DNA of 46,741 nt from assembly GCA_003135135.1 (NCBI GenBank), contig PLDK01000048.1, positions 1-46,741 of the forward strand, given 5' to 3'. Shown here piece by piece: positions 1 through 46,741 of the stretch; position 1 is the stretch's first letter, and each line of letters starts with the position of its first letter. This DNA is from Deltaproteobacteria bacterium. Lineage in GTDB: Bacteria; Desulfobacterota; Binatia; Binatales; Binataceae. Made by a program: the position numbers and the translations under genes. The notes beneath the pieces were generated by a model. It did not search any database. It saw only the letters and a program-made list of their open reading frames with translations, and was not told where the DNA came from.

Positions 1-315
1 AGTTTTCGGGGTGCAGGCCAGCCGCAGAACCCTCACCTACCGGCCGCCGTGTGCCCGTGGCACCTCCCGTGAAAATAACGGGCGAGGTAAGACTCGGAAA
101 AGCATCTTGGAATTTGGACCCTCACCCGCGCCGGAGGCGCGGCCTCTCCCTGACAGAGAGAGGCTAGATCCGGAGCCGGGTTCCTTCGCCGCGCTCAGGA
201 TGACACAAAAAAATTCTAACAGGCCGTCAGGCCGCATCTTCTTCCTTGACTCAAGGTGCAGGGGTTTCCCCTGCCCAAGGAAGTGTGAAACCCACGGCGG
301 GTTTCACATTCAATG
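1..315. repeat. gene-free intergenic block built from palindromic repeat modules
   Basis: I see no credible gene here; short ORFs on both strands are products of the repeats. About 100-160 holds a module with a GCGCCGGAGGCGC palindrome, found again near 9058-9083 and, in inverted form, near 45541-45620. Positions 181-220 hold the TCCTTCGCCGCGCTCAGGAT-type module followed by an A-run and TTCTAAC (seen again near 9271 and 10451). Positions 260-300 hold the GCAGGGGTTTCCCCTGC hairpin followed by a GAAACCC/GGGTTTC hairpin. The block ends at the stop of the minus-strand SDR gene, where the hairpins could serve as transcription ends, but no U-tract terminator is visible. Confidence 0.7.
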
Positions 316-1131
316 CTAATGCAGTTCGCCACCGCCGGCGACGTTGATCGTTTCTCCGGTAATGTTTTCCGCGCGGCACAAATAGACCACCGCCTCGCCG
401 ATATCGGCAGGCGTCTGCTCGCGCTTGAGGAACGTGTTGCGCGCGATAAATTCGTCGAACCCAGCCTCGCGACTCAGCCCGTACTGAACGCTGACGATCG
501 GACCGAGCACGTCGGTCCACATCGCAGTGCGCAGATACCCGGGGCATACCGCGTTGACGCGAATGTTCACCGGGCCGAGCTCTTCCGCCAGCGACTGGGT
601 GAAGCCGACCGACGCGAACTTGCTTGCGCAGTATGCCGACATGCCGCCGTGACCGGTTTTGCCCGCCACCGACGCGATATTCACGATCGCGCCCTCGCTT
701 TGCTTCATCATGTGCGGGATACACGCCTTGGCGCACAGGAACTGGCCCTTCACATTCACCGCCATCACGCGGTCCCACGCTTCTTCGGCAAAGCTGCTCA
801 CCGGCCCGAACCCGATGATTCCCGCGTTGTTCACCAGGATATCGATCGAGCCGAGTTTCGCGGCCACCTCCGACGCCATCCGCTCCAGGTCGGCGAACCG
901 CGTCACGTCGGCAAGGATCGGGATAGCCTTCACGCCGAGTCCCTTGACTTCCTCGACGCTGCTATTCAGTTCAGTTTGCGCGCTTAGATTGTAGGTAAGC
1001 GCGCGGTCCGCCGGACTCCCGATATCGACGAGCGCGACGTTTGCGCCTGCCGCCGCCAGCTTGAGCGCGATTCCGCGGCCGATTCCCCGCGCCGCGCCGG
1101 TGACGATTGCATTCTTGCCCTTGAGTTCCAT
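316..1131 (-). CDS. SDR-family NAD(P)-dependent oxidoreductase
   Basis: A 271-residue classical short-chain dehydrogenase/reductase, expected to be cytosolic. The cofactor motif TGAARGIG lies at residues 11-18, an acidic residue at 36 (VALVDIG) ends beta-2 and suggests NAD(H) preference, and NNAG is at 101-104. The catalytic Ser154, Tyr167 and Lys171 (AYCASK) are all present. Length is normal for the family. GGGAG lies 8 nt upstream of the ATG. It follows the acyl-CoA dehydrogenase gene on the same strand with a gap of about 72 bp, so the two are probably co-transcribed; oxidation of a hydroxy- or hydroxyacyl-CoA intermediate is plausible. The substrate cannot be read from the sequence. Confidence 0.9.
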   Translation of the reverse strand: MELKGKNAIVTGAARGIGRGIALKLAAAGANVALVDIGSPADRALTYNLSAQTELNSSVEEVKGLGVKAIPILADVTRFADLERMASEVAAKLGSIDILVNNAGIIGFGPVSSFAEEAWDRVMAVNVKGQFLCAKACIPHMMKQSEGAIVNIASVAGKTGHGGMSAYCASKFASVGFTQSLAEELGPVNIRVNAVCPGYLRTAMWTDVLGPIVSVQYGLSREAGFDEFIARNTFLKREQTPADIGEAVVYLCRAENITGETINVAGGGELH

Positions 1132-1203
1132 CCGATTTTCTCCCTGCTCTGCGTGCTATCTAGCACGACGGCCGCCGATGGCGGTAAGCGCGCTTGCGGG
1201 CCT

Positions 1204-2373
1204 TTACTCGAACGCGTTCTCGCCCGTGATGTCGCGGCCGAGGATCAACGTATGCACGTCGAAGGTGCCCTCGTAGGTGTTCACCGTCTCCAGGTTCAGC
1301 ATGTGACGGATCACCGGGTACTCGTTGACGATTCCGTTGGCGCCGAGCATGTCGCGCGCATCGCGCGCGATCTTCAGCGCCTCGTTGACGTTATTTCTTT
1401 TTGCGAACGATACGTGCTCCGGGCGCATCTTGCCCTGGTCCTTCAGTTGAGCCAGCCGCAGGCAAACCATCTGCGCCTTGGTGATCTCGGTCAGCATCCT
1501 CACCAGCTTTGCCTGCACCAGTTGATAGCCGGCCAGCGGACGCGAAAACTGCTTGCGCGATTTCGTGTAATCCAGCGCGCAATGGAAACACGACCGCGCC
1601 GCGCCGATCGCGCCCCACGCGATTCCGTAGCGCGCCTGCGTCAGGCATCCGAGCGGACCCTTCAGCCCGCGCGCTTTCTGCAGATGAGCAGTAGCGGGAA
1701 TTCGTACGTCCTCGAAAATCAGTTCCGAAGTGATCGACGCGCGCATCGAAAATTTTCCGTGGATATCGCGCGTCGAAAATCCAGGCGTCCCCTTCTCGAC
1801 GAGGAACCCGGTTATGCCCTCGTCGACCTTCGCCCACACGATCGCAACGTCCGCGATCGAGCCGTTCGTGATCCATCGCTTGGTCCCGTTGAGGATCCAT
1901 CCGTCGCCATCGCGCCGCGCCCGCGTTTCCATCCCGCCGGGGTCCGACCCGTGGTCAGGCTCCGTCAGACCGAAGCAGCCGATCAATTTTCCCTTGGCCA
2001 TTTCCGGCAAGTAGCGCTGCTTCTGTTCCTCGCTGCCGTTTGCATAAATCGCGTACATGGAAAGCGCGCTTTGCACGGACGCGAACGAGCGCAACCCCGA
2101 GTCACCCGCTTCGAGCTCCTGCATGATCAGGCCGTACGCGACGTTATTCATCCCAGCGCATCCATAACCCTTGAGATTAGCTCCAAACATTCCAAGCTCG
2201 GCCATTTGCGGTACAAGCTGCATTGGGAAGGTTTCACCCGCAAAATGGCGCTCGATCTGCGGCAAAATTTCGCGATCGACGAAACGTTTGGCCGTGTCGC
2301 GGGCCATCCGTTCTTCATCGGTCAGCAGGTCGTCGAGGTGAAAAAAATCGAGATCTCTTAATAAATCTGGCAT
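1204..2373 (-). CDS. gcdH: glutaryl-CoA dehydrogenase-like acyl-CoA dehydrogenase
   Basis: A 389-residue FAD flavoprotein. The acyl-CoA dehydrogenase signatures are in order: CFGLTEPDHGSDP in the middle domain, then the C-terminal helical domain ending TYEGTFDVHTLILGR. The Glu of that last motif (about residue 368) corresponds to the catalytic base of glutaryl-CoA dehydrogenases, whose C-terminus this closely resembles. The family oxidises and decarboxylates glutaryl-CoA to crotonyl-CoA in lysine, tryptophan and benzoyl-CoA breakdown; non-decarboxylating relatives exist. An upstream in-frame ATG at 2385 was not chosen, because GGAGGG sits 4 nt before the ATG at 2373. A divergently transcribed LysR gene lies 235 bp away and is the likely regulator. 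Confidence 0.88.
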   Translation of the reverse strand: MPDLLRDLDFFHLDDLLTDEERMARDTAKRFVDREILPQIERHFAGETFPMQLVPQMAELGMFGANLKGYGCAGMNNVAYGLIMQELEAGDSGLRSFASVQSALSMYAIYANGSEEQKQRYLPEMAKGKLIGCFGLTEPDHGSDPGGMETRARRDGDGWILNGTKRWITNGSIADVAIVWAKVDEGITGFLVEKGTPGFSTRDIHGKFSMRASITSELIFEDVRIPATAHLQKARGLKGPLGCLTQARYGIAWGAIGAARSCFHCALDYTKSRKQFSRPLAGYQLVQAKLVRMLTEITKAQMVCLRLAQLKDQGKMRPEHVSFAKRNNVNEALKIARDARDMLGANGIVNEYPVIRHMLNLETVNTYEGTFDVHTLILGRDITGENAFE

Positions 2374-2608
2374 CTTGCCCTCCATGCGATTTTTGAAACG
2401 TGTTTTATTGTGAGATTGCGGAGACAGGCCGCCGGCAGGGTCTGGCCGTGTCGAGCGATCTTCTGGATCACCAAAATCATGTCCCCCGGCATCGTGCGCC
2501 TTCGATCCATGCGCGTTCCTTCCGCCTGTTGATTCATGGGCGAATTATCACGGCTACTACTTGCATCAGATTTCACTATCACGTAGCCTTATGTCCCAAG
2601 CCGGCAAT
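2374..2608. promoter_or_regulatory. divergent gcdH/LysR promoter region
   Basis: This 235-bp gap lies between the divergent start codons of gcdH and the LysR gene, the usual arrangement in which a LysR protein controls its neighbour and itself. The segment is AT-richer than its surroundings. An inverted repeat ATTC-N6-GAAT lies at 2532-2545; it is only a possible operator, because it does not match the T-N11-A core exactly. I cannot place -10/-35 boxes with confidence. Confidence 0.35.
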
Positions 2609-3655
2609 ATGCACATCGAAACGTTAAAGGTCTTCTGCGACATAATCGAGAGCGGAAGCTTTTCTTATGCCGCATCACAAAACTTCGTCACTCAATCGGC
2701 GGTCAGCCAGCAGGTCCGAAGCCTGGAAGAAAAGTACGACTGCCGATTGATAGAACGCGGACGAGCCGGAGTCAAACCCACGCCGGCCGGACAGATTCTA
2801 TACACCTCCAGCAAGGAAATCGTGCGCCGTTTCCTGGAATTGGAGAACCGGTTGCGTGAAATCGGCTCGGTGGTCGCGGGCACGATTCGCGTCGGCACCG
2901 TTTACAGCGTTGGCTTGCACGAATTGCCGCCGTATCTGTCCGAATTTCTGCGCAACTATCCGGCCGTCAATGTACATCTCGAGTATCTGCGCTCGAACAA
3001 AATTTACGAAGATCTCATCGAGGGCAAAGTCGATCTTGGCGTCGTTGCCTATCCTTCCAAGCGCAGCCAAATCGTCTCGGTGCCGTTTCGCCACGACGAG
3101 TTAGTGCTCGCCGTGCCGCCCGACAATCCGCTGGCCAAGCAGTCCAAGGTAAGTGTCGGACAGTTGCAGGGTCAGAAGTTTGTCGGATACGAGCGCGATA
3201 TCCCGACCCGAAAGGCCTCCGATCGAATCCTGCGCCAGTACGGTGTCAAGCCGGTCTACGCGCTCGAATTCGACAACATCGAGACCATCAAGCGCGCCGT
3301 CGAGATCGGCCTTGGATGCGCAATCGTGCCGCGGATGACGGTCGAGAACGAGGTCGCGCGCGGCACTCTGCGGATGCTCGAGTTCCAGGAAGGGAGCTTC
3401 CTGCGTCCGCTGGCGATCATCTACAAGCGCGGCCGCGAGCTCTCGCCTGCGGTACGCAAGTTTATCGAGGCGCTAACCACCAGCAATGTCGTGCCCCGCG
3501 TTCACGGCGACAAGACTGCCGACAAGACTGCCGACAAGGCCGAGCGCGCGCCACGCGGCGATAAGGCCGAGCGCAACAACGACGCGAACAACTCGGATCG
3601 CGCCGAGAAAGCCGATAAGGCCGACAAGGCCGAGAAGGCCGAGAAGACGGCGTAG
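2609..3655 (+). CDS. LysR-family regulator with charged repeat tail
   Basis: A 348-residue DNA-binding regulator. Residues 1-60 form the winged helix-turn-helix (FVTQSAVSQQVRSLE), followed by the linker helix and a periplasmic-binding-protein-like effector domain to about residue 300. The start ATG gives MHIETLKVF, the normal beginning of the family; upstream TTG (2561) and ATG (2591) codons are in frame but less likely. The tail (about 301-348) is unusual: it is almost only Asp, Lys, Ala, Glu and Arg in imperfect DKTA/DKAE repeats, encoded by repeated GACAAG-type DNA, and lies beyond the normal LysR length. The gene is divergent from gcdH. The effector is unknown. Confidence 0.88.
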   Translation: MHIETLKVFCDIIESGSFSYAASQNFVTQSAVSQQVRSLEEKYDCRLIERGRAGVKPTPAGQILYTSSKEIVRRFLELENRLREIGSVVAGTIRVGTVYSVGLHELPPYLSEFLRNYPAVNVHLEYLRSNKIYEDLIEGKVDLGVVAYPSKRSQIVSVPFRHDELVLAVPPDNPLAKQSKVSVGQLQGQKFVGYERDIPTRKASDRILRQYGVKPVYALEFDNIETIKRAVEIGLGCAIVPRMTVENEVARGTLRMLEFQEGSFLRPLAIIYKRGRELSPAVRKFIEALTTSNVVPRVHGDKTADKTADKAERAPRGDKAERNNDANNSDRAEKADKADKAEKAEKTA

Positions 3656-3790
3656 CCGGCAGGGGTGACCCCTGCACCGCAGGGCTGAGCCCTGCACCCA
3701 CCGTTAAGGCCGCGCTCCGTTGTCGCGCGCGGCCTCGTAATACTGGCCAGCCGTGCCAACGGCCGGGCTTCGCCCTCTTAGAAGTATAGC
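3656..3790. repeat. composite palindromic repeat block
   Basis: Immediately after the LysR stop come two tandem variants of the hairpin module, GCAGGGGTGACCCCTGC and GCAGGGCTGAGCCCTGC. These are followed by the module GCCGCGCTCCGTTGTCGCG with its complementary GCGCGGC arm, then GTGCCAACGGCC and GGGCTTCGCCC. The same modules in other orders occur near 9300, 10500, 17310, 29430, 43540 and 46560. Confidence 0.75.
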
Positions 3791-3813
3791 CACGACTGAA
3801 TCTTTGACTACAA

Positions 3814-3845
3814 ACGGCCGGGTCGCGACGACTCGGCCGTTTTTG
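3814..3845 (+). terminator. Rho-independent terminator
   Basis: The arms ACGGCCGGGTCG and CGACTCGGCCGT pair over 12 bp with one G-U and a very short loop, followed directly by a T-run. It would end transcription from the LysR gene after the repeat block. On the opposite strand the stem is followed by a short TTT, so it may also work weakly for the minus-strand gene ending at 3923. Confidence 0.75.
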
Positions 3846-3922
3846 TTCCCCTTGCTCGCGCGCGTAGCCTCGCGGCCAAGCTATTGCACGCCCGCGCACG
3901 AGGTACGCGCTCTCCGCGGGCG

Positions 3923-4264
3923 TTACTTCAGTGCGGCACGCAGGCGCTCGCGATCGAAGCCTGCGATCATTTGTTTGTCCGCGACGACGATCGGCCGCTT
4001 GATTAGATTCGGCTCCTTCACCATCAGCGCGAACGCCTGCTCGACGGTGAGCGATTTACCCGGCAGGCCCATCGCCTTGAAGGCCGGACTGCGCGGGTTT
4101 AGAAAATCGCGCGGGTCGCGGCCCGCAAATAGATCCTTCAGCTCAGCCGCACTGAGAGGAACTCGCGCGTAGTCGCGCTCCGCGCCGAGATCCTTGCGCA
4201 AGAAGCTTCGCGCATCGCGGCAAGTCGTGCAGGTTGATTTCCAGACAAAACGGATCCTCTTCAT
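3923..4264 (-). CDS. ArsC/Spx-family thioredoxin-fold protein
   Basis: A 113-residue small cytosolic protein of the ArsC/Spx/YffB group. The N-terminus has the beta-alpha-beta start with Cys motif STCTTCRDAR (Cys about residues 12 and 15), and the C-terminal half has LIKRPIVV, the Arg-Pro motif of this family. The start at 4264 was chosen because GGAAGG lies just upstream and because a longer ORF would run into the upstream gene. The family contains glutaredoxin-dependent arsenate reductases and redox regulators. No arsenic-resistance neighbour is present, so a redox or unknown role is as likely as arsenate reduction. It lies 31 bp downstream of the exported-protein gene. Confidence 0.8.
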   Translation of the reverse strand: MKRIRFVWKSTCTTCRDARSFLRKDLGAERDYARVPLSAAELKDLFAGRDPRDFLNPRSPAFKAMGLPGKSLTVEQAFALMVKEPNLIKRPIVVADKQMIAGFDRERLRAALK

Positions 4265-4295
4265 GCGCGACCTTCCACGTCCCGGCGCCTTGCTG

Positions 4296-4862
4296 CTACT
4301 CGATGTTCGAGTTTGGCACGCCTGCGCCCGCGGGACCGCTGCCTTGATCCAGCGGCTGCCCACCTCCCGGCGACGATGCGCTCGCGGAGGAGCCCGCCTG
4401 CGGAAGCGGCGCTATCGGTGCGACGCTACCCGACGATGAACTTGGCGCGGGACCTTCAGGCGGGGTTTCGGTCGGCCCGCTGAAGTTTATCGGCTCCTGG
4501 CCGGCGAGCATTTGCGGCGTCACGACGTAGTCGCCGCCGAGCGCGCTGCGCCACACGGTGTTGGCAGCCTGCGAATTGCCGCCGGTCACCAAATAAGTCC
4601 CGCCGCCAACGATGCCGCCGAGCAGCGCGTAAACCAGCTTGGCGGGGATATAGAGAACATTGCAGAACAACGCGCCGACGCCGTAACCCGCGCCCGGCCA
4701 ATTGACGCTGTTTGCCTGCGGCTGCGGGACTTGCACTGACGTCGCAGCGCCTGCCGGCTGCGTCTGCGCCGCGGCGTACTCTGCGAGCGGACCGGCCGGC
4801 ATCGCGAGCATCACCGACAATCCCAGCGCGATCACGGCGAATCTGAAATTTCCTTTCCTCAT
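4296..4862 (-). CDS. exported protein of unknown function with Pro/Gly/Ser-rich tail
   Basis: I do not recognise a functional family. The 188-residue product has an N-terminal signal sequence (charged MRKGNFR, then a hydrophobic run ending near AAAQ). A strongly hydrophobic Gly-rich segment with YIPAKLVYALLGG at about 65-95 could be membrane-embedded. The tail from about 130 is low-complexity, rich in Pro, Gly and Ser. The start is fixed by GGAGG 5-6 nt before the ATG at 4862; a GTG at 4880 is in frame but has no such site. It sits between the CinA-like gene (33 bp upstream) and the ArsC-like gene (31 bp downstream), probably in one transcript. Confidence 0.75.
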   Translation of the reverse strand: MRKGNFRFAVIALGLSVMLAMPAGPLAEYAAAQTQPAGAATSVQVPQPQANSVNWPGAGYGVGALFCNVLYIPAKLVYALLGGIVGGGTYLVTGGNSQAANTVWRSALGGDYVVTPQMLAGQEPINFSGPTETPPEGPAPSSSSGSVAPIAPLPQAGSSASASSPGGGQPLDQGSGPAGAGVPNSNIE

Positions 4863-4895
4863 GATTTCCTCCACCACCACCTCGGGCGTAAAATG

Positions 4896-5627
4896 CTACT
4901 CGGTTTTGATCACTGCCTCGGCCGGCAGCAGCCCCATCAAATGACGAAACGCGCGCTCGAGATATTCGGCGTTCTTCGACTCGAGCGTTAACTTCACGCG
5001 GTAGCCGGGATCTCCTATCCGCGGATACGAGCCCAGCATCAACTCCGGAAAATTGCGCATGCAGTCGTTCAGGTGATCGGTGATCGTGCCCTCGCCGGCG
5101 GTCAGGTAAATCGCGCGCATGAAATATGGGTCGGTCGCAAAACGGCTGCTCAGCGCCCGCAGCTTGGCCTCGAACAGTTGCGGAATTCCGGGCAGCACGT
5201 ACACATTTTCGATCTGCACGGTCGGAAAACGGACGTCACCAGCTTCGTTGAGGATTGCGCCCTCGGGCACTTCGGCCATCTTGAGGCCTGCGTCGACCGA
5301 GCGCTCGTGGAAATGTTTGCGGATGAGGCGATCGAGCTCGGGATGGACCACGAGACGCCGGTTGAACGCGCGCGCGACACCTTCCATCGTAAGATCGTCA
5401 TGGGTTGGGCCGACGCCGCCCGAAGTGATCACGAAATCGAAGTTGCGTGAGCAGTACGAGACTTCGCTGGCGATCGGCGCAAGTTGGTCCGGGATGGTTG
5501 CGATACGAGCCAGTGCGACGCCGATCTTGTGCAGCTCGCGAGCCGCGAAATACGCGTTCGAATCCTGGACCTTGCCGGAAAGGATTTCGTTACCCACCAC
5601 AACCAGCGCGCAACTGCGTTCTCGCAT
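4896..5627 (-). CDS. CinA N-terminal-type (MoCF-biosynthesis fold) protein
   Basis: A 243-residue protein made of the molybdopterin-binding fold seen in the N-terminal half of CinA (COG1058 type). The start VVVGNEILSGKVQDSN and the motif TSGGVGPTHDD at about residues 68-78 are characteristic; a second alpha/beta region of the same family follows. The C-terminal nicotinamide-nucleotide amidase domain of full CinA is absent. Members of this stand-alone group have been linked to nucleotide or cofactor pyrophosphate hydrolysis, but the exact substrate is not evident here. AAGGAG lies 11 nt before the ATG. It is downstream of rpoH on the same strand with a gap of 87 bp. Confidence 0.85.
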   Translation of the reverse strand: MRERSCALVVVGNEILSGKVQDSNAYFAARELHKIGVALARIATIPDQLAPIASEVSYCSRNFDFVITSGGVGPTHDDLTMEGVARAFNRRLVVHPELDRLIRKHFHERSVDAGLKMAEVPEGAILNEAGDVRFPTVQIENVYVLPGIPQLFEAKLRALSSRFATDPYFMRAIYLTAGEGTITDHLNDCMRNFPELMLGSYPRIGDPGYRVKLTLESKNAEYLERAFRHLMGLLPAEAVIKTE

Positions 5628-5714
5628 TCGACTGCAGGCTCCTTGCGCGATCCGCCTCGGACGGCATTATCGCAAGCGGCGGCTATCAGCGGCAATGGGG
5701 TAAACCAGCGATGC

Positions 5715-6860
5715 CTACGACGGGCCCGCGTCGTCGACGTCGGGCGCCGACGCCTCGATAAACTCTTTCAGCCGGCGCTTGAGCCGCGTTTCGATCTGCC
5801 GCACGCGCTCACGGCTGATTCCGAAGCGCGCGCCGATCACTTGCAGCGTCTCGGGATCCTCCGACAGCAGCCGCGCCTTGAAAATCTCCAGCTCCTTGCC
5901 CGCCAGCGTCGCCGCGAACTGCTCGACCTTGTCGTGGGCGAAGTCGCGCCACTCGCGGTCGGCGGTTTCGGTTTCCGGGTTGTGCCCGGCGTCGGGGATT
6001 ACGTCGAGCAGCCGCGTATCATCGCTGGCGCCGGCAGGTTGATCGAGCGACAGCTCGCTCTGCCCCATCCGCTCCTGCATCTCGCGCACGTCGCTTTCCC
6101 GCACACCCATCCGATGCGCCAGCAGGAGCGGTTGCGGAGTGAATCCCTCGCGCTCCAGCCGTTCGGTCTCCTTGCGGAGATTGAAGAACAGTTTGCGTTG
6201 CGCTTGCGTCGTGCCGATCTTGACCAGCCGCCAGTTGTTGATCAGGTAGCGGTAGATATACGCGCGCACCCACCACACCGCGTAGGACGGAAAGCGGATT
6301 CCATGTTCGGGGTCGAAATTCTTGACCGCTTCCATCAGGCCGACGTTGCCCTCCTGTATAAGGTCGAGCACGTTTTTCGTCGCGCGCGCGAAATCGTAGG
6401 CGAGTTTCACGACCAGCCGCAGATTGGCGGTGACCAGCCGGTAAGCGTCCTGGGGATCCTTGTCCTTGACGTAGCGCCGCGCGATCACGGCCTCCTCCTC
6501 GCGCGTCAGCAGCGGGAAGCGGCGAATCTCGGCCAGGTAGCGGCCCAGCGGATCGGCGGCTACGAGCGCGCCGCCGTCCTTGCCGGCGCCGGCTTCAACC
6601 TCGGCGGGCTCCTGATCGGACTGCAGCGGCGCTTCGTCGTCGGGGCTTTCTATCGGACGAAACTCGGAGACTTCGATCGGCGCATCATCGGCAGCTTCCT
6701 CGCTGGCGCCGGTTTCGGGGACGAGATCCGATTCGGACTCTTCAGCTGCGATCGGCTCGGCGATCGCGCGGGCGTGACGAGCCTCGCCGCCGGCGTTGCT
6801 AGCGCGTTTCGCTTGCGTTGTGCGCTTGCGACGGATCGGTTTGCCGGGTTTGCGCGCCAC
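5715..6860 (-). CDS. rpoH: RpoH-type (sigma-32 family) RNA polymerase sigma factor
   Basis: A 381-residue group-2/3 sigma factor. Region 1.2 begins at about residue 103 (DPLGRYLAEIRRFPLLT), region 2 contains DLIQEGNVGLMEAV and FPSYAVWWVRAYIYRYL (about 167-205), and region 4 has a helix-turn-helix (ARFGISRERVRQIETR). Residues 221-230, QRKLFFNLRK, match the RpoH box that marks heat-shock sigma factors. The first 100 residues are an unusual extension: a basic start (KPIRRKR), then a Glu/Asp/Ala-rich stretch. Sigma-32 of Escherichia coli is about 284 residues. The gene lies 107 bp downstream of rpoZ, so the two may be co-expressed. A heat-shock role is inferred from the RpoH box. Confidence 0.9.
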   Translation of the reverse strand: MARKPGKPIRRKRTTQAKRASNAGGEARHARAIAEPIAAEESESDLVPETGASEEAADDAPIEVSEFRPIESPDDEAPLQSDQEPAEVEAGAGKDGGALVAADPLGRYLAEIRRFPLLTREEEAVIARRYVKDKDPQDAYRLVTANLRLVVKLAYDFARATKNVLDLIQEGNVGLMEAVKNFDPEHGIRFPSYAVWWVRAYIYRYLINNWRLVKIGTTQAQRKLFFNLRKETERLEREGFTPQPLLLAHRMGVRESDVREMQERMGQSELSLDQPAGASDDTRLLDVIPDAGHNPETETADREWRDFAHDKVEQFAATLAGKELEIFKARLLSEDPETLQVIGARFGISRERVRQIETRLKRRLKEFIEASAPDVDDAGPS

Positions 6861-6967
6861 AGGCTGGCTCCAGCTTTACCACACGCTGGCACGAGATGCG
6901 GACACCAATGCTCGAGCCGTCGGCGGCGCGGAGCTGTGTCGGTTATTGTCGAATCGATCGTGCCCGG

Positions 6968-7162
6968 TCAGGCGTCGGGTTCTTCGATCGTGACCTTGCC
7001 GGCGGCGATTTCGCGCAACGCCGTTACTACTTCTTTGTTGTCCGATTCCACCAGTGGCCGCGCGCCCTTGAGCAGCTGTTTGGCGCGCCGCGCCGCACCG
7101 AGCACGAGCTCGAAGCGGTTGGGAATGTTCTCCAGGCAATCTTCAACGGTAATTCGTGCCAT
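6968..7162 (-). CDS. rpoZ: RNA polymerase omega subunit
   Basis: A 64-residue protein with the conserved omega start [20 protein letters not shown] and the segment AARRAKQL, which contacts beta-prime and helps assemble core polymerase. The acidic C-terminus (VTIEEPDA) and short length are normal for omega. It is the first gene of a minus-strand run (rpoZ, rpoH, cinA-like). The usual neighbours gmk and spoT are not beside it here. The 84-bp gap to the divergent S53 peptidase gene must hold its promoter. Confidence 0.92.
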
Positions 7163-7246
7163 TAGGCGTCAATTCTCCGGCGCATCGCGCCTCTTGTCAA
7201 CGCACCCGCCATTGGTACGCTGGAACGGCACGGAGGCTCCGCAAGT

Positions 7247-9025
7247 TTGATGGGCAGGTTTGGGACGTTGCGCCATTTTATCCTGATGACAGGACTCGCT
7301 CTGATCGTCGCGGCCGCACGGCCCGCCGCGGCCGGCGATCCGGTCACGATCCTCGCGGGCAACCATCCCGACGAAGCCGCCGAGATTGTGGGCGCGGCCG
7401 CCGCGTCAGCTTCGCGGCCGCTCGCGATGTATCTCACGATGGCGTTGCGCAATGGCGCTGAACTCACGCGCCTGCTTGCCGATCAGCAGAATCCGGCGTC
7501 ATCGCAATACCATCGGTGGCTGACTCCGGATGAGTTCACCAGTCGTTTCGGACCCACGGACGGCGACCTTGCGCGAGTCGCACGATGGCTCAGGGAAAGG
7601 GGTTTCACCGTCACGTCTGCCGACGCCTCGACCCGGGAGGTCTCTTTCACCGCCGCGGTGGCGCAGGCGCAAAATGTTTTCGCCGTGAAGATTGCCGCGA
7701 CGGCCGACGGCCGTCTGTATTCCAACACCTCCGATCCCGCCGTACCCGCCGAGCTCGCGCCGTTAATCGAATCGATCAACGGGCTCGACAACCTGCTGCA
7801 CAGCGCGCCTGGGGTGCATCGCGTGCCCAAGCGTGATTCCAGCGCCCATTCGCCCGACGCAATCGCCGATAGTATAGGGCCGGCCTTCGGTCCTGCCGAC
7901 ATATATACCTTCTACGACGAAACGCCGCTGTTGAATGATGGCATCGACGGCAGCGGCACCGGATGCATCGCGGTCGTCGAGGATTCGAACATCGACGAAG
8001 ATGCCGCGAACGCATTCAACTCCCAGTTCAGCCTACCCGCGCTGACGATAGGCGCTAACTTCGATGTCGTGTTGGTGGATAAGAGCGATCCGGGCCAGAC
8101 TGGGGACGAAGACGAGACGATGGTTGACGTGAACTACTCGCACGCCGTCGCGCCCGGTTCGAGCATCCGCATCTATCTCGGCGATGAGAACAACACGAAG
8201 TCCTCGGCCATCGTCGACGCAATTCATGCGGCGGTGAGGGAAAAGAAAAAGAACAGCCGGTGCAGTGCGATCAGCATCAGCTTCTCATTCTGCGGCGCCT
8301 CGAAGGGCTTCTACCAAACCCAGAACGGTTTCTTTAAGCAGGCGGCTTCGCAAGGTCAGTCCGTGTTTGTCGCGGCTGGCGACAACGGCGCAGCGGGGCT
8401 GCAATTTAATGAAGAGGAGGATGCTTGCGTGCCCGCCACGACGCCCAACGTCAGTGAACTGGCAGCGTCGCCACACGTGACCGCGATTGGCGGCACCGAG
8501 TTCACGCCTGACTACGACGTCGATGGCAACGACGTCAGCTTCGTTCCAGAAAGCGTGTGGAACGACGACGGCTACGCGGCCGGCGGCGGCGGCGAGAGCA
8601 AGGTCTTCAACAAGCCCAAGTTTCAGAAGGGGCTCATTCCCAAGGATAAGAAGCGTGACGTTCCCGACATCTCGTTTGGCGCCAGTCCCAAATCGCCCGG
8701 TTTCTTCTTTGGTGGCCGCAACGGCAGCGACGAGCCGGCCGTCGAATGCTGCGAGGGCGGTACCAGTATCGGCGCTCCGGCATGGGCGGGCATCAGCCAG
8801 CTGATCTCGCAGCAAGAGGGCGCTTGGGTCGGCAATCTCAACACGCGAATCTATCAACTGGGCGTGGAGAACGACGGCGCAACGACCGGGATTCGCGACG
8901 TGACATCGGGCAACAACAGTTTCAACGGAGTCACCGGATTTTCCGCGGGTCCCGGCTATGACAAAGCCAGTGGCTGGGGCACCGTCGATATGGGTCTGTT
9001 CGTCCTTGCGTACCCGGGACTGTAG
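7247..9025 (+). CDS. secreted S53 (sedolisin/kumamolisin-type) serine peptidase
   Basis: A 592-residue prepro-peptidase. Residues 1-29 are a signal peptide. A pro-kumamolisin activation domain follows (about 55-180; YHRWLTPDEFTSRFGP), then the catalytic domain. The S53 catalytic set is complete: Glu290 and Asp294 (EDETMVDVNYSHAVAPG), the oxyanion Asp379 (AAGDNGAAG) and nucleophile Ser507 (GGTSIGAPAW). The C-terminal calcium site lies around DVTSGNN and the Gly-rich AGPGYDKASGWG. Such enzymes are exported, self-activate at acid pH and digest proteins. The start is either TTG 7247 (GGAGG 11 nt upstream) or ATG 7250; the difference is one residue. The gene is divergent from rpoZ and followed by a long repeat block. 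Confidence 0.92.
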   Translation: MMGRFGTLRHFILMTGLALIVAAARPAAAGDPVTILAGNHPDEAAEIVGAAAASASRPLAMYLTMALRNGAELTRLLADQQNPASSQYHRWLTPDEFTSRFGPTDGDLARVARWLRERGFTVTSADASTREVSFTAAVAQAQNVFAVKIAATADGRLYSNTSDPAVPAELAPLIESINGLDNLLHSAPGVHRVPKRDSSAHSPDAIADSIGPAFGPADIYTFYDETPLLNDGIDGSGTGCIAVVEDSNIDEDAANAFNSQFSLPALTIGANFDVVLVDKSDPGQTGDEDETMVDVNYSHAVAPGSSIRIYLGDENNTKSSAIVDAIHAAVREKKKNSRCSAISISFSFCGASKGFYQTQNGFFKQAASQGQSVFVAAGDNGAAGLQFNEEEDACVPATTPNVSELAASPHVTAIGGTEFTPDYDVDGNDVSFVPESVWNDDGYAAGGGGESKVFNKPKFQKGLIPKDKKRDVPDISFGASPKSPGFFFGGRNGSDEPAVECCEGGTSIGAPAWAGISQLISQQEGAWVGNLNTRIYQLGVENDGATTGIRDVTSGNNSFNGVTGFSAGPGYDKASGWGTVDMGLFVLAYPGL

Positions 9026-9562
9026 CAGGCGGTTGACAGCTCTCCCGTGAAAGCTGGACCCTCAGCCGCGCCGGAGGCGCGGCCGTGTGTCTGTGACACC
9101 GCCGGCAACAGAGAGAGGCTAGAAAGGAACCGGGATTCTTCGCTTCGCTCTAGAATGACATAAAAATGAGGACGACCCTCGTGTCATTCTGAGCCGCTGC
9201 GGCGAAGAATCTCGCCGGACGTTCCGGCGTACGGTGCCCAACGCCGGCAAACGCGATTACGCGCGCGAGATCCTTCGCTGCGCTCAGGATGACACCAAAA
9301 AAATTCTAACCGGGCGAAGCCCGGCCGTGGCGACAGGCACGGGTGACTCCTGCACCCGGTATTAACGCCGCGCTCCGTTGTCGCGCGCGGGCTCTTCCAT
9401 GGCGTAGTCGCGAAAAGATGCGCTGCGCAGATTTTCGCGTCTTCTCACTGCGGGTGCAGGGGCCGCAGCCCCTGGCCAAGGAGGTGCGGAACCCAGGAGG
9501 GTTCCGCATACCGTTAAGTTCTCCCGTCGCTCCTCTGGTCTATGCGCGCGATGTGCGGCGGG
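9026..9562. repeat. 537-bp repeat mosaic
   Basis: There is no credible gene. In order: a GCGCCGGAGGCGC-type module (about 9058-9083); two arms of the TTCTTCGCT...AGAATGAC module in opposite orientation (about 9133-9165 and 9180-9216); a direct copy of that module (about 9269-9310) ending TTCTAAC; GGGCGAAGCCC (about 9312); a GTGACTCCTGCACCC piece; the GCCGCGCTCCGTTGTCGCG hairpin (about 9366-9390); and the long 152-bp unit at 9386-9537 described separately. The block lies between the stop of the S53 gene and the stop of the convergent methyltransferase gene. Confidence 0.75.
9386..9537. repeat. 152-bp direct repeat, copy 1
   Basis: This unit recurs at 10546-10697, offset by exactly 1160 bp, with about four mismatches. 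It contains the imperfect palindrome CGCGAAAA...TTTTCGCG (about 9410-9440), the GCAGGGGCCGCAGCCCCTG hairpin (about 9456-9475) and the GCGGAACCC...GGGTTCCGC hairpin (about 9485-9507). The two copies bracket the exported methyltransferase gene. A partial third copy is at about 29510-29570, and a fourth begins at about 46710 and is cut by the window end. Confidence 0.85.
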
Positions 9563-10402
9563 TCAGTGTGGCTGGGGGTCGGTCGGCGGCTTGGTGAACT
9601 TGAGCGTCATCCGGTCGCTCTCACCGATAGCCAGATACTTGTCGCGATCCTTTTCACCCAGGCGCAAGGTCGGCGGTAGATACCATACCGGATGGTCGCG
9701 CAGGTCCTTGGGATTTGCATTGATTTCCGAGGCGCCCGTCAGTTTGAAGCCGGCCTGTTGCGCGAGTTGGATCATATAGTCCTGGCGCACATATCCGTTC
9801 TTGGCGATGGGATCCTGCGGCTGCGACGGATCGGCGCGATGGTCGACTATTCCCAGGACTCCGCCGGGTTTCAGCGCGCGGTAAAACGCCTTGAAGTAGT
9901 CTTGCGTGTTGCCATGCGCAAGCCAGTCGTGAACGTTACGAAACGTCAAGACCATATCGGCTGAGCCTGCGGGCGCGATGTCGGTTTCGGCCGGCGGCTT
10001 GAGCGTGGTCACGATGACCTGGCCATAGTCGGTGGGATCGGCCTTGAGCTTGTCCTGGAAGGTCTTGGCGCCCGCGCCTCCTCCAACAGCTTCGTAGAGC
10101 TTGCCGTGGTCCTTGAGCAAGGGCGCCAGGATCTCGGTATACCAACCGGCGCCGGGCGAGATCTCGACCACGGTCATGGTGGGCTTTATCCCGAAGAAAG
10201 TGAGCGTTTCCATCGGATGGCGATATTTGTCGCGGGCCCTATTTGCCTGGGAGCGTTGCGGTCCGGCGATCGCCGCCGCAAGCGCGGACTGCGTGCCGGT
10301 GTCATCGCCGGCCGCGCTCGCCGCCGGCATCGGTAAGATCGCAACGATCGACAGAGCAAGCAGGGCATACAACGGGAATCGGATTCGGTGCTTCACTTGC
10401 AT
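9563..10402 (-). CDS. class I SAM-dependent methyltransferase with signal peptide
   Basis: A 279-residue protein. The SAM-binding region is VVEISPGAGWYTEIL (about residues 70-85), followed by the family features TFRNVHDWL and ALKPGGVLGIVDHR. This matches a predicted methyltransferase family (COG4798-like). The N-terminus is a Sec signal (KHRIRFPLYALLALS to ASA), implying export, which is odd for a SAM-dependent enzyme because SAM is cytosolic. ATG 10402 is chosen, with AAGGA about 10 nt upstream; GTG 10420 is an in-frame alternative. It is flanked by both copies of the 152-bp repeat, so it may be a mobile or rearranged single-gene segment. The substrate is unknown. Confidence 0.85.
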   Translation of the reverse strand: MQVKHRIRFPLYALLALSIVAILPMPAASAAGDDTGTQSALAAAIAGPQRSQANRARDKYRHPMETLTFFGIKPTMTVVEISPGAGWYTEILAPLLKDHGKLYEAVGGGAGAKTFQDKLKADPTDYGQVIVTTLKPPAETDIAPAGSADMVLTFRNVHDWLAHGNTQDYFKAFYRALKPGGVLGIVDHRADPSQPQDPIAKNGYVRQDYMIQLAQQAGFKLTGASEINANPKDLRDHPVWYLPPTLRLGEKDRDKYLAIGESDRMTLKFTKPPTDPQPH

Positions 10403-10743
10403 GGGAGCTTTTCCTTTCACTCTTTCAGTTGCGAAACGCGTGGTGATCGAGATCCTTCGCTGCGCTCAGGATGACACAAAAAAGTTCTAACAGGCCGTCA
10501 GGCCGCATCCTTTCTTAGCGTCGGGTGCAGGGGTCACCCCTAGCCCGCGGGCTCTTACATTGCATAGTCGCGAAAAGATGCGCTGCGCAGATTTTCGCGT
10601 CTTCTCACTGCGGGTGCAGGGGCCGCAGCCCCTGCCCAAGGAGGTGCGGAACCCAGGAGGGTTCCGCATACCGTTAAGTTCTCCCGTCGCTCCTCTGCGC
10701 GGCGCGCGCTAAGCGTCCGATGCAGGCAAACGTCCGACGCAGG
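10403..10743. repeat. repeat mosaic upstream of methyltransferase gene
   Basis: No gene is seen. About 10449-10490 is the TCCTTCGCTGCGCTCAGGAT module with A-run and TTCTAAC. About 10523-10542 is the GCAGGGGTCACCCCT hairpin. Positions 10546-10697 are the second copy of the 152-bp unit. The methyltransferase promoter must lie in or before this block, because the gene reads leftward from 10402. Confidence 0.75.
10546..10697. repeat. 152-bp direct repeat, copy 2
   Basis: Same orientation and nearly the same sequence as 9386-9537. The differences are confined to a few positions near the left end (10557-10564) and one in the hairpin (CCTGCCC against CCTGGCC). Identity starts at CGCGG and stops abruptly after TCCTCTG, so the unit has defined ends. 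Confidence 0.85.
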
Positions 10744-10884
10744 CTAGTCCGCTGCAGTTTTAGTCGCAGACGTTGAGGAGCGCTTCTTGCGGGTCTTTTT
10801 GCGCGACTCCCTGGTCTTGGCCTGCAGTCTCGATTTTTTCCGTTTGCGCCGCCGCTTGATTTCTTTTTGCCGTTCGCTTGCCAT
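10744..10884 (-). CDS. 46-residue very basic small protein
   Basis: A small gene below usual length cut-offs. The product starts MASERQKEIKRRRKRKKSR and is about half Lys and Arg, ending TKTAAD. A clear GAGAGG site lies 4-5 nt before the ATG and an in-frame TAG ends it. The composition resembles small RNA- or DNA-binding proteins, or ribosome-associated basic peptides, but I cannot name a family. It has no Cys and no hydrophobic segment. It lies on the minus strand 22 bp downstream of the exported beta-rich protein gene, so the two could share a transcript. Confidence 0.6.
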   Translation of the reverse strand: MASERQKEIKRRRKRKKSRLQAKTRESRKKTRKKRSSTSATKTAAD

Positions 10885-10906
10885 CTAACCTCTCTTCTTT
10901 TTTTAC

Positions 10907-11716
10907 TTAGTCCAGCGGGACCGTCCGTTCCACCTTTGCGCCGGAATCGAGATGGATTCCAGCCGAAGTCACGTAGGGCTTGCCCTTGCCGGACCGATTT
11001 TCCACATAAGCGTCGTAGTCACCCGGGTCAAGCTTGAAGCGATGCTCGCTTCCCGGATCGCTCTCGGCGACCTTGGTCTGCGTACCCGCGCGCAAGATTA
11101 CCACGCGAGTCGAGTTGTCGAACGGAATCTTCGACATCACGGTCTGCACCACCAAGTCGGCCTTCACAACTTCGTTGAGCGTCAGCAGCGCGTGACGGCC
11201 GGGCGCGAGCTGCACCGCGTGCCAGTCGTAGCCTTGCGGGGGCGCATCGACGTGCACGTCCACCTCGCTCGGCGCGAACAGATACTTGTCGCCTGAAATA
11301 AAGCTGGCGACCTTCGCGTGCGGAATGTCGGTGGTGGTCACGGTCACGCCGAAACCGGGATCGACACCGGTCTTGTCCTTGGCGCTGACCTGGAGCACGG
11401 CGACGTTTTCTATCATCACGGTGTGAGTGCGGCCGGCCTCGATCTGGACGCCGTCCTTGACGATTTGGCCGCCGATGATGGGCATCACGAGTTTGTATTC
11501 GCCCGGCGGCAGCGCGACCGACGAGCCGGGCGTGACCTGGCCGGCCTCTTTGCCGTTGGCCGCGATCAAGTGTGCGGGATTTTTCGCGCCCGCGCCCTCT
11601 TCGCCGAGTACATCGAGCTTCAGGTTCCCGGTTTGCGCCGCGCCCGCAATCGCCACGACAATCGAGACGGCTCCGAGCAAAGCGATGGTGGTGGCCGGCA
11701 GGCGAATCGGTCTCAT
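10907..11716 (-). CDS. exported beta-rich protein of unknown function
   Basis: I do not recognise a named family. The 269-residue product has an N-terminal signal (MRPIRLPATTIALLG to AGAAQ). The rest is predicted all-beta with three spaced copies of a Pro-Gly turn pattern: VALPPGEYKLV, VQLAPGRHALL and FKLDPGDYDAYV. This is typical of PEGA- or carboxypeptidase-regulatory-like surface beta-sandwich repeats. There is no Cys and no catalytic motif. A periplasmic or surface binding or structural role is inferred. No strong ribosome site precedes the ATG at 11716. A 139-bp gap separates it from the kelch lipoprotein gene upstream on the same strand. Confidence 0.7.
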   Translation of the reverse strand: MRPIRLPATTIALLGAVSIVVAIAGAAQTGNLKLDVLGEEGAGAKNPAHLIAANGKEAGQVTPGSSVALPPGEYKLVMPIIGGQIVKDGVQIEAGRTHTVMIENVAVLQVSAKDKTGVDPGFGVTVTTTDIPHAKVASFISGDKYLFAPSEVDVHVDAPPQGYDWHAVQLAPGRHALLTLNEVVKADLVVQTVMSKIPFDNSTRVVILRAGTQTKVAESDPGSEHRFKLDPGDYDAYVENRSGKGKPYVTSAGIHLDSGAKVERTVPLD

Positions 11717-11855
11717 AGGCGAAGTGATATCTTATGGCGGCGATGCGGCGCGCGCTACCGCGCCCGGCGGTCGAGATGAAGCGTTCGCGCAAACCGTTTC
11801 CCCTTACTGTCGCCCCGCGACCGAGATGCCGCGGCAAACGGCCCGCCCGATCCGA

Positions 11856-13175
11856 TCAGGGGGTATAGAGCTCACACTCGCTGATGCCGCCGCCTACGAT
11901 AAACCCGCCTGCGATCAATACCTTCCCATTGAGCAGAAGCGTTGCAGTATGCTGTTCGCGGGTCTGAAGCAGGTTGCAGGTGGCCGAGAAGGAATTGGCC
12001 ACCGGATCATAGAGGTCATTGTTCGGGGTAATAAACCCGCCGGTGGTAAAGCTGGCTGAGATGAGCACCTGACCCATTCGCGGGCCGCTGGTGAACAGCG
12101 TCGCGGCATCGTACGCGTGGGCGTTGACCATGTTAGGGCCGGCCGTAAAAGTCGCCGTGGCTGGATCAAAAATCTCGGTGGTATTGCTGACGTTGTCGGT
12201 GCTCATGGTAACCCCGCCTGCGACCAGTACCTTTCCGGAGTTCAGTAGGGTCGAGGTATGAAGCCTTCGCGGATCGAGCAAACTGCCTGAAGCGGAGAAG
12301 GTGTTGCCGACCGGAGTGAAAAGGTCTGTTGGAGCGATGTACGAAAAACCGCTACCAACGCCTCCGATCAGAAGCACGTCATCCGCCAAGGGACCCGCCG
12401 TAAACAGGATGTCGGTCTGGAGTTGGCGCGGATTCGTCAGGTCGCCGATTGTGCTGAAAGTCCCGGCCACCGGGTCGTACAATTCCGCGGCCGGCACCAG
12501 CGTGACCAAGGGTCCGCCGACGCCACCCGCGATCAAGACTCCATTGGCGGTCAAAGTCGCGGTGTGATACGAGCGGGTACTGTTCAGGGGGCCGGTCACG
12601 GTCCAGGTTCCGGTCGCCGGGTCGTATAGTTCTGCCGAGCCGATGCTAAGGCCGGTGGGGTCGGTGCCGCCCGCGACCAGCACCTTACCGCTCGGCAGCA
12701 GCGTCGCTGTATGGGAAACTCTGCCGGTTGTCATGCTCCCGGTTAAGCTGAAGGTGCCGGAGACGGGATCGTAGAGTTCTGCGCTGGCCAGCGAGAGGCT
12801 GGTGCCCGGGCCATCGCCTCCCGCGATCAAGACTTTGCCCATCAGAGGGCCGCTCGTAAACAGCGTCGCCGTATGGGCATAGCGACCGACATTGAGGGGG
12901 CCGGTAACGCTGACGCTGCATGTAGCCGTCGAGGTTGGAGTCGGGGTCGGCGTCCGCGTCGAGGTACTGGTTGGGGTCGAAGTCCGCGTCGTGGTGGCGG
13001 TGGGAGTTAGCGTCGCGGTCGGAGTCGGGGTTGCGGACTGTGAACCCGTAGGGGTAGGCGTCGGGGTCTTTTTGTGCCGATGAAAAGACTGCCCGGAGCT
13101 ACTGTCGTTATCGCAAGCAGAGAGAATAACAGTAAAACATAGTAACGCCGATAACAGTCTTAAGTACCGCAGCAT
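11856..13175 (-). CDS. kelch-repeat lipoprotein with Thr/Pro linker
   Basis: A 439-residue surface lipoprotein. The start at 13175 gives a lipoprotein signal ending LSAC (lipid-modified Cys about residue 20), and GAGGG lies 7 nt upstream. Residues about 35-85 are a low-complexity Thr/Pro/Ser linker (PTPTPT repeats). The rest consists of kelch-type blades repeating HTATLLPSGKVLVAGG and AELYDPVSGTFSLTG, enough for a six- or seven-blade beta-propeller. The family mediates binding or, in galactose-oxidase relatives, oxidation; no copper ligands are evident. A longer ORF from 13259 lacks a signal peptide at its start and was rejected. The DNA of the linker is repetitive (12910-13075). Confidence 0.85.
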   Translation of the reverse strand: MLRYLRLLSALLCFTVILSACDNDSSSGQSFHRHKKTPTPTPTGSQSATPTPTATLTPTATTTRTSTPTSTSTRTPTPTPTSTATCSVSVTGPLNVGRYAHTATLFTSGPLMGKVLIAGGDGPGTSLSLASAELYDPVSGTFSLTGSMTTGRVSHTATLLPSGKVLVAGGTDPTGLSIGSAELYDPATGTWTVTGPLNSTRSYHTATLTANGVLIAGGVGGPLVTLVPAAELYDPVAGTFSTIGDLTNPRQLQTDILFTAGPLADDVLLIGGVGSGFSYIAPTDLFTPVGNTFSASGSLLDPRRLHTSTLLNSGKVLVAGGVTMSTDNVSNTTEIFDPATATFTAGPNMVNAHAYDAATLFTSGPRMGQVLISASFTTGGFITPNNDLYDPVANSFSATCNLLQTREQHTATLLLNGKVLIAGGFIVGGGISECELYTP

Positions 13176-13332
13176 CAAATTTCCCTCAGATTTCGGTGAA
13201 TCGAATCTCAGAGAATGTTCGATCTGACCGGAATTTCGATTTTGAAGCCTGATGCACACTGGACGAAAGTCAGGCGTAGAGCAAACGTGAAGTTCGAGAT
13301 CGGGTTTGACCTTGTGACCTCGGCGGATTTCA

Positions 13333-13377
13333 TTTCCACTTATCGTCGCGGCGCGTTAGGTTGTCGCCATGCCCACA
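13333..13377 (+). repeat. 45-bp direct repeat, copy 1
   Basis: This element matches 13660-13704 at 43 of 45 positions. It contains GGCGCGTTAGGTTGTC followed by an ATG (13369) that opens a 10-codon frame, MPTSRAGVWG, ending TGA at 13399-13401. The repeat spans the putative ribosome site and the first three codons; beyond it the two copies diverge. Confidence 0.8.
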
Positions 13378-13659
13378 TCGAGGGCCGGGGTCTGGGGATG
13401 AACTATTCAGCCTGCCCGCGCCGGATTTCGCGTGCTATGCGTACGCTATGGTCAACCGCCAGGATATCCCGTACTCGCATCGCTCGCCCAAAGTTGGGCG
13501 ACCCCTGCGTCTGGCAGAAATAGTTTTTGACGGAACAAAGCTAGCCATAGAGCGGAGCCGTCCCAAAACTACAATATATGGTATGAATTGCTCTTTCCGG
13601 CCCGATTCGATCAGTCAGAATCGCGCCCGTCGCTCCCGATAATGCTTTCGCGCGCTCCG

Positions 13660-13704
13660 TTTCCACTTATCGTTGCGGCGCGTTAGGTTGTCTCCATGCC
13701 CACA
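13660..13704 (+). repeat. 45-bp direct repeat, copy 2
   Basis: Second copy of the element, placed directly before the eutBC fusion gene. It carries TTAGG about 10 nt before an ATG at 13696. The two substitutions relative to copy 1 are C to T (CGTCG/CGTTG) and G to T (TCGCC/TCTCC). Confidence 0.8.
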
Positions 13705-13728
13705 GCTAGCGCCCGCGTCGAAGCCTGA
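13696..13728 (+). CDS. possible 10-codon leader ORF before eutBC
   Basis: ATG 13696 opens MPTASARVEA followed by TGA. The stop lies 6 nt before the eutBC ATG and in the same reading frame. The leader has a plausible ribosome site (TTAGG) while eutBC itself has none, so eutBC could be translated by reinitiation. The same architecture and length occur at copy 1 (13369-13401). It could equally be chance or a remnant of a longer N-terminus. Confidence 0.3.
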   Translation: MPTASARVEA

Positions 13729-13734
13729 ACGCCA

Positions 13735-15846
13735 ATGAAACTCTCGACACGATTGCTCGGCACGTCCTACCGCTTCCGCTCGGTCAAGGAATTGCTCGCG
13801 CGCGCCAACGAAGCGCGCTCGGGCGACGAGCTTGCGGGAATCGCCGCGCGCTCCGAACGGGAACGAATCGCAGCCAAGACGGTGCTCGCGAATCTGACGT
13901 TGAACGATCTCCGCGAGAACCCGGTGGCTGCCTACGATCGCGACGAAGTGACGCGCGTGATCGACGACGCGATCGACCGCGACGCATTCGCCGCCGTGCG
14001 CAACCAGACGGCCGGCGAGTTCCGCGAATGGATCCTCGATGACGCGACGACCGGCGATGCGATCCTCGCGACGGGACGCGGAATCACCGCGGAGATTGCC
14101 GCCGCGGTCGCCAAGCTATGCAGCAATCTCGATCTGATCACGATTGCGTCGAAGATTCGCGTCGTCACCCGGGCGCGCACCACCCTTGGCCTCGCGGGCC
14201 GGCTCTCGACGCGCCTCCAGCCCAACCATCCGCGCGACGATCTCACCGGCGTCGCGGCCGCCATCTACGAAGGCCTTGCCTACGCGACTGGCGACGCGCT
14301 CATCGGAATCAACCCGTGCATCGACGAGCCCGACAACATCCGCCGACTGCTCGAACTCACCGCCGACATCATCGAGCGCACCGGAGTGCCGACGCAAAAT
14401 TGCGTGCTTGGCCATATCACGACGCAGATGCGCGCGCTCGAGGCCGGCGCTCCGATGGACATCATGTTCCAGAGCCTGGCGGGGACGGAGAAGGGCAACA
14501 CCGGTTTCGGGATTACGGTCGCGATGCTCGACGAAGGCTACGCGATGATTCGCGAGACCGGCAGGCTGCGCGCGGCGAACCTGATGTACTTCGAAACGGG
14601 GCAGGGCTCCGAGCTGTCCGCCGATGCGCACGAAGGCGCGGACCAGGTCACGCTCGAGGCGCGATGCTACGGGCTGGCGCGCCGCTACTCGCCGCTGCTG
14701 GTCAACACGGTGGTGGGATTCATCGGCCCCGAATATCTTTACGATGCGAAACAGATCACGCGCGCCGGCCTCGAGGATCATCTGATGGGCAAGCTGCTCG
14801 GAGTCCCGCACGGGGCCGACGCATGCTACACCAATCACGCTCGCGCCGATCAGAACGACTGCGAAAATCTGGCGCTGCTGCTCGCGTCGGCGGGATGCAA
14901 CTACTTCATGGCGGTGCCGATGGGCGACGACGTGATGCTCTTCTATCAATCGACCAGCTACCACGACGCCGCGGCGCTGAGGGCGGCGCTCAAGCTGCGT
15001 ACCGCGCCCGAGTTCGAGGATTGGTGCGAGCGTCGGGGAATCATCCGCGACGGCTGTCTCACGGCGCGCGCCGGCGACGCGAGGCTGCTGATGGATTCGT
15101 CGAGCAATTCAGGTGGCGGCGCCGATTTCGACGCGATGCGCCGTGCGACGCCCGCGCGGCTTGACGTGGGACGCGCGGGTCCGCGCTACACGACGGCCGC
15201 GATGCTCTCTGTGCAGGCAGATCACGCGCGCGCCGTCGATGCGGTCATGACGCTGGTTGCGCGTGATTGGCCGCGGCGCAATGGCCTGCTCGAAGTTCAC
15301 TCGCAGGCGCTCACGCGCGAAGATTATTTGCGCTATCCCGAGCGCGGCCGGCGTCTTGACGCCGTCGACGCTGCTCGGGTCGCGCGTCTTGCGCCGCGCG
15401 GGCGCGGCAAATCGGCGACGCCCAGCGTGCTGCTATGCATCGGCGACGGACTTTCATCGGCGGCGGTGGAGAAGAACGCCGCGCCGCTAATCCGCGCGCT
15501 CACACGGCGACTCTCGTCGCGCTACCGGCTCCTGAAGCCGATATTCATTCGAAATGCGCGGGTCAGAATCGAGGACCATCTCGGCGAAATATTGCGCCCC
15601 GACGTGGTCTGCATGATCGTTGGCGAGCGTCCCGGCCTGGGCACCGCCGAGAGCCTGAGTGCGTACGTGATTTATCGGCCCACGCTCAAATCGATCGAGC
15701 CCGACCGCACGGTGATATCGAACATTCATCGCGGCGGAATTCCGATCGCGGAGGCCGGGCACAAAATCGCGGCGCTGATCGACGACGTGATTCGATTGCG
15801 GGCGTCCGGCGCCGCTCTGGCGGAGAAAATTGCGCCGGCAACGTGA
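13735..15846 (+). CDS. eutBC: single-chain ethanolamine ammonia-lyase (EutB-EutC fusion)
   Basis: A 703-residue adenosylcobalamin enzyme that converts ethanolamine to acetaldehyde and ammonia. Residues 1 to about 455 are a full EutB TIM barrel. The substrate and active-site residues known from Escherichia coli EutB are at the same numbers: Arg160, Gln162, Asn193, Glu287 (YFETGQGSELSADAHEG) and Asp362. Residues about 470-703 are a full EutC B12-binding subunit (LDVGRAGPRYTT; LLCIGDGLSSAAV). They are joined by a Ser/Gly-rich linker around 454-466. The two subunits are normally separate. No reactivase (eutA), microcompartment or aldehyde dehydrogenase gene is nearby. The next gene, a SnoaL-like protein, lies 106 bp downstream across a repeat. 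Confidence 0.93.
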   Translation: MKLSTRLLGTSYRFRSVKELLARANEARSGDELAGIAARSERERIAAKTVLANLTLNDLRENPVAAYDRDEVTRVIDDAIDRDAFAAVRNQTAGEFREWILDDATTGDAILATGRGITAEIAAAVAKLCSNLDLITIASKIRVVTRARTTLGLAGRLSTRLQPNHPRDDLTGVAAAIYEGLAYATGDALIGINPCIDEPDNIRRLLELTADIIERTGVPTQNCVLGHITTQMRALEAGAPMDIMFQSLAGTEKGNTGFGITVAMLDEGYAMIRETGRLRAANLMYFETGQGSELSADAHEGADQVTLEARCYGLARRYSPLLVNTVVGFIGPEYLYDAKQITRAGLEDHLMGKLLGVPHGADACYTNHARADQNDCENLALLLASAGCNYFMAVPMGDDVMLFYQSTSYHDAAALRAALKLRTAPEFEDWCERRGIIRDGCLTARAGDARLLMDSSSNSGGGADFDAMRRATPARLDVGRAGPRYTTAAMLSVQADHARAVDAVMTLVARDWPRRNGLLEVHSQALTREDYLRYPERGRRLDAVDAARVARLAPRGRGKSATPSVLLCIGDGLSSAAVEKNAAPLIRALTRRLSSRYRLLKPIFIRNARVRIEDHLGEILRPDVVCMIVGERPGLGTAESLSAYVIYRPTLKSIEPDRTVISNIHRGGIPIAEAGHKIAALIDDVIRLRASGAALAEKIAPAT

Positions 15847-15881
15847 GTGCCGATACTCTCATCTTTCGCTTTCCGCATACC

Positions 15882-15906
15882 GGGTGCAGGGGTCACCCCT
15901 GCCGCG
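15882..15906. repeat. single hairpin repeat module
   Basis: A solitary copy of the GCAGGGGTCACCCCTGC hairpin, preceded by the typical ACCGGGT, between eutBC and the SnoaL-like gene. It has no U-tract, so it is not a classical terminator. Confidence 0.7.
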
Positions 15907-15952
15907 ACTGGCGCGTGCTCATCCGAAAAACTACGCTGGAAAACACCAAGCC

Positions 15953-16366
15953 ATGTCCGATCGCGAATCAGTACTTGCCGCCAACCGCGCCTTTTACGAC
16001 GCCTTCGAAAGTCTCGACGCCGAAAAGATGGAAGCGGTCTGGCTGCGCGACCCGCGAATCATTTGTATCCATCCCGGATGGCGTAAACTTTCGGGATGGG
16101 GTCCGATCATGTCGAGCTGGGAGCGTATCCTCGGCAACTTATTCGAGATGAAGTTCCAGCTTGGCGAGATTGAAGTGACGATCAGCGGCGACCTGGCGAT
16201 TGTCGTCGTCGAGGAAAGCCTGATCCAGCGCGGCTACGACGGCACCGAACGCTCGAACGTGCTCGCCACCAACGTTTTCGAGCGCGTGGGCAACGGATGG
16301 TTCATGGTAATGCATCATGGGTCGCCGGTGCTCGCGCCGCCCGACGACGAGCCGCCGCTCCAGTAA
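15953..16366 (+). CDS. SnoaL/NTF2-like protein
   Basis: A 137-residue protein of the NTF2/SnoaL fold (SnoaL_3 or ketosteroid-isomerase-like group): an N-terminal helix (VLAANRAFYDAFESLDAEKM), then WLRDPRIICIHPGWRKLSGW and a curved beta-sheet ending FMVMHHGSP. The pattern DxExMxxVW...D...HPG occurs in many small cytosolic proteins of unknown substrate. The ATG at 15953 begins MSDRESV; a longer frame upstream reads through the repeat module and is rejected. It probably shares a transcript with the VOC gene 41 bp downstream. Its function is not predictable. Confidence 0.82.
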   Translation: MSDRESVLAANRAFYDAFESLDAEKMEAVWLRDPRIICIHPGWRKLSGWGPIMSSWERILGNLFEMKFQLGEIEVTISGDLAIVVVEESLIQRGYDGTERSNVLATNVFERVGNGWFMVMHHGSPVLAPPDDEPPLQ

Positions 16367-16407
16367 TTCGCAAGTTGCCGGCAACCGTGCGAGGAGAAAA
16401 TTCGACG

Positions 16408-17280
16408 ATGCTCAAACGCGTTGACAGAATTCAGATTGCGGTCGCCGACCGCAATGCGGCTGAGCGGGTGGTCGCAGAAGTTTTCGGCGCGGAACTGATT
16501 CGCCGTGACAAGGCGGCGCCGCTTGGCGCTAGGCGAACCACGATGCAAGCGGGGACGAGCTTCGTCGAAATTCTCGAACCCGACGGGACAGGAGCGGTCC
16601 AGGATTTCCTCTCGAAGTGGGGGACGGGACTGTTCGGCGCGGGATTTTCGGTGGACGACCCCGGCGCCGCCGCGCATCATCTCGCGAAGTGCGGCGTCGG
16701 CTTCGAGCAATCCGCGGGACAACTGTATCTCGACGCCGCCGCAACGTTCGGGATGCGCACCGTCATTTCGCAGCACCGCGAACGCGTGCCCGTCGGCGCG
16801 ATAAAATGGGCGTACGAAGTCACCAACGTCGTCGGCGATTGGCAGGCGGCGTCCGCCCGCTATGCGCGCATCTTCGGCCTCGACGCGGCGAAGTTCAGCC
16901 CGATCGTGAGCAAGGATTTCGGCTACACGGGCACGCTGACGCTGTTCGATCCTCCCGCCCGTCTTGACCGCGTCGAGATAACGCAGATCACCGACCCCAA
17001 CCTTGCGATGGGCCGTTTTCACAAACGGCGCGGCGACTCGCTGTACATGTTTTTCGTCGAGACCGACGACGTCGGCGCGCTGGAAAAGCGCCTGCAAGAG
17101 CGCGGAGCGCGTTTCGCGGCGCATCGCCGCGACGAGGCGGGGCTGGCGGAATTGTTCATCCATCCTTCGGCATTTCTCGGCGTGCTGGTCGGGGTGAGCC
17201 GTACCGAGCATGCGTGGCTGTGGTCCGGCGATCCCGAGCGTGCGCGGCGCGCCGCGATTGCGCGCGCGAGCAAGGCGTAA
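16408..17280 (+). CDS. two-domain VOC-family protein
   Basis: A 290-residue protein with two vicinal-oxygen-chelate modules (about residues 3-120 and 130-270), each with beta-alpha-beta-beta-beta pairs (DRIQIAVADRNAAERVVAEVF; YEVTNVVGDWQAASARYARIF). The family includes glyoxalases, epimerases and extradiol dioxygenases, which use His/Glu metal ligands. Here the first module lacks the usual His near its first strand, so the metal site is uncertain. GAGGAG at 16391-16396 supports the ATG at 16408. It follows the SnoaL-like gene closely. Beyond its stop lies another repeat block. The substrate is unknown. Confidence 0.82.
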   Translation: MLKRVDRIQIAVADRNAAERVVAEVFGAELIRRDKAAPLGARRTTMQAGTSFVEILEPDGTGAVQDFLSKWGTGLFGAGFSVDDPGAAAHHLAKCGVGFEQSAGQLYLDAAATFGMRTVISQHRERVPVGAIKWAYEVTNVVGDWQAASARYARIFGLDAAKFSPIVSKDFGYTGTLTLFDPPARLDRVEITQITDPNLAMGRFHKRRGDSLYMFFVETDDVGALEKRLQERGARFAAHRRDEAGLAELFIHPSAFLGVLVGVSRTEHAWLWSGDPERARRAAIARASKA

Positions 17281-17470
17281 ATTGTATGCGGAAACTCACC
17301 GTGGGTTCGCAGGGGTGACCCCTGCACCCAGTATTAAGGCCACCCGCCATTGGCGGGCGCGGCCCCTGCCAACGGCTTAATACTTCGCTGCCGTCGCCAC
17401 GGCCAAGGGGTAAACCCTGCACCTTAGTGAGGAAGAAGAAAGATGCGGGCTTCGCCCTGTTAGAACGGGT
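17281..17470. repeat. composite palindromic repeat block
   Basis: The modules in order are: a GCGGAAACTCACCGTGGGTT half-module; GCAGGGGTGACCCCTGC; CCGCCATTGGCGGG; GCCAACGGC; a GCCGTCGCCACGGC piece; a decayed GGGGTAAACCCTGC; and GGGCTTCGCCC near 17448. It lies between the convergent ends of the VOC gene and sat. Confidence 0.7.
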
Positions 17471-17500
17471 CAGGGGAAGATGGGGGGCGTTCTTTTTTTA
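17462..17500 (+). terminator. possible weak terminator
   Basis: AGAACG (17462-17467) can pair with CGTTCT (17488-17493), directly followed by a T7 run. The loop is long (20 nt) and G-rich, so the hairpin is weak. It would end the transcript of the upstream VOC gene. Confidence 0.35.
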
Positions 17501-17558
17501 TATCACCTGAGCACAGCCAGGGATTTCGCGCCCTAAAGCGCGTGCTCGCGATTGCGCG

Positions 17559-18734
17559 CTATTTTGCCTCGTGCATCGCGCGCACCAGAATCGCCGCCAG
17601 CTCCGGCCGCGTAAATTCCGGCGGCGGCGCATCGCCCGCCCGCAGCATCTCGCGAACTTTCGTTCCCGACAGTATCAAGCGGTCTTCGTCGGTATGCGGG
17701 CAGGTCTTGAACGACGCCATCGAGTTGCATCGCTTGCAGTAGAACGTGTTCTCGAACATCAGCGGCGTTATTCCCATTTCGGACGGCTCGAAGCGCTCGA
17801 AGATTTTCTGCGCGTCGTAGCTGCCGTAGTAATTGCCGACGCCGGCGTGATCGCGCCCGACGATGAAATGCGTGCACCCGTAGTTGCGCCGCGCGATCGC
17901 GTGCAGGATCGCCTCGCGCGGGCCGCCATAGCGCATGTGCGCCGGGAACACGCCGATCATCGCGCGATTCTTCGGATAGTACAGGTCGAGCAGAACCTTG
18001 TAAGTCTCCATCCTGACCGCGGCGGGCACGTCGTCGCCTTTGGTTTCTCCCACCAGCGGATGGATCATCAGTCCGTCGCAGATTTCCAGCGCCGCTTTCT
18101 GGATATACTCGTGCGCGCGATGAGTCGGGTTGCGGGTCTGGAAGGCGACGATTTTTTTCCATCCCCGCTCGCGAAACGCCGCCCGCGTCTGCCGGGGCTC
18201 GCGCGGAAATTCCAGGAAGGTGCGCCCCGGTATTTCCTCGATCAGCGTGAGCTTGCCCGCCAGGCAGTACGGCGGCATCGAGGTGACGTTCTTCGCCCCC
18301 GGATGCGCGTCCTCGGCGGTGCCGAACACGTTTTGCGCTTCGCTCTTGCGATCGACTTTGTAGATTTCCGCAAGCTTCAGAATCGCCGGCCGCCGTCCGT
18401 CTTCGGTCGCGAGCGCGATATCCTGTCCGGCTTTCAGCTCTTTCACTGTCGTTTCATCGACGCCGAGCGTGATTGGAATCGACCACGGCACTCCCGACGC
18501 AAGCCGCATCTCGTCGCGCGAGCGAATGTAGTCCGCCTCGCCCATGAAACCCGTCAGGGGCGAGAACGCGCCCGACGCGAGCATCTCGAGATCGGCCAAG
18601 TCGCGCGCGTTGAGCGTAACGGCCGCGAGTTTCGCGCCGTGCGCCGCCAGCGCAGCGCGCTCGGAGACCGGCGCTTTCAGATCGACCAGCTCGCCGCCGC
18701 CATGAGCCGTGATTGCGTCGTCGCGCACGCTCAT
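17559..18734 (-). CDS. sat: sulfate adenylyltransferase (ATP sulfurylase)
   Basis: A 391-residue single-chain ATP sulfurylase, making adenosine 5'-phosphosulfate from ATP and sulfate. It has an N-terminal PUA-like domain (residues 1 to about 170), then the nucleotidyl-transferase domain with [12 protein letters not shown] at 199-210 and GRDHAG at 293-298, the family's ATP and sulfate motifs. A Cys-rich segment near the C-terminus ([17 protein letters not shown]) resembles the zinc-binding loop of the bacterial Sat type. Its ATG overlaps the cysC stop by 4 nt (ATGA), so the two are translationally coupled and together make PAPS. No sulfite-forming reductase is in the window. Confidence 0.95.
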
Positions 18735-19279
18735 CGCCGTGCTCCCTTGCTGACGTAGTTCAGCTCCTCGAGCCGCCCGAGCAACTTGCCCAGACTCTGC
18801 GCTACGGTTTCCGTGCTGCTATCGACAATCAGTTCGGGCTTGAGCGGCTCTTCGTAGGGGTCCGAGACGCCAGTGAAAGATTTGATCTCGCCGGCCAGCG
18901 CCTTCTTGTAGAGCCCTTTCACGTCGCGCTCGACGAGTTTGTCGATCGTGCAGCGGACATAGACTTCGAAGAAATGCTTATGATTGCGCCGCACCTCGTC
19001 GCGAATCTCGCGGTAGGGCGAAATCGCCGCTGAAATCGCGATCACCCCGTTGCGCGCCAGCAGATGGCACACATACCCGATGCGCCGGATGTTGATGTCG
19101 CGATCCTCTTTGGAAAAGCCAAGTCCCTTGGAAAGATTGGTGCGGACTTCGTCACCGTCGAGGATTTCCACGCGATGCGCCCGCCGGCGCAGTTCTTCGG
19201 CAGCCAGATTGGCTAGCGTGGATTTCCCCGCCCCGGACAGGCCTGTAAACCACAAGGTAAAACCTTGATCCATCGGCAA
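18731..19279 (-). CDS. cysC: adenylylsulfate (APS) kinase
   Basis: A 182-residue P-loop kinase that phosphorylates APS to PAPS. The Walker A motif GLSGAGKST lies at residues 13-21. The family motifs [18 protein letters not shown] and [19 protein letters not shown] are present, as is [11 protein letters not shown] near the end. Length is normal. The start is TTG 19279 (GGGAG 9 nt upstream) or ATG 19273; they differ by two residues. It is first in the cysC-sat operon. The upstream 60 bp is strikingly AT-rich. Confidence 0.94.
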
Positions 19280-19289
19280 AAACTGATGC

Positions 19290-19345
19290 TCCCTTAAGAA
19301 TTAGATTACTTGGTGAACCTTAAAAATTACTTAATCTTATCGGAA
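19290..19345 (-). promoter_or_regulatory. AT-rich cysC-sat promoter/operator candidate
   Basis: This stretch upstream of cysC is far more AT-rich than the rest of the window. Read on the minus strand it carries the direct repeat AAGTAAT twice, 18 nt apart start to start, with AATTTTTAAGG between them. Such an island next to a sulfate-activation operon is a plausible promoter with regulator sites. No single -10/-35 pair is clear. Confidence 0.4.
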
Positions 19346-19392
19346 GAAACAAGGCTGCCGGTCGTCAGGAAGTTGGGCGCCGATCTGCCTGC

Positions 19393-20076
19393 TCAGGCGC
19401 GCGCAGCCGGCACGATCACGTGAATCGCGAGCGCCGCCGGCGAGCCGAAGATTTCGGTGGCGCCTGCCGCGAGCAACCGATCGCGCGCGGCATCGGTGGC
19501 CGCGATTCCATAAAATCGCACGCCACAATTTTGCGCGGCCAGCAGGTCGGCGTCGCTGTCGCCAACAAACGCGGCCTGCGATCGATCGACGGAAAACAAT
19601 TCGAGTGCGGCAATCAGCATGTCGGCCGCCGGCTTGAGTCCGAGCAGAGTGTCGCGTCCGACGATTGCGTCGACGGATGCGCCGGTGTTCCTGCCCAACC
19701 AGCGCTTGACCGTTCTCGACGAGTTGGAGGTCACGATCGCAACGGCGGCGCCGGTTTCTTTCAGTGCCTCGAGCGCTTCGATCGCTCCTTCCAGTGCTTG
19801 CGCGCGATCGACTCCCGCCAGCTCGATTTTCTCGATTATATCCGAAGCGCGGCGCAGTCCTTCGGTGACCCCGGGTTGGTTGATCTCCGCGAGCATGAGC
19901 GTGCGGTAGGCGTCGTAGAGCGGGAGATTGCCGCGCGGGATTCGTGCGAATAGTTGGTCAGGCGCGCCGATGGAGCGCAGGTAGGGTTCGAGCACGAGCC
20001 GCCCGCCGGCCCAATCGACCTCGGGCTCGAGCCGCGCGATCGTGTTGTCGAAATCGAACATCCAGAGCTTGTACAT
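19393..20076 (-). CDS. HAD-superfamily hydrolase (subfamily IA)
   Basis: A 227-residue phosphatase-type HAD protein. Motif I is FDFDNT, with nucleophile Asp8 and acid Asp10; motif II is VTSNSS; motif III is a Lys in LGLKPA; motif IV is FVGDSDAD. The insertion after motif I forms an alpha-helical cap. The complete motif set predicts phosphatase or phosphoglycolate-phosphatase-like activity on a small metabolite. ATG 20076 shares its A with the TGA of the degenerate E1-like gene upstream (TGATG), so translation is coupled. It ends a three-gene set with the two E1-like proteins, and a functional link to them is inferred from that coupling. Confidence 0.88.
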   Translation of the reverse strand: MYKLWMFDFDNTIARLEPEVDWAGGRLVLEPYLRSIGAPDQLFARIPRGNLPLYDAYRTLMLAEINQPGVTEGLRRASDIIEKIELAGVDRAQALEGAIEALEALKETGAAVAIVTSNSSRTVKRWLGRNTGASVDAIVGRDTLLGLKPAADMLIAALELFSVDRSQAAFVGDSDADLLAAQNCGVRFYGIAATDAARDRLLAAGATEIFGSPAALAIHVIVPAARA

Positions 20077-20681
20077 CACGGATGAAGGCGAACCCTGGTT
20101 TGATAACCGTCGAACTCAATGATCGCCGGCGATGGATTTTCCGCGTATCCGGCAATCAGCTTGAATGCCTCCGCCGTCGCGAGCATCGCGATAAATTCCG
20201 CGGCTTCCGAGCGGCTGCCCACTCCCGCATGCATCGACGCATCGACGCTTGGCGCTCTGGGCGCCCCGCCGGGGATGACGGTGATTTTTCCCGGCGCGTC
20301 CAGGCGCGCGACTACCCACGCTCGCACGTCGCGATAGCTCACGATTTCATTCGCAACTTTTCGCGCCGCTTCACTTCCAACGATCAAGAGCGCCAAATCG
20401 ACGCGGCCTTTTGACTCATCCGCGACAGTGACAGATACGCCGGCGTTCAGTTCGCGCGCGGCAGCTATTTCCCCGGCGAATCCGCTTTGGCCGCCGGCCA
20501 CCCGCACGCCGATCGCTCCGACCCCTGCGCCAACCAGGTAAGCCAGCGGCGCTTCGATATCGCGCGCATCGCCCGCCAGCACCGTCCGCGCGGCAATCAA
20601 ACGTTCCTGGCCGCGGCCGCCGATGCGCGGCACGATTATCTGGCGGCTGTAGCGTTCGATTTGCGCGTCAGTCAGGGTCAT
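20076..20681 (-). CDS. degenerate (inactive) E1-like/ThiF-fold partner protein
   Basis: A 201-residue homologue of MoeB/ThiF-type E1 enzymes that has lost its active site. The N-terminus MTLTDAQIERYSRQIIVPRI is the typical E1 opening, with Arg13 at the place of MoeB Arg14. The C-terminal SEAAEFIAMLATAEAFKLIAG matches the last helix of MoeB. The ATP loop is gone (AGDARDIEAP instead of GxGGLGxP), and the Asp after beta-2, the NLxRQ arginine and all zinc Cys are missing. It is not a fragment of the neighbour: both genes cover the fold through to the C-terminus. It starts 10 nt after the stop of the active E1-like gene and overlaps the HAD gene. A stabilising or arginine-donating role is inferred. 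Confidence 0.82.
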   Translation of the reverse strand: MTLTDAQIERYSRQIIVPRIGGRGQERLIAARTVLAGDARDIEAPLAYLVGAGVGAIGVRVAGGQSGFAGEIAAARELNAGVSVTVADESKGRVDLALLIVGSEAARKVANEIVSYRDVRAWVVARLDAPGKITVIPGGAPRAPSVDASMHAGVGSRSEAAEFIAMLATAEAFKLIAGYAENPSPAIIEFDGYQTRVRLHP

Positions 20682-20691
20682 CGCGATTCCG

Positions 20692-21498
20692 TCATCTGCC
20701 CGGCGATTGCGACTCGCGCCGCCCGCGCGCATCGCGCCCCTGCGGCTTCCACGCGCCGCAGCCGCACCCGGAGCGAGGACTAACCGCCGCAATTCGCACC
20801 CGGGCCGGGCCGGACGCGTCGCAGGTGAGAATTTTTCCCGAGAGCAAGGGCGTTTGCCCGCGCACGGCGCGCATCGCCTCCGCCGCCTGCAGCTCGCCGA
20901 TCGCGCCCGCCACGGGACCGACGATCCCCGCTTCGCGACAACTCTGGGTTTCGTTTTCATCAGGCGGAGTCTCGAACACGCATCGGATGCACGCCGTCTG
21001 GCCCGGGATTACCGTCATCGCCTGCCCGGTCATCCCAACTACACCGCCGTAAACGAACGGCGTCCGCGCGGTGATACACGTGTCGTTGATCAAAAATTTC
21101 GTGGCCGGACTGTCAGTCGCGTCGATTACAAAGTCGTGTAGTACTACCAGACGCGCCGCGTTGGACGCTTCGAGCGCAATCGGATGCCGTTTCACGTTGA
21201 CCTCGGGGAACCGCTCGACCAGCCATCGCGCCGCCGCATCAACCTTCGGCGTGCCGGTATCCCGGCTTCGATAGATCACCTGGCGAGCGAGATTCGACAG
21301 TTCGACGGGGTCGGGATCGATTAGCGTCAGCCGCCTTGCGCCGGCTCGCGCCAGCGCCCGCAATGCGGGAACGCCGAGTCCGCCCAAGCCGACGATCAGT
21401 ATTCGTTGTGTTGCCACTTCGTCGTGCTTCTCCCGCCCGTCGAGAGCCGCAACGCCATCAGTGCTGGTGGGAGTTGGTGAAAAATCCTGCGACGACAA
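20692..21498 (-). CDS. E1-like (ThiF/MoeB/HesA) adenylating enzyme lacking the N-terminal arm
   Basis: Up to 268 residues. The ATP loop ILIVGLGGLGVPA, the nucleotide Asp (LIDPD), ELSNLARQ (arginine), GTPKV (lysine), and VIDATDSPATK are all present. So are CIRC, a Cys in QSCREAGI, and a C-terminal CGCG in the place of the second zinc Cys pair. It should therefore adenylate the C-terminus of a ubiquitin-like sulfur carrier (ThiS/MoaD type). The N-terminal RYxRQ arm present in MoeB/ThiF is absent: the Rossmann fold starts near residue 32 after a polar stretch. The start is TTG 21498, or more simply GTG 21417 (V28). It is first in the E1-E1-HAD operon. Confidence 0.87.
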   Translation of the reverse strand: MSSQDFSPTPTSTDGVAALDGREKHDEVATQRILIVGLGGLGVPALRALARAGARRLTLIDPDPVELSNLARQVIYRSRDTGTPKVDAAARWLVERFPEVNVKRHPIALEASNAARLVVLHDFVIDATDSPATKFLINDTCITARTPFVYGGVVGMTGQAMTVIPGQTACIRCVFETPPDENETQSCREAGIVGPVAGAIGELQAAEAMRAVRGQTPLLSGKILTCDASGPARVRIAAVSPRSGCGCGAWKPQGRDARGRRESQSPGR

Positions 21499-21724
21499 GA
21501 AAGCTGCAATCGCTGACAGTTGGCTGACGGTAATATGCGAGCGCGGGCGTTGTCAATCGACGGACCAATCGGTCAGGCGCCTGTCAATTCCTCTGTCAAC
21601 TCGCTTGCCACTCGCCTGCCATTTGTCTATGTTGCCGCATCGTGCAGACGGTCTTATGGCGGAGGAACGAAATTCGCGCCGCCGGACTGCGTATTTTGCG
21701 GATTAAATGCATAGGAGATCGACT

Positions 21725-23035
21725 ATGACTTCTCGATGGGCGGGGCTGGCTATTGTTCTGTTACTGGTGGTCGCAGGGCTGTCGCTCGGCACGGCGGGAT
21801 GCGATCCGTGCCCCTCTTGTTCCAGTCACTCCCAACCCACTTCTTCGCCTACGTCTGCGAATGCATGCCTGCCGTCCAGTTCCATAGGGATACTGGTCCA
21901 GGGCAAGAACGCCACTGCCTATCTTCCACAGGGATGCTGGGCGGACGGGGGCTGCGGTGCTGGAACCGCCAGTGTTAAGGTCGTCCCGATTGAAACCAGC
22001 AGTGGCATTGGCGCCGGTGGTGCGCCGGCTTCAATTACGACCGGGAACGTCCCAAACTCGTGCTCCTCCAACTCCACGACCGGCCAGACGGTATGCGTCG
22101 CCAGCAACACCGACGTTTACCTGATTAACGGCACGACCCTTACCAGCACGTTGACCAGTGGCGCGACCGCCAGCGAAGGTTTCTCAGGGGGCGGCTGCGA
22201 AAACTGCGGCGTGGTGGTGGATTCGTCAACCAACAAGGCATTGATCACGATTGGCCTGGAAGTCGACGACAGCGAGACAGGTGGTTACCAATTCCTCGAC
22301 CTTGCCGGCACGCCCACCTTTGAATCACCGATTGATGCCGGAGTGGAGACTTCTGAAGACATTTCGATCGACCCCGTCCGCCACTTGGTGTTGTCTCCGA
22401 ATGAGGGTTCGGATTACCAGCTGGTTAATATCAGCACCCCGACGGCTGCGCTGTTCAACAATGACGTCACTGGGGAGCCAGAGTTCGACTCGGCAGGCGA
22501 AGATTGCACCACCGGCATCGCGTTGGCTACCGATGAAGGTACGGGCAATCTCTTTATCGCCGATCTGACTCAGGCGGAATTCACGCCGGGAACTCCCGCC
22601 GGCACGTGGACCGACGCCGCCAGTCAGCTTGTGAACTTTCCCGAGTTTGACTATATGTCCGCCGGCACCTGCGGTATTGCAGTCGCACCCGGCACGCACC
22701 TTGCCATAGTGACCGGTGAGTATGGCGGCGACCTGGAGGGCGTCGTCGAGCTGCCTGCCACTTCAGGGAGCGGAACGCCCGCCTTTGTCGACTACGTGGC
22801 GTTCACCGTGCCCAGCCCCCCGAGCCCCGAGGAAGGCTGGTCGGAGGGTTACGATCCGCATACGGTGACGGCTTATGTCAGCCCCAACAGCGGCAAGGCA
22901 TACGCTGTGTTGGAGAACGCTGACTTCAGCTACCTGGCCATCGTCGATCTTCAGGCGCTGCTGGGCGCCACGCGATCGGGGCACACCGTGACCACGATTC
23001 CGGCCGGCGCGGTGACTTTTATACCGGAGAGCTAG
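21725..23035 (+). CDS. lipoprotein with beta-propeller-like repeats
   Basis: A 436-residue exported lipoprotein. The signal WAGLAIVLLLVVAGLSLG ends in lipobox GTAGC (Cys about 26), followed by a short Cys/Ser/Thr-rich linker (CDPCPSC). The body is rich in beta-strand repeats with Gly-Asn turns (NKALITIGLEVDD, GNLFIADLTQ, GKAYAVLENADF), suggesting a YVTN- or NHL-like propeller without a recognised catalytic motif. Several extra Cys may form disulfides. AGGAG 8 nt before ATG 21725 fixes the start. Its stop overlaps that of the convergent asd gene within one CTAG. The function is unknown; surface binding is inferred. Confidence 0.78.
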   Translation: MTSRWAGLAIVLLLVVAGLSLGTAGCDPCPSCSSHSQPTSSPTSANACLPSSSIGILVQGKNATAYLPQGCWADGGCGAGTASVKVVPIETSSGIGAGGAPASITTGNVPNSCSSNSTTGQTVCVASNTDVYLINGTTLTSTLTSGATASEGFSGGGCENCGVVVDSSTNKALITIGLEVDDSETGGYQFLDLAGTPTFESPIDAGVETSEDISIDPVRHLVLSPNEGSDYQLVNISTPTAALFNNDVTGEPEFDSAGEDCTTGIALATDEGTGNLFIADLTQAEFTPGTPAGTWTDAASQLVNFPEFDYMSAGTCGIAVAPGTHLAIVTGEYGGDLEGVVELPATSGSGTPAFVDYVAFTVPSPPSPEEGWSEGYDPHTVTAYVSPNSGKAYAVLENADFSYLAIVDLQALLGATRSGHTVTTIPAGAVTFIPES

Positions 23036-24042
23036 CGGCCGCCGATAAGCAGTTCCGCGATCTGAACGCCGTTGAGCGCCGCGCCCTTGCGCAGCTGGTC
23101 GCCCACCACCCAGAAGTTCAGCGCGTTGGGGCAGCTCAGGTCTTCGCGGATTCGCCCGACGAAGCAGTCGTCCTGTCCCTCGACGATGATTGGCATCGGG
23201 TAGCGATTTTGCGCGGGATCGTCGAACAGCCGAATCCCCGGGAAATGCGCAAAGGCCTCGCGCGCGTCGGCCGCCGTGACTTTCGTCTCGGTCTCCGCGT
23301 TGACGGAAATCGAATGCGCGGTGAAGACCGGCACCCGCACCGTGGTCGGCGAAATCAGCAATTCGGGCTGCTCGAGGATCTTCCTGATCTCATTGACCAG
23401 CTTGATTTCCTCGCCGGTGTATCCGCCCTCGACAAATTTGTCGATATGTGGAATCAGGTTGAACGCAATCTGATGCGGAAAAAATTTCGCCTTGATCGCC
23501 TCGCCCTTCGACCACGCCATCGTCTGCTCGCGCAGTTCCGCAACCCCATTGACGCCCGCGCCGGATACCGCCTGGAAGCTCGTTGCGATCACCCGCCTGA
23601 GACGCCCCAGGTCATGGATCGGCTTGAGCGGCATCACGGTGACGATCGTCGTGCAATTCGGACACGCCACGATACCCTTGTGACGACGCGCGGCGGCGGG
23701 GTTGATCTCGGGCACCACCAGCGGAACGTCCGGGTCCATTCGATAGGCGCTCGACTTGTCCACGACGATCGCGCCCGCCTTGACCGCGATCGGTGCGAAC
23801 TCGCGCGACTGCGCCGAACCTGCCGAGAACAGCGCGATATCGATCCCCTTGAACGAGTCGGCGTCGAGCCGCCGCACCGTTATCGACTCGCCCGCGAACG
23901 TCACGGTCTTGCCCGCCGATCGCTCCGACGCATACGCGCGCAGCTCGCGAATCGGGAACTTGCGCTGCTCGAGAATTTTGAGCGTGGTCTGCCCGACTGC
24001 GCCCGTTGCACCCACCACCGCGATTCGTTGTCCGCTGGCCAT
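23032..24042 (-). CDS. asd: aspartate-semialdehyde dehydrogenase
   Basis: A 336-residue NADP-dependent enzyme that reduces aspartyl phosphate to aspartate semialdehyde, on the route to lysine, threonine, methionine and diaminopimelate. The N-terminal Rossmann loop is VVGATGAVGQTTLKILEQR. The catalytic Cys130 is in ACPNCTT. QAVSGAG and the substrate-binding VPVFTAHS with its His follow. Length and motif order are normal. No Shine-Dalgarno site is clear before ATG 24042. It is not in a lysine operon; the downstream neighbour on the other strand is a lipoprotein with an overlapping stop codon. Confidence 0.95.
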   Translation of the reverse strand: MASGQRIAVVGATGAVGQTTLKILEQRKFPIRELRAYASERSAGKTVTFAGESITVRRLDADSFKGIDIALFSAGSAQSREFAPIAVKAGAIVVDKSSAYRMDPDVPLVVPEINPAAARRHKGIVACPNCTTIVTVMPLKPIHDLGRLRRVIATSFQAVSGAGVNGVAELREQTMAWSKGEAIKAKFFPHQIAFNLIPHIDKFVEGGYTGEEIKLVNEIRKILEQPELLISPTTVRVPVFTAHSISVNAETETKVTAADAREAFAHFPGIRLFDDPAQNRYPMPIIVEGQDDCFVGRIREDLSCPNALNFWVVGDQLRKGAALNGVQIAELLIGGR

Positions 24043-24093
24043 TATTCGATTGTATCGTGAAGTGGTTATTCGAGTGAACAGCCGTTTCAGTTC

Positions 24094-24735
24094 TCAGGTC
24101 CTTTGCAATAGCCAGTCGCTCACCAGCTCGAATACTTCGCCGTGCGCCAATCCGTGTCCGACGCCGGGTAAAATCCTGAGCGTCTTGGGCTCGTCGGCGC
24201 GCTCGTAAAGCGCCTGCGAACTTTCGTGCGAAAGAATCGTGTCCGCCCCGCCATGAATCAGCAGCAGCGGCTTGGGCGCCAGCTCGCCCGCCATGTGCGC
24301 GCCCGCGAGCTGACTCGACAGCGCGATCACGGTCGTGACGATTGGGCTGAGCGTTCCCGCGTTGATCGCGACCGCGCCGCCAAACGAATGCCCGACGAGC
24401 GCGACGCGCTCGTGCCCAATCCCGCCCAGGAACGTCAGCGCCGCCATCGCATCGACCAGGCATTCGCCGAACTCGTTGGGCGCACGATAATCCAGCCGCG
24501 CAATCGTGAGCCCGCGCCGGGGCATCTCCAGCCCCAGCTGCGGATACAGCATCGAGGGACCGTCGAATCCGCCGATCGCGCCACTGACGCATAGCACCGC
24601 GTGCCCCTTTTCCGGCGCCGAATGCAGCACCAGCGCGATCGAGCCGCGCGTCGTCGCGAGCGTCACCTTGCGCGCGCCCGCGATCTCGTCGCCCGGCTCC
24701 ACGCCGGTGATTCTCAAAGTCAGTCCTTCGTCCAT
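24094..24735 (-). CDS. alpha/beta-hydrolase (dienelactone-hydrolase-like)
   Basis: A 213-residue alpha/beta hydrolase with nucleophile elbow GHSFGGA (Ser about 116), acid in HGGADTIL and His in GVGHGLAHG, a complete triad. The fold is minimal, without a lid, and resembles small esterases or dienelactone-hydrolase-like proteins. The chosen ATG 24735 (MDEGLTLR) lies 28 nt after the stop of the small helical protein gene. A longer frame from 24792 would overlap that gene. The substrate is unknown. It lies between the small helical protein gene upstream and asd downstream (52-bp gap) on the same strand. Confidence 0.85.
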   Translation of the reverse strand: MDEGLTLRITGVEPGDEIAGARKVTLATTRGSIALVLHSAPEKGHAVLCVSGAIGGFDGPSMLYPQLGLEMPRRGLTIARLDYRAPNEFGECLVDAMAALTFLGGIGHERVALVGHSFGGAVAINAGTLSPIVTTVIALSSQLAGAHMAGELAPKPLLLIHGGADTILSHESSQALYERADEPKTLRILPGVGHGLAHGEVFELVSDWLLQRT

Positions 24736-24763
24736 CGGTTGGGATCTTGCGCCGGGCCGATGC

Positions 24764-25039
24764 CTATCGCGACCGAATCGAGGCCGGCCCATCCAGTCGA
24801 GCGTCAGTCGTCTCGCCGAGCATTTGCATTGCGTACCGAATCAGCGCCGCCAGCCTTTCCACCCGCGTCAACAGTTCGCCCTGCTCGCCGCGCGGCGCGT
24901 CGGCCAGCTCAGCGGCGACTGCGGCCAGATTCTCGCGCATCAGTTGCGCCGCGCGCTCCAGGTTTTCGCGCTCGGGCCCCCGCACGCGGGCTTTGCGCCG
25001 CGCCTCCTGGATCTCCGCAAAATCGATTATCTCGGCCAT
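24764..25039 (-). CDS. small helical protein of unknown function
   Basis: I do not recognise a family. The 91-residue product starts MAEIIDFAEIQEARRKAR and is almost entirely predicted helix: a charged N-terminal helix, then two amphipathic helices (ENLERAAQLMRENLAAVAAE; LLTRVERLAALIRYAMQML) separated by a short Pro/Gly break. This looks like a helical hairpin or coiled coil. There is no Cys, metal motif or signal peptide. The start ATG follows no strong ribosome site. It sits between trmJ upstream (72-bp gap) and the alpha/beta-hydrolase gene. Confidence 0.65.
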   Translation of the reverse strand: MAEIIDFAEIQEARRKARVRGPERENLERAAQLMRENLAAVAAELADAPRGEQGELLTRVERLAALIRYAMQMLGETTDARLDGPASIRSR

Positions 25040-25111
25040 TGATGATTCACGCTGCGCGCGACCGATCGCGATTATCGCTTATCGCCCCCGCGCGTGGAAA
25101 CCGCGAAACAG

Positions 25112-25918
25112 TCATCTTAATTTCTTGCCCGCGCGCCGCTTCTCGGCGAGCGTCCGATGCCCACCCTCGGCGACCCATCGCATCTGCCGCGCCATCCCGT
25201 TGAGAATCTCGACCTCGCGCGCCGTCAATCCGCTGCGTCCGAGAATCTCGCGGATCGCGAACATTATATGGTCCGGGTTGTCGTCGGGAATAAAACCGAT
25301 CGAGACCAGCGCCTCCTCCATCCGCGCCAGCATCGGGTCGCTGATCGCCGCGGGTACGAAATGCGGCGCTCGGGCCGCAGCTACGCAATGCGACGCTCGA
25401 GCGGCTTCGATCTCCGCCGCCGCCGATTCGTCCGCCGCCATCATCAGCTCGTACGCGACGACCACCACCGCCTGCGCCAGGTTGAGCGACGGATATTCGG
25501 GTGCGGTAGGGATTGTGATCAACCGATTGCAGAGCTTGAGCTCGCGATTAGTCAGCCCGTGGTCTTCGCGGCCGAAGACGATCGCGATTTTGTTCGAGCC
25601 GGCAATCGCGTCGAGTTCCGCCGCCGATGCGCGCAGCGGAAGCGCCCGGCGGCGATAGCCGCCGCGGCGGCTGGTCGTGCCGGCCGCGACCGAGCAATCC
25701 GCCAGCGCCGCCGCCAGATCGGGATAGACCGTCGCGCGCGCCAGGATGTCATCGGCATGCACCGCCATCGCGGCCGCCTCGCGACTCTTCAACGTGCCGG
25801 GCGCGACCAGCCGAAGATCGTCGAAGCCCATGTTCTTGAGCGCTCGCGCCGCCGCGCCGATATTGCCGGCCGATTGCGGCCTGAACAGCACGAATGCGAA
25901 TTTCTCCCGCGCCGCCAT
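25112..25918 (-). CDS. trmJ: tRNA (Cm32/Um32) 2'-O-methyltransferase, TrmJ type
   Basis: A 268-residue SPOUT methyltransferase that methylates ribose at position 32 of tRNA, inferred from its similarity to TrmJ. The family motifs are present: NIGAAARALKNMGF (residues about 19-32), IAIVFGREDHGLTNREL, and the knot motif ITIPTAPEYPSLNLAQAV. The C-terminal extension of about 100 residues (ending AEKRRAGKKLR) is a helical domain typical of TrmJ. ATG 25918 starts MAAREKFAFVLFRP; a longer frame from 26089 is unlikely, because a repeat and the divergent ligand-ligase gene lie there. The 31-bp repeat begins 9 bp upstream of this start. Confidence 0.9.
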   Translation of the reverse strand: MAAREKFAFVLFRPQSAGNIGAAARALKNMGFDDLRLVAPGTLKSREAAAMAVHADDILARATVYPDLAAALADCSVAAGTTSRRGGYRRRALPLRASAAELDAIAGSNKIAIVFGREDHGLTNRELKLCNRLITIPTAPEYPSLNLAQAVVVVAYELMMAADESAAAEIEAARASHCVAAARAPHFVPAAISDPMLARMEEALVSIGFIPDDNPDHIMFAIREILGRSGLTAREVEILNGMARQMRWVAEGGHRTLAEKRRAGKKLR

Positions 25919-25926
25919 CTTCTCAT

Positions 25927-25957
25927 TTAAGCGCAGCCTCCAAGGAATGCGAAACCG
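25927..25957. repeat. 31-bp direct repeat, copy 1 (left of PaaK-like gene)
   Basis: TTAA, one variable base, then CGCAGCCTCCAAGGAATGCG and AAACCG. The same sequence with only the variable base changed (G here, C there) occurs at 27518-27548. It sits right before the trmJ start on one side and the ligase gene on the other. The CCAAGGA...GAAACC portion resembles the CCAAGGAAGTGTGAAACCC module in the dispersed repeats. Confidence 0.85.
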
Positions 25958-26064
25958 GCCCCTTCCGGCGCCGCCGGAAACACCGTGGACCAATACCGGC
26001 TGAACCCCTTGCACACAGCGGTCGTCCGGCCTATGCGGGAGTTGGAATCGGAAGGTGCTACAAG

Positions 26065-27474
26065 ATGTCAGTGGTCGACGACGGAGCACGCATGACTTCG
26101 AATGGAGCCGGATCGTACGAAGAGACGCGCCAGCGACACTTCGCGTATCTGATGAACCTCACGCCTGAGTTCCTCGCGCGTCTTCGTTGGTCCAGAGCGG
26201 AGATCGACGCCGAACAGACACGCGCGCTGCGGGATCTCGTGAGCCATGCGGCGCGCTCTTCTCCGTGGCACCGCGAACGCCTCCGACGGCTGGCTGGAGA
26301 TCGCCTGACGCCAGCCGCCTTGCGCGATATTCCGCCGATGACGAAGGGCGACCTGATGGAGCACTGGGACGCAATCGTCACCGATCCCCGCTGCACCTTG
26401 GCAGCCGCCGAAACCCATCTCGCCGGACTTACGGCCGATGCCTACTTCCTTGACGATTTGCACGTGATCGCGTCGGGCGGCTCGAGTGGAAAGCGCGGCG
26501 TGTTTGTCTACGACTGGGGCGGATGGGCGGTATCGGCCCTCGGTTTGATGCGCGGTCTCTACGATATTCTACTGAGCCTTGGACGGCAGCCGGCGCCCTT
26601 CGCAACCGTGTCGGCCTACGTGGCGAGCCACGCGACCAGCGCTCTGGGACAAACGTTCTCGAATCCGGATCGGCCCAGCGTGCGGGCTCCCGTCAGTCTG
26701 CCGCTTGCCGAAATCGTTACGATCCTCAATCGCGCACAGCCGTCGCTCCTGCACACCTACCCCAGCATGCTGCCGGCTCTGTGCGAGGAAGCGCGCAGCG
26801 GGCATCTGCACATCACCCCCGCTCTGGTCTGGAGCACTTCCGAGCCGCTGCTGCCGGAAGTTCGAGCGATGGTTGAAGCGACCTGGAACGTTCCGGTTGC
26901 GAACGGCTGGGCGGCGAGCGAATCCAACGGTGGCGCGTTTTGTTGCCCGGTTGGCGCGGGTTTCCACATCGGGGAGGATCTGAACATCATCGAACCGATT
27001 GATGAGCACGGCAATCCGGTCCCCCGCGGCGAACGGTCGGCCAAAATCCTCCTCACGAACCTTTATAATCGAACCATGCCGCTTATCCGCTACGAGATTA
27101 CCGACGAGTTCCAGATCGCCGACGGCCCCTGCCGCTGCGGCTCGGCCTATCTCAAGGTCGCCGACGTGCACGGCCGAGCGGACGACGTGTTCCGCTACGC
27201 CAGCGGGATCAGGGTTCACCCGCTGAACTTCCGCTCTCCGCTCGGCAAAGATCCGGCGATCGTCGAATACCAGGTCCGGCAGACGGAGCGCGGCGCCGAG
27301 ATCGCCATCGTTGCTCGCGCCACCGTCAATATCGACGCCCTGCGATCCATCCTCGCTCAACGTCTCACCGGCCTTGGCCTGTCCGCACCGGAAGTGATCG
27401 TGCGTCGGGTTGACAGGATCGAGCGTCAGGGTGCTGGGAAACTGAAGCGCTTCATTCCCTTACCCGCCTTCTAG
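26065..27474 (+). CDS. PaaK-like AMP-forming acyl-CoA ligase
   Basis: A 469-residue adenylate-forming enzyme related to phenylacetate-CoA ligase. The phosphate loop is ASGGSSGKRGVFVYD (about residue 132), followed by NGWAASESNGG and NLYNRTMPLIRYEITD. GAGKLKRF near the end carries the conserved C-terminal Lys. It is likely to activate an aromatic or fatty acid as its adenylate and CoA thioester. Two starts are possible: ATG 26065 (GGAAGG 9 nt upstream) and ATG 26092 (GGAG 5-6 nt upstream). The gene is the only gene between two copies of a 31-bp direct repeat, which suggests insertion or recombination. It is divergent from trmJ. Confidence 0.86.
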   Translation: MSVVDDGARMTSNGAGSYEETRQRHFAYLMNLTPEFLARLRWSRAEIDAEQTRALRDLVSHAARSSPWHRERLRRLAGDRLTPAALRDIPPMTKGDLMEHWDAIVTDPRCTLAAAETHLAGLTADAYFLDDLHVIASGGSSGKRGVFVYDWGGWAVSALGLMRGLYDILLSLGRQPAPFATVSAYVASHATSALGQTFSNPDRPSVRAPVSLPLAEIVTILNRAQPSLLHTYPSMLPALCEEARSGHLHITPALVWSTSEPLLPEVRAMVEATWNVPVANGWAASESNGGAFCCPVGAGFHIGEDLNIIEPIDEHGNPVPRGERSAKILLTNLYNRTMPLIRYEITDEFQIADGPCRCGSAYLKVADVHGRADDVFRYASGIRVHPLNFRSPLGKDPAIVEYQVRQTERGAEIAIVARATVNIDALRSILAQRLTGLGLSAPEVIVRRVDRIERQGAGKLKRFIPLPAF

Positions 27475-27660
27475 AGACGCCTCGTCGCGCACCGCCGGCC
27501 GTTCTTGGTGATCAGGATTAACCGCAGCCTCCAAGGAATGCGAAACCGCCGGGATGATTCCCCGCGCATTCCCGCTTATCCCTGCTCTTAACGTTGGGTG
27601 CAGGGGTCAACCCTGCTGAAACCCACGGTGGGTTTCATTACAATTAAGTGTATTCCTGCG
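27475..27660. repeat. repeat-rich gap after the ligase gene
   Basis: Positions 27518-27548 hold copy 2 of the 31-bp repeat. About 27590-27645 holds TTGGGTGCAGGGGTCAACCC followed by a GAAACCCACGGTGGGTTTC hairpin, the same module pair as in 260-300 and 29750-29800. The hairpin ends about 12 nt before the metallophosphoesterase ATG, so it may influence translation. No gene is seen. Confidence 0.75.
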
Positions 27661-28317
27661 ATGAAAATAATTTCCTTCGGCGACGTTCATATGGCGACCC
27701 GCAATCTCGATCTGATGGGCGAGGTGATGCGCGATTGCGACTTGATAATCCTGTCCGGCGATCTCACCAACTTCGGCGGCGTCGACGACGCGCGCAAGGT
27801 CCTCGCCGACGTCCGCCGCGCGTGTCCCGCCGTGCTCGCGCTATCGGGCAACCTCGACCGGCGCGAGGTGATCCCGTTCCTCGAACACGACGGCGTCGCG
27901 CTGCATGGCAAGGGCGTGGTCAAGGGTGGCGTGGGAATCTTCGGATGCGGGGGCTCGAATATCACGCCGTTCGGCACGCCGACCGAGTTCAGCGAGGACG
28001 AAATCTATGCGACGCTGCGCGCCGGTTATGACTTCGTGCGCGACGTGCGGCCGCTCCTGATGGTTTGTCATACGCCTCCGTTCGATACCAAATGCGACCG
28101 AATCCGCAGCGGCGCGCCGGTCGGCAGCACTGCCGCGCGCCAATTCATCGAAGAAGTGAAGCCCGAAGTTTGCATCTCGGGGCACGTTCACGAATCCGCC
28201 GGCGTCGATCGAATCGGTCCGACGCAGATTTTCAACGCGGGCCCGTTCAAGGGCGGCGGCTACGTAGTTGTACGGGCCGGCGACGGGCGGCTTGACGCGA
28301 GGCTCGAATTTCTTTGA
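27661..28317 (+). CDS. calcineurin-like metallophosphoesterase
   Basis: A 218-residue metal-dependent phosphoesterase. The metal-binding motifs are in the usual order: FGDVH near the start, SGDL, SGNLD (a variant of GNHD with His replaced by Leu), CHTPP and ISGHVHESAG. The missing His in GNLD is common in subgroups of this family but may change the substrate. Length and single-domain form resemble archaeal and bacterial YfcE/DR1281-like proteins. The product may hydrolyse phosphodiesters or nucleotides. ATG 27661 follows a short palindromic hairpin; an upstream frame from 27598 starts inside the repeat and is rejected. Confidence 0.87.
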   Translation: MKIISFGDVHMATRNLDLMGEVMRDCDLIILSGDLTNFGGVDDARKVLADVRRACPAVLALSGNLDRREVIPFLEHDGVALHGKGVVKGGVGIFGCGGSNITPFGTPTEFSEDEIYATLRAGYDFVRDVRPLLMVCHTPPFDTKCDRIRSGAPVGSTAARQFIEEVKPEVCISGHVHESAGVDRIGPTQIFNAGPFKGGGYVVVRAGDGRLDARLEFL

Positions 28318-28318
28318 C

Positions 28319-28447
28319 GTGCCCGCCTTGTCGCACGCCGATCAATCGCTTCGCACCTACGCCGGAAAAATCGCCAACGCATGGCCGCTGGTGCTGCGCA
28401 ACTCGATCCGGCTACTGTGGCGTTTCCGGCCCGGACGCGCCGCGTAG
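28319..28447 (+). CDS. possible 42-residue small protein
   Basis: Starting 1 nt after the phosphoesterase TGA, a GTG opens a 42-codon frame beginning with PALSHADQSL and ending RFRPGRAA, with a central amphipathic stretch (NAWPLVLRNSIRLLW). No strong ribosome site precedes it, but coupling to the upstream stop is possible. It could also be chance, as open frames are common in such GC-rich DNA. Confidence 0.25.
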   Translation: MPALSHADQSLRTYAGKIANAWPLVLRNSIRLLWRFRPGRAA

Positions 28448-28546
28448 TAGGGCGGGAGATTGTTCGGGGGGCGGATCGAAGCAACGCAGCCGCTCCGCGG
28501 CTCGTGGCCGATTGCATATTTTTATCTAAGGGAGAATTGCTTGCGC

Positions 28547-29422
28547 ATGGACGGGACCGGCGATGCTCGGATGAGGTTTGATCACGTATCGATCGCGGTG
28601 AAGTCTATCGACCGCGCCTACGAATTCTTCGCGAAATATTTTCCGATCAAGCTGCGCAACGCCAGATCGATCGACGAACAGGTCAGCGGCTCGTTCTACT
28701 GGCAGGATTTCCACCTTGGCGGATTCGTCGTCGAGCTTATCGAGGACCCGCCCGCCAAGCCCGGCTTCGTCACCAGGTTCATCGACAAGCACGGCGAGGG
28801 GATGCATCATTTGTCGATCGAGACGGACAATCTGGACGCGATCGTGGCCCGGCTCAAGGCCGGAGGCGTGCGGGTCGTCGACGAGCAAAAATACGATTCA
28901 GGGGCGGCGACCGCGTTCATCTCGCCGCGCTCCGCCTTCGGCGCGCTGATCCAGTTCTGGCACACCCCGAATTGGGAACAGGCGCATCCCAAGCCGGCGC
29001 CCGACGGCCTGGCCCACTTCGATCACGTCTCGCTCGCGGTCAAGGACATTAAGGCGGCCTACGAATTCTTCACGCGCTACTTTCCCGGCACGAAAATCGG
29101 CCACGAGCCTCACCTCAGCAATTCCGAGGGCAACTTCGCGCTCGGCCATCTCGAGGTGGCAGGCTTCAAGCTCGAATTCATCGCGAGCCCGCCGCACAAG
29201 ACCGACAACGACTTCGTCGGCAAGTTCATCGCGCGCTACGGCGAGGGGATGCATCATATTTCGATTGACCTGAAGGATTTCGATGCGACCTGCGAGCGGC
29301 TCAAACGCGACGGCGTCCGGGTGGTGGACGAAAAACGCAACTGGCGCGGCGAGCGCCAATACTTCATCTCGCCGCAGTCGGCCTTCGGCGTGCTTATCCA
29401 AATCTGGGACGGGCAGGGCTGA
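28547..29422 (+). CDS. double-VOC-domain protein (epimerase/dioxygenase-like)
   Basis: A 291-residue protein of two similar VOC domains (residues about 9-135 and 150-285). Both carry FDHVSxAVKxI near the start, GEGMHHxSI in the middle, and SAFGxLIQxW at the end. The His at each start and the HH motif are the metal ligands used by methylmalonyl-CoA epimerase and hydroxyphenylpyruvate dioxygenase relatives; the expected end-strand Glu is replaced by Gln in both domains. Internal duplication is evident. TTG 28541 with GGAG 6 nt upstream, or ATG 28547, may be the start. The gene lies in a repeat-flanked region with the phosphoesterase. The substrate is unknown. Confidence 0.83.
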   Translation: MDGTGDARMRFDHVSIAVKSIDRAYEFFAKYFPIKLRNARSIDEQVSGSFYWQDFHLGGFVVELIEDPPAKPGFVTRFIDKHGEGMHHLSIETDNLDAIVARLKAGGVRVVDEQKYDSGAATAFISPRSAFGALIQFWHTPNWEQAHPKPAPDGLAHFDHVSLAVKDIKAAYEFFTRYFPGTKIGHEPHLSNSEGNFALGHLEVAGFKLEFIASPPHKTDNDFVGKFIARYGEGMHHISIDLKDFDATCERLKRDGVRVVDEKRNWRGERQYFISPQSAFGVLIQIWDGQG

Positions 29423-29818
29423 CCGCAGGGGCTGACCCCTGCACCCGGTATTAAGGCCGCGCTCCGTTGTCGCGCGCGGCCTCTTAATACTGGCCTCCCG
29501 TGCCAACGGTTCTTCCATCGCGTAGTCGCGAAAAGATGCGCTGCGCAGATTTTCGCGTCTTCTCACTGCGGTGCAGGGGTCACCCCTGCCCGTCGCCACG
29601 GCTGGCCAGCGTTACGCCCGAGAGAAAAAGACGCGCCGCGCGGATTTTTCGATTCGTTACCGGGTGCAGGGCTCAGCCCTGCCGCCCACCGCGCAGGTGA
29701 TTCTTCCTTCATGCCGCGCCCGCCATCGGCGGGCGGCCTTAACGCTGGGTGCAGGGGTCACCCCCTGCAAACCCGCGCAGGGTTTCACATTCAATAATGC
29801 TACAATTATCCGATTCGC
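29423..29818. repeat. 396-bp repeat mosaic
   Basis: No gene is seen. Modules in order: GCAGGGGCTGACCCCTGC (about 29429); GCCGCGCTCCGTTGTCGCG hairpin (about 29454); GTGCCAACGG; the CGCGAAAA...TTTTCGCG palindrome (29527-29557), a third copy of the core of the 152-bp unit; GCAGGGGTCACCCCTGC (29573-29589); GCCGTCGCCACGGC-like DNA; GCAGGGCTCAGCCCTGC (about 29667); CCGCCATCGGCGGG (about 29722); GCAGGGGTCACCCCCTGC (29751-29768); and a GAAACCC/GGGTTTC variant. The HAD gene starts right at its end. Confidence 0.75.
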
Positions 29819-30535
29819 ATGATCCTTGCCGCATTCTTCGACGCCGCAGGCACGCTGTTCGAGCCGCGCGAGCCTGTCGGACGCACTTACGCCCGCCTCG
29901 CGCGGCAATTCGGCCTCGACGCCTCCGAGGACACCGTCGTCGCCGGTTTTCGCCGCGCTTTCGGTGCGGCGCCCGGTCTGGCCTTCGGACCCGGGCACGC
30001 GCCCGACGAGCTTCGACGCCTGGAGCGGGAATGGTGGCGGCGCCGCGTGGGCGAAACGTTCGCGCCGATAGGCACATGGTCCGGCTTCGACGCTTACTTC
30101 GACGCGCTGTTTGCCCATTTCGCCGATCCCGATAGCTGGATTGCGGATCTTGAAGCGGCGCCGATGCTGCAACGTCTAAAGAACGATGGACTCAAACTGG
30201 GCGTGATCTCAAACTTCGATTACCGCTTGTATCGGATTCTCGACGGCCTCGACCTGACCCGTTACTTCGATTCGATCACGATTTCCTCCGAAGCCGGCTA
30301 TGCCAAGCCGCGGCGCGAGGTTTACGAGACCGCCCTTTCACGCGCCGGCGCGCCGCCGCATGAGGCGATGCATATCGGCGACTCGGAGCATCTCGATTTC
30401 GCGCCGGCGGCGGCCATCGGGATGGCTGCGGTCCTGATCGATCGCGGCAATCAGCAGGCCGCGCCATCGATCGCGGCCCGCACTGCCCGAATTTGTTCGC
30501 TTGCCAGCGTCCCACAGGTTGCGCAAGTATTCTGA
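29819..30535 (+). CDS. HAD-like protein of the REG-2/HDHD3 type
   Basis: A 238-residue HAD subfamily IA protein. Motif I reads FFDAAGTLFEPREPVG: the nucleophile Asp8 is present, but the second Asp of DxD, the general acid, is Ala10. The wording matches the REG-2/HDHD3 subgroup. Motif II (VISNFD), Lys in GYAKP and motif IV (IGDSEHLDF) are present. Without the second Asp, efficient phosphatase action is doubtful; dehalogenase-like or non-hydrolytic roles are possible. No signal peptide. ATG 29819 directly follows the repeat block. The next gene (TPR protein) starts 79 bp further on. Confidence 0.84.
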   Translation: MILAAFFDAAGTLFEPREPVGRTYARLARQFGLDASEDTVVAGFRRAFGAAPGLAFGPGHAPDELRRLEREWWRRRVGETFAPIGTWSGFDAYFDALFAHFADPDSWIADLEAAPMLQRLKNDGLKLGVISNFDYRLYRILDGLDLTRYFDSITISSEAGYAKPRREVYETALSRAGAPPHEAMHIGDSEHLDFAPAAAIGMAAVLIDRGNQQAAPSIAARTARICSLASVPQVAQVF

Positions 30536-30613
30536 CTCGCTTGACGTTGTCGCTGCGTTATTCTTATCTAAGGCCACAATTTTCCGGGGAACAGTATTTT
30601 GGGGATTACAAAA

Positions 30614-33007
30614 ATGAACCGTGTGCTCTTTTCGCATCGCCTGATGGTGATGCTAACCGCATTTTTTACGCTCGCCTTCACCGCCGCCGTCGCCTCCGCG
30701 CAGAGTGCCGGAGACCTCGCGAGCGAGCTTTCGAGCCTCTCGGGCCAGATGTCGTCCGCCGAGGCCAACGCATCGACTGCCGACCAGGTGATAGCCAAGC
30801 TCGACAACGCCGAGGGAACCTTTGCCAAAGTCACTTCGAGCGGCAAGGTCGACAAGGGCGCGCTGATACCGCTCTACCATCAGCTCGACTCGATGCTCGA
30901 TCGGATGCAGACGGTCTATTCGAAGAAGAAAGATGATTGTATCGCGCAGATCGACAACGGCGGGCAATGCGACTACGACCAACCCGAACAGTTGGCATTG
31001 AAGGCCGCATATCCGCTTTCCTGGCTGCGGTTCACGGCTGCGACCACTCTGTTCGACGATAACGCCGAGCAATCGAAGAAACTGCTCAACGAGGCGATCG
31101 ACGGCTTCACCGCCAGCACGCTGGCGATGCCCGATCCCAACCTGATACGCGAAAATACGCTCGGCCGCGCCTACTGCGAACGCGAGTTGGGCAAGTTCGA
31201 TCATGCCGAATACGACCACGCGATCGCCGACTTCAAGAAAATAATGGATGACGGCACCGGCACGCAGCAATACACCGCGGCGCGCGAGGGACTCTCCACG
31301 ACTTACGCCAAGATGGGTGAAGCGGGGAAGGCTGCGGAGATGCTCCCGGTTGGTGGTGGCGGGAAAGCCGGATCCGGCGAGCTCATGCTTCAGTTGCAGA
31401 CCCTGTTCAGCGCCGAACGGGCCACCAGCGACCCGGCCAAGAAGGCCGCCTATCACAAGCAGATCATCGACGCGATGAAGTCCAAGGAGAACGACAAGGA
31501 AGGATGGGCGATCGATGTAGCGGCGGCGTCCAAGTTTCCAAACAACGCAGTCGAGGAATTCGGCAACTCGAGCGATCCGTTCGAGAAATGGCTGCTCGCC
31601 GCCGTCCTGCTCTCGCGCAAGGATGAGGCCAACGCGGCCAAGTACTATGCCGAGGCGGGCGCCAGCGGAAAATATCCCAAGGCCTACAAGTTCGCCATCG
31701 ACATCTATCTGCACGAGAAGCGCTACGACCAGGTCGAGGCGATGCTGAGCAAGATCGCGTCGGGCGGCGGCGGCGACGCGCAATGGGCCGAGTACGTGAG
31801 ATTCAGCCTCGCGCATAGCCGATGGGAGCAGGGCGGTTCGAAGGATAAGGCGCTCGAAGATCAGTGGGTGAAGGCCGCGCAGGACTACGTGCAGAAATAT
31901 CCCAATGGCGAGCACATTGCCGAAATGCGCGTGCAGCTCGCCGGTCTCCTGCAGCAGCAGAATAAATTCGTCGAGGCCGCCGAGTTGTACTCCCAGGTCA
32001 AGGGCGACCCCGAATTCACGTTCACCGCCAAGTTCAAGGCCGCCGAGTGCTACTACGCGGAGCTCCAGGGCGCCAGCGCCAAGGATAACAAGGGGCCCAA
32101 GATCGATACCGAGTCGGTCAGAAAGCTGGCGCTCGAAAACCTCAACGAGGCAATCAAGATGGGTCCCGAGGCGGAGCGTACCGCCTCCGGAACGGGCAAG
32201 AAAACGGTTCATGAGATTCGCGGCGAAGCGATCTACATGCTTGCTTCGATCCTGGAAGAAGACCCGGAAAAAGTTGACTATGCGCAGGTCGCCACGCTGC
32301 TTAACGGCTACGAATCGCAATACCCGAGCATGAACGCGAAGTTCCAGGATGTGGCCGAATGGCGCATCACGGCGCTCGATCATCTCGGCAAGTACGACGA
32401 TGTCAACACCGATGTCGCCGCAATCGTCGAACGCAGCAAGGGCAACATCGCCAAGGGCGATTTCATCAAGGAACTCGGAATCGACTTCTGGAAGGCGGCG
32501 CAGGAAGCCAAGGCCAATAACAATCAGACGGCATATAAGAAAAACGCGATGCTGACCGCGACCGCGTACAAATTTTTCGCGGACATGGTGGCATCGGGCA
32601 AAATCCCGGTCAAAAATCTGACCGGTACGCTGTCTATTTACGGCCAGGCGCTACAAGCTACCGACCATGAGCAAGAGGCGGAAAAGGTTTATCAGGAGGT
32701 TGTGAAGGCCGACCCGGCATCGCCCGATGCCAACGCCGGACTTGCCCGTATCGCGCAAGCCAAGAAGGACTGGAAGGACGCGGTGACGCTGTGGACTACC
32801 GTCGAGAGCACGGCGGCCGAGTCCGACATCCTGTGGTACGAGGCGAAATACAACATCGCTGTGATCTACAACGAGCAAGGCAATACCCAGGGTGCATGCA
32901 GCAAGCTGGCGCAGACGCGCGCCGAACATCCCACCCTGGGCTCGCCCGAGATGAAGACTTCGTGGGACGCGCTGCAGCGCAAGATATGCCTGGATAACCG
33001 GAAGTAG
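30614..33007 (+). CDS. periplasmic TPR-repeat protein
   Basis: A 797-residue exported protein. The signal peptide MNRVLFSHRLMVMLTAFFTL ends near ASAQ. The remainder is nearly all helix, with many TPR-like pairs (YSQVKGDPEFTFTAKFKAAE; YQEVVKADPASPDANAGLA), consistent with a protein-binding superhelix in the periplasm. Lys, Ala, Asp and Glu are abundant. No catalytic motif or transmembrane segment after the signal is seen. GGGGA about 10 nt before ATG 30614 supports that start; a TTG at 30599 is in frame. It precedes the epimerase and FmdB genes by 7 and 420 bp, so a shared transcript is likely. The partner is unknown. Confidence 0.82.
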   Translation: MNRVLFSHRLMVMLTAFFTLAFTAAVASAQSAGDLASELSSLSGQMSSAEANASTADQVIAKLDNAEGTFAKVTSSGKVDKGALIPLYHQLDSMLDRMQTVYSKKKDDCIAQIDNGGQCDYDQPEQLALKAAYPLSWLRFTAATTLFDDNAEQSKKLLNEAIDGFTASTLAMPDPNLIRENTLGRAYCERELGKFDHAEYDHAIADFKKIMDDGTGTQQYTAAREGLSTTYAKMGEAGKAAEMLPVGGGGKAGSGELMLQLQTLFSAERATSDPAKKAAYHKQIIDAMKSKENDKEGWAIDVAAASKFPNNAVEEFGNSSDPFEKWLLAAVLLSRKDEANAAKYYAEAGASGKYPKAYKFAIDIYLHEKRYDQVEAMLSKIASGGGGDAQWAEYVRFSLAHSRWEQGGSKDKALEDQWVKAAQDYVQKYPNGEHIAEMRVQLAGLLQQQNKFVEAAELYSQVKGDPEFTFTAKFKAAECYYAELQGASAKDNKGPKIDTESVRKLALENLNEAIKMGPEAERTASGTGKKTVHEIRGEAIYMLASILEEDPEKVDYAQVATLLNGYESQYPSMNAKFQDVAEWRITALDHLGKYDDVNTDVAAIVERSKGNIAKGDFIKELGIDFWKAAQEAKANNNQTAYKKNAMLTATAYKFFADMVASGKIPVKNLTGTLSIYGQALQATDHEQEAEKVYQEVVKADPASPDANAGLARIAQAKKDWKDAVTLWTTVESTAAESDILWYEAKYNIAVIYNEQGNTQGACSKLAQTRAEHPTLGSPEMKTSWDALQRKICLDNRK

Positions 33008-33014
33008 CGCGGCG

Positions 33015-33419
33015 ATGCTCAGAAAGATTCATCACGTCGGCGTCGTCGTGCCGAGTCTCGACGCCGGCTTGAGATTCTGGCGCGACACGCTCGGCCTGCA
33101 TTTCACCAGGAGCGCCACGATTGAAGAGCAGGGCGTCCGGGCCGCGTTGCTCAAAGCCGGCGAGAGCGAGATCGAACTGCTCGAACCGCTCGACGCCGAC
33201 AATGCCGTGGGCAAGTTCCTCGCGCGCCACGGCGGCGGCTTGCATCACGTATGCTTCGAGACCGACGACGTCGCCCGTGAGCTCGAAGCCGCGCGCGGCA
33301 AAGGAATCCAGCTAATCGATCAGAAGCCGCGCCGCGGCCTGGCGGGAATGATCTGCTTCCTGCATCCCAAGGCCACCCGCGGCGTGCTGGTTGAATACGC
33401 CCAGCCACCCGGCGAGTAG
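33015..33419 (+). CDS. mce: methylmalonyl-CoA epimerase
   Basis: A 134-residue single-domain VOC protein with the epimerase signature: KIHHVGVVV (metal His7), LKAGESEIELLEPL, GGGLHHVCFE (His78) and VLVEYAQ at the end (Glu127), matching the His/His/Glu metal ligands of the family. It would interconvert R- and S-methylmalonyl-CoA in propionate metabolism. The mutase is not in the window, so a related epimerase substrate is possible. It starts 7 nt after the TPR stop and ends 8 nt before the FmdB ATG, so the three genes form an operon. Confidence 0.88.
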   Translation: MLRKIHHVGVVVPSLDAGLRFWRDTLGLHFTRSATIEEQGVRAALLKAGESEIELLEPLDADNAVGKFLARHGGGLHHVCFETDDVARELEAARGKGIQLIDQKPRRGLAGMICFLHPKATRGVLVEYAQPPGE

Positions 33420-33427
33420 AGAAAGAG

Positions 33428-33682
33428 ATGCCCATTTACGAATACCGATGCTCGAAGTGCGACCACTCGTTCGAGGCGCTGGTGCGCCCCGGTGACGGCG
33501 ACGCGCAGTGCCCGCTCTGTCACGGCTCGAAGCTGAAGCGCGAGATGTCAACCTTCGCGGCGCGCGGCAGCAATGGCGACGGCGCCGCCGCGGCCGCGTA
33601 TGCAATGGCCAATTCCGGCGCGGCGAACGGCGGTGGATGCGGTGGCGGCGGATGCGGCGGGGGTGGATGCGGCTGCCACTAG
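33428..33682 (+). CDS. FmdB-family zinc-ribbon protein with Gly/Cys tail
   Basis: An 84-residue protein starting MPIYEYRCSKCDHSFEAL, the FmdB zinc-ribbon signature, with Cys8, Cys11, Cys28 and Cys31 (CPLC) as zinc ligands. These small proteins are widespread and often called putative regulators; their role is not established. From residue 45 a Gly/Ala stretch runs into an unusual tail, GGGCGGGGCGGGGCGCH, with four evenly spaced Cys and a final His, which looks like an added metal-binding segment. It is third in the TPR-mce-fmdB operon. Its stop is 18 bp from the convergent amidohydrolase gene. Confidence 0.88.
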   Translation: MPIYEYRCSKCDHSFEALVRPGDGDAQCPLCHGSKLKREMSTFAARGSNGDGAAAAAYAMANSGAANGGGCGGGGCGGGGCGCH

Positions 33683-33699
33683 CGCCGCGCTCGCTCGTT

Positions 33700-34866
33700 T
33701 CAGCTCTCTTTGCGCGCTTCGAATTCCTTTTTTGCCGACGCCAGCAATTCGGGCTGTGCGAGCAAATCGTACGCGGTCATCGCCATCGCCTTCGCCACCC
33801 GAATCATCGCATCGTAGCCGCGCTCTGAGTCGGCGTGCGCGACGAACGCGTCTTCGTGGCAATTGCCCTCGCCGTGGCGCGAGATCGCGAACGACGGATG
33901 AATCGCCGGCATCACATGACTGACGTCGCCCATGTCGGTGCTGCCGGTGGGCGTGCCTGCCGGGGCTTCGACAGATTTTGCGCCGAGCGCCTCGCTATGC
34001 GCGGCGTAACGATGCGCCATGCTGAGATTGTTGATCATATTTTTGTAACCGCCTTCGACAACGTGCTCGACGCGCGTTCCGGTCGCCATCGCAGCGCCCT
34101 CGGCGCATCTGATCACCCGCGCGCCGATTTCATTGGCGTAGCGGCTGGTCCTGGCGCGCGCCAAAAACAGGCACTCGGTGCGCTCCGGGATGATATTAAC
34201 CGCGCGGCCGCCGTCGGTGATGATGCCGTGGATGCGCGAGCCGTCGCGCAGGTGCAGCCGCATCGCATCGACGCTCTGAAAGGTCTGGATCACCGCGGCC
34301 AATGCGCTCGAGCCGTCCCATGGCGCCATCGCCGCGTGCGCGCCGCGACCATGAAAAGTCAGCTTGAGATGGAGCGTGGCGAGCGCGGGCATCGTGCAGA
34401 ATTCGGCGTCGGTGGGATGCGCCATCATGGCCGCATCGACGCCCCGCAACGCGCCGTTATTGATCAGGATTATTTTTCCGCCGCCGCCTTCCTCGGCCGG
34501 GGTGCCGAGAAAAACGCCTCGCCCCGGTAGTTGGCTCGCGATGCTCTTCAAACCCGCGACGGCGCTGAGCGCGGCGCCGGCGATCAGGTTGTGGCCGCAT
34601 GAATGACCATTGGGCAACGCGTCGTATTCGGCGAGGATTGCGACCGCGGGACCGCTGGCGCCGAACTCGGCGCGAAACGCGGTCTTGAGTCCGCCGGCTT
34701 CGCGCTCGATGTCGAGACCCAATTCGGTGGCGGCTTTGGTCAGCAGGCCGGCGGCGAAATGCTCCTGGAACTTGAGCTCGGGATGCTCGTGGATTTCGTG
34801 GCTGAGCGCGACCGCTTGGTCGCGGTAGGTATCGATCGCGCGACAGATTTCAGCGTGAGCGTCCAT
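33700..34866 (-). CDS. M20-family amidohydrolase/peptidase
   Basis: A 388-residue metal-dependent hydrolase of the M20D type (AbgB/IAA-amidohydrolase-like). Motifs: LAEYDALPNGHSCGHN (metal ligands and start of the catalytic domain), GTPAEEGGGGK (catalytic Glu), the dimerisation domain with FHGRGAHAAMAPWDG, and the late His in GEGNCHEDAF. It probably cleaves an N-acyl amino acid or amide. ATG 34866 has AGGAG 7 nt upstream; the longer frame from 34947 is unlikely. It is convergent with fmdB and lies 86 bp downstream of the LLM gene on the same strand. The substrate is unknown. Confidence 0.9.
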   Translation of the reverse strand: MDAHAEICRAIDTYRDQAVALSHEIHEHPELKFQEHFAAGLLTKAATELGLDIEREAGGLKTAFRAEFGASGPAVAILAEYDALPNGHSCGHNLIAGAALSAVAGLKSIASQLPGRGVFLGTPAEEGGGGKIILINNGALRGVDAAMMAHPTDAEFCTMPALATLHLKLTFHGRGAHAAMAPWDGSSALAAVIQTFQSVDAMRLHLRDGSRIHGIITDGGRAVNIIPERTECLFLARARTSRYANEIGARVIRCAEGAAMATGTRVEHVVEGGYKNMINNLSMAHRYAAHSEALGAKSVEAPAGTPTGSTDMGDVSHVMPAIHPSFAISRHGEGNCHEDAFVAHADSERGYDAMIRVAKAMAMTAYDLLAQPELLASAKKEFEARKES

Positions 34867-34952
34867 CGGTGTGCTCCTGTCGGTGCGGGTAGCATTGTGA
34901 GTAGCACCGAGCGCGCAGATTATCCAAACTCCGCCGCCGCGCGGCAAATCGA

Positions 34953-36173
34953 CTACGGGCGGACGCGGGTCAGCGGTTGTGTCAGCATTTCGGGGACCGG
35001 CTCGCCCTTCTCGACTTTGTGCTGCGCGTAGTCCTGCATCGCGGTTACGATTCCCGCCACCGTCTTGCCGAACATCAGGTCGCGATTCTCGCGCGCCCAG
35101 TCATTCGAGTATTTGATCTGATGCGCGACCGGACCCTGGAACTGCGGCGCGACGTAGCGCGCGAACAGCTCGTACGAGCGGAGCGTCTTTTCGCGCGTGG
35201 TCCATTCGTGCGCGAGTCCCAGGATGCCGCCGAAGCCGCCGGTTGCCTGCTGCAGTTCCTTGATCTTCGCGATCGCATCGTCGGGTGTTCCAACGATCGC
35301 GCCGCCGCGCCCAATCATCCGATCGATCGTCATCTCCTCGGCCGGCTGATTCGGATATTCCTCGAACTGGAGACGCGCACCGAGCGTGTCGATAAAGTAG
35401 TCGCGAATCCACGAGTTGGCGCCGTCGCGAATATCGTCCATCGCATCCTGTCGCGTCTCGGCGAGGTGGATCGGGAAAACCATCCGCCAATTCTTGCGGT
35501 CAACGGTCTTGCCATTTTCAGCCGCCGACTCTTCCGCCATCGCCCAGCGCTTCATCAGATCGTCCAGACCGCGCGGCGCGTACGAGGCGACCGACAGTAC
35601 GCCGCAGCCGAGCTGTCCCGCCGCCACCATCCCCGACGGCGATACCGTGCTCGCGACGAAGATCGGCATGTGCGGCTGCTGAAACGGCTTCACCTGCAGG
35701 TGCGCATCGACGAGCTTGAAGTACGAGCCGTCGATCGAAATCTTGCCCTCTTCAGTGAACAGGCGAAGGATTGCGCTGACGCCCTCGACCATCCGCTTGC
35801 GCTGAGTTGTCGAGTCGATGCCGAGCATGTGCGCGTCGGCGGCCAGCGCGCCCGGACCGCATCCCAGCATCACGCGGCCATGGGTCAGATGATCGAGCAG
35901 GGCGAAGCGATTGGCGACGTTGAAGGGGTGATGATACGGGATGCTGACGACGCCGGAGCCGAGCATGATCCGCCGGGTGCGCGTCGCGGCGACCGCCATG
36001 AAGATTTCGGGCGACGGGATTATTTCCCAGCCCGACGAATGATGCTCGCCGATAAACGCCTCTTCGTAGCCGAGCGCGTCGAGCCACTCGATCAGCTGCA
36101 TGTCGCGTTCGAAGCAGAGCGTCGGGTTTTCGCCGACGCGGTGGAACGGGGCGATGAAAATTCCGAACTTCAT
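34953..36173 (-). CDS. LLM-class flavin-dependent oxidoreductase
   Basis: A 406-residue TIM-barrel flavin or F420 enzyme of the bacterial luciferase superfamily. It opens MKFGIFIAPFHRVGENP, then DALGYEEAFIGEHHSSGWE, the usual GxGxxxxxYHHPFNVANRFALLDHLTHGR helix, and GxDP-type sugar-phosphate contacts in the second half. The substrate is not predictable: alkanal, nitrilotriacetate, F420-linked alcohols and coenzyme-bound acids are known in the class. AAGGAGGA lies right at the start, so the second of two consecutive ATGs (36173) has the better spacing. It is divergent from the VWA gene and upstream of the amidohydrolase on the same strand. Confidence 0.88.
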   Translation of the reverse strand: MKFGIFIAPFHRVGENPTLCFERDMQLIEWLDALGYEEAFIGEHHSSGWEIIPSPEIFMAVAATRTRRIMLGSGVVSIPYHHPFNVANRFALLDHLTHGRVMLGCGPGALAADAHMLGIDSTTQRKRMVEGVSAILRLFTEEGKISIDGSYFKLVDAHLQVKPFQQPHMPIFVASTVSPSGMVAAGQLGCGVLSVASYAPRGLDDLMKRWAMAEESAAENGKTVDRKNWRMVFPIHLAETRQDAMDDIRDGANSWIRDYFIDTLGARLQFEEYPNQPAEEMTIDRMIGRGGAIVGTPDDAIAKIKELQQATGGFGGILGLAHEWTTREKTLRSYELFARYVAPQFQGPVAHQIKYSNDWARENRDLMFGKTVAGIVTAMQDYAQHKVEKGEPVPEMLTQPLTRVRP

Positions 36174-36440
36174 CATTCCTCCTTGGTCGGGCAGGGTCTA
36201 AGCGGGCCGCCCTGGCCCACGGCAGACTTGTCAGGTTACGACGAAATCAGAAGGCGAAATAGGGCTGGTACCGGCTGGATTGCGCGGCCGCCTTGAAACT
36301 TTGCCTGCGCGAATTCGTCCAAGATGTGGAAGCATCGGGAATGCAAGAGCCCGGAAAAACTGACCGGCTTGCCCGACGCAGGAGCAAGTAGGATCATTAC
36401 ATATGAACGCGCGCCGCTTCGGCGGAGCGCTGGCATCGCG
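36174..36440. promoter_or_regulatory. divergent promoter region between LLM and VWA genes
   Basis: This 267-bp gap must hold two promoters. A 13-codon open frame (36403-36444, MNARRFGGALASR) with AGGAT upstream ends in an ATGA overlap with the VWA start. No repeat module and no clear promoter boxes were seen. Confidence 0.35.
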
Positions 36441-37634
36441 ATGACAACGACAACAATTCCGGGTATGGAACGCAGCTTGATTTCCGCGGTTACGGCCGCG
36501 GTGATTGGGCTGGCGATCGTGATTGGCACAGCCGTGCCCACCGCGGCGCAGCAGGGGTCGTCGATTCCTGCGCCGATGGTGATGCCCGGCGGTCAGGGCA
36601 AGGAAACCTCGACGCTCGAGTTGCCGTCGATGCCGGCGAAACAGGGCGGCGACTCGCTCAACATCCCGCCGCAGGTTCCGCAAGCCGGCCAGGAGCTGGT
36701 GCTGCCGATGCGCGAGTTGCGCCAGCAGCCGGGTTACGAACAGGTCACGGTGACAGTGACTGAACCGAGCGGCACCTACATCACCGGGCTGCAAAAGGAT
36801 GATTTCAAGCTCTACATGGACGGGCAGCAGCGCCCGATAGAATTCTTTCGTCAGGACCTGAACACTCCCGTCTCGGTCGGCATCCTGGTGGACACTTCGG
36901 GCAGCATGGTGCCCAAAATTCCGCAGGCGCGCGCCGCGATCTCACAGTTTTTGAACAATCTCAATGACAAGGACGACGTGTTTTTGTTCGCGTTTTCCAG
37001 CCACCCGTTCCTGCTCCAGCCGTTCACGACCAATCACGATCTTGTGATGCGCCGGCTTGCATTGCTGCACGCCTACGGGCAGACCGCTTTGTTCGACGCG
37101 ATCATGCAGGGGCTGCAGATGGTGCAACGAGGCCGCTACGACAAAAAAGCGCTGCTCGTCGTCACCGACGGAATGGACAACACCAGCGCCTCGACGGTCA
37201 ATGACGTCGTCGCCCAGGCGCGGCGAATGGGCGTGCTCGTGTACTCGATCGGAATCGGCGATCCCAACGGGTCCGGTTCCGGACTTGGCATCTCGATCGG
37301 ACCACTCGCGTTTGGCGGCGGCGGCGAGGACGAACGCGTTGACTCCGAGACCCTGCACACTCTTTCGACCGAGACCGGCGCCAAGACCTACATCATCCGC
37401 CAGGCCGGGGACGGAGAGGCTCTGCGCCGCGCGTGCGAGAACATCAGTCTCGAGTTGCGTGAGCAATACACGATAGGATTTCTCGCGCCCGATCCCACCG
37501 CGGGCGGATACCGCAGCCTGAGAGTGGACGTTCCCGGCAAATCAGGAGCGGACGTTCGCGTCCGCAAGGGAATCGAAGTCGGCGGGCGCTCGGCGCCGAC
37601 CGGCCTCGATCCGTCGGCCGCCGGCGGACCCTGA
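36441..37634 (+). CDS. exported VWA-domain protein (VWFA-related family)
   Basis: A 397-residue protein with an N-terminal signal (SLISAVTAAVIGLAIVIG to TAAQ), a Pro/Gly linker and a beta-rich segment with VTVTEPSGTYITGLQKDDF, as in the VWFA-related family common in Acidobacteria. A von Willebrand A domain follows with a complete MIDAS: DTSGS at 151-155, a Thr in GQTALFD and Asp in VTDGMDN. It would bind a metal-dependent ligand in the periplasm or at the surface. ATG 36441 has only a distant GGAG. A 13-codon frame starting at 36403 ends with TGA overlapping that ATG (ATGA), so translation may be coupled to a leader. Confidence 0.86.
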   Translation: MTTTTIPGMERSLISAVTAAVIGLAIVIGTAVPTAAQQGSSIPAPMVMPGGQGKETSTLELPSMPAKQGGDSLNIPPQVPQAGQELVLPMRELRQQPGYEQVTVTVTEPSGTYITGLQKDDFKLYMDGQQRPIEFFRQDLNTPVSVGILVDTSGSMVPKIPQARAAISQFLNNLNDKDDVFLFAFSSHPFLLQPFTTNHDLVMRRLALLHAYGQTALFDAIMQGLQMVQRGRYDKKALLVVTDGMDNTSASTVNDVVAQARRMGVLVYSIGIGDPNGSGSGLGISIGPLAFGGGGEDERVDSETLHTLSTETGAKTYIIRQAGDGEALRRACENISLELREQYTIGFLAPDPTAGGYRSLRVDVPGKSGADVRVRKGIEVGGRSAPTGLDPSAAGGP

Positions 37635-37651
37635 TCGATCCAGGCCGCCGC

Positions 37652-38302
37652 TCAGCGCGACTCGCGCTTATTCGATACAAATGGCGCGACAAATGCGCGA
37701 TTCGGATCCGGCAACAGGTTAAGAAATTTCACTTCGGCGAAGTCGCCGATCAGCTGAAAACCCGAGAAGGCCGCGTTGTCCACGCGGATCCGCCGGAAGT
37801 GCGCGAGTTCCAGTCGCATGAAGTGGCACAAAACGGTGCGGATGATGTCGCCGTGCGAGACGAACAGGATCCGCCGGCCGCTGTTCGCTCCGACCGCACG
37901 GCGCACTGCCTCGACGCCTCGCGATTGCACCTGCGCGATCGTCTCGCCCCCGGGAGTCGGCGCGTCCAGCGGATGCTCGCGATAGTTCAGGTAATCGGCA
38001 TCGTCGACCAAATCGTCGTACACCATTCCTTCCCATCGCCCGTATTGGACTTCGGACAGTTGTGGCTCCTCGGTAACCGGGATGCCGCCGACGCCGGCAG
38101 CGATTATCTCCGCCGACTGCCGCGCACGCGCCAGCGGACTCGTGACGATCAGCTCGGGCTTTATCAGGCGGGCGAAGGGAATCGAGGCTTGCACCTGCGC
38201 GCGTCCGCGCTCATCGAGTTCGATTGGATTTCGGCCCATCACGCGGCCTTCGCGGTTCCATGCGGTCTCGCCATGGCGCATCAAAAGCGCGATTCCTCTC
38301 AT
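37652..38302 (-). CDS. histidine phosphatase (PGAM/CobC-like)
   Basis: A 216-residue branch-1 histidine phosphatase. LLMRHGETAWNREGR carries the nucleophile His near residue 9, TSPLARARQSA follows, QLSEVQYGRWEGM includes the acid, and FVSHGDIIRTVL has the second His. The family includes phosphoglycerate mutase-like and alpha-ribazole phosphatase proteins; the exact substrate is open. ATG 38302 is chosen because the fold starts immediately after it; ATG 38353 with GAGG 8 nt upstream is an alternative giving 17 extra residues. Convergent with the VWA gene (17-bp gap). It is downstream of rhodanese-MoeB (165 bp) on the same strand. Confidence 0.88.
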   Translation of the reverse strand: MRGIALLMRHGETAWNREGRVMGRNPIELDERGRAQVQASIPFARLIKPELIVTSPLARARQSAEIIAAGVGGIPVTEEPQLSEVQYGRWEGMVYDDLVDDADYLNYREHPLDAPTPGGETIAQVQSRGVEAVRRAVGANSGRRILFVSHGDIIRTVLCHFMRLELAHFRRIRVDNAAFSGFQLIGDFAEVKFLNLLPDPNRAFVAPFVSNKRESR

Positions 38303-38467
38303 CCCGGCCGCACCCTTCAGTTTATCCGCCACGTAAAACGGTCCCAGCGCCATCGAAATCGCCTCGCAGATGAAATGCGCCCCCCCAAAAAAGGCGGCGG
38401 GACCTCGTCCATGAGCGCCCGCCGCAATCAAACCAGATTTTCGACTTTGCTGACAGCCGCGTGATCG

Positions 38468-39703
38468 TTACCGCGCCGACGATCCCGCACTCGCATGCGC
38501 TGTGGGTTGTGCGTCTGCGGCTCCGTTGGCAGGCGCGCCCAGGCCGCAGAACGCTTCGTAATCGATAAGCGTGGTTTGGCTGGGATGCTCGCCGCAGACG
38601 GGGCACTTCGGATCTTTGCGGATCTTCAGAACTCGCACGTAGTCCTTGTCCGACAGCGTGTCGAAGTAAACCAGCTTGCCGATTAGCGGAGACCCCGCGC
38701 CGATTATCAGCTTGATCGCCTCGAGCGCTTCGATCGATCCGATCAATCCCGGAAGCGCGCCGAGCACGCCGGCTTCCGCGCATGACGGCGCCATTCCCGG
38801 CGGCGCCGGTTCGGGATACAGGCATCGGTAGCAAGGTCCGCCTTTGGCCGGATAGAAAACCGTGGCGTTGCCTTCGAAGCGGAAAATCGCGCCGTCCACC
38901 AGCGGCTTCTTTGAGAATACGCACGCGTCGTTGATCAAATATCGAGTCGGGAAATTGTCACCGCAGTTCACGACCACGTCGTAGTCCTTGATGATGTCCA
39001 TCGCGTTGCCGGACGTGAGCCGCACGTCGTGACGAATCACCTTGACGCCCGGATTCAGCGCGTTGATTTGCTTTTGCGCCGACTCGGTCTTCGCCATCCC
39101 GACGCGATCGGTGGTGTGGATGATCTGCCGCTGAAGATTGGACAGATCGACCGCGTCGAAATCCACCAGGCCTATCGTGCCGACTCCCGCCGCCGCCAGG
39201 TATAGCGCCGCCGGCGAGCCGAGCGCGCCCGCGCCAAGCAGCATCACCCTGGCGTCGAGCAGTTTTGCCTGTCCCTTCTCGCCGACCTCGGGAATTACGA
39301 AATGGCGCGAATAGCGGGTCAGCTCCCCGGCCGTAAACGCGCGATCCGCCACCCACGGCAGGCCGCGATCCTTCCACGCGCTGAAGCCGCCCGTCATGCT
39401 GTATACGTTTTCGTAACCGAGCTCGCGCATCGTCCGCGCCGCCAGGATCGAGCGTGTGCCCGACGCGCATTGCACGATGACCGGCGTCTTGCGGTCGGGG
39501 ATGCGCTCCTCGATTCTGAGTTCCAGGAAACCGCGGGGAATCGCGACCGCTTGCGCAATATGCCCCTGCCGCCACTCGTCGCTTTCGCGTACGTCAAGCA
39601 GCACCGTGCCGGGCTGTTCGATCATCCGGCGCGCTTCATCGATATCGATCTGCTTAATTGTCGAGCGTGCTTCGTCGAGGATATTCTTCGAAGTCTTCGC
39701 CAT
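38468..39703 (-). CDS. moeB: rhodanese-MoeB/ThiF fusion (E1-like adenylyltransferase)
   Basis: A 411-residue fusion with a rhodanese domain first (residues about 15-118; active Cys in VIVQCASGTRS) and an E1-like domain second (about 125-385). The E1 part has the RYSRHFVIPE arm, GAGALGSPAALYLAAAGVG, DFDAVDLSNLQRQ, and Cys pairs CYRC and CPVC. It should adenylate a MoaD/ThiS-type carrier and transfer sulfur from the rhodanese Cys. MOCS3/Uba4 has the opposite order (E1 then rhodanese). This full-length enzyme is a useful contrast to the split pair at 20-21 kb. It lies 87 bp downstream of thiC, suggesting thiazole or molybdopterin sulfur transfer. Confidence 0.9.
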   Translation of the reverse strand: MAKTSKNILDEARSTIKQIDIDEARRMIEQPGTVLLDVRESDEWRQGHIAQAVAIPRGFLELRIEERIPDRKTPVIVQCASGTRSILAARTMRELGYENVYSMTGGFSAWKDRGLPWVADRAFTAGELTRYSRHFVIPEVGEKGQAKLLDARVMLLGAGALGSPAALYLAAAGVGTIGLVDFDAVDLSNLQRQIIHTTDRVGMAKTESAQKQINALNPGVKVIRHDVRLTSGNAMDIIKDYDVVVNCGDNFPTRYLINDACVFSKKPLVDGAIFRFEGNATVFYPAKGGPCYRCLYPEPAPPGMAPSCAEAGVLGALPGLIGSIEALEAIKLIIGAGSPLIGKLVYFDTLSDKDYVRVLKIRKDPKCPVCGEHPSQTTLIDYEAFCGLGAPANGAADAQPTAHASAGSSAR

Positions 39704-39790
39704 AAATTTATCCGTTCAGCCCGCCGGCGGAGTCAGCTCCGTGCTCACGCCGGCAATGACGGCGACGAATAATCCGGGATGCGGTTCGCT

Positions 39791-41101
39791 TCAGCCGGCG
39801 GCATGCGACGCAGCCTCGGCCAGCGAGCGCCGCTTGGTGAACTTAATCGCCGCATTGTCGATGTTGATCGAGCACAGCGAGCCGCACATCGTGCAGACGT
39901 TGGAACCCGCCGCTTCGCTTTCTTCCTTGTAGCGGCGCGCCTTGTCGGGGTCCATCGCCATCGCGTACATCCCTTCCCAGTTGAGCGCCTTGCGGTATCG
40001 CGACATCTGATCGTTCCAGACTTTCGCCCCGCGCACTCCCTTGACCAGGTCGCCCGAGTGAGCCGCGATTCGCGTCGCGATAACTCCTTCGCGCACGTCG
40101 TCTATATCGGGCAGCCGCAAATGCTCGGCCGGCGTCACGTAGCACAGAAAATCGGTTCCCGCCGCCGACGCGATCGCTCCGCCAATCGCACCGGTGATGT
40201 GATCGTAGCCCGGCGCGACGTCGCAGGTGAGCGGCCCGAGCACATAAAACGGCGCGCCCGCGCAGACGCGCTTCTCGAGTTTCACGTTGGCTTCGATTTG
40301 ATCGAGCGGCACATGGCCGGGACCCTCGATCATCACCTGCACGCCCATCGCGCGGGCGCGCTCGGTCAATTCCCCCATCACCAGCAGCTCCGAGATTTGC
40401 CCGCGATCGGTCGCGTCGCCGGTGGCGCCTGGCCGCAGCCCGTCGCCGATCGATATCGTCACGTCATGCTCGCGCAGCACCGCGCAAACCTCGTCGAAGT
40501 GCTCGTATAGCGGATTCTCGTTGCCGGTCCGATCGATCCACGCCGCCAGCATCGCTCCGCCGCGCGACACGATGCCTTCGATTCGCCGATGCCCGCGCAG
40601 CCGCTTCACGCTCTCGCGCGTGACCCCGCAATGCAGCGTCATGTAATCGACGCCCTGGCGCGCCTGCCGCTCGATAACGTCGATAAAGTACTCGGCCTCC
40701 ATCTCCATGATCGTGCGCTCGGAGCCGAGCTGGTAGATGGGCACGGTGCCCAGGATCACGGTGCATCGCGACAGGATCTCCGCGCGTATTTTGTCGAGGT
40801 CGGTGCCCGTCGAAAGATCCATCACCGAGTCGGCGCCGTAGCGGATCGCGGTGTAAAGTTTCTCGACTTCCTCTTCGATCAGCTGATGGAAGTTCGACGC
40901 GCCGATGTTGGCGTTGACCTTGGTGCGCAGGCCCTTGCCGATTCCGATTGCTCTGAAATCGTGATGGATATTGTGCGGGATCACCACCTCGCCGGTCGCG
41001 ACCAGCGCGCGAATTTCTTCGGCGGCGAAACCTTCGTCCTCGGCAACTTCGGTCATCTGCCGGGTGATTATGTTCTTGCGAGCGGCTTCAATCTGCGTCA
41101 T
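39791..41101 (-). CDS. thiC: phosphomethylpyrimidine synthase
   Basis: A 436-residue radical-SAM-like [4Fe-4S] enzyme converting aminoimidazole ribotide to hydroxymethylpyrimidine phosphate in thiamine synthesis. Landmarks: VNANIGASNFHQLIEEEVEK, GADSVMDLSTGTDL, MIEGPGHVPL, and the C-terminal cluster motif CTMCGSLC. Length is normal for the short bacterial form. GGAGGTGA stands 4 nt before the ATG, a strong ribosome site. Only 55 bp separate it from the upstream small membrane protein, too short for a TPP riboswitch, and none was seen. Rhodanese-MoeB follows. Confidence 0.95.
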   Translation of the reverse strand: MTQIEAARKNIITRQMTEVAEDEGFAAEEIRALVATGEVVIPHNIHHDFRAIGIGKGLRTKVNANIGASNFHQLIEEEVEKLYTAIRYGADSVMDLSTGTDLDKIRAEILSRCTVILGTVPIYQLGSERTIMEMEAEYFIDVIERQARQGVDYMTLHCGVTRESVKRLRGHRRIEGIVSRGGAMLAAWIDRTGNENPLYEHFDEVCAVLREHDVTISIGDGLRPGATGDATDRGQISELLVMGELTERARAMGVQVMIEGPGHVPLDQIEANVKLEKRVCAGAPFYVLGPLTCDVAPGYDHITGAIGGAIASAAGTDFLCYVTPAEHLRLPDIDDVREGVIATRIAAHSGDLVKGVRGAKVWNDQMSRYRKALNWEGMYAMAMDPDKARRYKEESEAAGSNVCTMCGSLCSINIDNAAIKFTKRRSLAEAASHAAG

Positions 41102-41155
41102 CGCGTCACCTCCGCGGCCGGTACGATGCTCCGGCCCTGGATTTTTAAGTATAGC

Positions 41156-41401
41156 TCAATCGCTGCCGTACTCGATTCCGTTCTTCTCGCACAGCGCGCG
41201 CAGTTCCCGGATCATTCGCTCCGAGCGCCACAGATGCGCCACCGCGATAAAGTTGGCCAGCGCCACCAGCGTCAGCCCTCCCGTTGCCCAGTACATGTGG
41301 CTGACCACGTCGCCGCCGTGAATTACGCCCACGCCGTTGCCGTAGGCGATGAACAAAACAATCAGACCCGCCAGCGTCAGGCCGATGGTCACTCGGGTCA
41401 T
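41156..41401 (-). CDS. small two-helix membrane protein
   Basis: I do not recognise a family. The 81-residue product has two hydrophobic segments (about 5-22, TIGLTLAGLIVLFIAYG, and about 37-58, TGGLTLVALANFIAVAHLW), separated by a short GVGVIHGGDVV loop, and a charged C-terminus (RSERMIRELRALCEKNG). It is encoded 4 bp after the stop of the NuoI-like gene on the same strand, so the two are surely co-transcribed. It may anchor the ferredoxin to the membrane; this is an inference from adjacency only. Confidence 0.7.
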   Translation of the reverse strand: MTRVTIGLTLAGLIVLFIAYGNGVGVIHGGDVVSHMYWATGGLTLVALANFIAVAHLWRSERMIRELRALCEKNGIEYGSD

Positions 41402-41405
41402 CGGG

Positions 41406-42113
41406 CTACTTGCCGACGCGCTCCGGATGCCGGTCGATCACCGTAAGATCGTCGATATGGTCAGGCGCGTCCGCGTAATGCTTGGGCGCTCCGCGATTGG
41501 TGTAGGTCTTCATCTCCGGCCGCTGCGGATCGTAAACCGCGGCGTCCTGTTCGCGGTACCACGCCAGCATCTCGTCCATATTGCCGTCGCGGCCTTTCTC
41601 GGCCAGCACGCGCGAGCGATGCATCAGCTGTTCCTTGGTCTCGACGAAATCCTTGCGGTCGAAGCCCCAGATGCGCGGATGAACGTAGGTGTCCATCCGA
41701 ATCGCGTCGCACGGGCATGCCTCGACGCACAGTCCGCAGTAGATGCATCGGAGCGTGTCGATCTCGTAGCGCACCGGGAATTTTTCAACATGCGGATCGG
41801 GCGACTCGCCCGCTTCTATATATATGCATTGCGCCGGACACGCGGTCGCGCACAAAAAACACGCGGTACATCGCACCGAGGAATCTTCGCGCAGCGTCAG
41901 GCGATGGCTGCCCCGAAAATTGTCGGAATAACGCTTGCGCTCCTCCGGATATTGAGTCGTCGAGGTCGCGTTGACGCCGCGCTTCATGCCGAACAGATGG
42001 GCGGTATGCAGCCCGAGGTTGCGGAGCAGGTGGTAGTTGGTGACCGCAAGGCCTCTGAGGATTTCGGGGATGTAAATCCGCTCCCAGAAGGTCATTTGTT
42101 CGCTTCTCTGCAT
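41406..42113 (-). CDS. NuoI-like 2x[4Fe-4S] ferredoxin protein
   Basis: A 235-residue protein similar to complex I subunit NuoI. Two 4Fe-4S motifs are intact: CTACFLCATACP (about 82-93) and CIYCGLCVEACP (about 123-134), preceded by a NuoI-like helix (YIPEILRGLAVTNYHLLRN). A C-terminal extension of about 80 residues (HSRVLAEK-like through HPERVGK) is longer than in standard NuoI. No other nuo gene is in the window, so it may be an electron carrier for another membrane complex. The ATG at 42113 or 42095 may be used; neither has a strong ribosome site. A divergent MFS gene lies 170 bp away. Confidence 0.86.
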   Translation of the reverse strand: MQRSEQMTFWERIYIPEILRGLAVTNYHLLRNLGLHTAHLFGMKRGVNATSTTQYPEERKRYSDNFRGSHRLTLREDSSVRCTACFLCATACPAQCIYIEAGESPDPHVEKFPVRYEIDTLRCIYCGLCVEACPCDAIRMDTYVHPRIWGFDRKDFVETKEQLMHRSRVLAEKGRDGNMDEMLAWYREQDAAVYDPQRPEMKTYTNRGAPKHYADAPDHIDDLTVIDRHPERVGK

Positions 42114-42283
42114 CTCTAAACCAGCGCCAAATCCAGTGTCTGAACGGGGTTCCTGCGTTTGCCGGATGCTTCGCCGGACTACGAATATAAACTATAGGGA
42201 GTGCTGCGAATTACAGTCAAGTTAGGTGGATCCGGACCGTTCTCCTTTCGCAATCGCGCCACTTCGATTAATCATTGCACGCC

Positions 42284-43513
42284 ATGGATTCTCCCGCCGT
42301 CTCCCCCGACCCCGTGCGCCCGATCACCCCATCCGAGGCCGCGCACACCGTGCTCGCGAGCTTTCTTGGCTGGGCGCTCGACGCCTTCGATTTCTTCATC
42401 CTGATTTTCGTGATGCCCGCCGTCGCCAGGGAGTTCCATCGCCCCATCTCGCACATCGCGTTTACGATCACCGCGACACTCGCCCTGCGTCCGCTCGGCG
42501 CGCTCGTGTTCGGCTGGATCGCCGACCGCTACGGCCGTCGCATCCCGTTGATGGTCGATGTCGTCTTCTATTCCGTCGTCGAAGTGTTAAGCGGCCTTGC
42601 CCCGAGCTACGGATGGTTCCTCGCGATGCGCGCGCTGTACGGAATCGGGATGGGCGGCGAGTGGGGCGTGGGCGCGTCGCTCGCGATGGAAGCGGTGTCG
42701 CCCCGATTGCGCGGACTTTTTTCCGGCCTGCTGCAGGAGGGTTACGCGGTCGGCTACCTGCTCGCGGCGGCCGCGTTCTTCTTCGTCTTCCCGCACTATG
42801 GATGGCGCGCGATGTTCTTTCTTGGCGGCGCGCCCGCCCTGCTGACGATCTACATCCGCTCCCACGTGCCCGAGTCGAAGGCATGGCAGCGCACGCGCCC
42901 CGACATGTCGCAGATTCGCCATGCAATTCGCGACAACTGGAAGCTGTTCCTCTACCTATGCGCGCTGATGACGATGATGAATCTCGCGTCGCACGGCACC
43001 CAGGACATGTATCCGACCTTCCTCGAAAAGCAGCGCGGCTTCGACACCCGCACAGTGGCGACGATCGCGCTCATCTATAATGTGGGCGCGCTGCTCGGCG
43101 GCCTGATCTTTGGCTACTTGTCCGACCACCTGGGGCGGCGGCGCACGATGGCGGCCGCGGTGATATGCGCCGGCCTGGTCATACCGCTGTGGATCTATCC
43201 CAGCACGCTCGCGGTCCTGACGCTTGGCGCGTTTCTCATGCAGTTCATGGTGCAGGGCGCATGGGGTGTCATCCCGGCGCATCTGACCGAGCTCTCGCCG
43301 CCGGAAGTTCGCGGTCTGTTCTCGGGGCTCGCGTATCAAACCGGAGTGTTAGTCGCGTCGGGCGTCGCCGTCAGCGAAGCCTTGCTGGCCGAGCGATTCG
43401 GCTACGGCGCGACGCTGGCGGGCGTCGCCGCAATCGTGATGCTCTTCGCAGCCGTTGTCATTCTGCTCGGCCGCGAGCGCATGGGCCGCGACCTCCATTC
43501 CAGCGCCGCATGA
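42284..43513 (+). CDS. MFS metabolite:H+ symporter
   Basis: A 409-residue membrane carrier with 12 predicted helices. The first helix has GWALDAFDFFILIFVMPA, and loop 2-3 has GWIADRYGRR, the MFS signature. The Asp in helix 1 and overall form fit the aromatic acid/lactate-type (AAHS/SHS) symporters, which import organic acids with protons. The ATG at 42284 is not preceded by a clear ribosome site; an upstream TTG at 42275 is in frame. It is divergent from the NuoI-like gene and stands before the LLM-ADC-epoxide hydrolase group, which makes import of a catabolic substrate plausible. Confidence 0.87.
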   Translation: MDSPAVSPDPVRPITPSEAAHTVLASFLGWALDAFDFFILIFVMPAVAREFHRPISHIAFTITATLALRPLGALVFGWIADRYGRRIPLMVDVVFYSVVEVLSGLAPSYGWFLAMRALYGIGMGGEWGVGASLAMEAVSPRLRGLFSGLLQEGYAVGYLLAAAAFFFVFPHYGWRAMFFLGGAPALLTIYIRSHVPESKAWQRTRPDMSQIRHAIRDNWKLFLYLCALMTMMNLASHGTQDMYPTFLEKQRGFDTRTVATIALIYNVGALLGGLIFGYLSDHLGRRRTMAAAVICAGLVIPLWIYPSTLAVLTLGAFLMQFMVQGAWGVIPAHLTELSPPEVRGLFSGLAYQTGVLVASGVAVSEALLAERFGYGATLAGVAAIVMLFAAVVILLGRERMGRDLHSSAA

Positions 43514-43636
43514 AGCCGCCCACCCGTGGCACTGCCCGCGCGCGACAGCGGAGCGCGGCCTTAACGGTGGGTGCAGGGGTCACGCCTGCCCCTGCCGCCG
43601 CGACCTCGCCGGACTTTCGGTATCGCCGGCTTTGCG
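43514..43636. repeat. repeat modules before the second LLM gene
   Basis: An inverted copy of the GCCGCGCTCCGTTGTCGCG module (GCGCGCGACAGCGGAGCGCG, about 43538-43557), followed by GGTGGGTGCAGGGGTCACGC and CTGCC, an imperfect hairpin module. It lies between the MFS and LLM genes. Confidence 0.7.
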
Positions 43637-43666
43637 ATAAACGAACGATGTGCCGGAGGTGAAGCA

Positions 43667-44779
43667 ATGAAATTTGGCCTCTTCTATGAAATCTCCGTAC
43701 CGCGGCCATGGGGGCGCGAGACTGAAAAAACGGTCTACGACAACTGCCTCGAGCAAGTCGCTCTGGCCGATCAACTCGGCTTCGATTCCGTGTGGGCCGT
43801 CGAGCATCACTTCCTCGAAGAATATTCGCATTGCCCGGCCCCCGAGCTGTTCCTGACCGCGTGCGCGATGAAGACCAAAAAAATGCGCATCGGTCACGGC
43901 ATCATCGTGTGCGTGCCCGAGTTCAATCATCCGATTAAAATCGCCGAGCGCACCGCCGTCCTCGATATTCTTTCCGGCGGCCGTCTCGACGTCGGCACCG
44001 GCCGCTCCGCAACCTGGACGGAACTGGCCGGCTTTCGCGCCAACCCCGACGAGACCAAGAAAACCTGGGACGAGTTCGTTCATTGTCTGCCCAGGATGTG
44101 GACCCAGGATCGCTTCTCGTACCAGGGACGATCGTGGTCGATGCCCCAGCGGACCATCGTTCCCAAGCCCTATCAGAAGCCGCATCCTCCCCTCTGGGTC
44201 GCAGTCACCAGTCCTGGCACCGAGATCGACGCGGCCGAGCGCGGGATGGGCAGCCTCGGGCTGACCTTCGGCGGGTTCGCCGATCAAGAGGAGAAGGTCA
44301 AACGCTATCGCAAGATAATCCGCAACTGCACTCCGGTCGGCGACTTTGTCAACGAAGCCGTCTCGTCGGTGAACTTCCTCTACTGCCATGAAGACGAAGC
44401 CGAGGGCGTCAAGGTAGGCCGGCGCCTTACCGGCACCTTCAATTACCTCGCTGCCCAGTTACTTTCGGTGCGCGAGGCATATCCGAGCAAATCGTACCCG
44501 TCGCTGGGCTTGCTGCCTTCCCTTCGTCAGGAGGCGGCGGGGCCGGGCGATGCGTCCGGCGCGCCGGAGGGTATCGCGATTGGAAATCCCGCGCGCATTT
44601 TGCGCGAGATGAAGAAATGGGAAGCGGTCGGCTGCGATCGCGTCAACTTCCTGCTCAATGCGCTCGAGACCGTGCCGCAGCAGAAGGTGCTCGACAGCTT
44701 GCGCCTGTTCGCCAAAGAAGTGATGCCTCATTTTCAGGGTGCGAGCGACTGCGCTTCCGCCGCCGCAGGAGGTCGTTGA
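43667..44779 (+). CDS. LLM-class flavin-dependent oxidoreductase (second)
   Basis: A 370-residue luciferase-like TIM-barrel protein. MKFGLFYEISVPRPWG opens the fold, ADQLGFDSVWAVEHHFLEEYSHCPAPELF carries the HH-F flavin contacts, and TVLDILSGGRLDVGTGR follows. GGAGGTGA lies 5 nt before ATG 43667. A frame from 43571 starts within the repeat and is rejected. It is a distinct paralogue of the gene at 34953, with low similarity beyond the shared fold. Its TGA overlaps the next ATG (TGATG), so the ADC-family protein is made with it. The substrate is unknown. Confidence 0.88.
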   Translation: MKFGLFYEISVPRPWGRETEKTVYDNCLEQVALADQLGFDSVWAVEHHFLEEYSHCPAPELFLTACAMKTKKMRIGHGIIVCVPEFNHPIKIAERTAVLDILSGGRLDVGTGRSATWTELAGFRANPDETKKTWDEFVHCLPRMWTQDRFSYQGRSWSMPQRTIVPKPYQKPHPPLWVAVTSPGTEIDAAERGMGSLGLTFGGFADQEEKVKRYRKIIRNCTPVGDFVNEAVSSVNFLYCHEDEAEGVKVGRRLTGTFNYLAAQLLSVREAYPSKSYPSLGLLPSLRQEAAGPGDASGAPEGIAIGNPARILREMKKWEAVGCDRVNFLLNALETVPQQKVLDSLRLFAKEVMPHFQGASDCASAAAGGR

Positions 44780-45534
44780 TGCCACCGCGTTATGGAAAGC
44801 TCGATCTGGCTGCGTGGTCCAAGTCGGCGCCCGCGATCAACGGCTACAAAACCGAGCCGTGGATCCTCAAGGGCGCGCGAATCGTCACGCTCAACATGGA
44901 GATCGATGACGATCCCGCGGACAACTTGATCCCGGCCACGATGCATCCGTCGATTCCGGCGTACGCAATTTTCTGCGTCACCAATTATCCCGACAGCCCC
45001 GTCGGCCCGTTCTCGATTGCCGAGGTTCGCATCTCGGGCCGTACCGGCGTTCGTCCGCGCGGCTTCGTGTTGCGCAGTTTCTGCGACAATGAAGATGCGC
45101 GCCGCGAGTTGGCTGCGCGATGGGGTTATCCAACGGTCGCGGGCGACGTGAAGCTCTATATCCGCCACGACCGGGTGGTTGCCAACGTCAGCGCCGGCGG
45201 CAAGCCGGTGCTCGAATGCGAGCTCCTCGATCGCGACGTGATCTCCGGCGGCGATATCCAGTACATCGCCAGCATGCATCTGGCCCGCAACCAGGACGAT
45301 GGCAAACTGGTTCTCGTGCAAGTCGATCCCGAGTTCACCTTCGTGAAGGCGGAGCGCGGCAAACCGCGGATTATCCTGCTCGACAACGACGCGTTCGCCG
45401 CTGGGGCCAATCTTCGCCTCGCCAATCCTATTTCCGCCACTTTCACGACCGCCGACGTGACGCTCCCGAAGATTCGATACATCTGCAATCCCGGGTTGCC
45501 CGCGATGCAGGGGACGACCAAAGTCGCCGCCTGA
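44779..45534 (+). CDS. acetoacetate-decarboxylase-family protein
   Basis: A 251-residue protein of the ADC fold: MPPRYGKLDLAAWSKSAPAI at the start, an IPAxMHPSIPAY core strand, and TNYPDSPVGPFSIAEVRI, the NYxxSxxGPYxEAxI signature. In classical acetoacetate decarboxylase a Lys of the GYPKK segment forms the Schiff base; here the corresponding stretch reads WGYPTVAGDV without Lys. It may not be a decarboxylase. Some non-decarboxylating ADC-like enzymes bind or hydrate keto acids. AGGAGG is 6 nt before the ATG, which overlaps the LLM stop. Function inferred only by family. Confidence 0.83.
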   Translation: MPPRYGKLDLAAWSKSAPAINGYKTEPWILKGARIVTLNMEIDDDPADNLIPATMHPSIPAYAIFCVTNYPDSPVGPFSIAEVRISGRTGVRPRGFVLRSFCDNEDARRELAARWGYPTVAGDVKLYIRHDRVVANVSAGGKPVLECELLDRDVISGGDIQYIASMHLARNQDDGKLVLVQVDPEFTFVKAERGKPRIILLDNDAFAAGANLRLANPISATFTTADVTLPKIRYICNPGLPAMQGTTKVAA

Positions 45535-45540
45535 ATGTGC

Positions 45541-45620
45541 CTCTCCCTGTCAGGGAAGTGTCACAGACACGCGGCCGCGCCGATTCGTAGAGCGTCGGGT
45601 GAGGGTCCAAATTCCTAATT
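45541..45620. repeat. inverted copy of the left-end repeat module
   Basis: CTCTCCCTGTCAGGGA, a GTGTCACAGACACG palindrome, and GGTGAGGGTCCAAATTC are the reverse complement of the module near 105-160 and parts of 9050-9120. It lies between the ADC and epoxide hydrolase genes, which read in the same direction. Confidence 0.65.
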
Positions 45621-45639
45621 CCGCAGAGGTTGCAAACCG

Positions 45640-46524
45640 ATGCCGGAACCCTGGCGCTTCGAAAAAATCACGCTCAAGAGTGGACTCGCGATGCGAATCG
45701 CCCGCGCCGGCACAGGCCCGCCGATCATCATGATGCACGGGTTCCCGGAATGCTGGTACTCGTGGCGCCATCAGATGCGCGCGCTGTCCGACCACTTCGA
45801 TTGCGTCGCACTCGAGATGCGCGGTTACGGCGAATCCGACGCACCCGTCGGGGTCGCGAACTACACACTCGACAAGCTGGTCGGCGATACCGCCGAACTG
45901 ATCGAGGCGCTGGGCCATCGGCGCGCAATCGTAGTCGGCCACGATTGGGGCGGCGCCGTAGCCTGGGCGACCGCGATGATGCGTCCCGACGTTGTCGAGC
46001 GTCTCATCGTCATGAACTGCCCTCATCTCGAGCGGATGAGTCACGCGCTGCGGCGCAATCCGCGCCAGATGATCCGCAGCTGGTACATGCTTTTCTTTCA
46101 GATTCCCCGCCTTCCCGAGTGGATACTGCGCCGGCGCAACTATGAGGCGCTCGTCAATGCGCTGCGCCACGGCACGTTTCAAAAGGACGTCTTCACCGAA
46201 AACGATCTCGACTACTTCCGCGCCGCGTTTCGCAATCCCTATTCGCTGACCGCCGCGATCAACTACTATCGCGCGAACTTCCGCACCGGCTTCATGGCCG
46301 CGCCCGGCTCCAACTCCTGGATCGACCGGAAGATCTCGGCGCCCACGCTTTTGATCTGGGGCGAACAGGATTTCGCACTCGGCAAGGAACTGACCTACGG
46401 CATGGAGGGGCTGTTCACCGGTCCATTCGACATCAAGTACATCGCGGACTCCGGCCATTGGGTGCAGAATGAAAAACCCGAGCTGGTGAATCAGTATGTC
46501 CGCGATTTCCTCGATCGCCGGTAG
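45640..46524 (+). CDS. epoxide hydrolase-like alpha/beta hydrolase
   Basis: A 294-residue alpha/beta hydrolase of the epoxide hydrolase/haloalkane dehalogenase group. HGFPECWYSWR contains the oxyanion motif, GHDWGGAVAW holds the nucleophile Asp102 (Asp rather than Ser sets this group apart), GEQDFAL the acid and SGHWVQNEKP the His. A helical cap with WYMLFFQIPRLPEW follows the nucleophile. The cap's two Tyr typical of epoxide hydrolases could be Tyr148 and one near 206 by rough counting. The ATG is 15 nt after CCGCAGAGGTTGC. It follows the LLM-ADC pair on the same strand. The substrate is unknown. Confidence 0.9.
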   Translation: MPEPWRFEKITLKSGLAMRIARAGTGPPIIMMHGFPECWYSWRHQMRALSDHFDCVALEMRGYGESDAPVGVANYTLDKLVGDTAELIEALGHRRAIVVGHDWGGAVAWATAMMRPDVVERLIVMNCPHLERMSHALRRNPRQMIRSWYMLFFQIPRLPEWILRRRNYEALVNALRHGTFQKDVFTENDLDYFRAAFRNPYSLTAAINYYRANFRTGFMAAPGSNSWIDRKISAPTLLIWGEQDFALGKELTYGMEGLFTGPFDIKYIADSGHWVQNEKPELVNQYVRDFLDRR

Positions 46525-46741
46525 ATGAGGGCTCCTCGCCGTTGCCGCCTTCCCCCCTTCACCTGTTCTAACCGGGCGAAGCCCGCATCCCGCGGCGGTG
46601 CCGGTTTTCTTATCTTGATACTGCGCTGCCGTCGCCACGGCCCGCGCCCGCCAACGGGCAGGGCTGAGCCCTGCACCCGGTATTAACGCCGCGCTCCGTT
46701 GTCGCGCGCCTGGGCTCTTCTATCGCGTAGTCGCGAAAAGA
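46525..46741. repeat. repeat mosaic cut by the window end
   Basis: TTCTAACCGGGCGAAGCCCG, a GCCGTCGCCACGGC piece, GCAGGGCTGAGCCCTGC, GGTATTAACGCCGCGCTCCG with its GTTGTCGCGCGC arm, and the start of the CGCGAAAA palindrome (GTAGTCGCGAAAAGA) at the last bases. The order TTCTAAC-GGGCGAAGCCC ... GGTATTAACGCCGC matches 9304-9390. Confidence 0.75.

Follow-up and report, generated by a model that had tools for sequence, protein, structure and literature searches.

A putative two-chain sulfur-carrier E1-like enzyme of Binatia and Magnetococcia, with the arginine arm on a catalytically decayed partner

The window analyzed here is the whole 46,741-nucleotide stretch of contig PLDK01000048.1 (assembly GCA_003135135.1) of a Deltaproteobacteria bacterium of the family Binataceae, class Binatia. 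On its minus strand, five genes are found in the transcriptional order E1a, E1d, HAD-family hydrolase, CysC-like and Sat-like (Table 1). E1a, an adenylation protein of the ThiF/MoeB type, lacks the N-terminal arm, and E1d is a decayed relative that bears it. An earlier note, made from the sequence alone, had described the two as adjacent, coupled genes, and both open reading frames lie where it placed them, separated by the short junction listed in Table 1.

Table 1. Features of the E1a-E1d locus, in positions of the window.
Feature	Position	Strand	Remark
E1a (P0002), armless active ThiF/MoeB-type adenylation protein	20692..21498	-	268 aa from TTG
Gly loop GLGGLG of E1a	21373..21390	-	Read from translation
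SNLARQ of E1a	21280..21297	-	Arginine is the counterpart of MoeB Arg73 / ThiF Arg70 (residue names from PMC13139853)
E1a/E1d junction, 10 bases	20682..20691		ThrC, CysO-like carrier, CysM and NIL lie here in most other Binataceae
E1d (P0001), decayed ThiF/MoeB relative, arm-bearing	20076..20681	-	201 aa
RYSRQ arm motif of E1d, residues 10-14	20640..20654	-	From translation and alignments
E1d Arg13	20643-20645	-	Counterpart of MoeB Arg14 / ThiF Arg11
HAD-family hydrolase	19393..20079	-	Overlaps E1d by 4 bases; 3' of E1d in many relatives
CysC-like (APS kinase), same operon	18731..19279	-	Name presumed, also by identity to the relatives' gene
Sat-like (ATP sulfurylase), same operon	17559..18734	-	Name presumed, also by identity to the relatives' gene

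The translation of E1a contains GLGGLG, SNLARQ, GTPKV with the PKV lysine, DATDS, CIRC and a CGCG end. E1a belongs to the Pfam family ThiF (PF00899), which it matches at 222.1 bits with a cut-off of 28.1 (E=7.8e-66) and which is the sole Pfam family above cut-off in this protein, while it stays below the MoeB/ThiF equivalog cut-offs of NCBIfam and below those of all the best 25 of 35 models, the top score being 188.5 bits vs. the 275.25 bits needed for TIGR02356. No arm is found in the whole open frame of E1a back to the upstream stop near position 21552, and the protein is armless whether it starts at TTG 21498 or at GTG 21417, the in-frame start closest to the Gly loop. The last four residues of the Gly loop, GGLG, are invariant across 28 E1a orthologues, in some of whose rows the first two residues precede the chosen start. 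The claim that the first gene combines a complete set of adenylation residues with a missing arm is therefore borne out.

E1d lacks the active-site motifs and retains much of the fold. Its match to Pfam ThiF, over residues 11-59, reaches 18.8 bits and stays below the cut-off of 28.1, and the matches to the NCBIfam MoeB models end at residue 58 or 59 (for residues 2-58, E=3.6e-10). A profile of the E1d family nevertheless aligns nearly end to end with E. coli ThiF (1zfn), with RYSRQ placed on RYSRQ and a gap at the NLxRQ stretch of ThiF. The AlphaFold single-chain model of E1d (mean pLDDT 85.4, pTM 0.84) has Uba4, ThiF and MoeB as its best PDB matches, followed by PaaA, MccB and SUMO E1 chains; the arm itself is modeled with low confidence (pLDDT blocks of 64 and 65). 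Despite the sub-threshold Pfam score, homology of E1d to ThiF/MoeB is clear from the MoeB model, the profile search of PDB and the fold. As the earlier note had stated, the second gene is thus decayed with RYSRQ kept, and its Arg13 occupies the position of MoeB Arg14. Homologues of E1d recur in 35 of the 41 genomes of the window's family, f1 (E 2.6e-14 or better), and homologues of E1a in 33 of 41 (E 2.4e-66 or better), so neither is a chance open reading frame; the remaining six genomes of the E1d search comprise four that match via the arm of MoeB only and two without any match.

In the relatives of family f1, E1a and E1d are usually found about 3 kb apart, bracketing four genes whose products are a ThrC-like (threonine synthase-like) protein, a 92-aa CysO-like carrier with the ThiS/MoaD fold, a protein resembling CysM and one with a NIL domain. 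Where no gene is missing, the operon reads E1a, ThrC, carrier, CysM, NIL, E1d, HAD, CysC and Sat; some loci are incomplete. A ThiS-fold carrier and CysM beside an E1, as in the CysO/CysM pathway, are thus present in the relatives (e.g., L064) and absent from the window, and the bracketed genes are the setting of thiocarboxylate cysteine synthesis in these relatives. E1a and E1d are adjacent in the window genome (G000) and in G001, G005 and G006; the loci of these four lack the intervening genes and all retain the pair. Orthologues of CysO and CysM were not found in these four genomes, where the best CysM match shares 44-45% identity, compared with 73-74% for the orthologue in G002 and G004. 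Each of the four encodes three ThiS-family proteins, to which G002 and G004 add one at the operon place. The absence of a carrier beside the window pair therefore looks like a recent loss. The remark in the earlier note that no carrier gene lies beside the pair is correct for the window and does not extend to most relatives, in which the CysO-like gene lies between E1a and E1d; its guess of sulfur-carrier chemistry fits the relatives, with CysO-like carrier and CysM between the two genes, and finds neither gene at the window locus itself.

Among 93 CysO-like open reading frames of the Binatia operons, no more than 15 have GG as their very last residues; in many, the C-terminus runs on by at least one residue (IAGGR in 29 of the 93), which suggests from the sequences that the carrier may be matured by a protease. 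A MoaD-like carrier of the window genome (L104, positions 9784-10104, minus strand, contig C38) ends in GGGDV, and its residues beyond Gly-Gly would need to be removed ahead of adenylation; the neighboring gene presumably encodes the large subunit of a molybdenum hydroxylase. A second complete MoeB-type protein, with its own RYSRH arm, is encoded in the window at 38468-39703 (minus strand). We take its N-terminal part to be rhodanese-like and the gene at 39791-41101 in the adjacent region to be ThiC-like. That E1d serves as partner of this rhodanese-MoeB was considered and rejected, as MoeB has its own arm and as G018 and G025, from which both E1a and E1d are missing, retain MoeB. A third ThiF domain of the window genome (C46:162940-163413, L003) belongs to a 601-aa protein that resembles an E2-E1 fusion and is followed by a small gene resembling a JAB protease, an arrangement that recalls anti-phage ubiquitin-like systems.

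The pairing was then counted across Binatia. An E1 match is found in 144 of the 148 genomes of the class, and since operons were taken by genus, the tally covers a subset of 105 genomes, 37 of f1 and 68 picked by genus from 16 other families. An armless E1 together with an arm-bearing dead partner was recorded by script in 80 of the 105, and in 81 when G447 is included. The partner of G447 fell below the BLAST cut-off of the script, and a frameshift was ruled out when the third frame was found to encode an intact arm-bearing protein. The dead partner is thus present in 81 of the 84 Binatia genomes that have an armless E1a. The other three genomes without a partner by script (G003, G475, and G031) also yielded none in a whole-genome profile search; the loci of G003 and G475 are cut by contig ends, and in G031, a member of Binataceae, the operon runs from NIL directly into another gene. 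Conversely, G008, G016, G022 and G035 have the partner on contigs that stop before the place of E1a. In 12 of the armless genomes, the reading frame is closed by a stop less than 22 codons ahead of the Gly loop, leaving no room for an arm.

In 16 of the 105 genomes (12 of f5, three of f117, and one of f116), the E1 bears an arm itself and has no dead partner. A whole-genome search with the E1d profile detected no dead partner in any of 24 armed-family genomes, the 16 tallied and eight more. In 23 of these, the profile matched two proteins each, the armed E1 and a second, mostly longer open reading frame that was taken for MoeB. The remaining genome, G499, gave extra pieces; one of them, truncated by a contig end, has the arm as well as GAGGLG and is therefore the N-terminal portion of the genome's interrupted E1. 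Armed homologues of the first gene that occur without the second, which the earlier note had regarded as evidence against its reading, do exist, but they fall in separate families from which the dead partner is absent, and the proposed division of labor withstands this comparison. In G096 (f3, L149), two complete armed E1-like enzymes, both on long tree branches, flank the ThrC-CysO-CysM-NIL operon, one at each end; this double-armed operon could possibly be a living intermediate or a later replacement.

The counterpart of MoeB Arg14 is present in all 84 recorded dead partners of Binatia. Partners had first been recorded only if they carried the arm motif, so the scan was repeated without that condition; it yielded no dead partner lacking the motif, its two motif-less matches being E1a fragments. 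The arm is the part by which partners are found most easily, and a partner that had lost it might be missed. The motif R[YF]..Q is found in 34 of the 35 E1d homologues of f1; the remaining one reads HYSRQ and so still has the arginine that is the counterpart of MoeB Arg14. When two fragments shorter than 90 residues are left out, the arginine at the Arg14 position is found in 82 of 82 aligned partners, nine of which have another residue at the Arg11 position. Mean column identity among the Binatia partners is 0.75 over the 26 arm columns vs. 0.37 over the 184 others, and the corresponding values among 18 armed enzymes are 0.84 and 0.76. Short partners, down to about 118 aa, are frequent in families f2, f6, f8 and f114, and both arginines are kept in 12 of 12; in a fold search with the 118-aa partner, nothing reached E 0.001, the best match being ThiF at 1.6e-3. 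Invariant columns of E1d outside the arm include Q25, L46, Y48, G51, G53, G55 and N79.

Arm-bearing dead proteins also turned up in Magnetococcales, in a collection of named genomes. From the class of L308, represented by 48 genomes, 40 stretches were examined in addition to L308, L315 and L316. E1a is found in 29 of the 40 stretches and in these three loci, and it is armless in 32 of 32, with fewer than 22 open codons ahead of the Gly loop in 10; the other 11 stretches hold TusA relatives or partners only and are uninformative on E1a. The genes are laid out as E1a, a CysK/CysM-like gene, E1d and TusA, and TusA is either the gene next after E1d or fused to it (L318-L377). A combination of a dead E1 with TusA, adjacent or fused, is not known to have been described. 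A partner is present for 30 of the 32 armless loci, in G528 and G529 on another contig; the two exceptions are G542 and G562, in which a profile search of the entire genome did not detect one. Arg10, Ser12 and Arg13 are kept in all 30 aligned Magnetococcia partners, whose mean identity is 0.69 in the arm vs. 0.41 elsewhere. Further partners with the arginine are those of G530-G533, G543, G546, G564 and G565; the partners of G531, G532 and G533 retain a Gly loop and thus seem less far decayed. With the Binatia counts, these results answer the question, raised in the earlier note, of whether homologues of the second gene lack the arginine: none does among the 84 Binatia and 30 aligned Magnetococcia partners. 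A viral collection scanned with Magnetococcales E1a contained no relative.

For the history of the pair, a quick tree of 160 rows placed the armless enzymes of Binatia and Magnetococcia apart. Trees of 55 and 52 rows, in which rows had been thinned and long-branched rows dropped by hand, united them with support of 96/88 and 97/92, respectively, the 52-row tree also being without families f2, f6 and f8. When a single Binatia clade was put to the AU test, p was 0.054. The dead-partner profiles of the two classes match each other at E=4.7e-37, compared with 9.2e-9 for E1d vs. E1a within Binatia. In light of the careful trees and of this closeness of profiles, two independent origins were dropped as a firm claim. 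We favor, without regarding it as settled, a single origin with transfer. The pair itself would have arisen from a homodimeric MoeB-like enzyme that was duplicated and whose two copies underwent complementary loss. Related genomes are not independent and the split may have arisen once, so the number of genomes is not a number of independent events; judged from the sequences, the strength of the case would lie in the long-kept pairing and in apparent selection for one residue in an otherwise decaying protein.

UBA1 Arg57 and its counterparts in SAE1 and NAE1 sit in the inactive half of the eukaryotic E1s. Arg57 is found at the place of the gamma-phosphate, in parallel to MoeB (PMC12355090), and ThiF Arg11 and MoeB Arg14 are fingers contributed by the neighboring subunit (PMC13139853). 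On this parallel, we propose that E1a and E1d probably form a heterodimeric, sulfur-carrier E1-like enzyme in which the arm is useful. E1d would take the place of the second, identical MoeB/ThiF subunit beside E1a, which would bind ATP and the C-terminus of the carrier and make the acyl-adenylate, while the arm arginine of E1d would reach into the E1a site. In most relatives, we infer, the substrate would be the CysO-like carrier, and the product would feed CysM, the presumed acceptor as in Mycobacterium (PMC3227635), for the synthesis of cysteine from sulfate.

The division of labor that the earlier note had proposed is thereby partly upheld: the invariant arginine and the lack of partners among the armed E1s favor it, while the armless E1a without a detected partner in G031, G542 and G562, as in the cut loci of G003 and G475, and the reports that MoeB and ThiF do not depend on the finger arginine and that its effect in Tcd1-Tcd2 is small (PMC13139853), speak against it, at least in a simple catalytic form. 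Since the finger is reported as non-essential, E1d may be at least as important in building the dimer or, where TusA accompanies it in Magnetococcia, in recruiting that protein. E1d could accordingly be a structural or docking partner, filling the second place of the dimer and keeping the sulfur donor or CysM close to E1a, its arm serving mainly for packing. This is consistent with the position of Magnetococcia E1d ahead of, or fused to, TusA, a sulfur-transfer domain, and with the invariant columns outside the arm. Packing poorly explains, however, why the Arg14 position is invariant in 112 aligned partners (82 and 30) when the Arg11 position varies in Binatia, and we regard this explanation as rather unlikely. 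That E1d is merely what remains of a duplicated E1 on its way to loss, and persists through chance or because its translation is coupled to that of the operon, might be thought from its high divergence and from the five examined genomes of both classes, two with cut loci, in which no partner was found. A relic would hardly be expected to retain an open reading frame, the arm and its position among the genes in 81 of the 84 Binatia genomes with an armless E1 and to be present for 30 of 32 Magnetococcia loci, nor to have an arm so much more conserved than its remainder, and we give this explanation almost no credence.

The heterodimer reading leaves room for a different substrate in the window genome. 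As the carrier gene of the operon was lost in the window subclade, the pair there would serve one of three other carriers or be a remnant. We take these carriers to be ThiS, a MoaD-MoaE fusion and the MoaD-like protein beside the molybdenum hydroxylase. Rededication of the pair to one of them would agree with the missing CysO and CysM orthologues and the three other ThiS-family proteins in each of the four genomes, but relatives that keep CysO own such carriers too, and the rhodanese-MoeB is present and could serve them; we consider it improbable. A broader proposal is tentative, and we would put it at somewhat below even: through duplication and complementary loss, bacteria may have evolved obligate heterodimeric sulfur-carrier E1s that have the layout of eukaryotic E1s on two subunits, and the dead subunit may later have shrunk to a mere arm module (about 118 aa) or, fused to TusA, have become the sulfur-donor side. 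If so, one side of the dimer would adenylate the carrier and the other side would deliver the sulfur. The purpose of a non-essential arginine finger also becomes testable in a protein that kept the arginine where all catalytic motifs were lost.

Operons that combine a ThiS/MoaD protein, an E1-like enzyme and a cysteine synthase have been described, an inactive E1 not being named in the part of that description consulted (PMC1779556). Mycobacterium CysO-CysM-MoeZ resembles the present operon in its ThiS/MoaD-fold carrier, CysM-type synthase and E1 (PMC3227635). It differs in that MoeZ is one undivided chain that includes a rhodanese domain, whereas the E1 is split here, and in that the operon here adds ThrC-, NIL-, CysC- and Sat-like genes. 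A full-text literature search, read at the level of titles and abstract openings and with subscription literature largely outside it, returned no description of a bacterial sulfur-carrier E1 made of two chains, one of them dead and bearing the arm. Within that scope, the statement of the earlier note that no bacterial system of this form has been described holds for the two-chain form; it has to be qualified for BilD, which also combines an inactive (IAD) and an active (AAD) adenylation domain (PMC11354881). Unlike the pair, BilD carries both domains on one chain, has a cysteine domain and acts for a ubiquitin-like protein.

Reviews contrast the homodimeric MoeB/ThiF of prokaryotes with the half-dead E1s of eukaryotes (PMC12687455, PMC12355090). 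The pair shares with MoeB/ThiF the fold, the adenylation residues in E1a and the Arg14/Arg11 arm motif in E1d. MoeB and ThiF have arm and active site in each subunit, whereas the two are placed on separate proteins here. Yeast Tcd1-Tcd2 is likewise a ThiF-like heterodimer, in which Arg59 of one subunit is the finger in the site of the other (PMC13139853); it is eukaryotic, however, and acts on tRNA t6A, and Tcd1 misses one ATP-coordinating arginine without having its site stripped. In SAE1-SAE2 and NAE1-UBA3, active and inactive homologous adenylation subunits are combined (PMC12687455, PMC12355090), a combination that E1a and E1d match at the level of sequence. In contrast to these E1s, the bacterial proteins, of 268 and 201 aa, have neither a catalytic-cysteine domain nor a ubiquitin-fold domain and are found in the context of sulfur metabolism. 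The step from a homodimer to a dimer with one dead half may thus be watched in bacteria, through apparent intermediates that range from a single intact enzyme and a pair of intact enzymes to progressively smaller dead partners, and the pair, seen in Binatia and Magnetococcia, echoes the architecture of ubiquitin-type E1s.
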